The translations under genes were made by a program, and so were the position numbers. From the IMG/VR virus record IMGVR_UViG_3300031975_000128, positions 1 through 32,298 of that record: a stretch of 32,298 nucleotides of DNA; one strand, 5' to 3'. Source of the DNA: a virus. The notes beneath the pieces were generated by a model. It saw nothing but the letters and a program-made list of their open reading frames with translations. It did not search any database and had not been told where the DNA came from. Shown one piece after another: positions 1 to 32,298 of this stretch (position 1 is its first letter; each line of letters begins with the position of its first letter).

Positions 1-1
1 G

Positions 2-445
2 TGTGGGGTTGCTAAAGGTAAAAGGTTTCCTAAAGATAAGTATGTAGAGCAATGGATAGGTATTTCTAAAGATGAAATACAAAGAATGAAGCCAGCTAGA
101 GATCCATATATTTTAAATAGACATCCTTTAATTGAAGCAAATATGTCAAGGCAAGATTGTATTAATTATCTTAATAAAAATAAAATAATACCACCAGAAA
201 AATCAGCGTGTCTTTGTTGTCCGTTTCACGATGATAAGTATTGGCATGATTTAAAAAATAATAAGCCAGATGAATTTAAGGATGTAGTTGAGTTTGATAA
301 AAAAATTAGAGACATAAGTAAAGATCCAAATATGAAGAATTACACTCATAGGAGCTGTAAACCTTTGGATGAGGTAGATTTTAACCCAGACGATAATCAA
401 TTAGATATGTTTGATAACGCTTGCGAGGGTCTATGTGGGGTTTGA
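2..445 (+). CDS. PAPS reductase-family protein, C-terminal part (cut by window start)
   Basis: The reading frame is open from base 2, so the true start lies outside the window; an internal ATG at 86 is unlikely to be the start because conserved sequence precedes it. The visible part resembles the C-terminal half of phage proteins annotated as phosphoadenosine phosphosulfate reductase / PP-loop family: a WIGIS..EI.RMKP.RD segment, then NRHPLIEANM, a CLCCPFH cysteine/histidine cluster encoded at 209-229, HRSCKPLDEVD, and a terminal CEGLCGV motif. The Cys-rich parts look like a metal or Fe-S binding site. The N-terminal PP-loop that would bind ATP is not in the window. Phage members of this family have no firmly established substrate; sulfur transfer or nucleotide/tRNA modification are possibilities. 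It precedes the HTH gene by 6 bases, so the two are probably co-transcribed. Confidence 0.75.
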   Translation, partial: CGVAKGKRFPKDKYVEQWIGISKDEIQRMKPARDPYILNRHPLIEANMSRQDCINYLNKNKIIPPEKSACLCCPFHDDKYWHDLKNNKPDEFKDVVEFDKKIRDISKDPNMKNYTHRSCKPLDEVDFNPDDNQLDMFDNACEGLCGV

Positions 446-451
446 AGTAAT

Positions 452-1036
452 ATGAGTTATTTTTTTGTAGGCGATTTAAACATATTAAAGGATAAAAGGC
501 TCACACCTATAGATCGATTAGTTTATTTCAGCCTGGTTTCATTTATGAGTAGTAAGGATGGAAAGTGTTATCCTCGATATGCAACGATAAAGCGGGATCT
601 GGGTATTTCTAAAGCATCTATAAATAGATCAGTTAAACATCTTGCCAAACTAAAATTGATAACAGTAAAACGCTTATCTTCAACAAACCTTTACTTATTA
701 TCGCAACAAGTAGAGTTGGAGAAAAACCGCATAAAACGACTGAAGTCTCAATTTGATAGCACCGATGTATCACAGAGACATTTATTAATAAAACCATCCT
801 TATATAACTATAATGCTAGGAATGTTAATAAGTATCATAGAGGTAAATTTATCTCCCCCCCAGTCGCTAATCATTCTAAAACAACAATAGAATATGAAGG
901 CGAGAAATACGAGTACTGTGCCGAATTTGGAAATTATATTGAATATCAGAATAAGCAAGGCGTTAAGATTGCTAAGCATAAATGGAAAGATGAACCTATA
1001 AAAAAGTTTAGTGCCATCGAAAGGGTGGCATCTTGA
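452..1036 (+). CDS. Helix-turn-helix protein (HTH_36-like, replication/regulatory)
   Basis: A 194-residue protein. Residues about 15-75 form a winged-helix type domain: LTPIDRLVYFSL, then YPRYATIKRDLGISKASINR, then VKHLAKLKLITVKR. This pattern (a gene-expression-like helix, a recognition helix 'ISKASINRSVKHL', then a wing) is typical of HTH_36 domains found in phage replication-initiation and regulatory proteins. The C-terminal half (about 95-194) is basic and has no motif I recognise; a YEYCAEFGNYIEYQNKQG stretch near the end could be a small beta domain. Its TGA overlaps a TTG codon in the next frame. A DNA-binding role is well supported; whether it initiates replication or regulates transcription cannot be told from the sequence. 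Confidence 0.7.
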   Translation: MSYFFVGDLNILKDKRLTPIDRLVYFSLVSFMSSKDGKCYPRYATIKRDLGISKASINRSVKHLAKLKLITVKRLSSTNLYLLSQQVELEKNRIKRLKSQFDSTDVSQRHLLIKPSLYNYNARNVNKYHRGKFISPPVANHSKTTIEYEGEKYEYCAEFGNYIEYQNKQGVKIAKHKWKDEPIKKFSAIERVAS

Positions 1037-1056
1037 AGTTAAGGTGTGTAAAGATA

Positions 1057-1437
1057 ATGGATATATTGGATGAAGCTGGCTTGGCAGAACGCTTTATGCC
1101 TAAACCTAAAATACCAAAAGCAGCTTCTATGTTTGATATTCTGGAATTTACTTATGATCCAAAGGATCATGGTTACTATAATTCAAAAAAACTTAAATTA
1201 AGAGCAAACAACAAACAGATCAATTGCTGGGATCTAACAGTAACAGAGTTGTTACCCCTGGTTGAACTTGAAGATCGTAAGATACTCTGGGCCAGATCTA
1301 AAAGATATTCCTGGGTAGCTCTGGGTAAGATGTTTGGTTGTCATCGTGTAACGATTAAGAAGAAGTATGTTGCAGCTGTGTTTACTCTTGAAAGTAAGTT
1401 AAATAAAACTCTTATAGACAAGATAGATAATATTTAG
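1057..1437 (+). CDS. DUF6362-like helix-turn-helix phage protein
   Basis: The C-terminal half contains a helix-turn-helix pattern: LLPLVELEDRKILWARS, then YSWVALGKMFGCHRVTIKKK. This resembles the phage family DUF6362 (ED/R..+WAR....W..+...FG.S..T...+), which is often found near replication or packaging genes. I placed the start at ATG 1057, giving 126 residues. An upstream TTG at 1033 overlaps the previous stop (TTGA) and has an AAGGGTGG sequence in front of it, so a 134-residue form is also possible. The N-terminal part (MDILDEAGLAERF..) looks helical. It is probably a DNA-binding protein; the exact function is unknown. Confidence 0.65.
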   Translation: MDILDEAGLAERFMPKPKIPKAASMFDILEFTYDPKDHGYYNSKKLKLRANNKQINCWDLTVTELLPLVELEDRKILWARSKRYSWVALGKMFGCHRVTIKKKYVAAVFTLESKLNKTLIDKIDNI

Positions 1438-1479
1438 TAATTGAAAAGGTACAGTTGGATATAAAAGTATTCAGATATT

Positions 1480-1734
1480 ATGGCTGGTCATCCACTTAAA
1501 AAAATACAATGCGAAAGTATCGCAAGAACATCTGGCAAGCAGTGTAGAGCAAAAGGGTATTTAATGAAAAGTGGCCATTATCGTTGTCGCTTTCATGGTG
1601 GAGCTTCTACTGGCGCAACAACAATAGAAGGTAAGTTGATAGCTTACAAAAATTTAAAACAATTTAAGAATTTTACAAAAGAACAATTATTACAATGGAT
1701 CCAAAACAAACAAATGAAATCATCAAGCGTTTAG
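1480..1734 (+). CDS. HGG-motif small zinc-finger-like phage protein
   Basis: An 84-residue protein with C11, C22, C36 and H39, and an HGGASTGATT segment at residues 39-48 followed by EGK. This matches a common small phage protein family with the motif C..(8-10)..C..G......C..HGG.S.G..T.EG, usually encoded just before or among terminase genes. The cysteines and histidine probably bind zinc. It overlaps the next gene, terS, by 40 bases, which supports co-translation. The family's role is not established; the position suggests a packaging accessory or DNA-binding function. Confidence 0.7.
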   Translation: MAGHPLKKIQCESIARTSGKQCRAKGYLMKSGHYRCRFHGGASTGATTIEGKLIAYKNLKQFKNFTKEQLLQWIQNKQMKSSSV

Positions 1735-2123
1735 AGCTTGGCGAACCTTTATCCAAAATTACCAAAGATAAAAAACTTCCCGATGTCTCAACTGTCTATA
1801 AGCATTGTCGAGACAACAAGGATCTACACGATAAGATTATGCAAGCAAGGCAGACTGGCGTTTGGACTTTATTGGATAAGATTGCTGAAGATATGGAAGT
1901 ACCAAAGACACCACAAGAGACACATTTTTTAAGAGAGAAGTATTCACACATTAGATGGTTGGCGAGTAAACTTGCAGCTAAAACTTTTGGCGACAAGATA
2001 CAACAAGACGTTAAACAAGACACGACAATAACTGTGAGTTGGGGAAATCCAAATGATATGGTTAAAGCTAAAAAGATTGTGGAAGAAGTACAAACGACAT
2101 CTGTACCGAGCTTACCTGGTTAA
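1695..2123 (+). CDS. terS: Terminase small subunit
   Basis: A 142-residue protein. It has an N-terminal helix-turn-helix (residues about 5-40, EIIKRLELGEPLSKITKD then PDVSTVYKHCRDN), a middle helical segment (IMQARQTGVWTLLDKIAEDM) and a conserved-looking segment RWLASKLAAKTFGDK at about 88-102. This order (I..G..L..I.....P...TVY.WL, AR......D.I.EI.D, R.WLASKL.PK.YGDK) is the signature of the small terminase family found in phages of proteobacteria. It recognises the packaging start site and hands DNA to TerL. The start at ATG 1695 lies inside the HGG gene and lacks a clear Shine-Dalgarno sequence. TerL begins 597 bases downstream, separated by a non-coding spacer and two tiny genes. Confidence 0.85.
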   Translation: MDPKQTNEIIKRLELGEPLSKITKDKKLPDVSTVYKHCRDNKDLHDKIMQARQTGVWTLLDKIAEDMEVPKTPQETHFLREKYSHIRWLASKLAAKTFGDKIQQDVKQDTTITVSWGNPNDMVKAKKIVEEVQTTSVPSLPG

Positions 2124-2418
2124 CAAGTTGTAGGGTTTTTCCGTGTTTCTGTACTGGCGGCCATGATCCTCGTGCGTGCGTATGAGTTCGGAACAAAACA
2201 AGAACATTAGCTAGTAACTCCCTGGTTACTCTCTGGTTTAGTATAGAATTGTTGATTAACGCTAATAGTTGGTAAGATATAGATCTACGACCCATGTTTA
2301 CTGCATATAAAACAAGAACAATGCAAGAACATTTGATGGGGTATCCCCGCAAATGAGCCGCATATTTTTAAGTATATGTAACTTGGGAGTTCAGCACACA
2401 GACACAGACAGACACACT
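2124..2418 (+). other. Non-coding spacer between terS and terL; candidate packaging/regulatory site
   Basis: About 295 bases without a convincing gene. From 2149 to 2191 the sequence is clearly richer in G+C (26 of 43 bases) than the surrounding genome. The short sequence CAAGAACA occurs three times (2199-2206, 2313-2320, 2324-2331), the first two as AAAACAAGAACA. A perfect inverted repeat GGGGTATCCCC lies at 2338-2348. An inverted-orientation tandem repeat lies at 2213-2235 (separate entry). A weak promoter-like pair, TTGATT (2252-2257) and AGATAT (2275-2280) with 17 bases between, is also present. In a packaging-gene context this could be the cos/pac site or a promoter with operators; neither is proved by the sequence. 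Confidence 0.45.
2213..2235 (-). repeat. Tandem GAGAGTAAC-type repeat pair, inverted copy of the att-region repeats
   Basis: Read on the minus strand this stretch is CAGAGAGTAAC followed directly by CAGGGAGTTAC, two copies of one 11-base unit. The same unit appears on the plus strand as tandem pairs at 29503-29526 and 29699-29722. On the plus strand the copy here also makes a short dyad, AGTAAC..GTTACT (2213-2230). It may be an operator for the phage regulator or an arm-type recombinase site. Confidence 0.5.
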
Positions 2419-2613
2419 ATGGATAATGAAATTAAAAATAAAATGATAACTGCAATGGTATTCCTGGCCGAAGATACAAACGGCATGGTTATCCATTTAA
2501 ACGGATTTGATAATCCAAAGCACGCAAATACTTTTGTCAAAAAATTAATGAAGAATAGTGGGATCGAGTACAACTCAATATTAGATATGGTTGATCTACC
2601 CACATTACACTAG
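2419..2613 (+). CDS. Small hypothetical protein
   Basis: A 64-residue protein starting MDNEIKNKMITAMVFLAED. The frame is open from an ATG at 2353, but the 22 residues that this adds (rich in H, T and D, with a CAGACA-type repeat in the DNA) do not look protein-like, so I prefer ATG 2419. Neither start has a strong Shine-Dalgarno sequence. The pattern MVIHLNGFDNPKHANTFVKKLM suggests an alternating beta-alpha fold. I do not recognise the family. It is followed after 8 bases by a tiny membrane-protein gene, and both sit just ahead of terL. Confidence 0.5.
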   Translation: MDNEIKNKMITAMVFLAEDTNGMVIHLNGFDNPKHANTFVKKLMKNSGIEYNSILDMVDLPTLH

Positions 2614-2621
2614 GAGGAAGA

Positions 2622-2720
2622 ATGGAAAAAATAATTAACGAAGTACAACACTATTTAAAAGATCATAAAAAAGTAGTCGCTGGCGTTATTGTTATTCTAG
2701 TAATTGCTATAATTTTATAA
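2622..2720 (+). CDS. Tiny single-pass membrane protein (32 aa)
   Basis: Residues 1-17 are charged (MEKIINEVQHYLKDHKK) and residues 18-32 form a strongly hydrophobic helix of V, I, A and L that runs to the C-terminus. A perfect AGGAGG lies at 2612-2617, five bases before the ATG, and the TAA stop overlaps the terL start (TAATG), so translation of the two is coupled. The strong ribosome-binding site and the coupling are the main reasons to call it real. Its function is unknown. It may also serve as a leader that delivers ribosomes to terL, which has no good ribosome-binding site of its own. Confidence 0.6.
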   Translation: MEKIINEVQHYLKDHKKVVAGVIVILVIAIIL

Positions 2721-4000
2721 TGCACATCCAGATACCTTATACACCTCGGCCATTACAAGCGAAGCTGCATGAGGATTTGGATAAACATCGGTTCGCAGTA
2801 TTAAATTGCCATAGAAGGTTTGGCAAAACTATTTTGGTTATCCTACATTTGATTAGAAAAGCTCTAACTAATGATAAGAAAAACCCAAGGTATTATTTGA
2901 TCGGGCCAACATTCGTTTCGATTAAAAGAGTTTGCTGGGATTATCTAAAGCAATACGCTGGTTGTATTCCTGGTACTACATTTAACGAAACAGAATTAAG
3001 ATGCGATCTGCCAAATGGCGCAAGGATTACTCTGCTATCAAGCGAGGATCCAGATAAGATTAGAGGAATATATGCAGACGGAGTTTGCATAGACGAGTGC
3101 AGCCAGATGAACCCGATACTTTGGCACGAAATTATAAGACCCGCATTATCTGACAGAGAAGGCTTTTGTTATTTTATTTCAACACCAGCTGGAATGTCTA
3201 ATATATTTTATGAGCTATACCAATATGCTTTAGGAGATCCAAAGTGGTTAGCTTACACAGCAAAGTCATCAGAGACAAAACTGATAGACCAAGAAGAATT
3301 AGACGCTGCCAAAGCACAAATGGGGGAAAGTAAATTTCTCCAGGAGTTTGAGTGCGATTGGATAGCTAATGTTACGGGAAGTATTTATGGAAAAATAATA
3401 CAAAAGTTAGAAGATAACAAACAGATAACCAGGATTGCTTATGATCCAAGTTTATTAGTAAATACTGCTTGGGATTTAGGTTATGGAGATAATACGGCTA
3501 TAGTTTTTTTTCAACAAGTTGGTAATCAAATAATGATTATCGATTATTATGAAAACAACAAAGAAGGTTTGCCGCATTATGTTCAGTTTATAAAAGATAA
3601 AGATTATGTTTATGGCGAACATTATGCGCCACACGATATAGAAGTTACAGAATTTAGTAATGGTAAGACAAGACGAGAGATTGCTTATCAATTAGGAATA
3701 AGATTTAGGGTACTGCCAAAACTGCCATTGGAAGATGGCATACATAATTTAAAAATGGTGTTACCTAAATGTTGGTTTGATGCAGATGCTACCAAACCAT
3801 TAATAGCTGCATTAAGACATCATCATCGAAAGTTTAACGACAAGATGAGAATTTTTAGTGCAAAACCCGTTAAGGATTTTAGCTCACACGCTTGCGATGC
3901 TGCAAGATACATGGCTACTTCTTTATCGGAATTACCAAGACAAAAAATGGCTGAACAAAAGACAGCCGAAAACGATTACGCAATACACCAGGAGAAATAA
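2720..4000 (+). CDS. terL: Terminase large subunit (ATPase and nuclease)
   Basis: A 426-residue packaging motor. The N-terminal ATPase has an adenine-binding type Q motif near residue 13 (RPLQAKL), a Walker A-like RRFGKT at 32-37, Walker B with catalytic glutamate VCIDE at 122-126, and a coupling motif STPAG at 154-158. The C-terminal nuclease domain begins around residue 249 with WDLGYGDNTAI, the first acidic motif of the RNase H-like terminase nuclease; later acidic residues occur in HDIEVTEF (about 313-320) and SHACDAARY (near 392). The protein cuts concatemeric DNA and drives it through the portal. Its length is short but normal for podovirus terminases. The start codon overlaps the stop of the 32-residue membrane protein. 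The location before the portal gene differs from T7, where terL is at the far end of the late region. Confidence 0.95.
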   Translation: MHIQIPYTPRPLQAKLHEDLDKHRFAVLNCHRRFGKTILVILHLIRKALTNDKKNPRYYLIGPTFVSIKRVCWDYLKQYAGCIPGTTFNETELRCDLPNGARITLLSSEDPDKIRGIYADGVCIDECSQMNPILWHEIIRPALSDREGFCYFISTPAGMSNIFYELYQYALGDPKWLAYTAKSSETKLIDQEELDAAKAQMGESKFLQEFECDWIANVTGSIYGKIIQKLEDNKQITRIAYDPSLLVNTAWDLGYGDNTAIVFFQQVGNQIMIIDYYENNKEGLPHYVQFIKDKDYVYGEHYAPHDIEVTEFSNGKTRREIAYQLGIRFRVLPKLPLEDGIHNLKMVLPKCWFDADATKPLIAALRHHHRKFNDKMRIFSAKPVKDFSSHACDAARYMATSLSELPRQKMAEQKTAENDYAIHQEK

Positions 4001-4003
4001 ATT

Positions 4004-4228
4004 ATGAGTTTTTTAATGCCAAAAATGCCAGCGATGCCAGCAATACCCGCACCGCAACCATTACCAGCACCACCAAAATACGATGATGCGGATAGAGCTG
4101 CGGAGACAGCAGCAAAGCAAGCAAAATTAAGAGCTGCTAGAGTAGGTAGATCTGCAACAATTTTAACGTCTGCTTCTGGATTAGAAGATGACGAAACATC
4201 AACAAAGAAAACTTTATTAGGAGGATAA
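4004..4228 (+). CDS. Small Pro/Ala-rich phage protein with C-terminal LLGG motif (copy 1)
   Basis: A 74-residue protein. The N-terminus is a proline/alanine/methionine-rich flexible stretch, the middle is a charged helix (DRAAETAAKQAKLRAARVG), and the end reads GRSATILTSASGL, then STKKTLLGG. This GR.STILT..GL...KTLLGG ending is a recurrent small phage protein located just before the portal gene; its function is not known to me. The final codons contain the AGGAGG that serves as the ribosome-binding site of the next gene, and only one base separates the two genes. Copy 2 (4230-4457) shares the same C-terminal half, and copy 3 shares only the last few residues. Confidence 0.7.
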   Translation: MSFLMPKMPAMPAIPAPQPLPAPPKYDDADRAAETAAKQAKLRAARVGRSATILTSASGLEDDETSTKKTLLGG

Positions 4229-4229
4229 T

Positions 4230-4457
4230 ATGGGAGGAGCAGTAGCAAGAGTATTTAGACCACCACCAAGACCCGCACCCGCACCCGCACCAGTTTATGC
4301 ACCAGCTCCAACTAAAGCTGAAGTATCACAAGTTACAGCTACATCTGCTGTTGATATGAAAAAATCTCAAGGTAGATCAAGTACAATATTAACTGGCGCA
4401 AAAGGTTTAGGCGATAACGCATTAACCACATCTAAAAAATCTTTATTAGGAGGATAG
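4230..4457 (+). CDS. Small Pro/Ala-rich phage protein with C-terminal LLGG motif (copy 2)
   Basis: A 75-residue paralogue of the preceding gene. It has a proline/alanine-rich N-terminus (PPPRPAPAPAPVYAPAP), then MKKSQGRSSTILTGAKGLGD and TTSKKSLLGG. It differs from copy 1 in its N-terminal half and shares the STILT..GL..KK(T/S)LLGG ending, which indicates local duplication or shared constraint. The last codons (TTA GGA GGA) supply the Shine-Dalgarno sequence for the third gene, whose ATG follows after one base. It is probably a minor structural or morphogenesis protein, judged by position only. Confidence 0.7.
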   Translation: MGGAVARVFRPPPRPAPAPAPVYAPAPTKAEVSQVTATSAVDMKKSQGRSSTILTGAKGLGDNALTTSKKSLLGG

Positions 4458-4458
4458 T

Positions 4459-4677
4459 ATGGGAGGAGTTGCACCATTTAGAGTTAGATCATTAGATCAA
4501 CCAAACCCAATAGCTAAAAATCTTAAAGAATTTAAAGAAATTGGTAAAGAAGCATACCATAAAAAAAATGCTCCTAGAATAAAAGAAACAAGAAGGCAAG
4601 AAGCATTACTATTTAGAAAAAAAAAATCAGAAAATAATAGCTCTGAAACTAACAAAAAAACTTTACTCGGAGGGTAA
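4459..4677 (+). CDS. Small basic phage protein with C-terminal LLGG motif (copy 3)
   Basis: A 72-residue protein, mostly basic and helical (KNLKEFKEIGKEAYHKKN.., RRQEALLFRKKK). It lacks the proline-rich and STILT parts of the two preceding proteins yet ends in the same NKKTLLGG. The last codons (CTC GGA GGG) again place a GGAGG ribosome-binding site directly before the portal start, and its TAA abuts the portal ATG without a gap. The persistence of the ending in an otherwise different protein suggests that the motif is kept for its peptide function, for its ribosome-binding role, or for both. Confidence 0.7.
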   Translation: MGGVAPFRVRSLDQPNPIAKNLKEFKEIGKEAYHKKNAPRIKETRRQEALLFRKKKSENNSSETNKKTLLGG

Positions 4678-6276
4678 ATGGCACAAGATCCAAAAGCAAA
4701 AATGGTTATAGAGAGATATAAAACTCTCAAAGCACAAAGAGTTACCTGGGAAGATCATTGGCAAGAGATTGCAGATTATTTTTTACCGAGAAAAGCAAAC
4801 ATCACAGAAAAGCACACAGCTGGCGATAAACGCCACGATCAAATTTTTGATGGAACTGCCACACACGCATTAGAATTGTTGTCTGCGTCTCTTAATGGAA
4901 TGCTAACCAATACTATTTCGCCATGGTTTGTTTTAAAATTTAGAAACCAAATGGCAGCTGACAATGATGCTGCTAACGAATGGTTAGAGAGTTGCGCAAA
5001 AATTATGCAACAAGTGTTTTCAAGATCTAACTTTCAACAAGAAATTTTTGAATTATACCATGAGCTGCTAGCATTTGGTACGTCTGCTATGTTTATTACA
5101 GACGATGTTCAAGATGATTTGAGATTTAGAACATTACATATTTCAGAACTATACATTACTGAAAATGATAAAGGTTTAGTTGATAGTTTAACTAGAAGAT
5201 TTCATTTAAAAAACAAAAACATACCAGGAATGTATCCAGATGCGGATTTACACAAATCTATTTTAGCTGATATTGAAAAAGCTCCTTATGATGAAACTGT
5301 TATTATTCATTCAGTTTATCCAAGTGCAACACCTATGGGTTATGACAATAATAAAAATATGGATTTTGTTTCTTGTCATGTTCACGAAAAATCTGGAACT
5401 TTATTAAGAGAAAGTGGATTTAAAGAGTTTCCTTATGTAGTACCACGTTATTTAAAATCTTCATCTAATGAAGTGTATGGTAGATCTCCAGCAATGAATG
5501 CTTTGCCAGATACAAAGATGTTAAACACAATGTCTAAAACATCTATCAAGGCAGCACAAAAACAAATTGATCCACCTTTAATGGTTCCCGATGACGGATT
5601 TATTTTACCAGTAAGAACTGTACCTGGTGGATTAAATTTTTACAGATCTGGAACTAGAGAAAGAATTGAACCATTAAATATAGGTTCAAACAATCCAATA
5701 GGTTTACAAATGGAAGAACAAAGAAGAAAAGCTATTAGAGAAAACTTTTTTGTTGACCAGTTAATGACTACGGGTAATCAAAACATGACAGCAACAGAAG
5801 TTATGCAAAGAACAGAAGAAAAGATGAGATTACTTGGCCCCGTGTTAGGTAGATTACAATCTGAATTATTGCAGCCATTAATTACAAGATCTTTTAATTT
5901 ATTATTAAAAAATAATAAACTTCCACCAATTCCAGAAGAACTTGGCGATCAAGATGTAGAAATAGAATATGTATCTCCATTAGCTAAAGCTCAAAAGAGC
6001 CAGGAGCTGTCATCAGTTATGCGTGGAATAGAAATATTTGGATCTATGCAAAATATAGCTCCCGTTTTTGATTATATAGATATTGATGGTTTAGTTAATC
6101 ACATCCAGGAAGTTTTAGGATTACCAGCTAAAATTATGAGATCAAAAGCAGAAGTACAACAAAGACAACAACAAAAGCAACAAGCTGAAATGGAACAAAT
6201 GCAGTTACAACAAGCGCAGCAAGTTGCAGAAACAGCTGGTAAGATAGCTCCAGCTTTAAAGGTAGCAAATGAATAG
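4678..6276 (+). CDS. Portal (head-tail connector) protein, T7 gp8-like
   Basis: A 532-residue protein with the features of podovirus head-tail connectors: an N-terminal segment RYKTLKAQRVTWEDHWQEIA, DYFLPR, IFDGTATHALELLSASLNG and SPWFVLKF, a central VYGRSPAMNALPD, and a C-terminal MTATEVMQRTEEK..LLGPVLGRL segment. The last 50 residues are Gln/Glu-rich and probably coiled. Twelve copies are expected to form the ring through which DNA enters and leaves and on which the head assembles. The length matches the T7 family. The ATG directly follows the stop of the upstream gene, and the end overlaps the Bbp19-like gene by 8 bases. Confidence 0.93.
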   Translation: MAQDPKAKMVIERYKTLKAQRVTWEDHWQEIADYFLPRKANITEKHTAGDKRHDQIFDGTATHALELLSASLNGMLTNTISPWFVLKFRNQMAADNDAANEWLESCAKIMQQVFSRSNFQQEIFELYHELLAFGTSAMFITDDVQDDLRFRTLHISELYITENDKGLVDSLTRRFHLKNKNIPGMYPDADLHKSILADIEKAPYDETVIIHSVYPSATPMGYDNNKNMDFVSCHVHEKSGTLLRESGFKEFPYVVPRYLKSSSNEVYGRSPAMNALPDTKMLNTMSKTSIKAAQKQIDPPLMVPDDGFILPVRTVPGGLNFYRSGTRERIEPLNIGSNNPIGLQMEEQRRKAIRENFFVDQLMTTGNQNMTATEVMQRTEEKMRLLGPVLGRLQSELLQPLITRSFNLLLKNNKLPPIPEELGDQDVEIEYVSPLAKAQKSQELSSVMRGIEIFGSMQNIAPVFDYIDIDGLVNHIQEVLGLPAKIMRSKAEVQQRQQQKQQAEMEQMQLQQAQQVAETAGKIAPALKVANE

Positions 6277-6490
6277 TAAAGATTTGAAGCAATTAGAACT
6301 TGCTTACAAACAAACTTTTAGTTCCGATACGGGTAAAGAAGTATTAGAGGATCTAAAAAAAAGATGCAGTTTTTATTCTACGTCTCACATAAAAGGCGAT
6401 AGCCATGAAAGCGCATTTTTAGAAGGAACAAGATCTGTAATCTTGTTTATTAATAATATGCTCAACAAAAAACCAATGGAGGATAAATGA
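6269..6490 (+). CDS. Bbp19-like small phage protein
   Basis: A 73-residue protein with the pattern AYKQTFSSDTGKEVLEDLKKRC near the N-terminus and AFLEGTRSVILFINNML near the C-terminus. This matches the small family named after Bbp19 of Bordetella phage BPP-1 (Y...F...G..VL.DL.......GR.....I...L), which is encoded between portal and scaffold genes. It is helical and probably has a role in head assembly, but the exact function is unknown. It overlaps the portal gene at its start and the scaffold gene at its end (ATGA), so the three genes are translationally coupled. Confidence 0.7.
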   Translation: MNSKDLKQLELAYKQTFSSDTGKEVLEDLKKRCSFYSTSHIKGDSHESAFLEGTRSVILFINNMLNKKPMEDK

Positions 6491-7317
6491 GTAGTGAAAC
6501 AAACCAGGTAGCAACGGAACAACCAAGTACGTTGTCTGCGGAAACACCAGTAACACCAGAAACAGTAAGTACAGATTGGAAAGCCAGTTTGTCGGAAGAA
6601 ATAAGAGCAGATAAATCTTTAGAAAATATTAAAGATATAGAAGGTTTAGCAAAATCTTATGTTCATGCACAAAAGTTAGTTGGCTCGGATAAAATCCCAG
6701 TACCTAATAAATATGCAACAGAACAAGATTGGGATGCCGTTTACGAAAAATTAGGCAGACCCGCAGACGCTGAAGGGTATAAATATGATTTACCAGAAGA
6801 TCAGCAAATAGATGCTGAAGCGTTAAAAAGTTTTTCAAGTCAAGCGCATAAGTTAGGATTACTTCCTGGCCAGGCGAATGGTATGGTAAAATTTTATAAT
6901 GAAATGACAAGTGCTGCAATGCAAGAACTAGATACAAAAGCAACAGCAGCAAGAGAAGCTAGCTCTACTGAACTTAAAAAAGAGTGGGGTCAAGCATTCG
7001 ATCAAAAAGTAACACAAGCTGCAAATCTTGCTAAATTAGTTGGCGCAACAGAGTTGTTTAACGCTAACATGGCAGATGGAACCAAACTTGGAGACCATCC
7101 AATTATGATTAAAGCATTTGCAGAGTTAGCGGGTAAGATGGGAGAAGATACAATTACTCAATCATCTGGGCCAGTTTTCCAAACACCAGAACAAATAGAA
7201 AAAGAAATTGGAGAACTAACTATGCCAGGTTCAGCGTATTGGGATAAACATCATCCTAACCACGAGGCAGCTATTCAAGAAGTTTTGGCTTTACGAGAAA
7301 AGAAAAATCAAGTATAG
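6487..7317 (+). CDS. Capsid assembly scaffolding protein
   Basis: A 276-residue acidic, mostly helical protein between the portal and capsid genes. It has a Ser/Thr/Pro-rich disordered start (about 1-28), a DWKASLSEEIR..KSLENIKDIEGLAKSYV segment, PVPNKYATEQDWDAVYEKLGRP followed by YKYDLPED, a long alanine-rich coiled region (about 135-190), and a C-terminus with SAYWDKHHPNHEAAIQEVLAL. This sequence of motifs is typical of T7 gp9-like scaffolds of marine podoviruses. It directs coat protein into procapsids and is then lost. The C-terminal helix is the likely coat-binding part, by analogy with known scaffolds. Confidence 0.85.
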   Translation: MSSETNQVATEQPSTLSAETPVTPETVSTDWKASLSEEIRADKSLENIKDIEGLAKSYVHAQKLVGSDKIPVPNKYATEQDWDAVYEKLGRPADAEGYKYDLPEDQQIDAEALKSFSSQAHKLGLLPGQANGMVKFYNEMTSAAMQELDTKATAAREASSTELKKEWGQAFDQKVTQAANLAKLVGATELFNANMADGTKLGDHPIMIKAFAELAGKMGEDTITQSSGPVFQTPEQIEKEIGELTMPGSAYWDKHHPNHEAAIQEVLALREKKNQV

Positions 7318-7458
7318 CTCAAAATACTAGGATAATCGCAAGACCCTAGTTGACATTAGGAAAAGACTAACATCTACAAGATGTAAAACCTAGGTTTCGA
7401 CCCGCAAGGATAATCAGCCGTTTAACATTAACATAAACCAAGAAAAAAGGAGAATAGT
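7318..7458 (+). promoter_or_regulatory. Structured leader and candidate promoter of the capsid gene
   Basis: This 141-base gap is the longest between structural genes in the head region. It contains a perfect -35-like TTGACA (7350-7355), with only a weak -10 (TCTACA, 7373-7378) at 17 bases. It also holds a small perfect hairpin ACATCT-aca-AGATGT (7370-7384), a perfect 12-base palindrome AAACCTAGGTTT (7386-7397), several CTAG/TAGG units, and the octamer GGATAATC twice (7330-7337, 7408-7415), each near a CGCAAG. The capsid gene has a strong AAGGAG at 7447-7452. The layout suggests a dedicated promoter and/or an mRNA structure that raises capsid expression; which applies is not visible from sequence. 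Confidence 0.45.
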
Positions 7459-8334
7459 ATGTCTATTCAAATTACTACTTCTTTTGTAGAGCAGTATAGT
7501 TCAAATGTAACTATGCTTTCTCAACAAATGGGAAGTAAATTAAGAGGTTCTGTTGATGTGGAGACTATTAATGGTAAAAACGCTTTCTTCGATCAAGTCG
7601 GAGTTACAGCTGCTCAAATAAGAACGAGCAGACATGGCGATACACCACAAATAGACACGCCTCACAGCAGAAGAAGATTGAGCTTGGCTGATTACGAGTG
7701 GGCTGATCTTGTTGACGATGTCGATAAGGTTAGAATGCTTGTGGATCCTACAAGTTCTTACGCAAAAGCAGCAGCATCTGCTATGAACAGAAGTATTGAC
7801 GATGTAATTATTACAGCGATGAATGCGTCTGCGAATACTGGTGTAGCTGGTGGTACATCTACGGCTTTACCTTCAACGCAAAAAACAGCAACTTCAGACC
7901 AATCAGATGGTTTGACTATTGCTAAACTTTTGTCTGCGAAGAAGATCCTAGATAATAACGATGTAGATCCATCTTTAAAGAGATACATTGTTTGCGGGCC
8001 ACAACAAATATCAGATCTATTAGGTACTACACAAGTAACTTCTGGAGATTTCAATACTATAAAAGCATTGGCTCAAGGAGAAATTAATAGTTACCTTGGA
8101 TTTGAGTTTATAACATCAACAAGACTGAACATGGATGCAACTAATACTACTGACAGATTAGTTTTTGCATATACTGAAGATGCTATTAAACTTGGCATGG
8201 GAAAAGATATATCTGCAAAAATCTCTGAAAGAGCTGACAAGTCTTACTCAACACAAGTGTACTATTGTATGTCGCTAGGTGCTGTAAGAATGGAAGAGAA
8301 AAAAGTTGTTCAAATTCCTTGTCATGAAGCATAA
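7459..8334 (+). CDS. Major capsid protein
   Basis: A 291-residue protein directly after the scaffold gene and preceded by the strongest leader in the region. The N-terminal helix region (TTSFVEQYSSNVTMLSQQMGSKL) is followed by a beta-rich segment, RLSLADYEWADLVDDVDKVRML, an Ala-rich spine-type helix (SYAKAAASAMNRSIDDVIITAM), TSDGLTIAKLLSAKKILDN-like A-domain sequence, YIVCGPQQISDLLG, and GFEFITSTRL near the end. This matches HK97-fold coat proteins of podoviruses. It forms the icosahedral shell. The AGG-AGA ribosome-binding site of the next gene starts within three bases of its stop. Confidence 0.9.
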   Translation: MSIQITTSFVEQYSSNVTMLSQQMGSKLRGSVDVETINGKNAFFDQVGVTAAQIRTSRHGDTPQIDTPHSRRRLSLADYEWADLVDDVDKVRMLVDPTSSYAKAAASAMNRSIDDVIITAMNASANTGVAGGTSTALPSTQKTATSDQSDGLTIAKLLSAKKILDNNDVDPSLKRYIVCGPQQISDLLGTTQVTSGDFNTIKALAQGEINSYLGFEFITSTRLNMDATNTTDRLVFAYTEDAIKLGMGKDISAKISERADKSYSTQVYYCMSLGAVRMEEKKVVQIPCHEA

Positions 8335-8349
8335 TAGGAGAAATATAAC

Positions 8350-8841
8350 ATGGCTGTAACAACACAATTAAGTACAGAGTACACAAATGCAACAGCAACT
8401 CCTATCGTCAAAGCTGATACAACTGGAGATAAAGGTAAATTAAGAACTTTAGCTTTTACTCACAATCAGAGTGGCGCAGGGGATGCAAACTCAACTGTTA
8501 CTCTTGGCAAATTGCCAGCGGGTAAAGTTAAAATCATAGGTGCATTATCTACATTTTATTGTAACTGGACACAAGGTTCACAAACAATGGATATTGGATT
8601 TGAAGCATATACTGATCTAAATGGAGACGCAGTTACTGCTGATCCAGATGGAATGGTAGATGGTTTAGACGTTGATACTGCTGGATACTTTACAATGGAA
8701 GGTAACACCGCTGCAACTAAATTGCTTGGTGGAAACCATACATTTGAAAGTCAAGGCGGAGTTGTTATCGTTGCTAAAGCAATAAGTGCAATGGTAGATG
8801 ATGACGATCTAGCTGGTGTAATAACTTACATCGTAGATTAA
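8350..8841 (+). CDS. Candidate head decoration / minor capsid protein
   Basis: A 163-residue acidic, beta-rich protein (many T, G, A, V and D; VTLGKLPAGKVKIIGALSTF, TMDIGFEAYTD, GGVVIVAKAISAMVDD). It lies 15 bases after the capsid gene behind a good AGGAGA site, and a stable hairpin follows it. Genes in this position in marine podoviruses usually encode capsid-associated proteins, so a decoration role is inferred from position and composition; there is no diagnostic motif. Confidence 0.6.
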   Translation: MAVTTQLSTEYTNATATPIVKADTTGDKGKLRTLAFTHNQSGAGDANSTVTLGKLPAGKVKIIGALSTFYCNWTQGSQTMDIGFEAYTDLNGDAVTADPDGMVDGLDVDTAGYFTMEGNTAATKLLGGNHTFESQGGVVIVAKAISAMVDDDDLAGVITYIVD

Positions 8842-8854
8842 CACATAAAAATTT

Positions 8855-8886
8855 TAGGCGGGGAAAGCGAGAGTGGATCCCGCCTA
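8855..8886 (+). terminator. Strong hairpin after capsid genes (attenuator or mRNA-stabilising stem)
   Basis: TAGGCGGG (8855-8862) pairs perfectly with CCCGCCTA (8879-8886), extendable by wobble pairs on both sides, with a loop of about 16 bases. It is the most GC-rich stem in the area. No run of T follows, so it is not a classical intrinsic terminator; partial termination, RNase processing or 3' protection of the capsid message are more likely. Confidence 0.5.
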
Positions 8887-8892
8887 GAGTGC

Positions 8893-9096
8893 ATGACAAA
8901 AAAGATCGATAAACCAAAACTTGTATTACACTTTAAGAGTGGCAATCATATTTACCGATATGTTTTAGTTGATCGATTTAAACACGACAATAAAAACCAT
9001 AATGGTTTTGATACGAAGCAACAATTAACTGAAGCTGAAATATTTGCTTTGGTTACACCAAGAAAGTTAAGACGTAAATATATAACAAAGGAATAA
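8893..9096 (+). CDS. Small protein with YRYVLVD motif (paralogue of 26368-26655)
   Basis: A 67-residue basic protein. It contains LVLHFKSGNHIYRYVLVDRFK near the N-terminus and a helical basic C-terminus (TEAEIFALVTPRKLRRKYI). The LHF...(Y/H)xYRYVLVD segment recurs in the 95-residue protein at 26368-26655, so the two probably share a small beta-hairpin domain. I do not know its function. The ATG at 8893 lies only six bases after the hairpin described above and lacks a clear Shine-Dalgarno sequence, so its translation may depend on RNA folding. Confidence 0.6.
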   Translation: MTKKIDKPKLVLHFKSGNHIYRYVLVDRFKHDNKNHNGFDTKQQLTEAEIFALVTPRKLRRKYITKE

Positions 9097-9097
9097 A

Positions 9098-9250
9098 ATG
9101 GCTAAAGCAAAAGGTTTATACGCAAACATTCACGCAAAACGTAAAAGAATAGCAGCGGGTTCTGGAGAAAGAATGAGACGACCAGGAGCTAAAGGTGCGC
9201 CAACAGCAGCAAACTTTACACGTTCTGCAAAAACAGCAAAGAAAAAATAG
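9098..9250 (+). CDS. Small basic phage protein (50 aa, DUF6321-like)
   Basis: The protein reads MAKAKGLYANIHAKRKRIAA, then GSGERMRRPGAKGAPTAANF and a Lys/Ala-rich end. This Lys/Arg-rich pattern (GL..NI.AKRKRI.AGSGE+MR+PG.KGAPTA..F) is a very common small phage protein, which I recall as DUF6321. It could bind nucleic acid or act during assembly; the role is unknown. It starts one base after the upstream stop with AAGGA at 9088-9092, and its TAG abuts the start of the tail tube A gene. Confidence 0.75.
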   Translation: MAKAKGLYANIHAKRKRIAAGSGERMRRPGAKGAPTAANFTRSAKTAKKK

Positions 9251-9832
9251 ATGGCATCAGTAATTCAAATTTGTAATTCAGCTCTTAATCAATTAGGAGC
9301 TGGATCAATCACAGCTCTTACAGAAAATTCTAAAAACGCTAGATTGTGTAATGAAAGATATGAAACAGTTAGAGACGCTGTTTATAGATCTCATCCTTGG
9401 AATTGTTTAATTAAAAGAGTTCAATTAGCGCAAGATAGTGATACTCCAGCCTGGGGTTTTAGTTATCAATACACATTACCTTCAGATTGTTTGCGTGTAC
9501 TACAAATTAAAGATTATGATGCAGATTATAAAATTGAAGGAAGAAAATTATTAATAAACATAAGCGAAGTTTATTTACTTTATTCAGCACAAATTACCGA
9601 TGTCAATGAATTAGATGTTTTATTAAGAGAAACTATATCTGCGGGTTTAGCTTCAGATATTGCTTATGCTATTACTTCTAATCTACAAGTTGCAAAACTT
9701 ATGACAGAAAAATATGGTTTAAAATTATCAGAAGCAAGACATACAGACGCTAGCGAAGGATATAACACAGATCCAACACTAGGAAATACAGATCAAATAC
9801 TAACAGAAGATTTCTTAAACAGTAGATACTAA
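9251..9832 (+). CDS. Tail tubular protein A (T7 gp11-like)
   Basis: A 193-residue protein that begins with ICNSALNQLGAGSITAL and continues with NERYETVRDAVYRSHPWNC, YQYTLPSDCLRVL, LINISEVYLLYSAQ and LRETISAGLASDIAYAIT. This is the characteristic order of the gp11-like head-tail adaptor/tail tube A family (N.AL..LG, R..VL..HPW, Y.LP.DCLR). It forms the ring joining the portal to the tail nozzle. The length agrees with T7 gp11 (about 196 residues). It lies two bases before tail tube B. Confidence 0.92.
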   Translation: MASVIQICNSALNQLGAGSITALTENSKNARLCNERYETVRDAVYRSHPWNCLIKRVQLAQDSDTPAWGFSYQYTLPSDCLRVLQIKDYDADYKIEGRKLLINISEVYLLYSAQITDVNELDVLLRETISAGLASDIAYAITSNLQVAKLMTEKYGLKLSEARHTDASEGYNTDPTLGNTDQILTEDFLNSRY

Positions 9833-9834
9833 AT

Positions 9835-12603
9835 ATGCCTAAACAACTTTTAAGCATACCGAGCTTTACGGCTGGGGAGCTTTCATCCTCTATGGAGGGT
9901 AGAACAGACTTTGCAAAATATTTTAATGGAGCTAGTAACATTGAAAATTTTGTTGTATTGCCTCACGGGCCAGTAACTAGACGGCCAGGTACTTATTTTG
10001 TATCTGAAGTAAAAACATCTGCTAATTCTACAAGATTAATTCCATTTACATTTTCAACAACACAAACTTACGTTTTAGAATTTGGTAATCAATATATTAG
10101 ATTTTTTAAAGACGATGGCCAAATAACTGAAGGCGATAAAACTATTAGTGCAATTACTGCTGCAAATCCAGCTGTTGTTACTTCTAGTTCACATGGTTAT
10201 TCAAACGGAGATTTTGTTAATATTTCTGGTGTTGTAGGAATGACAGAAGTAAATGGTAAAACATTTAAAGTTGCAGACAAAACTACTAACACTTTTGAAT
10301 TACAAAATGTTGATGGTACAGATATTAACTCATCTGCTTTTACAGCTTACTCATCTGGCGGTGTTGCTAACAAAATTTTTCAAATAACAACTGAATATAC
10401 TACTGCACAACTATTTGATATTAAATTTGCGCAATCGGCAGATGTCATGTACCTATGCCACAATTCTCACGAAGTTATGAAACTTTCGAGAACGGGTCAT
10501 ACGTCTTGGAGTTTAGATGAAGTTGATTTTGGAACCAAGGGGCCATATTTAGATGCTAACACTACGACAACCACTTTAACACCAGCTCAATCCGCAACTG
10601 GAACTGGAGTTAATATAACAGCTAGTGCTATAACTGGAATAAATGGTGGTAATGGATTTCAAACTACAGACGTTGGCAGAATAATAAAATTTAATAGTGG
10701 CGAAGCAAAAATAACAGCTAGAACAAATACAACAGTTGTAGTTTGCACCATAACAGATGCGTTTGCTAATACCGATGCAACTGCTGCTTTTCAACTTGGT
10801 TCGTTTTCAGATACTACGGGTCATCCAGCTTGTGTTTCATTCTTTGAACAAAGATTAGTATTTGCTGCAACTAGCGATCAACCCCAAACTATGTTTTTCT
10901 CTAAATCTGGAGACTACGAAAATATGACATCGGGAACCGATGCGGATAATGCTATGATTTATACGATTGCATCTAACCAGGTTAATGCAATTAAATCTTT
11001 AAAAGCTACAAGAACTTTAATTTGCATGACAACGGGTGGCGAATACGCAGTATCATCTGGTACATCGCAAGATGCAATTACACCATCCAATATTAATATT
11101 AGAAAACAATCTAACTATGGTTCAGCGGGTGTTGATGCTTTATCAATAGGAAACGCAACTATATTTTTACAACGTGCAAAAAGAAAAGTTAGAGAGCTTG
11201 CTTATAACTTTGATACTGATGGTTATGTTGCACCAGACTTAACAATTTTGGCGGATCATATCACAGATAGTGGAGTGGTTCAAATGGATTACCAACAAGA
11301 GCCATATTCTGTTGTTTGGGCTGCAAGAACAGACGGAGTATTATCTGGTTTAACTTATAATAGATTAGAGAATGTCGTAGCCTGGCACAGACACGTTATC
11401 GGAGGTAAATCAGACACAACTAAAAATATTATACAACAACAAATTTCTTTTACATCTAATTCAACAATAGTTAGTACAACTAACAATACTATAACTTTAA
11501 CATCACACGGATTATCAACTGGCGATCCAGTTTATTATTATGCAGCTAGTAATATTATTGGTGGATTAGATAACTCTACACTTTATTACACAATAGCATC
11601 TGACAGTAACACTATTAAACTAGCAACCACAGCAGCTAACGCAACTGCGGGAACTGCTATCTCATTAACTTCAGCTCCTAGTTCAGATACCACGCAATAT
11701 ATTTATCAAGGTGTAAACATTTCATCTAATTTTATTTATTCAGAAGCTCATGGTTTTACTACTGGCGATATATTTTATTATGATAACACGGGTACATCTA
11801 TCGGTGGATTATCTGAAAATGTAAAATATTATATTGAAAAAATAGATAACAACCAATTAAAACTTTATTCTAATAAAACTTTAACAACTGTTGTTGATAT
11901 AACTTCAGCTCATACATCAGAACAAACTGATAATATTTTAACTCATTCTAAAGTAGAAAGTGTTGCAGTAATTGATGGCGATGAAGATGAAGATCAAGTT
12001 TGGTTAATAGTGCAGCGTTGGATTAACGGAGCTGTAAGACGTTATGTAGAATATTTTACACCATTTGATTTTAACGAAGATTTAACTGCGTTTCATTACC
12101 TAGATAGTGGATTAAGTTATGTGGGTGGAGACACTACAAGTTTAACTGGTTTAGATCATTTAGAAGGCGAAGTAGTAGATATTATTGGCGAAGGCTCAAC
12201 GCAAACTTCTAAAACAGTATCAAGCGGAGCTATAACATTAGCAACTGCAACTGAACAAGCTAAAGTTGGTTTATTATATTCATCTGATTTACAAACAATG
12301 AGATTAGATGAAGGTTATACAGAAACTACACAAACTAAAACAACTCGTATTTATGATCTATCTGTTAGATTTCAAAATACAGTTGGAGCTAGTGTGGGGC
12401 CAAATGCAGCAACATTAACTGCAATAGATTTTAGAGCTAGCGGCTCTGCAATGAACTTGCCTATTCCATTATTTACGGGAGATAAATCCGTTGAGTTTGA
12501 TACGGGTTACGGCACAGAAGGGTTGGTTTACATTCAACAACCACAAGCATTACCTATGACAATACTAGGAATATATCCAAGATTGGAGACAGAAAGTGTC
12601 TAA
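9835..12603 (+). CDS. Tail tubular protein B / nozzle (T7 gp12-like) with repeated beta insertions
   Basis: A 922-residue protein. The N-terminus has SIPSFTAGELSSSMEGRTDF, YFNGASNIENFVVLPHGPV and RRPGTYFV, the hallmark of tail tube B/nozzle proteins. Further motifs are HPACVSFFEQRLVFAAT, FFSKSGDYENM and GLTYNRLENVVAWHRHVIGG. Inserted in this framework are three related beta modules (DNA about 10144-10375, 11446-11690 and 11704-11930), each with an SHG(Y/L/F)xxGD core followed by a Y..YYI...N..KL strand pair; similar modules in phage tail proteins are sometimes annotated as FCCH-like. It forms the tail tube and fibre-attachment nozzle, and the insertions may be surface-exposed binding modules. 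The protein is longer than T7 gp12 (794 residues), consistent with the added modules. Confidence 0.9.
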   Translation: MPKQLLSIPSFTAGELSSSMEGRTDFAKYFNGASNIENFVVLPHGPVTRRPGTYFVSEVKTSANSTRLIPFTFSTTQTYVLEFGNQYIRFFKDDGQITEGDKTISAITAANPAVVTSSSHGYSNGDFVNISGVVGMTEVNGKTFKVADKTTNTFELQNVDGTDINSSAFTAYSSGGVANKIFQITTEYTTAQLFDIKFAQSADVMYLCHNSHEVMKLSRTGHTSWSLDEVDFGTKGPYLDANTTTTTLTPAQSATGTGVNITASAITGINGGNGFQTTDVGRIIKFNSGEAKITARTNTTVVVCTITDAFANTDATAAFQLGSFSDTTGHPACVSFFEQRLVFAATSDQPQTMFFSKSGDYENMTSGTDADNAMIYTIASNQVNAIKSLKATRTLICMTTGGEYAVSSGTSQDAITPSNINIRKQSNYGSAGVDALSIGNATIFLQRAKRKVRELAYNFDTDGYVAPDLTILADHITDSGVVQMDYQQEPYSVVWAARTDGVLSGLTYNRLENVVAWHRHVIGGKSDTTKNIIQQQISFTSNSTIVSTTNNTITLTSHGLSTGDPVYYYAASNIIGGLDNSTLYYTIASDSNTIKLATTAANATAGTAISLTSAPSSDTTQYIYQGVNISSNFIYSEAHGFTTGDIFYYDNTGTSIGGLSENVKYYIEKIDNNQLKLYSNKTLTTVVDITSAHTSEQTDNILTHSKVESVAVIDGDEDEDQVWLIVQRWINGAVRRYVEYFTPFDFNEDLTAFHYLDSGLSYVGGDTTSLTGLDHLEGEVVDIIGEGSTQTSKTVSSGAITLATATEQAKVGLLYSSDLQTMRLDEGYTETTQTKTTRIYDLSVRFQNTVGASVGPNAATLTAIDFRASGSAMNLPIPLFTGDKSVEFDTGYGTEGLVYIQQPQALPMTILGIYPRLETESV

Positions 12604-13048
12604 AGTTGATATTATTCCATTTGAAAACGAACACGCAAAATTTATTTTGGAGCAACCATTAAATTCTAAATTTTTAGAATTAAGAAACGAGCATAAAAAA
12701 TACGCTTATTTTTTAAAAGAAATTGGAATGTCGTTTACGGGTATTGTTAACAATAAACCCATTGCGGCTGGCGGAGTGTTACCACTCTGGGATGGCGTAG
12801 CCGAAGGGTGGGTGTTGGCTACAAAAGAAATAAATAACTATCCAATAACATTTGCAAGAGTTATGAAGCAAAGAACTGACATGATGATTGCAAATAATAA
12901 AATTAAAAGATTACAAACAAGTGTTAAAGCTGATTGCAATTTAGCTATTCGTTTTGCTAAATGGCTTGGTTTAAAAGAAGAAGGTTTAATGAAAAATTAT
13001 GGAGCTGATGGTTCAGATTATTACAGATATGCAAGGATTATAAAATGA
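12596..13048 (+). CDS. GNAT-fold protein, T7 gp13-like (DUF2833)
   Basis: A 150-residue protein with a GTG start at 12596 that overlaps the tail tube B stop; GGAG at 12585-12588 is well placed. It contains KPIAAGGVLPLWDGVAEGWVL, IKRLQTSVKADCNLAIRFA and WLGLKEEGLMKNYGADGSDY. This pattern (GG...LW.GVAE.W.L, then a V......A.RF...LGF..EG.+..Y) is typical of the phage DUF2833/gp13 family, which has an acetyltransferase (GNAT) fold. In T7, gp13 sits in the same position between gp12 and gp14 and helps internal core assembly. Whether it binds acetyl-CoA is not shown by the sequence. Confidence 0.8.
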   Translation: MSKVDIIPFENEHAKFILEQPLNSKFLELRNEHKKYAYFLKEIGMSFTGIVNNKPIAAGGVLPLWDGVAEGWVLATKEINNYPITFARVMKQRTDMMIANNKIKRLQTSVKADCNLAIRFAKWLGLKEEGLMKNYGADGSDYYRYARIIK

Positions 13049-13500
13049 GTTTTTTTGGAGATTTATTTGCGGGTAGAGCTGCACAAAAAGCAGCAAACTA
13101 TAATGCTAGACTTGCAGAAAATAATAAAAAAATTAAAGACATGGAAGCAAAACAGATTATGTCTGTTCATAATGATTTTAATCTTCCAAAATTTGACAAA
13201 ACAGTTGAAGAAATACAAGGCACAACAAGAGTTTCATATTTAACAAGTGGAGCTGCATTAGAAGGTACTCCAATAACTGCTCTTTATGCAAACGCATTAG
13301 AGTTAGAAACTGATAGAGATATTATGCAATTCAATGCAGAAAACGCTAGAGACACAAAAATTAACGAAGGCATTATGCTGCAAGCAGAAGCAGATCTTCA
13401 AAGATGGAGAGGTAAAGTTGCGAAAAAAGCTAGTTATTATGCAGCGGGAGCAAGTTTATTATCAACTGGAACATCAATGAAAACAGCGGGGTTCATTTAA
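13045..13500 (+). CDS. Internal virion protein, T7 gp14-like
   Basis: A 151-residue protein in the gp14 position. It starts with a small hydrophobic/Gly stretch (MSFFGDLFAGRAAQKAANYN), continues as a long helical region rich in Ala, Asn and Lys (NARLAENNKKIKDMEAKQ, YANALELETDRDIMQFNAEN), and ends with an Ala/Gly/Ser-rich hydrophobic segment (ASYYAAGASLLSTGTSMKTA) that could insert into a membrane. In T7, gp14 is ejected first and forms a channel in the outer membrane. Assignment is by position, size and composition; sequence similarity to T7 itself is not evident. The ATGA overlap with the gp13-like gene shows coupling. Confidence 0.65.
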   Translation: MSFFGDLFAGRAAQKAANYNARLAENNKKIKDMEAKQIMSVHNDFNLPKFDKTVEEIQGTTRVSYLTSGAALEGTPITALYANALELETDRDIMQFNAENARDTKINEGIMLQAEADLQRWRGKVAKKASYYAAGASLLSTGTSMKTAGFI

Positions 13501-13503
13501 TTC

Positions 13504-15588
13504 ATGGCAATAAAATTATACAAATCACAATTAACACCAACAACTGAAAGTTCTAATGTTATGAATACAAATAGAGTTAGTATGGCAGAAGCTCAATCTA
13601 TTGGTAAAGCCTGGAAAGGCATGGTTAAAGCTGGAGAAGAACTTTATATAACCCACCAAGATATTAAAACTGATAATGAAATTTTAGAAAAATCTAAAGA
13701 AGTAATGAATGGTGGAGAAAATTTTACTGGATTATCTGAAACAAGTATAAGAGCATCAGAAATGAAAGATCCAGATCTTGCTGGTAAAGTATATAACGAT
13801 GAATGGCAAAAAATATTTGATAACGTCAATGGCACATTATCAAATGGAATGGCTAAAAAGAAATTTAAAGCCTTTATGACTAAACAAAATCTTAAAGATG
13901 TTAATGCAATAAAAATTGCTTCAACAACTAATATGATTAATTCTTTAAGAACTAATAAACTAGATCAAATAGAAACTTTAAAAAAATCTGTAATTTTTGG
14001 ACACCCAACAGAAAGTAAATTAGCAGCTGAAGAATTAAAAGTTTTATTAGGAGATAAAAAAACAAAAGAAATATTTGGTAATACTTTAGAAAAAGTTGCT
14101 AAAGCAACTAATAATGAAATAGCTTTTTATGGTTATAAAAGAATGCCATATACACAAAAAGATGAAGTATTAGCAGCAGCCAAAAAAGATAAAAGAATTA
14201 CAGCTGACGATTATTTAAAATTAGAAAAACATTTTAATACAACACAAACAACAGATAATAATTTAAACAAAGATAACGTATCTAAAATGGATAGTAATTT
14301 ACAAGCTGGTATTATATTTAGTGAAGATGAATTTAATGCAGCAATAGCAATTGCCACACAAAACCAAGACGAAAAAACTTTAATTAAATTAAGACAAATG
14401 GCTACTGATGCGCCAATTATTCAAGATCTTAATACTAAAACTGTTGCTCAAATAGAAAAAAAAATTAATTTTTTTACATCTTTTAAAAATAGAGAAGGTG
14501 GTATGACAATAGCTGAAGCTAATGAGTTAAGAATATCACAAGAATATTTAGCATCGCTTACTACCTCATTAGATAAAGATCTAGTTACAACCGCAGCTGA
14601 TAAAGGTGTTATTTCAATATCTGAAATTAATTTTGAAGATATATTAAATGGTGGCGATATGACTGCGTTTATTGATGGTGCAACAAATAGAATTGCACAA
14701 GCAGAAACTGCTGCAAGTGTTTATAAAAGAGAAGTAAAATATTTAACAGCAACAGAAGCAAACACTATTAAAAATGTATTTAATAGTGCAGATACACCAG
14801 AACAATTTATAGCTTTATCAAGTGGTATAGTTAAAGCGTTTGGTGTTAAATCAGATAAAGTATTTAAACAAATTTCTAAAGACGAAAATGTTTTAGCTCA
14901 TCTTGGCGGATTAGTTTTAATGAATGATGGTGTTCCTGGAGAAAATGTAAAACTAGCAGCGGAAGGTTTAATAATTTCTAAAAACGAAAATTTAGCAAAA
15001 TTATATAAAATGTCTACAACAGATATAAGAAGCACAAATATAATTAAAAAATATTCTGAAGTGTTTGTTGGTAGTGAAGCAACATTAGATAGTACAATAG
15101 AAATGACTAACTTAATTTATGCTGCTATACTAAAAAAAGAAGGCAAAACTACTGCTAACTTTTCTAATAATTCTTATGAAAAAGCATTTGTTATGGCAGC
15201 TGGCGGTACAACAGTTGATGGTTTTCCTTTTGATAAAAAAATGGGTGGGTTTGATGAAAACACTAGAGGCACAATGGTTCATATTCCACCTTGGTTACAA
15301 AGAGGTAAGTTTGAAAATGTAATTGAAATGTTAAAAACAGATCCACAATTAGTTTTAAAAGCATCATCAAATGGTAAATTAGCAGTAGCAATGGATGGAG
15401 AAGAAGTAAATATATTTACTAATGAAGATCCATATTTTGTAAGTGTTGGTAATGGTAAATATAAAATTGCTAATGGCGATAATCCAGTAACGGGCCAAAA
15501 CCCAGAATACTTACTTAATAGTGATGGTGGATATTTTATTATTGATATTAATAAAATTAAAGCAGAAATAATTACGGGTATGCAATAA
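13504..15588 (+). CDS. Large internal virion protein (gp15-position)
   Basis: A 694-residue, almost entirely helical, Lys/Asn/Thr-rich protein between the gp14-like and RelA-domain proteins. Its order in the cluster matches T7 gp15, part of the ejected core that forms the periplasmic tunnel. I see no signal peptide and no enzymatic motif. The last about 110 residues switch to a beta-rich character (GKLAVAMDGEEVNIFTNEDP, FVSVGNGKYKIANGDNP, GGYFIIDINKIK), which may be a separate C-terminal domain. The next gene's ATG overlaps its TAA (TAATG). Confidence 0.6.
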   Translation: MAIKLYKSQLTPTTESSNVMNTNRVSMAEAQSIGKAWKGMVKAGEELYITHQDIKTDNEILEKSKEVMNGGENFTGLSETSIRASEMKDPDLAGKVYNDEWQKIFDNVNGTLSNGMAKKKFKAFMTKQNLKDVNAIKIASTTNMINSLRTNKLDQIETLKKSVIFGHPTESKLAAEELKVLLGDKKTKEIFGNTLEKVAKATNNEIAFYGYKRMPYTQKDEVLAAAKKDKRITADDYLKLEKHFNTTQTTDNNLNKDNVSKMDSNLQAGIIFSEDEFNAAIAIATQNQDEKTLIKLRQMATDAPIIQDLNTKTVAQIEKKINFFTSFKNREGGMTIAEANELRISQEYLASLTTSLDKDLVTTAADKGVISISEINFEDILNGGDMTAFIDGATNRIAQAETAASVYKREVKYLTATEANTIKNVFNSADTPEQFIALSSGIVKAFGVKSDKVFKQISKDENVLAHLGGLVLMNDGVPGENVKLAAEGLIISKNENLAKLYKMSTTDIRSTNIIKKYSEVFVGSEATLDSTIEMTNLIYAAILKKEGKTTANFSNNSYEKAFVMAAGGTTVDGFPFDKKMGGFDENTRGTMVHIPPWLQRGKFENVIEMLKTDPQLVLKASSNGKLAVAMDGEEVNIFTNEDPYFVSVGNGKYKIANGDNPVTGQNPEYLLNSDGGYFIIDINKIKAEIITGMQ

Positions 15589-18086
15589 TGAGTTTTTTCT
15601 TTGAAGAAGATACAGCTATACAAGTAAAAAGCACAGAAAGTATATCTAAAGGCGAAAGAACTGATTTTATGGAAAATGCTAGTAAAGCATTTAACGCATT
15701 CCGTAGATCAGAAATATTTACATCTGAAGGTAATAACCAGGAAGAAGAATACGTTAATATAGTAAACATATTAACTGCTGCGGGTCATTCAGATTACATA
15801 TCTCCATTAGAAGTTAATACAGATCCATTAAGTGAAGATGGCGACATGGGCGCAGTATTTAAAACTAGAGACGAATTACAAAAAAATTTTTGGGATCAAG
15901 TTGCAGTATTACAAACTACTGATGAAAATTTAAAAAATAAATTAACAGAAGCGGGTTTAGATAATTTTGAGAATATGCAAAAAACTATTGCAACTAAAAC
16001 TCAAAACGCCTGGAAAGATTATACTGAAGTAAACGAAAGAGCTACTACTGCTGGATGGTGGGGTGGCATGGGTGGTATGGCGGGAGCTGCATTTACAGAT
16101 CCTATTATGCTTATGACTATACCAATATCTTTTGGTTATTCTGTACCCGCTGGTTTTAGTGCCGCTGCATTAAAAATTGGATTAATGGAAGGTATTATAG
16201 GTGGTGTTGCAGAAACAATAATACAGTTAAAAGCACAACCATACAGAGCAGAATTAGGTTTTGAAGATGCTGGTTTTGTAACTGGTGCAAAAAATGTTGG
16301 AATGGTTACACTTGCATCAGCTACATTATCTCCATTACTATTTGGTACATTTAAAGCATTTGGTAAAGGTATCGATGTAGGTAAAAAGTTTTTACACAAA
16401 CAAACTCCAGAAGATCTACAAACTATTTTTAAAGAAATGGGAGAAATAAACCCCAAACTAAAAGATAAAGATTTAACAGAATTTGAATTACCAAAAAAAG
16501 ATAGTCCGTTTGAAGATACAGCTCCAGCTAGGGTTGAGCATAACGAAAGATTAGATACAGCAGCAAGAGCTATTGAAAATGGAGAACCCGTAGATTTACC
16601 ACCAATAAGATCCACGTTAGAAACACCAACACCAACTAAAATAGAATTTAACGATATAACTGCAAGCAACCCAGCTATTAAAAATACTTATGATGGTGTT
16701 AATAGATTAAAAGTATTTACAGAAGATAAAGCTCCTATAACTGTAAAAATGTTAGAAGATATATCTAAAGATGATTTAAACAAAATTTTAAGAGCAAATG
16801 AATTAGGTTTATATAAAAGTCGGCCAGAAGTTTTAATTGCTGCTGATATGACAAAAAATTTTACCAATAAAAAAGGTAAGATTAATTATGAAAATGCACA
16901 ATTTTTTATACGTAAAGAATTAAAAGGTACTGAAACTTTAGATGAGCTTTTACAATTAGAAAGATCTACAAGAGTTACAGAAACACCAAAGGTTGCAGAA
17001 GTAGAAACTGTATCTAAAAACTTTAATAAAGAGCCAACTAGATTAGCTGACGATCAGAATAATGTAAGAGATTTTGATGTACCTAATGAAGCAGCTTATA
17101 GAAATCAAGCCTCAAATATTGAAAGATCTGTATTTGATGTATCTACTTCTTCTTCCATTAGAAGTGTTGCTGGAGCTGGTGCAGCTGCTAAAACATCGCC
17201 TACTGTATTATCAGATGCAACCCAAGTTTTAGCTAAAGGTTCCCAAAAAACAGAAGCTACTCCAGTATCAGTTTTAGCTAATGCTAATACAGTTCCACCA
17301 CTATTTCGTGGTTTAGATACAAGTAGGGTAGGTTCTAAAAGTGCCATAACTAATAAAACAATATATCATATATCAGATGATTTCAATACGATTTATAAAA
17401 CACTATCTGGAAAAAAAAATGAAGTTTTAAAAGAATTACAACCAATAGCTAATAAATATAATGGCGATTTAAAGGCAAGAATAAAAGCTATTAAAGAAAT
17501 TAATAAAAAATTAAAACATACAACAAACCCTAAAAAACCAGAGCATATATCAGATTATTTAGGAACTAGAATATCTGTAAAAACTATTCACGAAGCTAAA
17601 ATGCTTTTAAATGATTTAAACAAAGTTGTTAAATTTTTAGATGTAGATGATTTTTTAAATGATGCGGGTAGAGTAGTTGAAAGTAATACTGAATATAGAG
17701 CTATTCATGCACAAGTATTAACTAAAGATGGCTTTTCATTTGAGTTACAAATTAGATTGAAAGAGCTAGAGCCATTAACAAATAAATCTCACGAAAGTTA
17801 CAAAAAAGCATTTTCTAAAAAAGAAATGACAAATGAAGAATTTAATATATTACAAAAAGAATTACGATCAGTTAATAAAAAATTAAAAGCTAAATATTTT
17901 CAAATAAAAGATAAAGAATTTGCAAGATTAAAAAGTGAAGATCCATTAGATACGCCAATACCAGTTAGTCAAAGATTAGATGATGTTACTGGAGAAAGAA
18001 TACCACTAACTATAACTGCTAGAGAAGCTATTGAACAAGCAGCTAAAGATGAAACAATGTTAAACAGATTGAAAGATTGCGTATGA
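15588..18086 (+). CDS. Internal virion protein with C-terminal RelA/SpoT-like nucleotidyltransferase domain
   Basis: An 832-residue protein in the ejected-core gene cluster. Residues about 150-265 are Gly/Ala-rich and hydrophobic (WWGGMGGMAGAAF, VPAGFSAAALKIGLMEGII, NVGMVTLASATLSPLLFGTF), consistent with membrane insertion. A low-complexity, Thr/Pro/Ala-rich linker runs from about 280 to 590. Residues about 595-780 carry RelA/SpoT synthetase motifs in the right order: RIK (631-633, the ATP-site RxK), DYLGTR (656-661, metal-binding D656), EYRAIH (702-707), ELQIR (719-723, catalytic E719) and HESYK (735-739). In known RelA/SpoT enzymes these bind ATP, GDP/GTP and Mg and transfer pyrophosphate. 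I infer that an enzyme making (p)ppGpp, or pyrophosphorylating another substrate, is carried in the virion and delivered at infection. A hydrolase (HD) domain is absent. Confidence 0.8.
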   Translation: MSFFFEEDTAIQVKSTESISKGERTDFMENASKAFNAFRRSEIFTSEGNNQEEEYVNIVNILTAAGHSDYISPLEVNTDPLSEDGDMGAVFKTRDELQKNFWDQVAVLQTTDENLKNKLTEAGLDNFENMQKTIATKTQNAWKDYTEVNERATTAGWWGGMGGMAGAAFTDPIMLMTIPISFGYSVPAGFSAAALKIGLMEGIIGGVAETIIQLKAQPYRAELGFEDAGFVTGAKNVGMVTLASATLSPLLFGTFKAFGKGIDVGKKFLHKQTPEDLQTIFKEMGEINPKLKDKDLTEFELPKKDSPFEDTAPARVEHNERLDTAARAIENGEPVDLPPIRSTLETPTPTKIEFNDITASNPAIKNTYDGVNRLKVFTEDKAPITVKMLEDISKDDLNKILRANELGLYKSRPEVLIAADMTKNFTNKKGKINYENAQFFIRKELKGTETLDELLQLERSTRVTETPKVAEVETVSKNFNKEPTRLADDQNNVRDFDVPNEAAYRNQASNIERSVFDVSTSSSIRSVAGAGAAAKTSPTVLSDATQVLAKGSQKTEATPVSVLANANTVPPLFRGLDTSRVGSKSAITNKTIYHISDDFNTIYKTLSGKKNEVLKELQPIANKYNGDLKARIKAIKEINKKLKHTTNPKKPEHISDYLGTRISVKTIHEAKMLLNDLNKVVKFLDVDDFLNDAGRVVESNTEYRAIHAQVLTKDGFSFELQIRLKELEPLTNKSHESYKKAFSKKEMTNEEFNILQKELRSVNKKLKAKYFQIKDKEFARLKSEDPLDTPIPVSQRLDDVTGERIPLTITAREAIEQAAKDETMLNRLKDCV

Positions 18087-20623
18087 GCCAGTTTAGAAAA
18101 TGTATTATTAATGGTGCTAAAGAAGGTTTGATAAGTCAAACACAAGCTCACAAACTGCAAGATATGTTAAATGAGTTAGAGGATTACTTTCAATTTAAAA
18201 AAGGTTTAGATAGATCGGAAGCTCAAAGAGCTGCTGCTAAAAAAACCTACGATCAATTAAAAATAGAAAGTGCAGAAAAATTAAGAGCTACATTACTACA
18301 AAGAAAAGTAATGGATCAAATCCAGGAAAGATTATTAAATTATAGAAATAGTAAAGGCGAAGTAGATGTACCTAATGCAGTTAGATCTATGTATGCACAC
18401 GATAATTATTCAACTGAATTTAGTATTGAAAGATTAGTTGATATGGAAAGAGGTAAAGCTCACGCATTAATGAATAATGTTTTAGATCAGCTAGCTTATA
18501 AAATAGGTGGCAGACAAACTAAATTACAAAAAACTAATCTTAAATTAATGATTAGAGAATTAATGGGAGAAAATACTGGTAATAAAAATGCTAAACAATT
18601 AGCTGAAGCCTGGAAACAAACTGCTGAACATTTAAGAAAAAGATACAATAGTTTTGGTGGCAAAATTTTATCAAGAAAAGATTGGGGATTACCACAAATA
18701 CATGACACATTATTAGTTAGATCTGTAACTAAATCAGATTGGATTGATTATGTTTTACCTAAACTAGATCTTGATAAAATGACAGATGAAAGCACGGGTT
18801 TACCATTTACAGATAAAAGTATTCAAAAAGCATTAAATCAAGTTTACGATAATATTTCAACAGAAGGTATGGCAACTTTTAAACCTGGCACAAATTCTTA
18901 TGGTAAAACATTTGCTAATAGAAGAACCGATCACAGATTTTTAGCTTTTAAAAATGCAGATGCCTGGATGGAATATCAAACAAGATTTGGTAATCCAGAT
19001 CCATTTGTAACTATGATGGAACATATTAACGGAATGAGTAGAGATATAGCTTTATTAAAAACATTGGGGCCAAATCCAGATGCAACACACTCATTTTTAT
19101 TACAAACTATAAAGAAACAATCAATATTAGATACAGCCGCAGAAGCACAAGGTAAATTTAAAAGAAAAACTATTAAAAAAATTTCTGGTAGTGAACAAGA
19201 TAGAGCAAGTGCAATAACTGAAAGTATTAATAATTTATATGCCTATCACAAAGGTACTTTAAATCAGCCAGTTAATGCTACTATGGGAAATACATTTGCT
19301 GGTTTAAGACAAATACTAACTTCTGCACAATTAGGAGGAGCAAGTATTATGGCTCTTTCAGATTTTAACTGGTCAAGGATAACATCTAAATTTAATGGTT
19401 TACCATCTTTTAAAGCTAACAAAATGGCTACAAAATTATTATACGATGGTATAAAAAAAGATAGTTCATTAAGTAGAGTTGCTATGCGATTAGGATTAAT
19501 TGCTGAAATGCAATCAACAGTAGCTGGAGTTCAAGCAAGATATTTAGATGACATAGATACACCAATGTTAGCTAAAAGAGTTTCAGATGTAATTTTAAGA
19601 GGTTCTGGATTATCTCATTTAACACAATCTGGTAAATGGGGTTTTGGTATGTCTTTACTAGGAACGCTAGGAGACGAAAGCGGTAAAGTTTTTAATAAAT
19701 TAAACCCAGATTTACAAAAAGCATTAAATAAATATGGTATAGATGATGAGGCTTGGGATATTATTAGAGCTACTAAATTATATGATGCGGGTATTGATGA
19801 ACCTTCTATGGTTGGTAAAAATATAACTTTTTTAAGACCCGATGATATTCATGCAAGAGCAGATCTAGCTCCAGATATTAGAGAAGATTTAACAACAAGG
19901 TTAATGAATTTTGTTACTTCTGAAACTAACTTTGCTGTACCTACTGCATCTGCAAAAGGTAGAACTATTTTAGCGGGAAGTACAAAAAAAGGTACTGTAC
20001 CTGGAGAGCTTATGTCATCAGCTTTAATGTATAAAAACTTTGCAATTACATTAGGCTTTACTCATTTAGCTAGAGGGTTTCAGCAAGTAGGTTTAAAAGG
20101 TAAAGCAAAGTATTTAGTACCAATGATTATAACGGGTGGTGTTATGGGTGCTTTAGCTTATGAATTAAAACAAATAGCAGCTGGTAAAAAACCTACTGAA
20201 CTAAAAGATATGGGAGTTAGATATTGGTTAAATTCATTAGTGTATGGTGGTGGATTAGGAATTTTTGGAGATTTTTTATTTGCAGATCAAAACAGATATG
20301 GTGGATCTTTGCAGAAAACTATTGCTGGGCCAGTCGTAGGTTTCTTACATGATGCAATACAATTAACTATTGGTAATGTTATGCAGCTAGCTTCTGGGGA
20401 AAAAACTAATGCGGGTAAAGAATTAGCGGCATTTATACAAAGATACACTCCTGGTTCAACACTTTGGTATACCAGGTTAGTATTCGAAAGATTAATTATA
20501 GATACACTTGAAAGGTTAATTAACCCAGATTTTGATGCAGATAATAGAAGAAAAGAAAGAAACTTAAAAAAACGTACTGGACAAACGTATTGGTGGTCTC
20601 CAGGCGAAATTACACCAAATTAA
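18083..20623 (+). CDS. Large internal virion protein (gp16-position)
   Basis: A protein of 846 residues from ATG 18083, which overlaps the previous stop as ATGA; an in-frame TTG two codons upstream is less likely. The N-terminal 200 residues are helical and charged (QAHKLQDMLNELEDY, ERLVDMERGKAHALMNNVLD). The middle has RKDWGLPQIHD, FANRRTDHRFLAFKNADAWM and FGNPDPFVTMMEHINGMSRDIA, segments I recognise from internal virion proteins of marine podoviruses. The C-terminal third holds hydrophobic stretches (VPMIITGGVMGALAYEL, LNSLVYGGGLGIFGDFLF, GPVVGFLHDAIQLTIG) likely to enter the host membrane. I see no lysozyme-type transglycosylase motif such as T7 gp16 has at its N-terminus. A role in DNA ejection is inferred from position and composition. 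Confidence 0.65.
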   Translation: MSQFRKCIINGAKEGLISQTQAHKLQDMLNELEDYFQFKKGLDRSEAQRAAAKKTYDQLKIESAEKLRATLLQRKVMDQIQERLLNYRNSKGEVDVPNAVRSMYAHDNYSTEFSIERLVDMERGKAHALMNNVLDQLAYKIGGRQTKLQKTNLKLMIRELMGENTGNKNAKQLAEAWKQTAEHLRKRYNSFGGKILSRKDWGLPQIHDTLLVRSVTKSDWIDYVLPKLDLDKMTDESTGLPFTDKSIQKALNQVYDNISTEGMATFKPGTNSYGKTFANRRTDHRFLAFKNADAWMEYQTRFGNPDPFVTMMEHINGMSRDIALLKTLGPNPDATHSFLLQTIKKQSILDTAAEAQGKFKRKTIKKISGSEQDRASAITESINNLYAYHKGTLNQPVNATMGNTFAGLRQILTSAQLGGASIMALSDFNWSRITSKFNGLPSFKANKMATKLLYDGIKKDSSLSRVAMRLGLIAEMQSTVAGVQARYLDDIDTPMLAKRVSDVILRGSGLSHLTQSGKWGFGMSLLGTLGDESGKVFNKLNPDLQKALNKYGIDDEAWDIIRATKLYDAGIDEPSMVGKNITFLRPDDIHARADLAPDIREDLTTRLMNFVTSETNFAVPTASAKGRTILAGSTKKGTVPGELMSSALMYKNFAITLGFTHLARGFQQVGLKGKAKYLVPMIITGGVMGALAYELKQIAAGKKPTELKDMGVRYWLNSLVYGGGLGIFGDFLFADQNRYGGSLQKTIAGPVVGFLHDAIQLTIGNVMQLASGEKTNAGKELAAFIQRYTPGSTLWYTRLVFERLIIDTLERLINPDFDADNRRKERNLKKRTGQTYWWSPGEITPN

Positions 20624-20660
20624 TTATAGACAATAAAGTCTTTTTTAAATAAAGAGAAAC

Positions 20661-20697
20661 ATAGTGTAGGATTTTCATGCCTACAAACTATTTTTTT
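20661..20697 (+). terminator. Intrinsic terminator upstream of the tail fibre gene
   Basis: ATAGT-GTAGG (20661-20670) pairs with CCTAC (20680-20684) and, after a two-base AA bulge, ACTAT (20687-20691), with a nine-base loop. A run of T (20691-20697) follows immediately. This is a rho-independent terminator for the virion operon. A second, much weaker four-base stem, AGAC-aataaa-GTCT with T after it, lies at 20628-20646. The fibre gene therefore probably depends on read-through or on a promoter that I cannot pin down. Confidence 0.7.
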
Positions 20698-20717
20698 CAC
20701 AACCTAAAGTAAAAATT

Positions 20718-23700
20718 ATGACAATAAGTACAACAACTATAAAAAATTCGTATAGCGGTAATGGTAGCACAACTGCGTTTGCCTACACATTTCCTATTAA
20801 TACAACATCTGAAATTACAGTAATTGAAAGATCTGCTACTGGTTCAGAAACAATAAAATCTGAAGGTACTGGATCAACAAACTATGGTATAGTTGACAAT
20901 GGAGCTTCTGGCGGAACAGTTACTATGGTTACGGCTCCAGCATCTGGCACAACTTTAGTTATTAGACGTAATACAGATCTTACACAAGAAACTGATTATG
21001 TAGCAAACGATCCATTCCCAGCTGAAACGCATGAAGATGCTTTAGATAAAGCATTAATGCAATCACAAGAATTACAAGAACAATTAGATAGATCATTTAA
21101 AGTATCAAGAACTGCTACTATTACTACACCAGAATTTACAGAAGATGCTGCAACAAGAGCATCAAAAACTTTAGGTTTCGATAGCACGGGTAACGTACTA
21201 CAAACTGTCGCTGATTTCTTACCCGCTGGTGGAGATAGTGCAATGTTTCAATATTCAACAACAACTGCCGATGCCGATCCTGGTTCTGGAAAATTTAGAT
21301 TAAACAACGCAACAATTTCTAGTGCAACTGAAATGTATATAGATGATTTAGAATTTAATGGTACAGATGTTTCAGCATGGGTACAGAGCTGGGATGATGT
21401 TGCGGGTAACGATACTAATAGAGGAAGAATAAGAATTTCAAAAGCAAATACATTAGATACTTGGATGGTATTTAAAGTTACTGGTGCAATTACAGATGCT
21501 ACTGGTTATTCTAAAATAAGTTTAGTTTACATTGATAGTGCTGGTACTTTTGCAGATGATGATAAAGCATTTATTGCATTTGTATCATCTGGAGAAGATG
21601 GAGCTATACCTGGCTACTTTTATAAATTCGATACTGGTACATCTGATGCTGATCCTGGAGCTGGAGAGATTGCTTTTAATCACGCAACTTATGCAAATGT
21701 TACAGAAATATATATTGATGATGTTGATGCTAATGGTGCAGCAACTCAAACTGATACTGAAACTTGGGGATCATCAACTTCAACTATAAAAGGATTTATT
21801 CACATTGTAGATATTAACGATAGATCTACATACGCAAGATTTAAAGTAACTGCTGCGGTAACAGACGCTTCTGGTTATAATAAAATTACAGTTGTTCATC
21901 TTGCATCTAATAATACATTTTCAGCAGCCGATGAGCTGTCTGTTCATTTTACAAGAACAGGATTAAAAGGAGATACTGGATCACAAGGTATTCAAGGAAA
22001 TACTGGAACTGCTGGTTTAGCAATGACTTTTAGTAATTCAACTTCTGATGCAGATCCAGGCGCAGGCAAAGTAGCTTTAAATAATGGAACGTTAAGTTCA
22101 GTTTCTATTTTATATGTAGATGATGCAGACGATGCTGGAACTGACATATCTGGTTTTGTTCAAAGTTGGGATGATGTATCAAACTCTGCTGCTAGAGGTA
22201 TTATTCAAATAGTAAAAGAAGGAACACCAACAACTTTTGCAAATTATAAAGTAACTGGTGCTGTAACAGATGCAAGCGGATACACTAAAATTCCCGTAAC
22301 TCATATAGTTTCAAATGGTTCTTTTTCAAATGCAGATGGTATTGGAGTTAATTTTATATATTCTGGTGCAGATGGTTCTGGAGATGTTTCAACAGATGGT
22401 ACACAAACATTAACTAATAAAACTCTAACATCGCCTAAAATTGGTACTTCTATTTTAGATACCAATGGTAATGAATTATTAAAACTTACTGCAACTGGTT
22501 CAGCAATTAATGAATTAACTTACGCAAATGCTGCTGCTGGCAATAATCCTACTTTTACAGCATCTGGTGGAGACACTAATATTGGTGTATCAATTTTACC
22601 AAAAGGAAGCGGACAAGTTACAATAGATAATTTAACTTTTCCAGCAGCAGATGGTTCAGCAAATCAAATTTTAACAACTAATGGTTCTGGAGCTTTATCT
22701 TTTGTAGATAACTCTGGTGGTACAGATTGGCAATCAGCAGTCAAAACTTCAAACTTTACAGCAGCAGCTGGAGAAGGTTATTTTGTAAATACTGCTGGTG
22801 GTGCTTTTGAAATTGATTTACCAGGTTCTCCTAGTGTAGGAGATGAAATTGAATTTGTTGATTTTACAAGAAATTTTGCAACAGCTAATCTTACATTAGA
22901 TCAAGGGTCTTTAAAATTTCAAGGTTTTGCATCTCCAAAACCCGTTTATAGTACAGATGGTCAAAATATAAAAATAGTTTATTCTGGTTCAACGCAAGGT
23001 TGGATCCCATTAGTAGATGACGATGTAACTAATGAAACTCCACAAACATATTCAGTAGATTTTTTAGTAGTTGCTGGAGGAGGCGGTGGTGGACAAGATG
23101 ACGGAGGAGGCGGAGGTGCTGGTGGATACAGAACTTCTACTCAAGCAAGTCAGTCTGCTGGAAATACTATAACTGTTACAGTAGGAGATGGTGGAGCTAA
23201 TCGGACAGATGGTAGTGATTCATCAGTTTCTGGTACTGGTATAACAACAATTACATCTACTGGTGGTGGTAAAGGTGGAGATGGTGGGCCAAATACTGCT
23301 GCAACAGGTGGGTCTGGTGGTGGTGGTGGAAATACTAATTCAAATCCAGGAGCTTCTGGAAACACTCCAAGTACTTCTCCAAGTCAAGGTAATGATGGTG
23401 CTGCTGGTCAAGCCTCTGCACCAAGAAACGGTGGCGGTGGCGGTGGTGCTGGAGAAGATGGAAATACAGATGGTGCTGCTCATGGTGGAGATGGATTATC
23501 TTCTTCAATAACTGGTTCAGCAGTTACAAGAGCTGGTGGCGGTGGTGGTTCAACAAGAGTTGATGGAAACGCACGACCAGGCGGAGATGGTGGTGGAGGT
23601 AATGGTGGTTGTGATACCCCACAAGTTACAGCTACAGCTGGAACTGCAAATACTGGTGGTGGAGGCGGAGGAGGTGCTGGAAATACTCCTCAACAAGGTG

Positions 23701-23843
23701 GTGCTGGTGGAAAAGGTGTGGTTATTGTTAGTATGCCAGACGCAAATTACTCTGGAACAACATCTGGATCTCCAACAGTTGCTACAGGAGTTTCTGGAAA
23801 AACAGTTTTAACATTTACAGGAAGTGGGAGTTACGTATCATAA
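20718..23843 (+). CDS. Tail fibre protein: T7-type N-terminus, three beta repeats, collagen-like and Gly-rich tip
   Basis: A 1041-residue adhesin. The N-terminus (residues 1-135; YSGNGSTTAFAYTFP, LVIRRNTDLTQETDY, ALDKALMQSQELQEQLDRS) matches the virion-binding domain of T7-type fibres. Residues about 178-552 hold three related repeats beginning DADPG(S/A)G. A short collagen-like run GDTGSQGIQGNTG lies between repeats two and three. Next is an ILTTNGSGALSFVD motif that is common in phage fibres, and from about residue 784 a long glycine-rich domain (GGGGGGQDDGGGGGAGGYR, and more Gly blocks) closing with GVVIVSMPD and a short beta end. Such Gly-rich tips can form polyglycine-type bundles that bind receptors. 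Host recognition is the inferred role. The stop overlaps the next ATG (TAATG). Confidence 0.88.
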   Translation: MTISTTTIKNSYSGNGSTTAFAYTFPINTTSEITVIERSATGSETIKSEGTGSTNYGIVDNGASGGTVTMVTAPASGTTLVIRRNTDLTQETDYVANDPFPAETHEDALDKALMQSQELQEQLDRSFKVSRTATITTPEFTEDAATRASKTLGFDSTGNVLQTVADFLPAGGDSAMFQYSTTTADADPGSGKFRLNNATISSATEMYIDDLEFNGTDVSAWVQSWDDVAGNDTNRGRIRISKANTLDTWMVFKVTGAITDATGYSKISLVYIDSAGTFADDDKAFIAFVSSGEDGAIPGYFYKFDTGTSDADPGAGEIAFNHATYANVTEIYIDDVDANGAATQTDTETWGSSTSTIKGFIHIVDINDRSTYARFKVTAAVTDASGYNKITVVHLASNNTFSAADELSVHFTRTGLKGDTGSQGIQGNTGTAGLAMTFSNSTSDADPGAGKVALNNGTLSSVSILYVDDADDAGTDISGFVQSWDDVSNSAARGIIQIVKEGTPTTFANYKVTGAVTDASGYTKIPVTHIVSNGSFSNADGIGVNFIYSGADGSGDVSTDGTQTLTNKTLTSPKIGTSILDTNGNELLKLTATGSAINELTYANAAAGNNPTFTASGGDTNIGVSILPKGSGQVTIDNLTFPAADGSANQILTTNGSGALSFVDNSGGTDWQSAVKTSNFTAAAGEGYFVNTAGGAFEIDLPGSPSVGDEIEFVDFTRNFATANLTLDQGSLKFQGFASPKPVYSTDGQNIKIVYSGSTQGWIPLVDDDVTNETPQTYSVDFLVVAGGGGGGQDDGGGGGAGGYRTSTQASQSAGNTITVTVGDGGANRTDGSDSSVSGTGITTITSTGGGKGGDGGPNTAATGGSGGGGGNTNSNPGASGNTPSTSPSQGNDGAAGQASAPRNGGGGGGAGEDGNTDGAAHGGDGLSSSITGSAVTRAGGGGGSTRVDGNARPGGDGGGGNGGCDTPQVTATAGTANTGGGGGGGAGNTPQQGGAGGKGVVIVSMPDANYSGTTSGSPTVATGVSGKTVLTFTGSGSYVS
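21250..22373 (+). repeat. Three in-frame protein repeats in the tail fibre gene
   Basis: Units start near 21250, 21628 and 22027 (about 378, 399 and 346 bases). Each begins with (T/S)(T)(A/S)DADPG.G followed by a 5-10 residue strand, a (Y)(I/V)DD(L/V/A) strand, a W-containing segment (SWDDV in units 1 and 3, ETWGS in unit 2), F/Y.VT.A(I/V)TDA(T/S)GY.KI, and a closing strand. The DNA has diverged, so they are old duplications rather than recombining direct repeats. Confidence 0.75.
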
Positions 23844-24232
23844 TGGCTAGTTTTGCAAAAATAGGATTAAATAATAAAGTGATTGAAGTTCAATCAGTAG
23901 TTAATGAAGTTTTACATGATAGTAATGGTGTAGAACAAGAAAGCATTGGAATTGATTTTTTAAATAAATTAACTAGTTGGTCTATTTGGAAACAAACATC
24001 TTATAATACTCATGGTGGAGTTCACGATAATGGTGGCACACCATTTAGAAAAAATCATGCTGGTATAGGTTACACTTATGATGAAGATAGAGATGCTTTT
24101 ATACCACCTAAACCTTATACATCTTGGACACTTAATGAAGAAACTTGTTTATGGGAAGCACCTAGCGAAAAACCCAATGATGGCAATTCTTATATATGGA
24201 ATGAAGAAAATCAAACTTGGGATCAAATATAA
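23843..24232 (+). CDS. Marine-phage tail-associated protein (unknown function)
   Basis: A 129-residue protein with GLNNKVIEVQSVVNEVL, SWSIWKQTSYNTHGGVHDNG, TPFRKNHAGIGYTYDEDRDA, FIPPKPYTSWTLNEETCLW and EAPSEKP. I recognise this as the protein, strongly conserved in marine phages including T4-like cyanophages, that usually lies next to tail fibre or baseplate genes. The Trp/Pro/Tyr-rich composition resembles virion-associated chaperone or fibre-accessory proteins, but no experimental function is known to me. Its start overlaps the fibre stop, so the two are co-translated, in line with a fibre-related role. Confidence 0.65.
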   Translation: MASFAKIGLNNKVIEVQSVVNEVLHDSNGVEQESIGIDFLNKLTSWSIWKQTSYNTHGGVHDNGGTPFRKNHAGIGYTYDEDRDAFIPPKPYTSWTLNEETCLWEAPSEKPNDGNSYIWNEENQTWDQI

Positions 24233-24235
24233 TAA

Positions 24236-24253
24236 ATACTAAATTTTTAGTAT
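24236..24253. promoter_or_regulatory. Perfect inverted repeat over the start codon of the oxygenase gene
   Basis: ATACTAAA-TT-TTTAGTAT is an 18-base perfect inverted repeat whose last two bases are the AT of the ATG at 24252. There is no Shine-Dalgarno sequence in front of this start. In RNA the tiny two-base loop is strained (the inner A-T pairs would open), but the stem could still mask the start. As DNA it could be an operator. Confidence 0.4.
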
Positions 24254-24836
24254 GAAAAAAACAAAAATTAATAATCCATCTTGGAATTTGTATTTAGATA
24301 AAGTTTATACTTATGCCTATATGGAAAAAGTATTTACTAAAGAAGAATGTAAATTAATAATTAATTCTGCAAAAAAAAAAGGTTTAGTTAAAGGAATTAC
24401 AACAGGCAAAACTGATGCCAGATTAAGTAAAATTTGTTGGTTATATAGTGATGAAAATTTAGAATGGGTATTTAGAAAAATTACAGATGTTGTTTTAAAT
24501 CTTAATAGTAGGTTTTTTAATTTTGATATTTTTGGTTTAAATGAGGGTTTACAATTTACAAATTACAAAGCACCATCAGATAATTATAGAAAGCATATTG
24601 ATAGATCATTAGATATTGTAGTAAGAAAATTATCTTTATCAATTCAACTTACTGATCCCAAAGAATATGAGGGTGGAGAACTAATTTTATACGAAGATGA
24701 AAAAGGCACACCAATGAAAAAAGAACAAGGTACATTAGTATTATTTCCATCTTATATGTTACATGAAGTTAAGCCTGTAACAAAAGGAGAAAGAAATTCA
24801 TTAGTTTCTTGGGTAACAGGAAAACAATTTAAGTAA
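24252..24836 (+). CDS. 2-oxoglutarate/Fe(II)-dependent oxygenase (PKHD/prolyl-hydroxylase type)
   Basis: A 194-residue protein with a complete active-site set: H115-x-D117 (in YRKHIDRS), distal H171 (YMLHEV) and 2-oxoglutarate-binding R181 (GERNSLVSW). The intervening LSLSIQLTDPKEYEGGELIL and GTLVLFPSYMLHEVKPV are typical of prolyl-4-hydroxylase-like phage enzymes, common in marine phages. It hydroxylates an unknown substrate using Fe(II), oxygen and 2-oxoglutarate. Its place beside the fibre genes suggests modification of a virion protein or a host protein late in infection. The fibre has a collagen-like run, but that run contains no proline, so ordinary collagen prolyl hydroxylation of it is unlikely. 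Confidence 0.88.
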   Translation: MKKTKINNPSWNLYLDKVYTYAYMEKVFTKEECKLIINSAKKKGLVKGITTGKTDARLSKICWLYSDENLEWVFRKITDVVLNLNSRFFNFDIFGLNEGLQFTNYKAPSDNYRKHIDRSLDIVVRKLSLSIQLTDPKEYEGGELILYEDEKGTPMKKEQGTLVLFPSYMLHEVKPVTKGERNSLVSWVTGKQFK

Positions 24837-24869
24837 TTATTTTAAATAAAAAAATTACAAAATTAATAA

Positions 24870-25082
24870 ATGAAATTTATATTAGTAATATATGTATGCT
24901 CTTTTTTAGAAAATACTTGCAAAGATCCAGTAGAATTAAATTTACAATTTAATACTTGGAAAGAATGCGCAATGGCTGCGTTAGATACCAGCCAAAAATA
25001 TTTAGATTTAGAAGATGAAAAAACTATAAACAAATATCGTCTTGCAACTAAATTTAGTTGTGAAGCAATACAGGAAACGTGA
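24870..25082 (+). CDS. Small Cys-containing marine-phage protein
   Basis: A 70-residue protein. The start (MKFILVIYVCSFLENTCKDP) is hydrophobic but short and could be either a buried strand or a weak signal. It has four cysteines (C10, C17, C33, C64), a WKECAMAALDTSQKYL helix and a KFSCEAI end. I recall similar small proteins (MK.ILV...CS....C........ + W.EC...A + F.C) from marine phages, always of unknown function. No Shine-Dalgarno sequence is visible before ATG 24870 in the AT-rich 33-base gap. Its TGA overlaps the next ATG. Confidence 0.55.
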   Translation: MKFILVIYVCSFLENTCKDPVELNLQFNTWKECAMAALDTSQKYLDLEDEKTINKYRLATKFSCEAIQET

Positions 25083-25315
25083 TGGCAAAAAAGAAATCTC
25101 AACACTCAAACGTACAGGATCATAATGGTATAAGAATATCCTACCATGAAAAGGTTTGCGCAGAACGAATGAAAACTTTGTTCAAAGCAATCGATGAAAT
25201 GCGAGTAGATATTAAATCATTAAAATCTGACATGAATAGAGGTAAAGGAGCTGCTACTATAATAATACTCATAGGTGGTTTACTTGGCTCAATCTTCTAC
25301 TACTTTACGAAATAG
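25082..25315 (+). CDS. Small membrane protein with C-terminal TM helix (lysis cassette)
   Basis: 77 residues from ATG 25082, which overlaps the previous stop as TGATG and has AGGA at 25072-25075; a GTG one codon upstream is possible. Residues 22-53 are a charged, heptad-like helix (EKVCAERMKTLFKAIDEMRVDIKSLKSDM), and residues 57-74 form a transmembrane helix (GAATIIILIGGLLGSIFYY). This resembles XhlA-type or other small phage membrane proteins in lysis cassettes. It could be a holin partner or antiholin; a second holin candidate lies at 26003-26371. Confidence 0.6.
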   Translation: MAKKKSQHSNVQDHNGIRISYHEKVCAERMKTLFKAIDEMRVDIKSLKSDMNRGKGAATIIILIGGLLGSIFYYFTK

Positions 25316-25577
25316 AATAACCAACGCTAAAGGTTTATCAAACGAACTACTAGCTGCTGCAAAGTTTGCCAAGGATCCAAACTTAATAGTCTTTACACCC
25401 ATTGGTGCGGGGCCAGTAGATATATTAGTTCTTAACATAAAGACGGGGGAGTACACGGCTTATGATGTCAAAACAAGAAACTACCGCAAGAATGGTTACA
25501 AAATTGCTAGAGCAAGAACTGGCGAGCAAAAAAGATTAGGTGTCAAAATTATTAATTTTGATCCAGAAAGTAAATGA
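25275..25577 (+). CDS. PD-(D/E)XK-type endonuclease-like protein
   Basis: A protein of 100 residues from GTG 25275, overlapping the preceding gene by 41 bases; the exact start is uncertain because no clear ribosome-binding site is visible and the recognisable homology begins at AKGLSNELLAAAKFA. Motifs are SNE (candidate motif I glutamate), GAGPVDILVLN (motif II aspartate) and GEYTAYDVKT (motif III D-x-K), in the order and spacing of PD-(D/E)XK nucleases; the basic RNYRKNGYKIARAR follows. I recall closely similar small proteins beside lysis genes in marine podoviruses. It may degrade host DNA or resolve replication/packaging intermediates. Confidence 0.65.
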   Translation: MVYLAQSSTTLRNRITNAKGLSNELLAAAKFAKDPNLIVFTPIGAGPVDILVLNIKTGEYTAYDVKTRNYRKNGYKIARARTGEQKRLGVKIINFDPESK

Positions 25578-25580
25578 AAC

Positions 25581-26006
25581 ATGGAAGAAGTTAAATCACG
25601 AATTAAGGAACACGAAGGGTTTAGGGATACTGTGTACTCCGATAGCCTGGGTTTCGCTACAATTGGCTATGGCCATCTGGTTCTACCTACCGATGACTTT
25701 GTTGAAGGTGTGGCGTATCCTAAAGAGCAGCTTGAAACTGTTTTTGACAATGACTTTGAAATTGCTCTCACATCTGCTGAAGAACTTTTGGAAGAAATAG
25801 AAGTGCCAGAAACTATTAAAGGTGTCATTTGTGAAATGTGTTTTCAGTTAGGCAAGCCTCGTACTATGAAATTTAAGAAGATGTGGGAAGGTTTAGAAGC
25901 TGGAGATTATAATAAAGCAGCTGATGAAATGATTGATAGTGCTTGGCACAAGCAAACTACGTCAAGATGTGAAAGCCTGGCGGAGCTAGTTAGGAGCTGT
26001 GCATGA
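25581..26006 (+). CDS. Endolysin, T4-type lysozyme (GH24)
   Basis: A 141-residue muramidase. Near the N-terminus E12, D21 and T27 (EHEGFRDTVYSDSLGFATIG) line up with the catalytic E11, D20 and T26 of T4 lysozyme, followed by YGHLV. The C-terminal SAWHKQTTSRCESLAELVR matches the R/W..QT..R conserved segment. It cleaves the glycan strands of peptidoglycan. No signal peptide is present, so it needs a holin to reach the wall; the holin-like gene follows with an overlap of 4 bases (ATGA). The length is a little shorter than T4 lysozyme (164 residues). Confidence 0.92.
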   Translation: MEEVKSRIKEHEGFRDTVYSDSLGFATIGYGHLVLPTDDFVEGVAYPKEQLETVFDNDFEIALTSAEELLEEIEVPETIKGVICEMCFQLGKPRTMKFKKMWEGLEAGDYNKAADEMIDSAWHKQTTSRCESLAELVRSCA

Positions 26007-26371
26007 TACAATTTTTAAGCATACTAAAAAACCCATTAACTAAAATGGTGTTTAATAAAGCAACAGAACATTTTAAACACAAAGCAGAAAAGGTAAAAGT
26101 AATTAGAGCTGCTGAAATAGAGGCAGCAAAAGACGTAGATATAACTAGAATTAAAAGTCAAAACAATACGATCAAGGATGAAGTATTAATGTTTTGGCTA
26201 ATTGGAATGCTTACTACTGGCTGGTTTCCAGCTACTAGAGAAAACTTTAGAGAGTGGGTAGCAATCATAAATGATCTACCAGACAGCGTTTGGTATTTAG
26301 TTATCATAGTTTTTACAGCTAGCTTTGGATCTAAAGTTTCTGACAAATTAATGAATAGGAAGAAGAAATGA
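26003..26371 (+). CDS. Holin-like membrane protein (GTA holin 3TM-like)
   Basis: A 122-residue protein. Residues 20-58 are a charged helix (EHFKHKAEKVKVIRAAEIEAAKDVDIT), TIKDEVLMFWLIGML at about 57-70 opens a first membrane segment, and SVWYLVIIVFTASFGS (95-110) is a second. The pattern (A.E......W......S..DE......P.........DLP.WY......A.A.FG) resembles the GTA_holin_3TM family found in phages of alphaproteobacteria. It probably permeabilises the inner membrane for the lysozyme encoded just upstream. Only two clear membrane helices are visible. Confidence 0.72.
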   Translation: MIQFLSILKNPLTKMVFNKATEHFKHKAEKVKVIRAAEIEAAKDVDITRIKSQNNTIKDEVLMFWLIGMLTTGWFPATRENFREWVAIINDLPDSVWYLVIIVFTASFGSKVSDKLMNRKKK

Positions 26372-26655
26372 CAATAACTAAATCAGATTTTGATCCGCAT
26401 TGTTTTGGCGGACAGTATCAAGATCCACCAGATACATTACACTTTCAATTTGAAGGTGTTAGATGCGATAACTATGTCTATCGTTATGTTTTAGTAGATA
26501 AAATTAGACCGAATAAAATAGATGCTAGAAGTAAAAAAACAGAAGAAGAAGTAGGTAAGTCTGGCAATGAGATAGCTCAAAGTTATTTACCTTTAGTTTT
26601 AACAGAAGAAACAAAACCAAGTTTAGTAAATAGAATTAAAAAGATTTTGTTCTAA
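26368..26655 (+). CDS. Small protein with YRYVLVD motif (paralogue of 8893-9096)
   Basis: A 95-residue protein. It opens with FDPHCFGGQYQDPPDTLHF, has the shared module VYRYVLVDKIRPNK in the first half, and a charged helical second half. The LHF...VYRYVLVD core is the same as in the protein at 8893-9096, though the flanks differ, so the two appear to be distant paralogues in one genome. The start overlaps the holin stop (ATGA) and the stop overlaps the next ATG (TAATG). The function is unknown. Confidence 0.6.
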   Translation: MTITKSDFDPHCFGGQYQDPPDTLHFQFEGVRCDNYVYRYVLVDKIRPNKIDARSKKTEEEVGKSGNEIAQSYLPLVLTEETKPSLVNRIKKILF

Positions 26656-26789
26656 TGGCTAAACAGAAGTTTACTCACTTTGTACCAAGGGATAAACCAA
26701 AGAAACGGCCAGGCGTACATAAAAAATCATTAAATAAATCAGAAAAATTACAGAAGAAACTTACAAGATATAAAGGCGGTGGAAGATGA
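26655..26789 (+). CDS. Small very basic protein (44 aa), common in marine phages
   Basis: The protein starts MAKQKFTHFVPRDKPKKRPG and continues HKKSLNKSEKLQKKLTRYKGGGR. About 40% of its residues are Lys or Arg. I recognise the FVPRDKPKKRPGVHKKS pattern from small proteins of pelagiphages and other marine phages. A nucleic acid-binding or ribosome-associated role is possible but unproved. It is coupled to both neighbours by overlapping stop/start codons, which supports it as a real gene despite its size. Confidence 0.7.
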   Translation: MAKQKFTHFVPRDKPKKRPGVHKKSLNKSEKLQKKLTRYKGGGR

Positions 26790-26860
26790 TTAAAAAATTT
26801 ATTAAATGGTTGTTTGCACCACGATGCAAATGTGGAGCAAAAAAAAATGAAATGGATTAA
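26786..26860 (+). CDS. Tiny protein with CxC motif (24 aa)
   Basis: The 24 residues include an amphipathic start MIKKFIKWLFAP, then RCKCGAKKNEMD. The ATG overlaps the preceding TGA (ATGA), GGCGGTGGAAGA in front can act as ribosome-binding site, and the end overlaps the next gene. The FIKWLFAPRCKCG pattern looks like a membrane-surface helix followed by a half zinc knuckle. It is too short for certainty but fits the tight operon. Confidence 0.45.
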   Translation: MIKKFIKWLFAPRCKCGAKKNEMD

Positions 26861-27473
26861 AGGATTTGTATATACCTTTTTAGCTATTCTTTGGCTTATT
26901 TTAATATTAAGTACAGCTGCATTTGCTGTTACACAAACAAATACAAGTGGTTCTAACACGAACATAAGTGGAGCATATACTGGAGGGTCAACAACTTACG
27001 AAAGTGGATCTTCTTCATCTAGTACAACCACAAACAGCACAACATCTAATATGAAATCAGCTCCATATACATCTGCTGCGCCATCTTTAGGTTCAATGAA
27101 TAATTGCGCATTAGCTTTATCTGCTGGAGTGCAAAACTTTTCAATAGGTGTATCAGCTGGCAGACATTATATAGATCCCGTTTGTCAAACAATTAATTTA
27201 TCTAAAGCTCTGCATGGTATGGGTATGAAGGTTGCAGCAATAAGTGTGTTGTGTGGTAATCCAGAAATATTTCATGCAATGAGTGCAGCGTTTGCAAATA
27301 CTCCGTGTCCGATTGAAGGCAAGATTGGTGCAGAGGCAACTAAAATATTATTTGAAAAATATAATGGCAAGATGCCAACCTACGAACAGTACTTAAAACT
27401 AGAATTAAAAAAGATAAAAGTTCAAAAATCTAAAATTAAAATAGAAAAAATAAAACCTACAAAAGTTCACTAA
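26847..27473 (+). CDS. Exported protein with signal peptide (marine-phage type)
   Basis: A 208-residue protein from ATG 26847, preceded by GGAG at 26834-26837; an upstream TTG at 26814 would add a charged extension before the signal and is unlikely. Residues 1-27 are a signal peptide: MKWIKG, a hydrophobic core VYTFLAILWLILILS, and a cleavage-type AAFA before VTQ. A Ser/Thr/Gly-rich linker follows (about 30-75), then a compact domain with four cysteines (CALALSAGVQNFSIG, DPVCQTINLSKALHGMGMK, AAISVLCG, NTPCPIEG) and a Lys-rich tail (about 180-208). The domain recalls small exported proteins of marine phages with no known role. Envelope modification, lysis or superinfection exclusion are possible. 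Confidence 0.65.
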   Translation: MKWIKGFVYTFLAILWLILILSTAAFAVTQTNTSGSNTNISGAYTGGSTTYESGSSSSSTTTNSTTSNMKSAPYTSAAPSLGSMNNCALALSAGVQNFSIGVSAGRHYIDPVCQTINLSKALHGMGMKVAAISVLCGNPEIFHAMSAAFANTPCPIEGKIGAEATKILFEKYNGKMPTYEQYLKLELKKIKVQKSKIKIEKIKPTKVH

Positions 27474-27658
27474 TGACTAGAAAAACTAACACAATATTAA
27501 TTGGATTGTTAGGAACTATTCTTATGGGTTTAGCAACTTGGGTTGTAATTACACTTGTTGAAATACAAGTAATTGTAATGATGTTGCAACAAGAGCTAAT
27601 GGATTTAGATAAAGTTATAGGCAGAATTTATCATCACATGGATAGGTTAGCACAATGA
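27473..27658 (+). CDS. Small membrane protein with N-terminal TM helix
   Basis: A 61-residue protein: TILIGLLGTILMGLATWVVITLVEI (about 7-31) forms a transmembrane helix, and the rest (VMMLQQELMDLDKVIGRIYHHMDRLAQ) is a short heptad-like helix. It overlaps the genes on both sides (TAATG in front, ATGA behind). The topology suits an inner-membrane anchored spanin-like or holin-associated protein, but no family is recognised with confidence. Confidence 0.5.
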   Translation: MTRKTNTILIGLLGTILMGLATWVVITLVEIQVIVMMLQQELMDLDKVIGRIYHHMDRLAQ

Positions 27659-29097
27659 AATTTTTTATAATACTAGCAGCTTTACTTTGGTTGCTATTAT
27701 CCTGGTTTGCAAGTTCAGTTGGTTTAAAAGCTGAAGAAATAACAACAAATAATTTATTAACCAATAGTAATTTTGAAACGGGTAATGCTAATGGCTGGAC
27801 AACAAGTGGAGATACCCAAGTAGTAAATGATTGCTGCGAGCTAAATGGTGTATCAAGTAATTATGATTTAGAGTTTGGCGATAGCGGATCTATATCGCAA
27901 GATGTTAATTTAACAACTAATACTATTACCCAAAATATGTTGGATAATGGTATTACTTTAAACCAAGTAACAGAGGTGCAAAACGGAGAATGTAATGTAT
28001 CTGGTTGTTGGGGAGGCAGCGGAGCTGCGGATCAATTTACTATAAATCTTAATATTAAAGATAGCTCTGGTAGTGTTATTGCTACCATGACATCTACTAG
28101 AACAAATGTAACGGGTATTAACGGAGCTAATTTTACTGATACTCTTATCTATACTGGTACTGGTTCAAACGTAGGTAACACTACTATTTCTGCTGTAGAT
28201 GCAAATGCTCCAGCAACTCTTGGTGGGCCAAACATAGACAACATATTATTAACTATGACTTATAATAATGTTGTTTTACAAGTTGAGACTAAACAAGCAT
28301 TACAAGCATTTGAAGAACAAGTTTTATTTGAAGAAGAAGAACAATTTTTTACTGAAGAATTTGTAGAAATATTTACTGAAAAAATAGAAACGATTGCAGC
28401 TTCTCCATTACCATCTGAAGAAAAAGCAGTAGAAATAACAGCTGCTGTATTAAAGTTTGAAGAAAAAACAGAAACTAAAGTAACTAAAGCAGAGATACAA
28501 ACAGCTTCTTTTTTACCACCACCAACTACAATGATGGAAGAAAAAGAAGAAAAAAAACCAGCTGAAATAGCAATGGCTATTATGGAAGAAACTAAAAATG
28601 AAGAACCACCATCAGAGCCAGAACAAATAATAGAAACTAAAAAGGAGACTACAAATGTACGGGAAGAAGAAACCAACAAAAGTCAAGCCGAAGAAACCAA
28701 AACAGAAACCGAAGAAAAGGTAGCTGCTAAACCAGAGACTAAAACTAAAAAAACTAATACTAAAGTTAGTAAATTAGAAGCGTCTATGGATAAGGTAGAT
28801 GCAGTAGTTAAAGATGCTGCTAAAAACCTTGAAGTAAAAAGTATTATAAAGCTAGATGCTATGCAAAGTGATAGCTCTATTAACCTGGCTGTCTATAACA
28901 ACCAGGCGTTTTATAAAAGTAAAGATATATATCTAAATCAAATTATTATGTTTGATAACAGAGACATCTATAACAATGTAACCTTGGTTAATTACATAAG
29001 TAATGATCCAATAAACATTAAAGAAAATATCTTACACAACATTAATAAAAGAAAAGAAGAACTATTAATAGAAATAGAGGTACTTAAAAATGGATAG
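27655..29097 (+). CDS. Exported multidomain protein: signal peptide, jelly-roll-like domain, Glu/Lys-rich region
   Basis: A 480-residue protein. Residues 1-26 are a signal peptide (MKFFIILAALLWLLLSWFAS, then SVGLKA). Residues about 32-210 look like a beta-sandwich: NLLTNSNFETGNANGWTTSG is the typical start of carbohydrate-binding or PEP-CTERM-like modules, and CCELNG, GECNVSGCWGGSG and NIDNILLTMTY follow. Residues about 215-375 are extremely rich in Glu, Lys and Thr with almost no hydrophobic core, like the extended rods of TolA/TonB. The last 100 residues (MDKVDAVVKDAAKNLEV..., NLAVYNNQAFYKSKDIYLNQ) form a small alpha/beta domain. A protein spanning the periplasm is a reasonable inference; an envelope-modifying or lysis function is speculative. 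Confidence 0.6.
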   Translation: MKFFIILAALLWLLLSWFASSVGLKAEEITTNNLLTNSNFETGNANGWTTSGDTQVVNDCCELNGVSSNYDLEFGDSGSISQDVNLTTNTITQNMLDNGITLNQVTEVQNGECNVSGCWGGSGAADQFTINLNIKDSSGSVIATMTSTRTNVTGINGANFTDTLIYTGTGSNVGNTTISAVDANAPATLGGPNIDNILLTMTYNNVVLQVETKQALQAFEEQVLFEEEEQFFTEEFVEIFTEKIETIAASPLPSEEKAVEITAAVLKFEEKTETKVTKAEIQTASFLPPPTTMMEEKEEKKPAEIAMAIMEETKNEEPPSEPEQIIETKKETTNVREEETNKSQAEETKTETEEKVAAKPETKTKKTNTKVSKLEASMDKVDAVVKDAAKNLEVKSIIKLDAMQSDSSINLAVYNNQAFYKSKDIYLNQIIMFDNRDIYNNVTLVNYISNDPINIKENILHNINKRKEELLIEIEVLKNG

Positions 29098-29398
29098 TAT
29101 TAAAAAGAACTTAACTAACATAGTTGTCATAATTGGTTTAATTGGTTCCATTGGAGCTGGTTTTACAAAGTATGGAGAACTGACTACTAGATTATCTGAA
29201 ATAGAAGGTAGATCTTCTACTGACTATTCTGCACAGATTGCAGTATTAGAGGAAAAAGTTGCAAAATTATCAGATGAAGTAGATGGATCAACTAATCATG
29301 GTCATACTAAAATATTGATAAACGAGAGACAAATTGAACTATTAAAAGTTAAAATAGACGAAATTAAAGCGTCTGTTTCTAACCCGCTTGGCGGATAA
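29090..29398 (+). CDS. Small protein with N-terminal TM helix and coiled coil
   Basis: A 102-residue protein. Residues 8-28 are hydrophobic (TNIVVIIGLIGSIGAGFTKYG). After that come two heptad-type helices (IAVLEEKVAKLSDEVDG and ILINERQIELLKVKIDEIKASV) separated by a Gly/His loop. It overlaps the end of the preceding gene by 8 bases, and GAGG at 29077-29080 is the likely ribosome-binding site. It is the last gene of the rightward operon and ends two bases before the tRNA on the other strand. The topology suits a spanin-like or holin-associated protein, but evidence is weak. Confidence 0.5.
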   Translation: MDSIKKNLTNIVVIIGLIGSIGAGFTKYGELTTRLSEIEGRSSTDYSAQIAVLEEKVAKLSDEVDGSTNHGHTKILINERQIELLKVKIDEIKASVSNPLGG

Positions 29399-29400
29399 TC

Positions 29401-29477
29401 TGGTCTGGGTGGCTGGATTTGAACCAGCGATCCCTAGCTCCCAAAGCTAGTGCGTTACCAGGCTACGCTACACCCAG
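29401..29477 (-). tRNA. tRNA-Pro (anticodon TGG)
   Basis: Read on the minus strand this is a complete 77-base cloverleaf: acceptor CTGGGTG/CACCCAG (7 perfect pairs), D-stem GCGT/ACGC, anticodon stem CTAGC/GCTAG around loop TTTGGGA (anticodon TGG), variable loop GGATC, T-arm GCTGG-TTCAAAT-CCAGC, discriminator A and an encoded CCA. It starts with C1 as bacterial tRNA-Pro does. No mismatch or gap is seen, so it should be functional. Phage genes flank it on both sides, with the integrase/regulator cluster upstream of its 5' end. Phages of this type often integrate into tRNA genes, so it probably coincides with the attP core or supplies the tRNA-Pro restored after integration. Confidence 0.93.
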
Positions 29478-29502
29478 ACTTCTATTTTTTCGAGACTTGT
29501 AT

Positions 29503-29526
29503 CAGAGAGTTATCGGGGAGTAAATG
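29503..29526 (+). repeat. Tandem GAGAGTWA-type repeat, pair A
   Basis: CAGAGAGTTATC followed directly by GGGGAGTAAATG: two 12-base units of the same family as pair B (29699-29722) and, inverted, the terS-terL spacer copy at 2213-2235. Confidence 0.6.
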
Positions 29527-29648
29527 ATGTATCAACGTGATAACAGCTAGGAAAAACAACCCTTATTTTATAACCTTTTTGGTAAATAAAATTTGTCTAA
29601 TTGTGGTTGTAAGTGTTATATAACAACGATAATTAACAAAATGATTGG

Positions 29649-29673
29649 TAGGTTCGAATATTACGAATACCTA
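29649..29673. promoter_or_regulatory. Imperfect dyad, possible operator
   Basis: TAGGT (29649-29653) and ACCTA (29669-29673) are complementary, and inside them TTCG (29653-29656) and CGAA (29664-29667) also match. The centre is AT-only. The 25-base size and two-fold symmetry suit an operator or recombination-factor site. It lies between the two repeat pairs. Confidence 0.4.
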
Positions 29674-29698
29674 TTGGCACACAACAATTCTAAACTAT

Positions 29699-29722
29699 CA
29701 GAGAGTAAACGAGAGAGTAAAC
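29699..29722 (+). repeat. Tandem GAGAGTWA-type repeat, pair B
   Basis: CAGAGAGTAAAC followed directly by GAGAGAGTAAAC: two 12-base units differing at one position. A looser pair follows (TGAGGAGTAAAA at 29754-29765 and CGAGGGAGTTGC at 29770-29781), but the second of these overlaps the terminator stem and may be coincidental. Confidence 0.65.
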
Positions 29723-29770
29723 CAAAGATGTTTGGTATTTTTTTTGTATTTTTTGAGGAGTAAAAGTAAC

Positions 29771-29801
29771 GAGGGAGTTGCTAGCTCCCTCTAGTTTTTT
29801 T
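29771..29801 (+). terminator. Rightward intrinsic terminator between convergent operons
   Basis: GAGGGAG (29771-29777) pairs perfectly with CTCCCTC (29785-29791) over a seven-base loop, and TAG plus seven T follow (29795-29801). It would stop late transcripts that pass the tRNA before they enter the leftward regulator and integrase genes. On the minus strand no good T run follows, so it is mainly unidirectional. Confidence 0.8.
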
Positions 29802-30225
29802 ATAAATTATATATTTTTATTGGTTCTTTATCTGCTACTGGATCTTTAAATGTATTCTCGCCAGCTAGCTCTCGGTTTAATTTAGGCATTAGAGGCGCAT
29901 AGAGACGTTGTAGCCTACGTTCTTCAATAATGTTAGCTTCTATCTCACGAAACTTTTTAGCTACCATATCTTGCTTAAATAAAGGTATTTGTTGCAGCAC
30001 CATTTCTGGATCTCCATTGTATAATAAATTTATATCCCAGCCTTCTTGTTTAGCTAAAACAAATAACTTATCAGAACCAATGCCATTCAAGGCTTTTTCA
30101 TATTTCTGTATCTGCTGAAACGAAACCTTTACTGCTTTAGATATTTTTGTTTGAGTTTTACCGCTTATGGTTCTTAAAACGAACATCATTTTTGCTATTC
30201 GTTCCTTCTCTTGTAGTGCTGGCAT
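29800..30225 (-). CDS. XRE-family transcriptional regulator (candidate phage repressor)
   Basis: A 141-residue protein with an N-terminal Cro/CI-type helix-turn-helix (about residues 12-60): MMFVLRTISGKTQTKISKAV, VSFQQIQKYEKALNGI, SDKLFVLAKQEGW. The recognition helix is around FQQIQKYEKA. The rest is charged and helical, without the S24 peptidase domain of LexA-type repressors, so control by self-cleavage is not expected. It is encoded three bases after the integrase and in the same direction, with an AAGGATGA at the integrase end as ribosome-binding site. It could be the lysogeny repressor or a regulator of integrase/excision. Candidate binding sites are the repeats and dyad just downstream (29503-29722) and in the terS-terL spacer. 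Confidence 0.8.
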   Translation of the reverse strand: MPALQEKERIAKMMFVLRTISGKTQTKISKAVKVSFQQIQKYEKALNGIGSDKLFVLAKQEGWDINLLYNGDPEMVLQQIPLFKQDMVAKKFREIEANIIEERRLQRLYAPLMPKLNRELAGENTFKDPVADKEPIKIYNL

Positions 30226-30228
30226 CTA

Positions 30229-31434
30229 TCATCCTTGCGTTATTTGATTAATAGCAGCTTTTCTTTGTTTCTCATTCAAATTCAAATCTCTGATGTAGTT
30301 AGCTTGTCTAATATCTTTAGAGTTACCAAATCTATTATCCATTTGCTTATCAGTTAAAATTTTAAGTTCTTCCATTCTTGATATGCTCCATTTTCTAAAA
30401 GGAGACATCCCGTTTGGCCAATGGATCCCTAATCTTTTAGCAGAAACTTTAACTCTTTTTCTAGCTCCGTGGATAGGTACATTAAACACTCTTTTAAATG
30501 TTCTTTTTTCCATTTTATTTATATCTGGATTATTAAAAGTTACGTTTCTATGTGTAATTGGAAACATCTGTGCCTTCATCCATATACCAAACAACTCCAA
30601 ACATTGATCTGATACTTCTACAAATCTTCTTTGGGTCTTTACCTGGTAGGGTCTAAAGTTATTTTCTTCATTAATTGAGTGATCTAAAAACACACCACCA
30701 GAATTAAAATCTACATTTTCATAACAGATCCCAAGAAGCTCACTTAATCTAGCTCCAGTTTCAGCAGCACATTTGTATAAAGTTTTAAGTTGTATATCTG
30801 GTTCCTTATTTACAACAGCTAACAGCTCTGGAGTTGTAGGCATCCACTTGATTTGAGTATTGTAATCTTTAAAATATTTTGGCCCGAATTTAAAATTAGC
30901 AATGGTGTAATCAATCTTCCATTGTCTGCTGGCACAAAAATTTACAAATTTTTTAAATTCTAATACCGCAGCTCTAATAGTTACTCTACCAATGGTTTCA
31001 GTTTTTTTCTTATAGAAACCGAACCCATTTTTTTTAACCCATTGTAGAGCTTTGCTATTTTTAATACCAAGTAAAGTTACTTCTCTAAAATCTGATAGTA
31101 AGTAGTCTGCTAGATATTGTTTATTGATATGGGGTCTAACATGATTGTTAATATATGCAATCTGCATATCTTTATATTTAGATGTTGTGTCTGGATCGCT
31201 ATTAATAACTTTAAAGTATTCATCAAAAGCAAAATTAAATTCTATTTTTTGATCGATGACATCTATTTTATCTGAATTTTCTAGTTTAGATCTTAACGCT
31301 TCAGCTTTTCTTTTTTCATTCAAACCAAAAGTTTCTTTGTTTTGCTTTTTAGTTTTGCCGTTTACCTGGTAAACAACTTGAACGCATAGTTTTTTACCGC
31401 CAGCTCTATCAACAGTAACAACTTGAACTTTCAT
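30229..31434 (-). CDS. int: Tyrosine recombinase (phage integrase)
   Basis: A 401-residue protein. The N-terminal part (about 1-50) could be an arm-binding domain, residues about 66-175 the core-binding SAM-like domain, and 200-401 the catalytic domain. Visible catalytic residues are R229 (ETGARLSELLGI), K266 (YQVKTQRRFVEV), R347 (SPFRKWSISRM) and nucleophile Y380 (DIRQANYIRDL). The histidine usually three residues before the second arginine is a serine here (S344), and the residue after R347 is lysine. It catalyses integration and excision between attP and attB; the tRNA-Pro about 750 bases away is the likely site. An ATG start follows a GGAGG that lies inside the end of the upstream gene. 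The C-terminal HTH-like region after Y380 is short. Confidence 0.9.
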   Translation of the reverse strand: MKVQVVTVDRAGGKKLCVQVVYQVNGKTKKQNKETFGLNEKRKAEALRSKLENSDKIDVIDQKIEFNFAFDEYFKVINSDPDTTSKYKDMQIAYINNHVRPHINKQYLADYLLSDFREVTLLGIKNSKALQWVKKNGFGFYKKKTETIGRVTIRAAVLEFKKFVNFCASRQWKIDYTIANFKFGPKYFKDYNTQIKWMPTTPELLAVVNKEPDIQLKTLYKCAAETGARLSELLGICYENVDFNSGGVFLDHSINEENNFRPYQVKTQRRFVEVSDQCLELFGIWMKAQMFPITHRNVTFNNPDINKMEKRTFKRVFNVPIHGARKRVKVSAKRLGIHWPNGMSPFRKWSISRMEELKILTDKQMDNRFGNSKDIRQANYIRDLNLNEKQRKAAINQITQG

Positions 31435-31437
31435 ATA

Positions 31438-31824
31438 TTAAGCACCTCCATTATTTAATTTAGGAACAACATTTGTAAATTGGATTGTAGGTATTTGTGG
31501 ATTATATTTTTTTAATAATTCTTTTTTTTCCCACATACTTTCCAACACATTATTTAATTGGTCGAAGTAAATACCACTTTTAGTATTTAACAATTTACCA
31601 TTTTTATTTTTAATAGTTATGTCGTAAAGATCTAAACCATTAAGAGTAATTCTAACAGTTCCATATTTTACAGCAGAAGTATTACTGATTGTAAATTGCA
31701 ATCCAAATAAACCATCTTTATCTTCATACGCAGCATAATTTCTAGCAGCAGCACACATTAAAACAGTAGGGTGGATTTGTAATTTAATTGTTTTAGCAAT
31801 ATTTAAAACATCTTCATTTGTCAT
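31438..31824 (-). CDS. Hypothetical protein (leftward operon)
   Basis: A 128-residue protein, first in front of the integrase. It is alpha/beta with MCAAARNYAAYEDKDGLFGL, a central beta-rich segment YGTVRITLNGLDLYDITIKN, and IYFDQLNNVLESMWEKKELL. I do not recognise the family. Its last codons (GGA GGT GCT TAA) supply the Shine-Dalgarno sequence for the integrase, which begins three bases after the stop, and its own ATG overlaps the stop of the preceding gene (TAATG). The tight coupling suggests coordinated expression with the integrase. Confidence 0.6.
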   Translation of the reverse strand: MTNEDVLNIAKTIKLQIHPTVLMCAAARNYAAYEDKDGLFGLQFTISNTSAVKYGTVRITLNGLDLYDITIKNKNGKLLNTKSGIYFDQLNNVLESMWEKKELLKKYNPQIPTIQFTNVVPKLNNGGA

Positions 31825-32204
31825 TAAGCAGCCTCCATTTGGTTAAGTATTTTTTGAAATTTTTTAGAAGTACCAAAAGCTAAAGCATTTTGGTAGCCAG
31901 TATCATTTTCAGTAAAATTATAATATTGCTTACCCGTCATGCCATAATATTTTTTATCATTAGCATTTAAGTAATTGGCATAAGTTTTACCAACTACTGT
32001 TTTTTTAATACCATCTGCTTTTTTGTATCTATGTAAGATATATCCAGTACCTTCTAAACCAGCTTTGACACACGCTTTAAAATGTTTATCAAAGTTAGTA
32101 ACCTGGTTATCTTTTTTAATTGTAATACCCATGTCTCCATGCTCACACATTTTCCAACTAGGGTAATCATATTTTTTAAAAAGTTTTGCTTTTGTTAAAT
32201 GCAC
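31824..32204 (-). CDS. Hypothetical protein (leftward operon)
   Basis: A 126-residue, Lys/Tyr/Asn-rich protein starting at a GTG that overlaps the upstream TAG. It contains YPSWKMCEHGDMGITIKKDN, GTGYILHRYKKADG, KTVVGKTYANYLNANDKKYY and YQNALAFGTSKKFQKILNQM. No known domain is recognised. The final codons ATG GAG GCT GCT TAA include GGAGG, the likely ribosome-binding site of the next gene. It is possibly a small early phage protein. Confidence 0.55.
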   Translation of the reverse strand: MHLTKAKLFKKYDYPSWKMCEHGDMGITIKKDNQVTNFDKHFKACVKAGLEGTGYILHRYKKADGIKKTVVGKTYANYLNANDKKYYGMTGKQYYNFTENDTGYQNALAFGTSKKFQKILNQMEAA

Positions 32205-32298
32205 TATGCAGCCTCCTTTTTTGGTTTATCCCACACAAGCAAAGTCTTACCAATAACTTTGGATGACTTGTTTTTTTGTGGAAGGATTTTTTTTGTAA
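32204..32298 (-). CDS. Hypothetical protein, C-terminal end (cut by window end)
   Basis: The last 30 codons of a leftward gene entering from the right edge: basic, containing SSKVIGKTLLVWDKPKKEAA and then TAG. The stop overlaps the GTG of the next gene (TAGTG), and AAGGAGGCTGC in the final codons is its ribosome-binding site. Too little is visible for a family call. Confidence 0.5.
   Translation of the reverse strand, partial: TKKILPQKNKSSKVIGKTLLVWDKPKKEAA

Follow-up and report, generated by a model that had tools for sequence, protein, structure and literature searches.

The window, by which we mean the whole stretch of DNA analysed, is a 32.3-kb virus record (32,298 nt; IMG/VR IMGVR_UViG_3300031975_000128). 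It has the layout of a temperate short-tailed phage: terminase, portal (PF12236), major head protein, tail tubular proteins, internal proteins, tail fibre, lysozyme, repressor and integrase are recognised by Pfam and PHROGs. We call the genome temperate because a repressor-like regulator and an integrase lie side by side at 29800..31434. In the operon of internal virion proteins, an 832-aa protein (hereafter the carrier) carries a RelA/SpoT synthetase domain (Table 1).

Three other features of the window deserve mention. A complete tRNA-Pro(TGG) (29404-29477, minus strand; Rfam 68 bits) lies near the repressor and integrase genes; its identity to full-length tRNA genes of Pelagibacteraceae does not exceed 80%, and it is possibly an attachment site or a phage-borne tRNA. 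A 2OG-Fe(II) oxygenase-like gene (24252-24836; phrog_61, E 6e-32) stands behind the tail fibre gene. Near the lysis genes, a 480-aa protein (27655-29097) is without a match in Pfam, PHROGs and PADLOC; it apparently begins like a signal peptide and continues with a stretch rich in Glu, Lys and Thr.

Table 1. Features of the carrier, its operon and the lysogeny region, in window coordinates
Feature	Coordinates	Strand	Basis or remark
gp13-type (GNAT-like) and gp14-type internal virion proteins	12596..13500	+	phrog_308 E 6.7e-15, phrog_418 E 1.5e-4; synteny
gp15-slot protein, 694 aa, without cysteine	13504..15588	+	same operon position as epsilon15 gp15
gp16-slot internal virion protein (RelA/SpoT carrier)	15588..18086	+	ORF, 832 aa
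Conserved glycine-rich hydrophobic helices of the carrier, aa ~155-262	16050..16373	+	alignment; DP motif, QPYR/ELGF region
Exchangeable cassette, about aa 372-775 (variable linker and synthetase allele)	16701..17912	+	identity between window and L003, incongruent trees
RelA/SpoT-type pyrophosphokinase domain, aa ~593-785	17364..17942	+	PF04607, PDB profile search, AlphaFold2, Foldseek
Syn1 R631, K633, K641	17478..17510	+	predicted ATP triphosphate binding, by homology
Syn2 D656-x-L-G-x-R661	17553..17570	+	29/29; predicted catalytic Mg ligand, by homology
Syn3 Y703-R-[AR]-I-H707	17694..17708	+	Y, R, I, H 29/29; predicted acceptor-base site, by homology
Syn4 E719-x-Q721-[IV]-[RS]723	17742..17756	+	E and Q 29/29
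Syn5 H735-x-x-Y738-K739	17790..17804	+	H 28/29, Y 29/29, K 23/29
Cys831, sole cysteine of the carrier	18078..18080	+	kept among gp16-slot proteins
gp17-type virion structural protein	18083..20623	+	phrog_684 E 1.5e-161; ATGA overlap with gp16
gp17 Cys7, sole cysteine	18101-18103	+	counted from the ATG overlapping the gp16 stop
Repressor-like regulator	29800-30225	-	phrog_8/phrog_4
Integrase	30229-31434	-	phrog_1

The carrier occupies the gp16 slot of an epsilon15-like operon

The gene order tail tubular B, GNAT, gp14, gp15, gp16, gp17 is of the epsilon15/phiV10 type (epsilon15 gp12-gp17), and the sizes run from a small internal protein through a ~700-aa protein and the carrier to a ~850-aa protein. 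Pelagibacter phages annotated with internal virion proteins have the matching order, that of Vibrio phages VP2 and K225 is similar, and the gp17-type protein has confident homologues across these phages (112 INPHARED records). From this synteny and the gp17 homology it follows that the carrier occupies the gp16 slot. The earlier note had placed the protein where T7 has its ejected core proteins; an internal-virion-protein operon it is, but on gene order we dropped a strictly T7-like placement for an epsilon15-like one.

Compared with other gp16-slot proteins, the carrier is clearly related in profile-profile comparison (probability 100, E 2.6e-43), whereas its pairwise similarity to epsilon15 gp16 itself is not significant; we draw that last link because of synteny, the C-terminal cysteine and the existence of intermediates. 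The whole protein has no match among INPHARED isolates by tblastn, and the synthetase domain alone finds weak matches only, so isolate phages were compared through the neighbouring gp17. Hydropathy peaks of the carrier start at aa 190-237. A Pfam OSK match, below its cut-off and overlapping the helices, was rejected, as were single-sequence PDB matches to lamin, Wzc and hemagglutinin, which are coiled-coil noise. The full-length carrier model was poor (pLDDT 52) and was set aside.

A RelA/SpoT domain with a conserved active site

The earlier note had read a RelA/SpoT-type nucleotidyltransferase from the letters alone, and its five motifs (R631-I-K633, D656-Y-L-G-T-R661, Y703-R-A-I-H707, E719-L-Q-I-R723 and H735-E-S-Y-K739) are present exactly as given; the span it assigned, 17340-17930, agrees with the folded part to within about 30 bases. 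Pfam RelA_SpoT (PF04607) matches aa 631-740 at 38.9 bits (curated cut-off 27; E 1.1e-9) and also matches all 21 distinct relatives. When a family profile of 20 relatives was compared with the PDB, every confident match was a (p)ppGpp synthetase: 7oiw (S. aureus Rel; 2.9e-7), 8acu (4e-6), 9s6k (1.1e-5) and RelP/YwaC (8e-4). As a control, a profile from which the window and its nearest relative had been left out gave the window 284 bits and cellular RSHs 22-47 bits; the top score among 200 shuffled versions of the window domain was 6 bits.

The structure prediction that the note had proposed as a check gave the expected fold. AlphaFold2 on the domain alignment reached a pLDDT of 85.1 and a pTM of 0.81, and the model shows the Pol-beta-like synthetase fold. 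Foldseek found 63 PDB matches at E<=0.001 (best E 1e-7), and the best 50 of the 63 are all RelA/SpoT-type synthetases; the matches include RelP, S. aureus Rel, RelQ, CapRel, the exported SaEAS and Tas1, the last being fifth best in the PDB. Together these results confirm the domain in the 832-aa protein.

Domain identity among 29 sequences falls to about 50%, and 11 residues are invariant in all 29 (R631, K633, D656, G659, R661, Y703, R704, H707, E719, Q721 and Y738), so that the motif residues are kept rather than lost across homologues; K641 is invariant in 20-21 distinct sequences. Position 705 is A in 18 and R in 11 of the 29, and it switches jointly with position 723, giving either YRAIH with QIR or YRRIH with QIS, with one switch on the tree. 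There are thus two active-site subtypes, between which an arginine appears to move from Syn4 to Syn3. Where (p)ppGpp synthetases usually have a serine in Syn3, A or R is found here, and one subtype has S instead of the Syn4 R. In most of the informative pairs dN/dS is 0.10-0.36; it is 0.58 in one near-identical pair with very few changes. These patterns support an active site that is intact and under selection, and the domain is probably an active pyrophosphokinase. The spacing of R, K and K in Syn1 equals that of R64/K66/K74 of FaRel2 (PMC11782079), while the Syn3 H, kept throughout, and the Syn4 IR, kept in one subtype, are like those of guanosine-type enzymes and unlike the GxN and YH of Apk2.

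Distribution among relatives

A pattern scan of IMG/VR recovered the domain at no fewer than 28 loci, counted per contig and some of them nearly identical. At all 28 it lies in the gp16 slot, and the gene order is identical wherever the contig is long enough. A broader profile and the nearest gp17 relatives yielded two further contigs, again with the domain in gp16. Among near gp17 relatives (at least 62% identity), the domain is present in all those whose gp16 can be read at the corresponding region; three other contigs end too soon for this to be judged. Homologous core proteins from which the domain is absent exist in other phages, which answers the comparison that the earlier note had called for. 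Its interpretation as a whole is partly supported, by the fold, the active site, the operon location and the absence of the domain from other phages' cores.

One relative, the nearest cellular record, lies on a Candidatus Pelagibacter MAG contig, and because of this contig and the pelagiphage-like gene order we call the clade marine. The integrase has no match in three genomes of the MAG's family. A host of this family would not be expected to lack an alarmone synthetase of its own, as 105 of 118 genomes drawn from it have a RelA_SpoT match; in the Pelagibacter MAG itself, that match is the phage gene.

An exchangeable cassette and other enzymes in the gp16 slot

The window and its relative L003 are mostly 91-100% identical in nucleotides across the flanks (most of gp15, gp16 aa 1-371, and gp17), compared with mostly 58-72% across the cassette (in this comparison about aa 373-770), where synonymous divergence rises from 0.11 to 0.95. 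Trees of the two parts also disagree. The N-terminal tree joins the window with L032/L033 (support 0.83-1.0) and L025 with L030 (1.0), whereas the domain tree joins the window with L024 and L025, and L030 with L032/L033 (0.94-0.999). Given this contrast in identity and the incongruence of the trees, synthetase alleles have been exchanged between close relatives.

We extracted 72 gp16-slot proteins (250-1500 aa) of other clades and scanned 60 of them. A Zeta toxin was matched in 17 of the 60, and others matched ddrB-ParB, lysozyme, GH108 or GNAT. Other annotated or deposited phage records have ART-PolyVal, ddrB-ParB or GH108 in the slot, and ART-PolyVal is also matched by 5 of 21 RelA-type proteins. 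By eye, L038 and L004 have an extra ParB-like stretch; the window copy has the RelA/SpoT domain only. The Zeta P-loop, GPPAAGKS, falls ~240-310 aa from the C-terminus, near where the synthetase starts in the RelA clade. Judged by sequence, the carrier is a virion-type polyvalent protein, the middle and C-terminal part of which form an exchangeable cassette. The Zeta-like kinases have an intact Walker A motif and lie near the gp16-slot C-terminus in a related set of phages that includes L051, L053-L055, L057-L060, L070, L073, L078, L079, L081, L083 and L085.

Paired cysteines at the gp16-gp17 junction

Each of 119 gp16-slot proteins has a cysteine within 15 residues of its C-terminal end, where composition predicts one in 1.6%, and 118 of them have no other cysteine. 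All 102 gp17 proteins likewise have a cysteine within their first 25 residues, the sole cysteine in 95. The paired singletons span epsilon15, VP2 and the pelagiphages, which suggests a conserved disulfide joining the gp16 C-terminus to the gp17 N-terminus in the ejection apparatus. We found no account of a gp16-gp17 disulfide in the literature searched.

Discussion

Short-tailed phage ejection proteins form a DNA conduit (PMC8954989), and from this literature, the operon slot and the homologues we infer that the carrier is packaged and ejected. In the scenario that we lean towards on balance, the ejected gp16-type carrier delivers a guanosine-type alarmone synthetase, and an early pulse favours the phage programme. 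Packaging and ejection would be the task of the conserved N-terminal helical region and the C-terminal end, and a flexible linker would present the RelA/SpoT-type 3'-pyrophosphokinase near the carrier C-terminus. At infection the carrier would exit the virion together with the DNA or before it, and its domain would move pyrophosphate from ATP to a guanosine, or less likely an adenosine, nucleotide. The resulting pulse would come before phage gene expression, reduce the synthesis of rRNA and ribosomes in the host, and promote the phage programme, including the temperate choice. Catalytic activity, the acceptor and a benefit to the phage are steps that we can only infer. Conservation throughout the clade suggests that the phage gains from the domain in its normal infections, and that it is not a weapon of occasional use. 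A C-terminus tethered by such a disulfide could keep the domain outside the cytoplasm, which counts against this explanation, as do the Syn3 and Syn4 substitutions and a possible action late in infection, confined to the producing cell.

The choice of acceptor is where the main rivals lie. We favour guanosine, with tRNA and (p)ppApp as live rivals; motif swapping failed to convert Apk2 (PMC12226406), and therefore the Syn signatures alone do not settle the acceptor. A toxSAS-like tRNA pyrophosphokinase would, once ejected, cap tRNA 3'-CCA ends and halt translation. CapRel, such an enzyme, is among the fold matches, the ATP-site spacing is shared with FaRel2, and neighbouring clades hold Zeta, another toxin-antitoxin toxin, in the same slot. 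We still think this unlikely: stopping translation before phage expression would hurt the phage itself, no antitoxin gene is recognised in the window (antitoxins unrelated to the known ones being possible), and the best fold and sequence matches are alarmone synthetases, though these do not separate the activities. Self-harm also weighs against a (p)ppApp synthetase that would, like Tas1 or Apk2, drain the recipient's ATP/ADP pool as a weapon against competitors, because depleting ATP would harm the infecting phage. The high rank of Tas1 among the PDB matches and the MuF-linked Apk2 toxins of temperate phages, which do just this (PMC12226406), speak for such an activity; yet Syn3 and Syn4 are unlike the Apk2 signatures and keep the guanosine-type H and often IR, and no immunity or (p)ppApp hydrolase gene is recognised nearby. 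We give this version low odds.

Improbable in our view is a role in the producing cell, at the late lytic stage or in the lysogen, with no delivery by the virion. The gene does belong to a late structural operon, and packaging of the carrier is a prediction. Against this, the operon slot, the carrier homology and the C-terminal cysteine all match internal virion proteins, and placing an enzyme in every homologous core protein of a clade would be an odd route for a cytosolic one. Similarly hard to credit is a catalytically dead domain retained for a structural or DNA-binding role in the ejection apparatus. The changes of Syn3 S to A or R and of Syn4 R to S, and the core proteins of other phages that do without the domain, would fit it, but the ATP- and Mg-site residues are all invariant in 29 sequences, the linked 705/723 switch and purifying selection speak for function, and other clades have unrelated enzymes in the slot, among them Zeta kinases whose Walker A motif is intact.

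If the synthetase is active and ejected, host alarmone levels would change before any phage gene is read, and one could then ask directly whether early infection and the decision for lysogeny are steered by alarmones. More tentatively, and short of an even chance when its parts are taken jointly, a marine temperate clade may deliver an active synthetase at every infection, with the epsilon15-type gp16, disulfide-linked to gp17, as a general effector slot for an alarmone synthetase, a Zeta kinase, an ADP-ribosyltransferase or a ParB nuclease. The effectors that virions deliver across a large group of short-tailed phages could then be read off from this slot, and the allele swapping within it resembles that of polymorphic toxins.

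Comparison with known systems

RelP and RelQ (PDB 6ewz, 5dec) share the fold and motif order and are the best structural matches, but they are stand-alone, cytosolic enzymes with 16-20% sequence identity to the phage domain. RelA/SpoT-type enzymes that pyrophosphorylate tRNA are known (PMC11782079); toxSAS have an adjacent or fused antitoxin, whereas here virion genes flank the carrier, and neither the protein nor the domain has a PADLOC match.

Fusions of RelA/SpoT domains with MuF head proteins have been known since 2017 (PMC5576092), and MuF-linked Apk2 (p)ppApp synthetases, with the signatures GxN in Syn3 and YH in Syn4, have been assayed (PMC12226406). Common to both is a RelA/SpoT fold towards the C-terminus of a phage head protein that is thought to be delivered with the DNA, in a temperate phage. 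Unlike those proteins, the carrier has no MuF match in Pfam or PHROGs, reads YR[AR]IH in Syn3 and Q[IV][RS] in Syn4, and has a conserved carrier tail after the cargo; no iapK/aph1-type immunity or hydrolase genes are recognised, the next gene being the overlapping gp17. We rejected membership in Apk2 on the absence of MuF and the differing signatures.

The ejection proteins in the gp16 slot of epsilon15 and phiV10 and the internal virion proteins of pelagiphages have the same gene order and a C-terminal sole cysteine, and the hydrophobic, glycine-rich N-terminal region of the carrier is common to related clades. These epsilon15/phiV10 and pelagiphage counterparts lack the RelA/SpoT domain, and other clades have different enzymes in the slot. 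In BFVD, large proteins of uncultured Caudovirales match the fold (A0A6J5Q8J2, 'RelA/SpoT'; A0A6J5KIV2, DdrB-like; A0A6J5MFM5, ART-PolyVal-like), these entries being database predictions only.

A close parallel is with polyvalent proteins (Iyer et al. 2017, PMC5512222), which, as here, are large, multi-domain, mosaic and predicted to be virion-borne, and combine RelA/SpoT with ART and ParB-like domains. RelA/SpoT domains in such phage-type proteins have been known since 2017 and were proposed to trigger an alarmone-like response (PMC5512222). The earlier note had held a RelA/SpoT domain in a virion core protein to be little or not described, which, with the polyvalent and MuF examples, was too strong; what stands is the type of carrier. 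The proteins of PMC5512222 come from Spirochaete and epsilonproteobacterial phages and prophages, and that paper makes no mention of epsilon15 or ejection proteins, nor did we find an account in the literature of alarmone or RelA domains in internal virion proteins of the present type. Here, in contrast, an epsilon15 gp16-type carrier is fixed in a marine podovirus-like clade, and its alleles are exchanged between close relatives. As far as our searches show, it is this carrier, its fixation in the marine clade and the allele-swapping slot that are new.

Follow-up and report, generated by a model that had tools for sequence, protein, structure and literature searches.

Integrase-type sites lie between the terminase genes of a temperate marine phage

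Our analysis makes it likely that the tyrosine integrase (Int) of a marine SAR11-type phage recognises three sets of sites, the third of which is a half-attP whose most likely role is to let its occupancy control the terminase region. According to the model that we propose, the N-terminal domain of Int would recognise three sets of paired arm-type sites of 11-12 bp. Two sets would flank the core of the attachment site attP and serve integration and excision, and the third, combined with a core-like palindrome at a distance of 44-45 bp, would constitute a half-attP between the terminase genes terS and terL. The stretch of DNA that we analysed (the window) is a virus sequence record of 32,298 bases from a temperate phage of the HTVC010P type. 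Its terS gene (1695-2123, plus strand) encodes an Sf6-like small terminase subunit (PF20901, phrog_1482), and terL (2720-4000, plus strand; phrog_2) encodes a large subunit that is 61-63% identical to the TerL proteins of HTVC010P and HTVC034P. At the other end of the window, the minus strand carries, in this order, the int gene (30229-31434, 401 residues), an adjoining XRE-type gene (29800-30225; phrog_8, transcription regulator), a non-coding stretch and a complete tRNA-Pro(TGG) gene (29401-29477, detected by ARAGORN). Because int and the XRE-type gene lie on one strand and just three bases apart, they are probably transcribed together. Many HTVC010P-type phages carry integrases according to the available part of PMC11094077, which names the prophage PNP1, and no integrase is reported for the HTVC010P-related genomes in the available part of PMC6811365.

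Int scored 30 bits against PF00589, above the curated cut-off of 27, and has the catalytic residues R229, K266, R347 and Y380 of a tyrosine recombinase, which are kept in 35/35 sequences. These residues set it apart from a structural match, MrpR (YopR), the master repressor of SP-beta, which in the accessible text of PMC10516654 is described as a regulator of tyrosine-recombinase fold that acts on repeated phage sites and has lost recombinase residues. Divergence was seen at the box II His position (Int residue 344), occupied by Ser in 29 and Ala in 6 of the 35 relatives, and at the last His/Trp position (residue 371), where 18 have Trp and 17 Asn. As judged from structural models, the N-terminal ~52 residues of Int likely form an arm-binding domain. 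They were predicted to comprise three strands and a helix, and the full-length model aligned to lambda Int from residue 2 (Z 16.5, rmsd 8.4, 296 aligned). For the N-terminal domain alone, the best Foldseek match was an integrase arm-type domain, a weak hit with an E of 0.28, and structural alignment yielded a Z of 3.9 (rmsd 3.0, 54 aligned). A comparison with 50,697 phage records returned no relatives for the window Int or for the Int of lineage G027 (G numbers denote lineages and L numbers individual loci), and one weak partial match for that of G011a.

Three tandem pairs stand out from the rest of the window

The initial annotation had placed paired sites at 29503-29526 (CAGAGAGTTAT CGGGGAGTAAA, period 11), at 29699-29722 (CAGAGAGTAAAC GAGAGAGTAAAC, period 12) and, on the minus strand, at 2213-2235 (CAGAGAGTAAC CAGGGAGTTAC, period 11), and these sequences are indeed present there. 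Counting single units proved uninformative as evidence, since GAGAGTWAM with at most one mismatch occurs 30 times in the window and 30.5 occurrences are expected by chance. An unsupervised tandem scan of the att and spacer regions was blurred by A/T-rich runs, several of its diagonal matches being of low complexity, and was replaced by a scan with a tandem-pair matrix, which was derived from relatives and excluded the window from its building. This matrix ranked 29699-29722 first, 2213-2235 second and 29503-29526 third in the window, with scores of 45.6, 41.6 and 39.2, as compared to 14.1 for the fourth-best place. Dinucleotide shuffling (200 rounds) never raised the best score above 32.8 or the third best above 21.3. 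These values bear out the earlier view that the pairs are unlikely to arise by chance, and the low score of the next place shows that equally good copies are not scattered through the genes. Related phages conserve the sites as well: wherever an integrase relative extends over attP, both att pairs are kept, and the spacer pair recurs in the majority of TerL relatives. In the long loci L155, L158 and L171, both att pairs and the spacer pair take the three highest tandem scores; a G013-type spacer pair ranks second in L108, and a G007-type spacer pair lies outside the top four in L075.

Two of the pairs flank the attP core

That both right-hand pairs are attP arm-type sites of the integrase is supported by their spacing and order, which correspond to the layout expected of attP. 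Between the int-proximal pair 1 (29699-29722, plus strand) and pair 2 (29503-29526, plus strand) we located a core (29643-29669) with tRNA T-arm-like half-sites around a 7-bp centre (29653-29659). This core had been overlooked in the initial annotation, as had the palindrome, described below, that accompanies the spacer pair and resembles the core. With the core centre at 29656, the distances are 42 bp to pair 1 and 133 bp to pair 2. Wherever the att region of a lineage is complete, the core sits between both pairs, and the succession of pair 1, core and pair 2 holds for each of the 11 core-bearing lineages compared and for three G013-type loci. Read in the orientation of int, the order is int, the XRE-type gene (where present), a hairpin, pair 1, core and pair 2; when int relatives are aligned across the att region, both pairs are constant and the tRNA is variable. 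Pair 1 has a period of 12 and pair 2 a period of 11, but 12 in G015. The core is T-arm-like around ATTCGAA or ATTTGAA, and in some lineages extends into a longer stretch of tRNA 3' end. Pair 1 is 42-43 bp from the core centre in 9/11 lineages and 52-53 bp in the other two, and the core centre is 132-133 bp from pair 2 in 10/11 lineages and 153 bp in one. For the three G013-type loci, the corresponding distances are 51, 62 and 62 bp on the pair 1 side and 133 bp throughout on the pair 2 side. Departures from the usual spacings amount to approximately whole helical turns.

Arm-type repeats flanking a core with inverted half-sites are the arrangement of a lambda-type attP. In lambda-type attP sites, and in the mycobacteriophage attP as described in the available text of PMC10865867, paired short arm-type sites likewise flank a tRNA-derived core, and the integrase likewise has an N-terminal arm-binding region, which is predicted here. 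Unlike in those systems, the phages studied here have an extra arm pair and a core-like palindrome far off, between terS and terL, that are kept across lineages.

We rejected the complete tRNA-Pro gene as the attP core because the core lies between both pairs in all lineages examined, including those lacking the tRNA gene. Beyond pair 2, a complete tRNA-Pro(TGG) gene is found in the 10 lineages whose T-arm core is short (the window, G001, G004, G005, G011a, G027, G028, G029, G031 and G033) and is absent where the core has a long tRNA 3' end (G007, G011b, G030, G032, G015 and L150, which is of the G013 type). This pattern fits the tRNA-dependent lysogeny described in the part of PMC10865867 available to us. 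The hairpin between pair 1 and the XRE gene (29771-29797) has the plus-strand sequence GAGGGAG...CTCCCTC with T after it, and one repeat-like GAGGGAGTT is reused in it; in some relatives, a third tandem unit immediately precedes the att hairpin. A scan of genome contigs with the Int alignment yielded no host attB site or prophage, and 0 Int matches were obtained in further genomes at the phylum (398), order (3) and class (385) level; these searches were run without a positive control. The tRNA T-arm pattern matched three genomes, none of them SAR11 by title.

The spacer pair changes together with attP

The third pair (2213-2235, minus strand) lies in the spacer between terS and terL and recurs at this place in relatives, where its unit varies. 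When attP and spacer units are read side by side, the window and G004 have GAGAGTAA, G005 has GGGAGTAA and GAGAGTAA, G007 has GTCAGT at attP and GACAGT in the spacer, and G011a has GGGGAGTAA and CGGGAGTAA. The unit is AAGTGTG in G015, GAGTGTG in G013, GAGGATTA in G028 and G029, and GGAGAGTAA and AGAGAGTAA in G027; GAGAGGATTATCAGAGGAT is common to the spacer and attP of G028. The weakest resemblance between the two places was seen for G030 (AGAGTG).

We then derived a matrix from the attP of each lineage and scanned the spacer region, which comprised 740 bases per lineage (511 in G015). The top tandem match was the spacer pair in 11/11 lineages. In 8/11, its score was reached by 0/200 shuffles; the remaining three (G007, 77/200; G030, 16/200; G013, 8/200) are unexceptional when taken alone. 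Importantly, the pairing of each spacer with the attP of its own genome surpassed permuted pairings, which did as well in 0/100,000 cases, or in 11/40,320 when one lineage per unit type was retained. The permutations covered 11 lineages, which share ancestry, and up to eight repeat units, the sites having been spotted by eye before the matrices were made. The spacer unit therefore matches that of the attP in the same genome and changes with the integrase. One contig (G011, 69.7 kb; L098/L132/L133) carries two different integrases about 38.6 kb apart and one TerL match. It probably represents two related phages joined in assembly, and for this reason only the Int and spacer that are about 9 kb apart were used.

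On the strength of these sequence comparisons, the spacer very probably provides Int with a second binding site, and there is strong support for assigning all three places to the integrase. For the spacer module as a whole, comprising the pair and the palindrome described below, we are highly confident that it would be bound by Int.

The repeat unit follows the N-terminal domain of Int

The similarity of the units among 11 lineages correlated with that of the Int N-terminal domain (r 0.56, p 0.001) and, more weakly, with that of the remainder of Int (r 0.35, p 0.008). Over 8 lineages, the correlation was r -0.06 (p 0.61) for the XRE protein and r 0.51 (p 0.027) for TerS. Mosaic integrases separate the two parts of Int. 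Compared to the window, G004 is 88% identical in the N-terminal domain and 51% in the remainder and retains the unit, whereas G007 is 50% identical in the N-terminal domain and 71% in the remainder and has a changed unit. In a further comparison, G011a and G015 share 97% identity in XRE and 91% in TerS, and only 29% in the Int N-terminal domain, and their units differ at both loci. As judged from these comparisons, the unit follows the Int N-terminal domain and not XRE.

The initial annotation had offered three readings of the repeats, namely operators of the XRE regulator, integrase arm-type sites, and sites of a packaging protein. The second applies to both attP pairs and, unexpectedly, to the pair in the terminase spacer as well. 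TerS, taken as the packaging protein of the third reading, is an unlikely binder, given the differing units of G011a and G015 at 91% TerS identity. The operator reading found no support, since the unit is not tracked by XRE, G011a and G015 have different units with almost the same XRE, and no XRE-length open reading frame was found directly after int in G027, G028 and G029, in which the module is nevertheless present. XRE was thus dismissed as the binder of the unit. A wider version, in which XRE or an excisionase binds attP and a promoter in the manner of RdfS, could draw on the spacer palindrome, which might serve a dimeric repressor, and on the precedent of RdfS from ICEMlSym, a recombination protein that binds both attP and regulatory regions elsewhere (PMC11963761, in the text available). 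However, RdfS belongs to the winged-helix directionality factors and lacks a clear consensus (same source), while the sharp paired units found here track the integrase. Moreover, the core is flanked by pairs on either side, at distances typical of Int, and the unit follows the N-terminal domain through the Int mosaics. Together with the behaviour of XRE itself, this makes any regulator other than Int improbable.

The spacer module has the layout of half an attP

Next to the spacer pair lies a core-like palindrome (2268-2292), GTTGGTAAG ATATAGA TCTACGACC, with a 7-bp centre at 2277-2283 and half-sites that resemble the attP core. The distance from pair to palindrome is 44-45 bp in 11/12 lineages and 54 bp in G013, and resembles that between pair 1 and the core in attP (42-43 bp, or 51-53 and 62 bp). 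In G027, G028 and G029, the module is inverted relative to the terminase genes and the 45-bp spacing is kept. By chance, 11% of shuffles contain a lenient palindrome, with 4/5 pairs matching, at one of the six offsets allowed. Resemblance of the spacer half-sites to the attP core of the same genome exceeded permuted pairings (p 0.001-0.024 over nine settings). In G004, GTTCGTAGG-N7-CCTACCAA is found at both the attP core and the spacer palindrome; the G015 palindrome is unlike its attP core. In no listed lineage with both is the 7-bp centre the same as the attP overlap, and among related loci this centre is less conserved than the half-sites, in a count that includes one false-match row (5 loci, GCTAAAAAG). 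Judged by this composition of an arm pair and a core-like palindrome, the spacer module is a half-attP, similar to attL.

To assess its distribution, we considered the 63 loci with at least 620 bp upstream among 78 tabulated TerL loci (80 returned). The module is present in 51/63 by inspection, an automatic criterion having given 54/63, from which L110, L118 and L119 were dropped as false. L074 passes at another offset only, its palindrome at 44 bp being weaker. The module is absent in L070, L094, L110, L111, L114, L118-L123 and L125. These 12/63 loci would suit the idea that the spacer pair is a relic or a chance resemblance, such as an old integration scar. A relic, however, would neither go on changing in step with Int through several specificities nor hold a near-helical spacing in both orientations, and we regard this origin as highly improbable. 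Neither the pair nor the palindrome was found in four integrase-less isolates of the HTVC010P type, HTVC034P, HTVC010P, Greip and HTVC028P, the last of which has just 412 bases upstream in its record.

Possible role of the module at the terminase genes

The sequence comparisons establish that the module exists, has a fixed geometry and co-varies with attP and the Int N-terminal domain; from these properties we infer that Int occupies the module in the cell. Since the module resembles half of attP, Int should be able to bind it by its N-terminal domain and its core-binding part. As the 7-bp centre is not that of the attP overlap, we expect the module to be bound but not to recombine with attP. 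That occupancy by Int controls the adjacent terminase region, at the start of packaging or in late transcription, is a plausible but tentative proposal. In a lysogen, Int could occupy the module and hold back packaging or late transcription, and packaging would wait for prophage excision or for dilution of Int. A control site would fit the place of these Int-type sites beside the terminase genes, their absence in the four integrase-less isolates and their indifference to orientation. In its most specific form, the integrase would act as a licence for packaging or late genes, holding the half-attP in lysogens, blocking the action of terminase on the integrated prophage or its expression from it, and releasing the block on excision. 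We put this forward with some reserve, as an idea that falls short of probable. A promoter search of 2050-2450 yielded only one match, at chance level.

The main rival is that the module is a second recombination site. Cre-loxP of phage P1 is an example of a recombinase site in a phage genome other than the chromosomal attachment site. By analogy, Int might recombine two copies of the module, located in terminal redundancies or multimers, and thereby circularise or resolve genomes before integration. The core-like inverted repeat at attP spacing would be in keeping with this. Two copies of the site of one genome would have identical 7-bp centres, and a centre less conserved than the half-sites is expected if matching itself suffices. 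A drifting centre is equally compatible with a pure binding site, however, and only one arm pair is present. Unlike loxP, the spacer combines an arm pair with the layout of a half-attP, and any recombination at it is hypothetical. Genome ends were sought from contig ends (298 taken, 132 mapped), which showed no genome-wide pile-up and just an inconclusive cluster of six ends at 2381-2427, which an insertion polymorphism at that place could also explain. In view of these points, we consider a loxP-like function rather unlikely, and favour binding of Int with control of the terminase region.

A recombinase has been reported at the start of DNA export of its own element before, as the integrase of Tn916 was described at oriT as well as at att (PMC9371924, available part). 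Tn916 concerns conjugation, whereas the present case concerns packaging and is argued from co-variation. The same source notes that the 2006 work on Tn916 Int and oriT used a truncated relaxase, and itself questions the role of the integrase. No description of an integrase site at terminase genes was found in the titles and abstract openings of the literature searched. Integrases are usually viewed as acting at att sites only. A second Int site that co-evolves beside the terminase genes would directly link lysogeny to packaging in a highly abundant group of ocean phages, and would open to testing how a prophage escapes packaging in situ. If the integrase does act as a licence, the DNA specificity of one protein would be under selection at two distant loci simultaneously. 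The matched switches of unit also offer natural data on how integrase N-terminal domains discriminate between arm sites.

Further elements of the spacer lie downstream of the module (2338-2417, plus strand). They consist of a GGGGTATCCCC inverted repeat, an A/T run and CACACAGACACAGACAGACA, are common to relatives in alignments, and are candidate packaging or promoter signals. Similar elements persist, by eye, in the integrase-less isolates. A small open reading frame before terL (2353-2613) probably starts at the ATG at 2419 (MDNEIKNK) and not at 2353, as indicated by the sequences of relatives. Many relatives (L050, L046, L057, L076 and others) have an additional open reading frame of ~90 codons, absent from the window, that directly follows CACACAGACACAGACAGACA and lies between the spacer and the small open reading frame.
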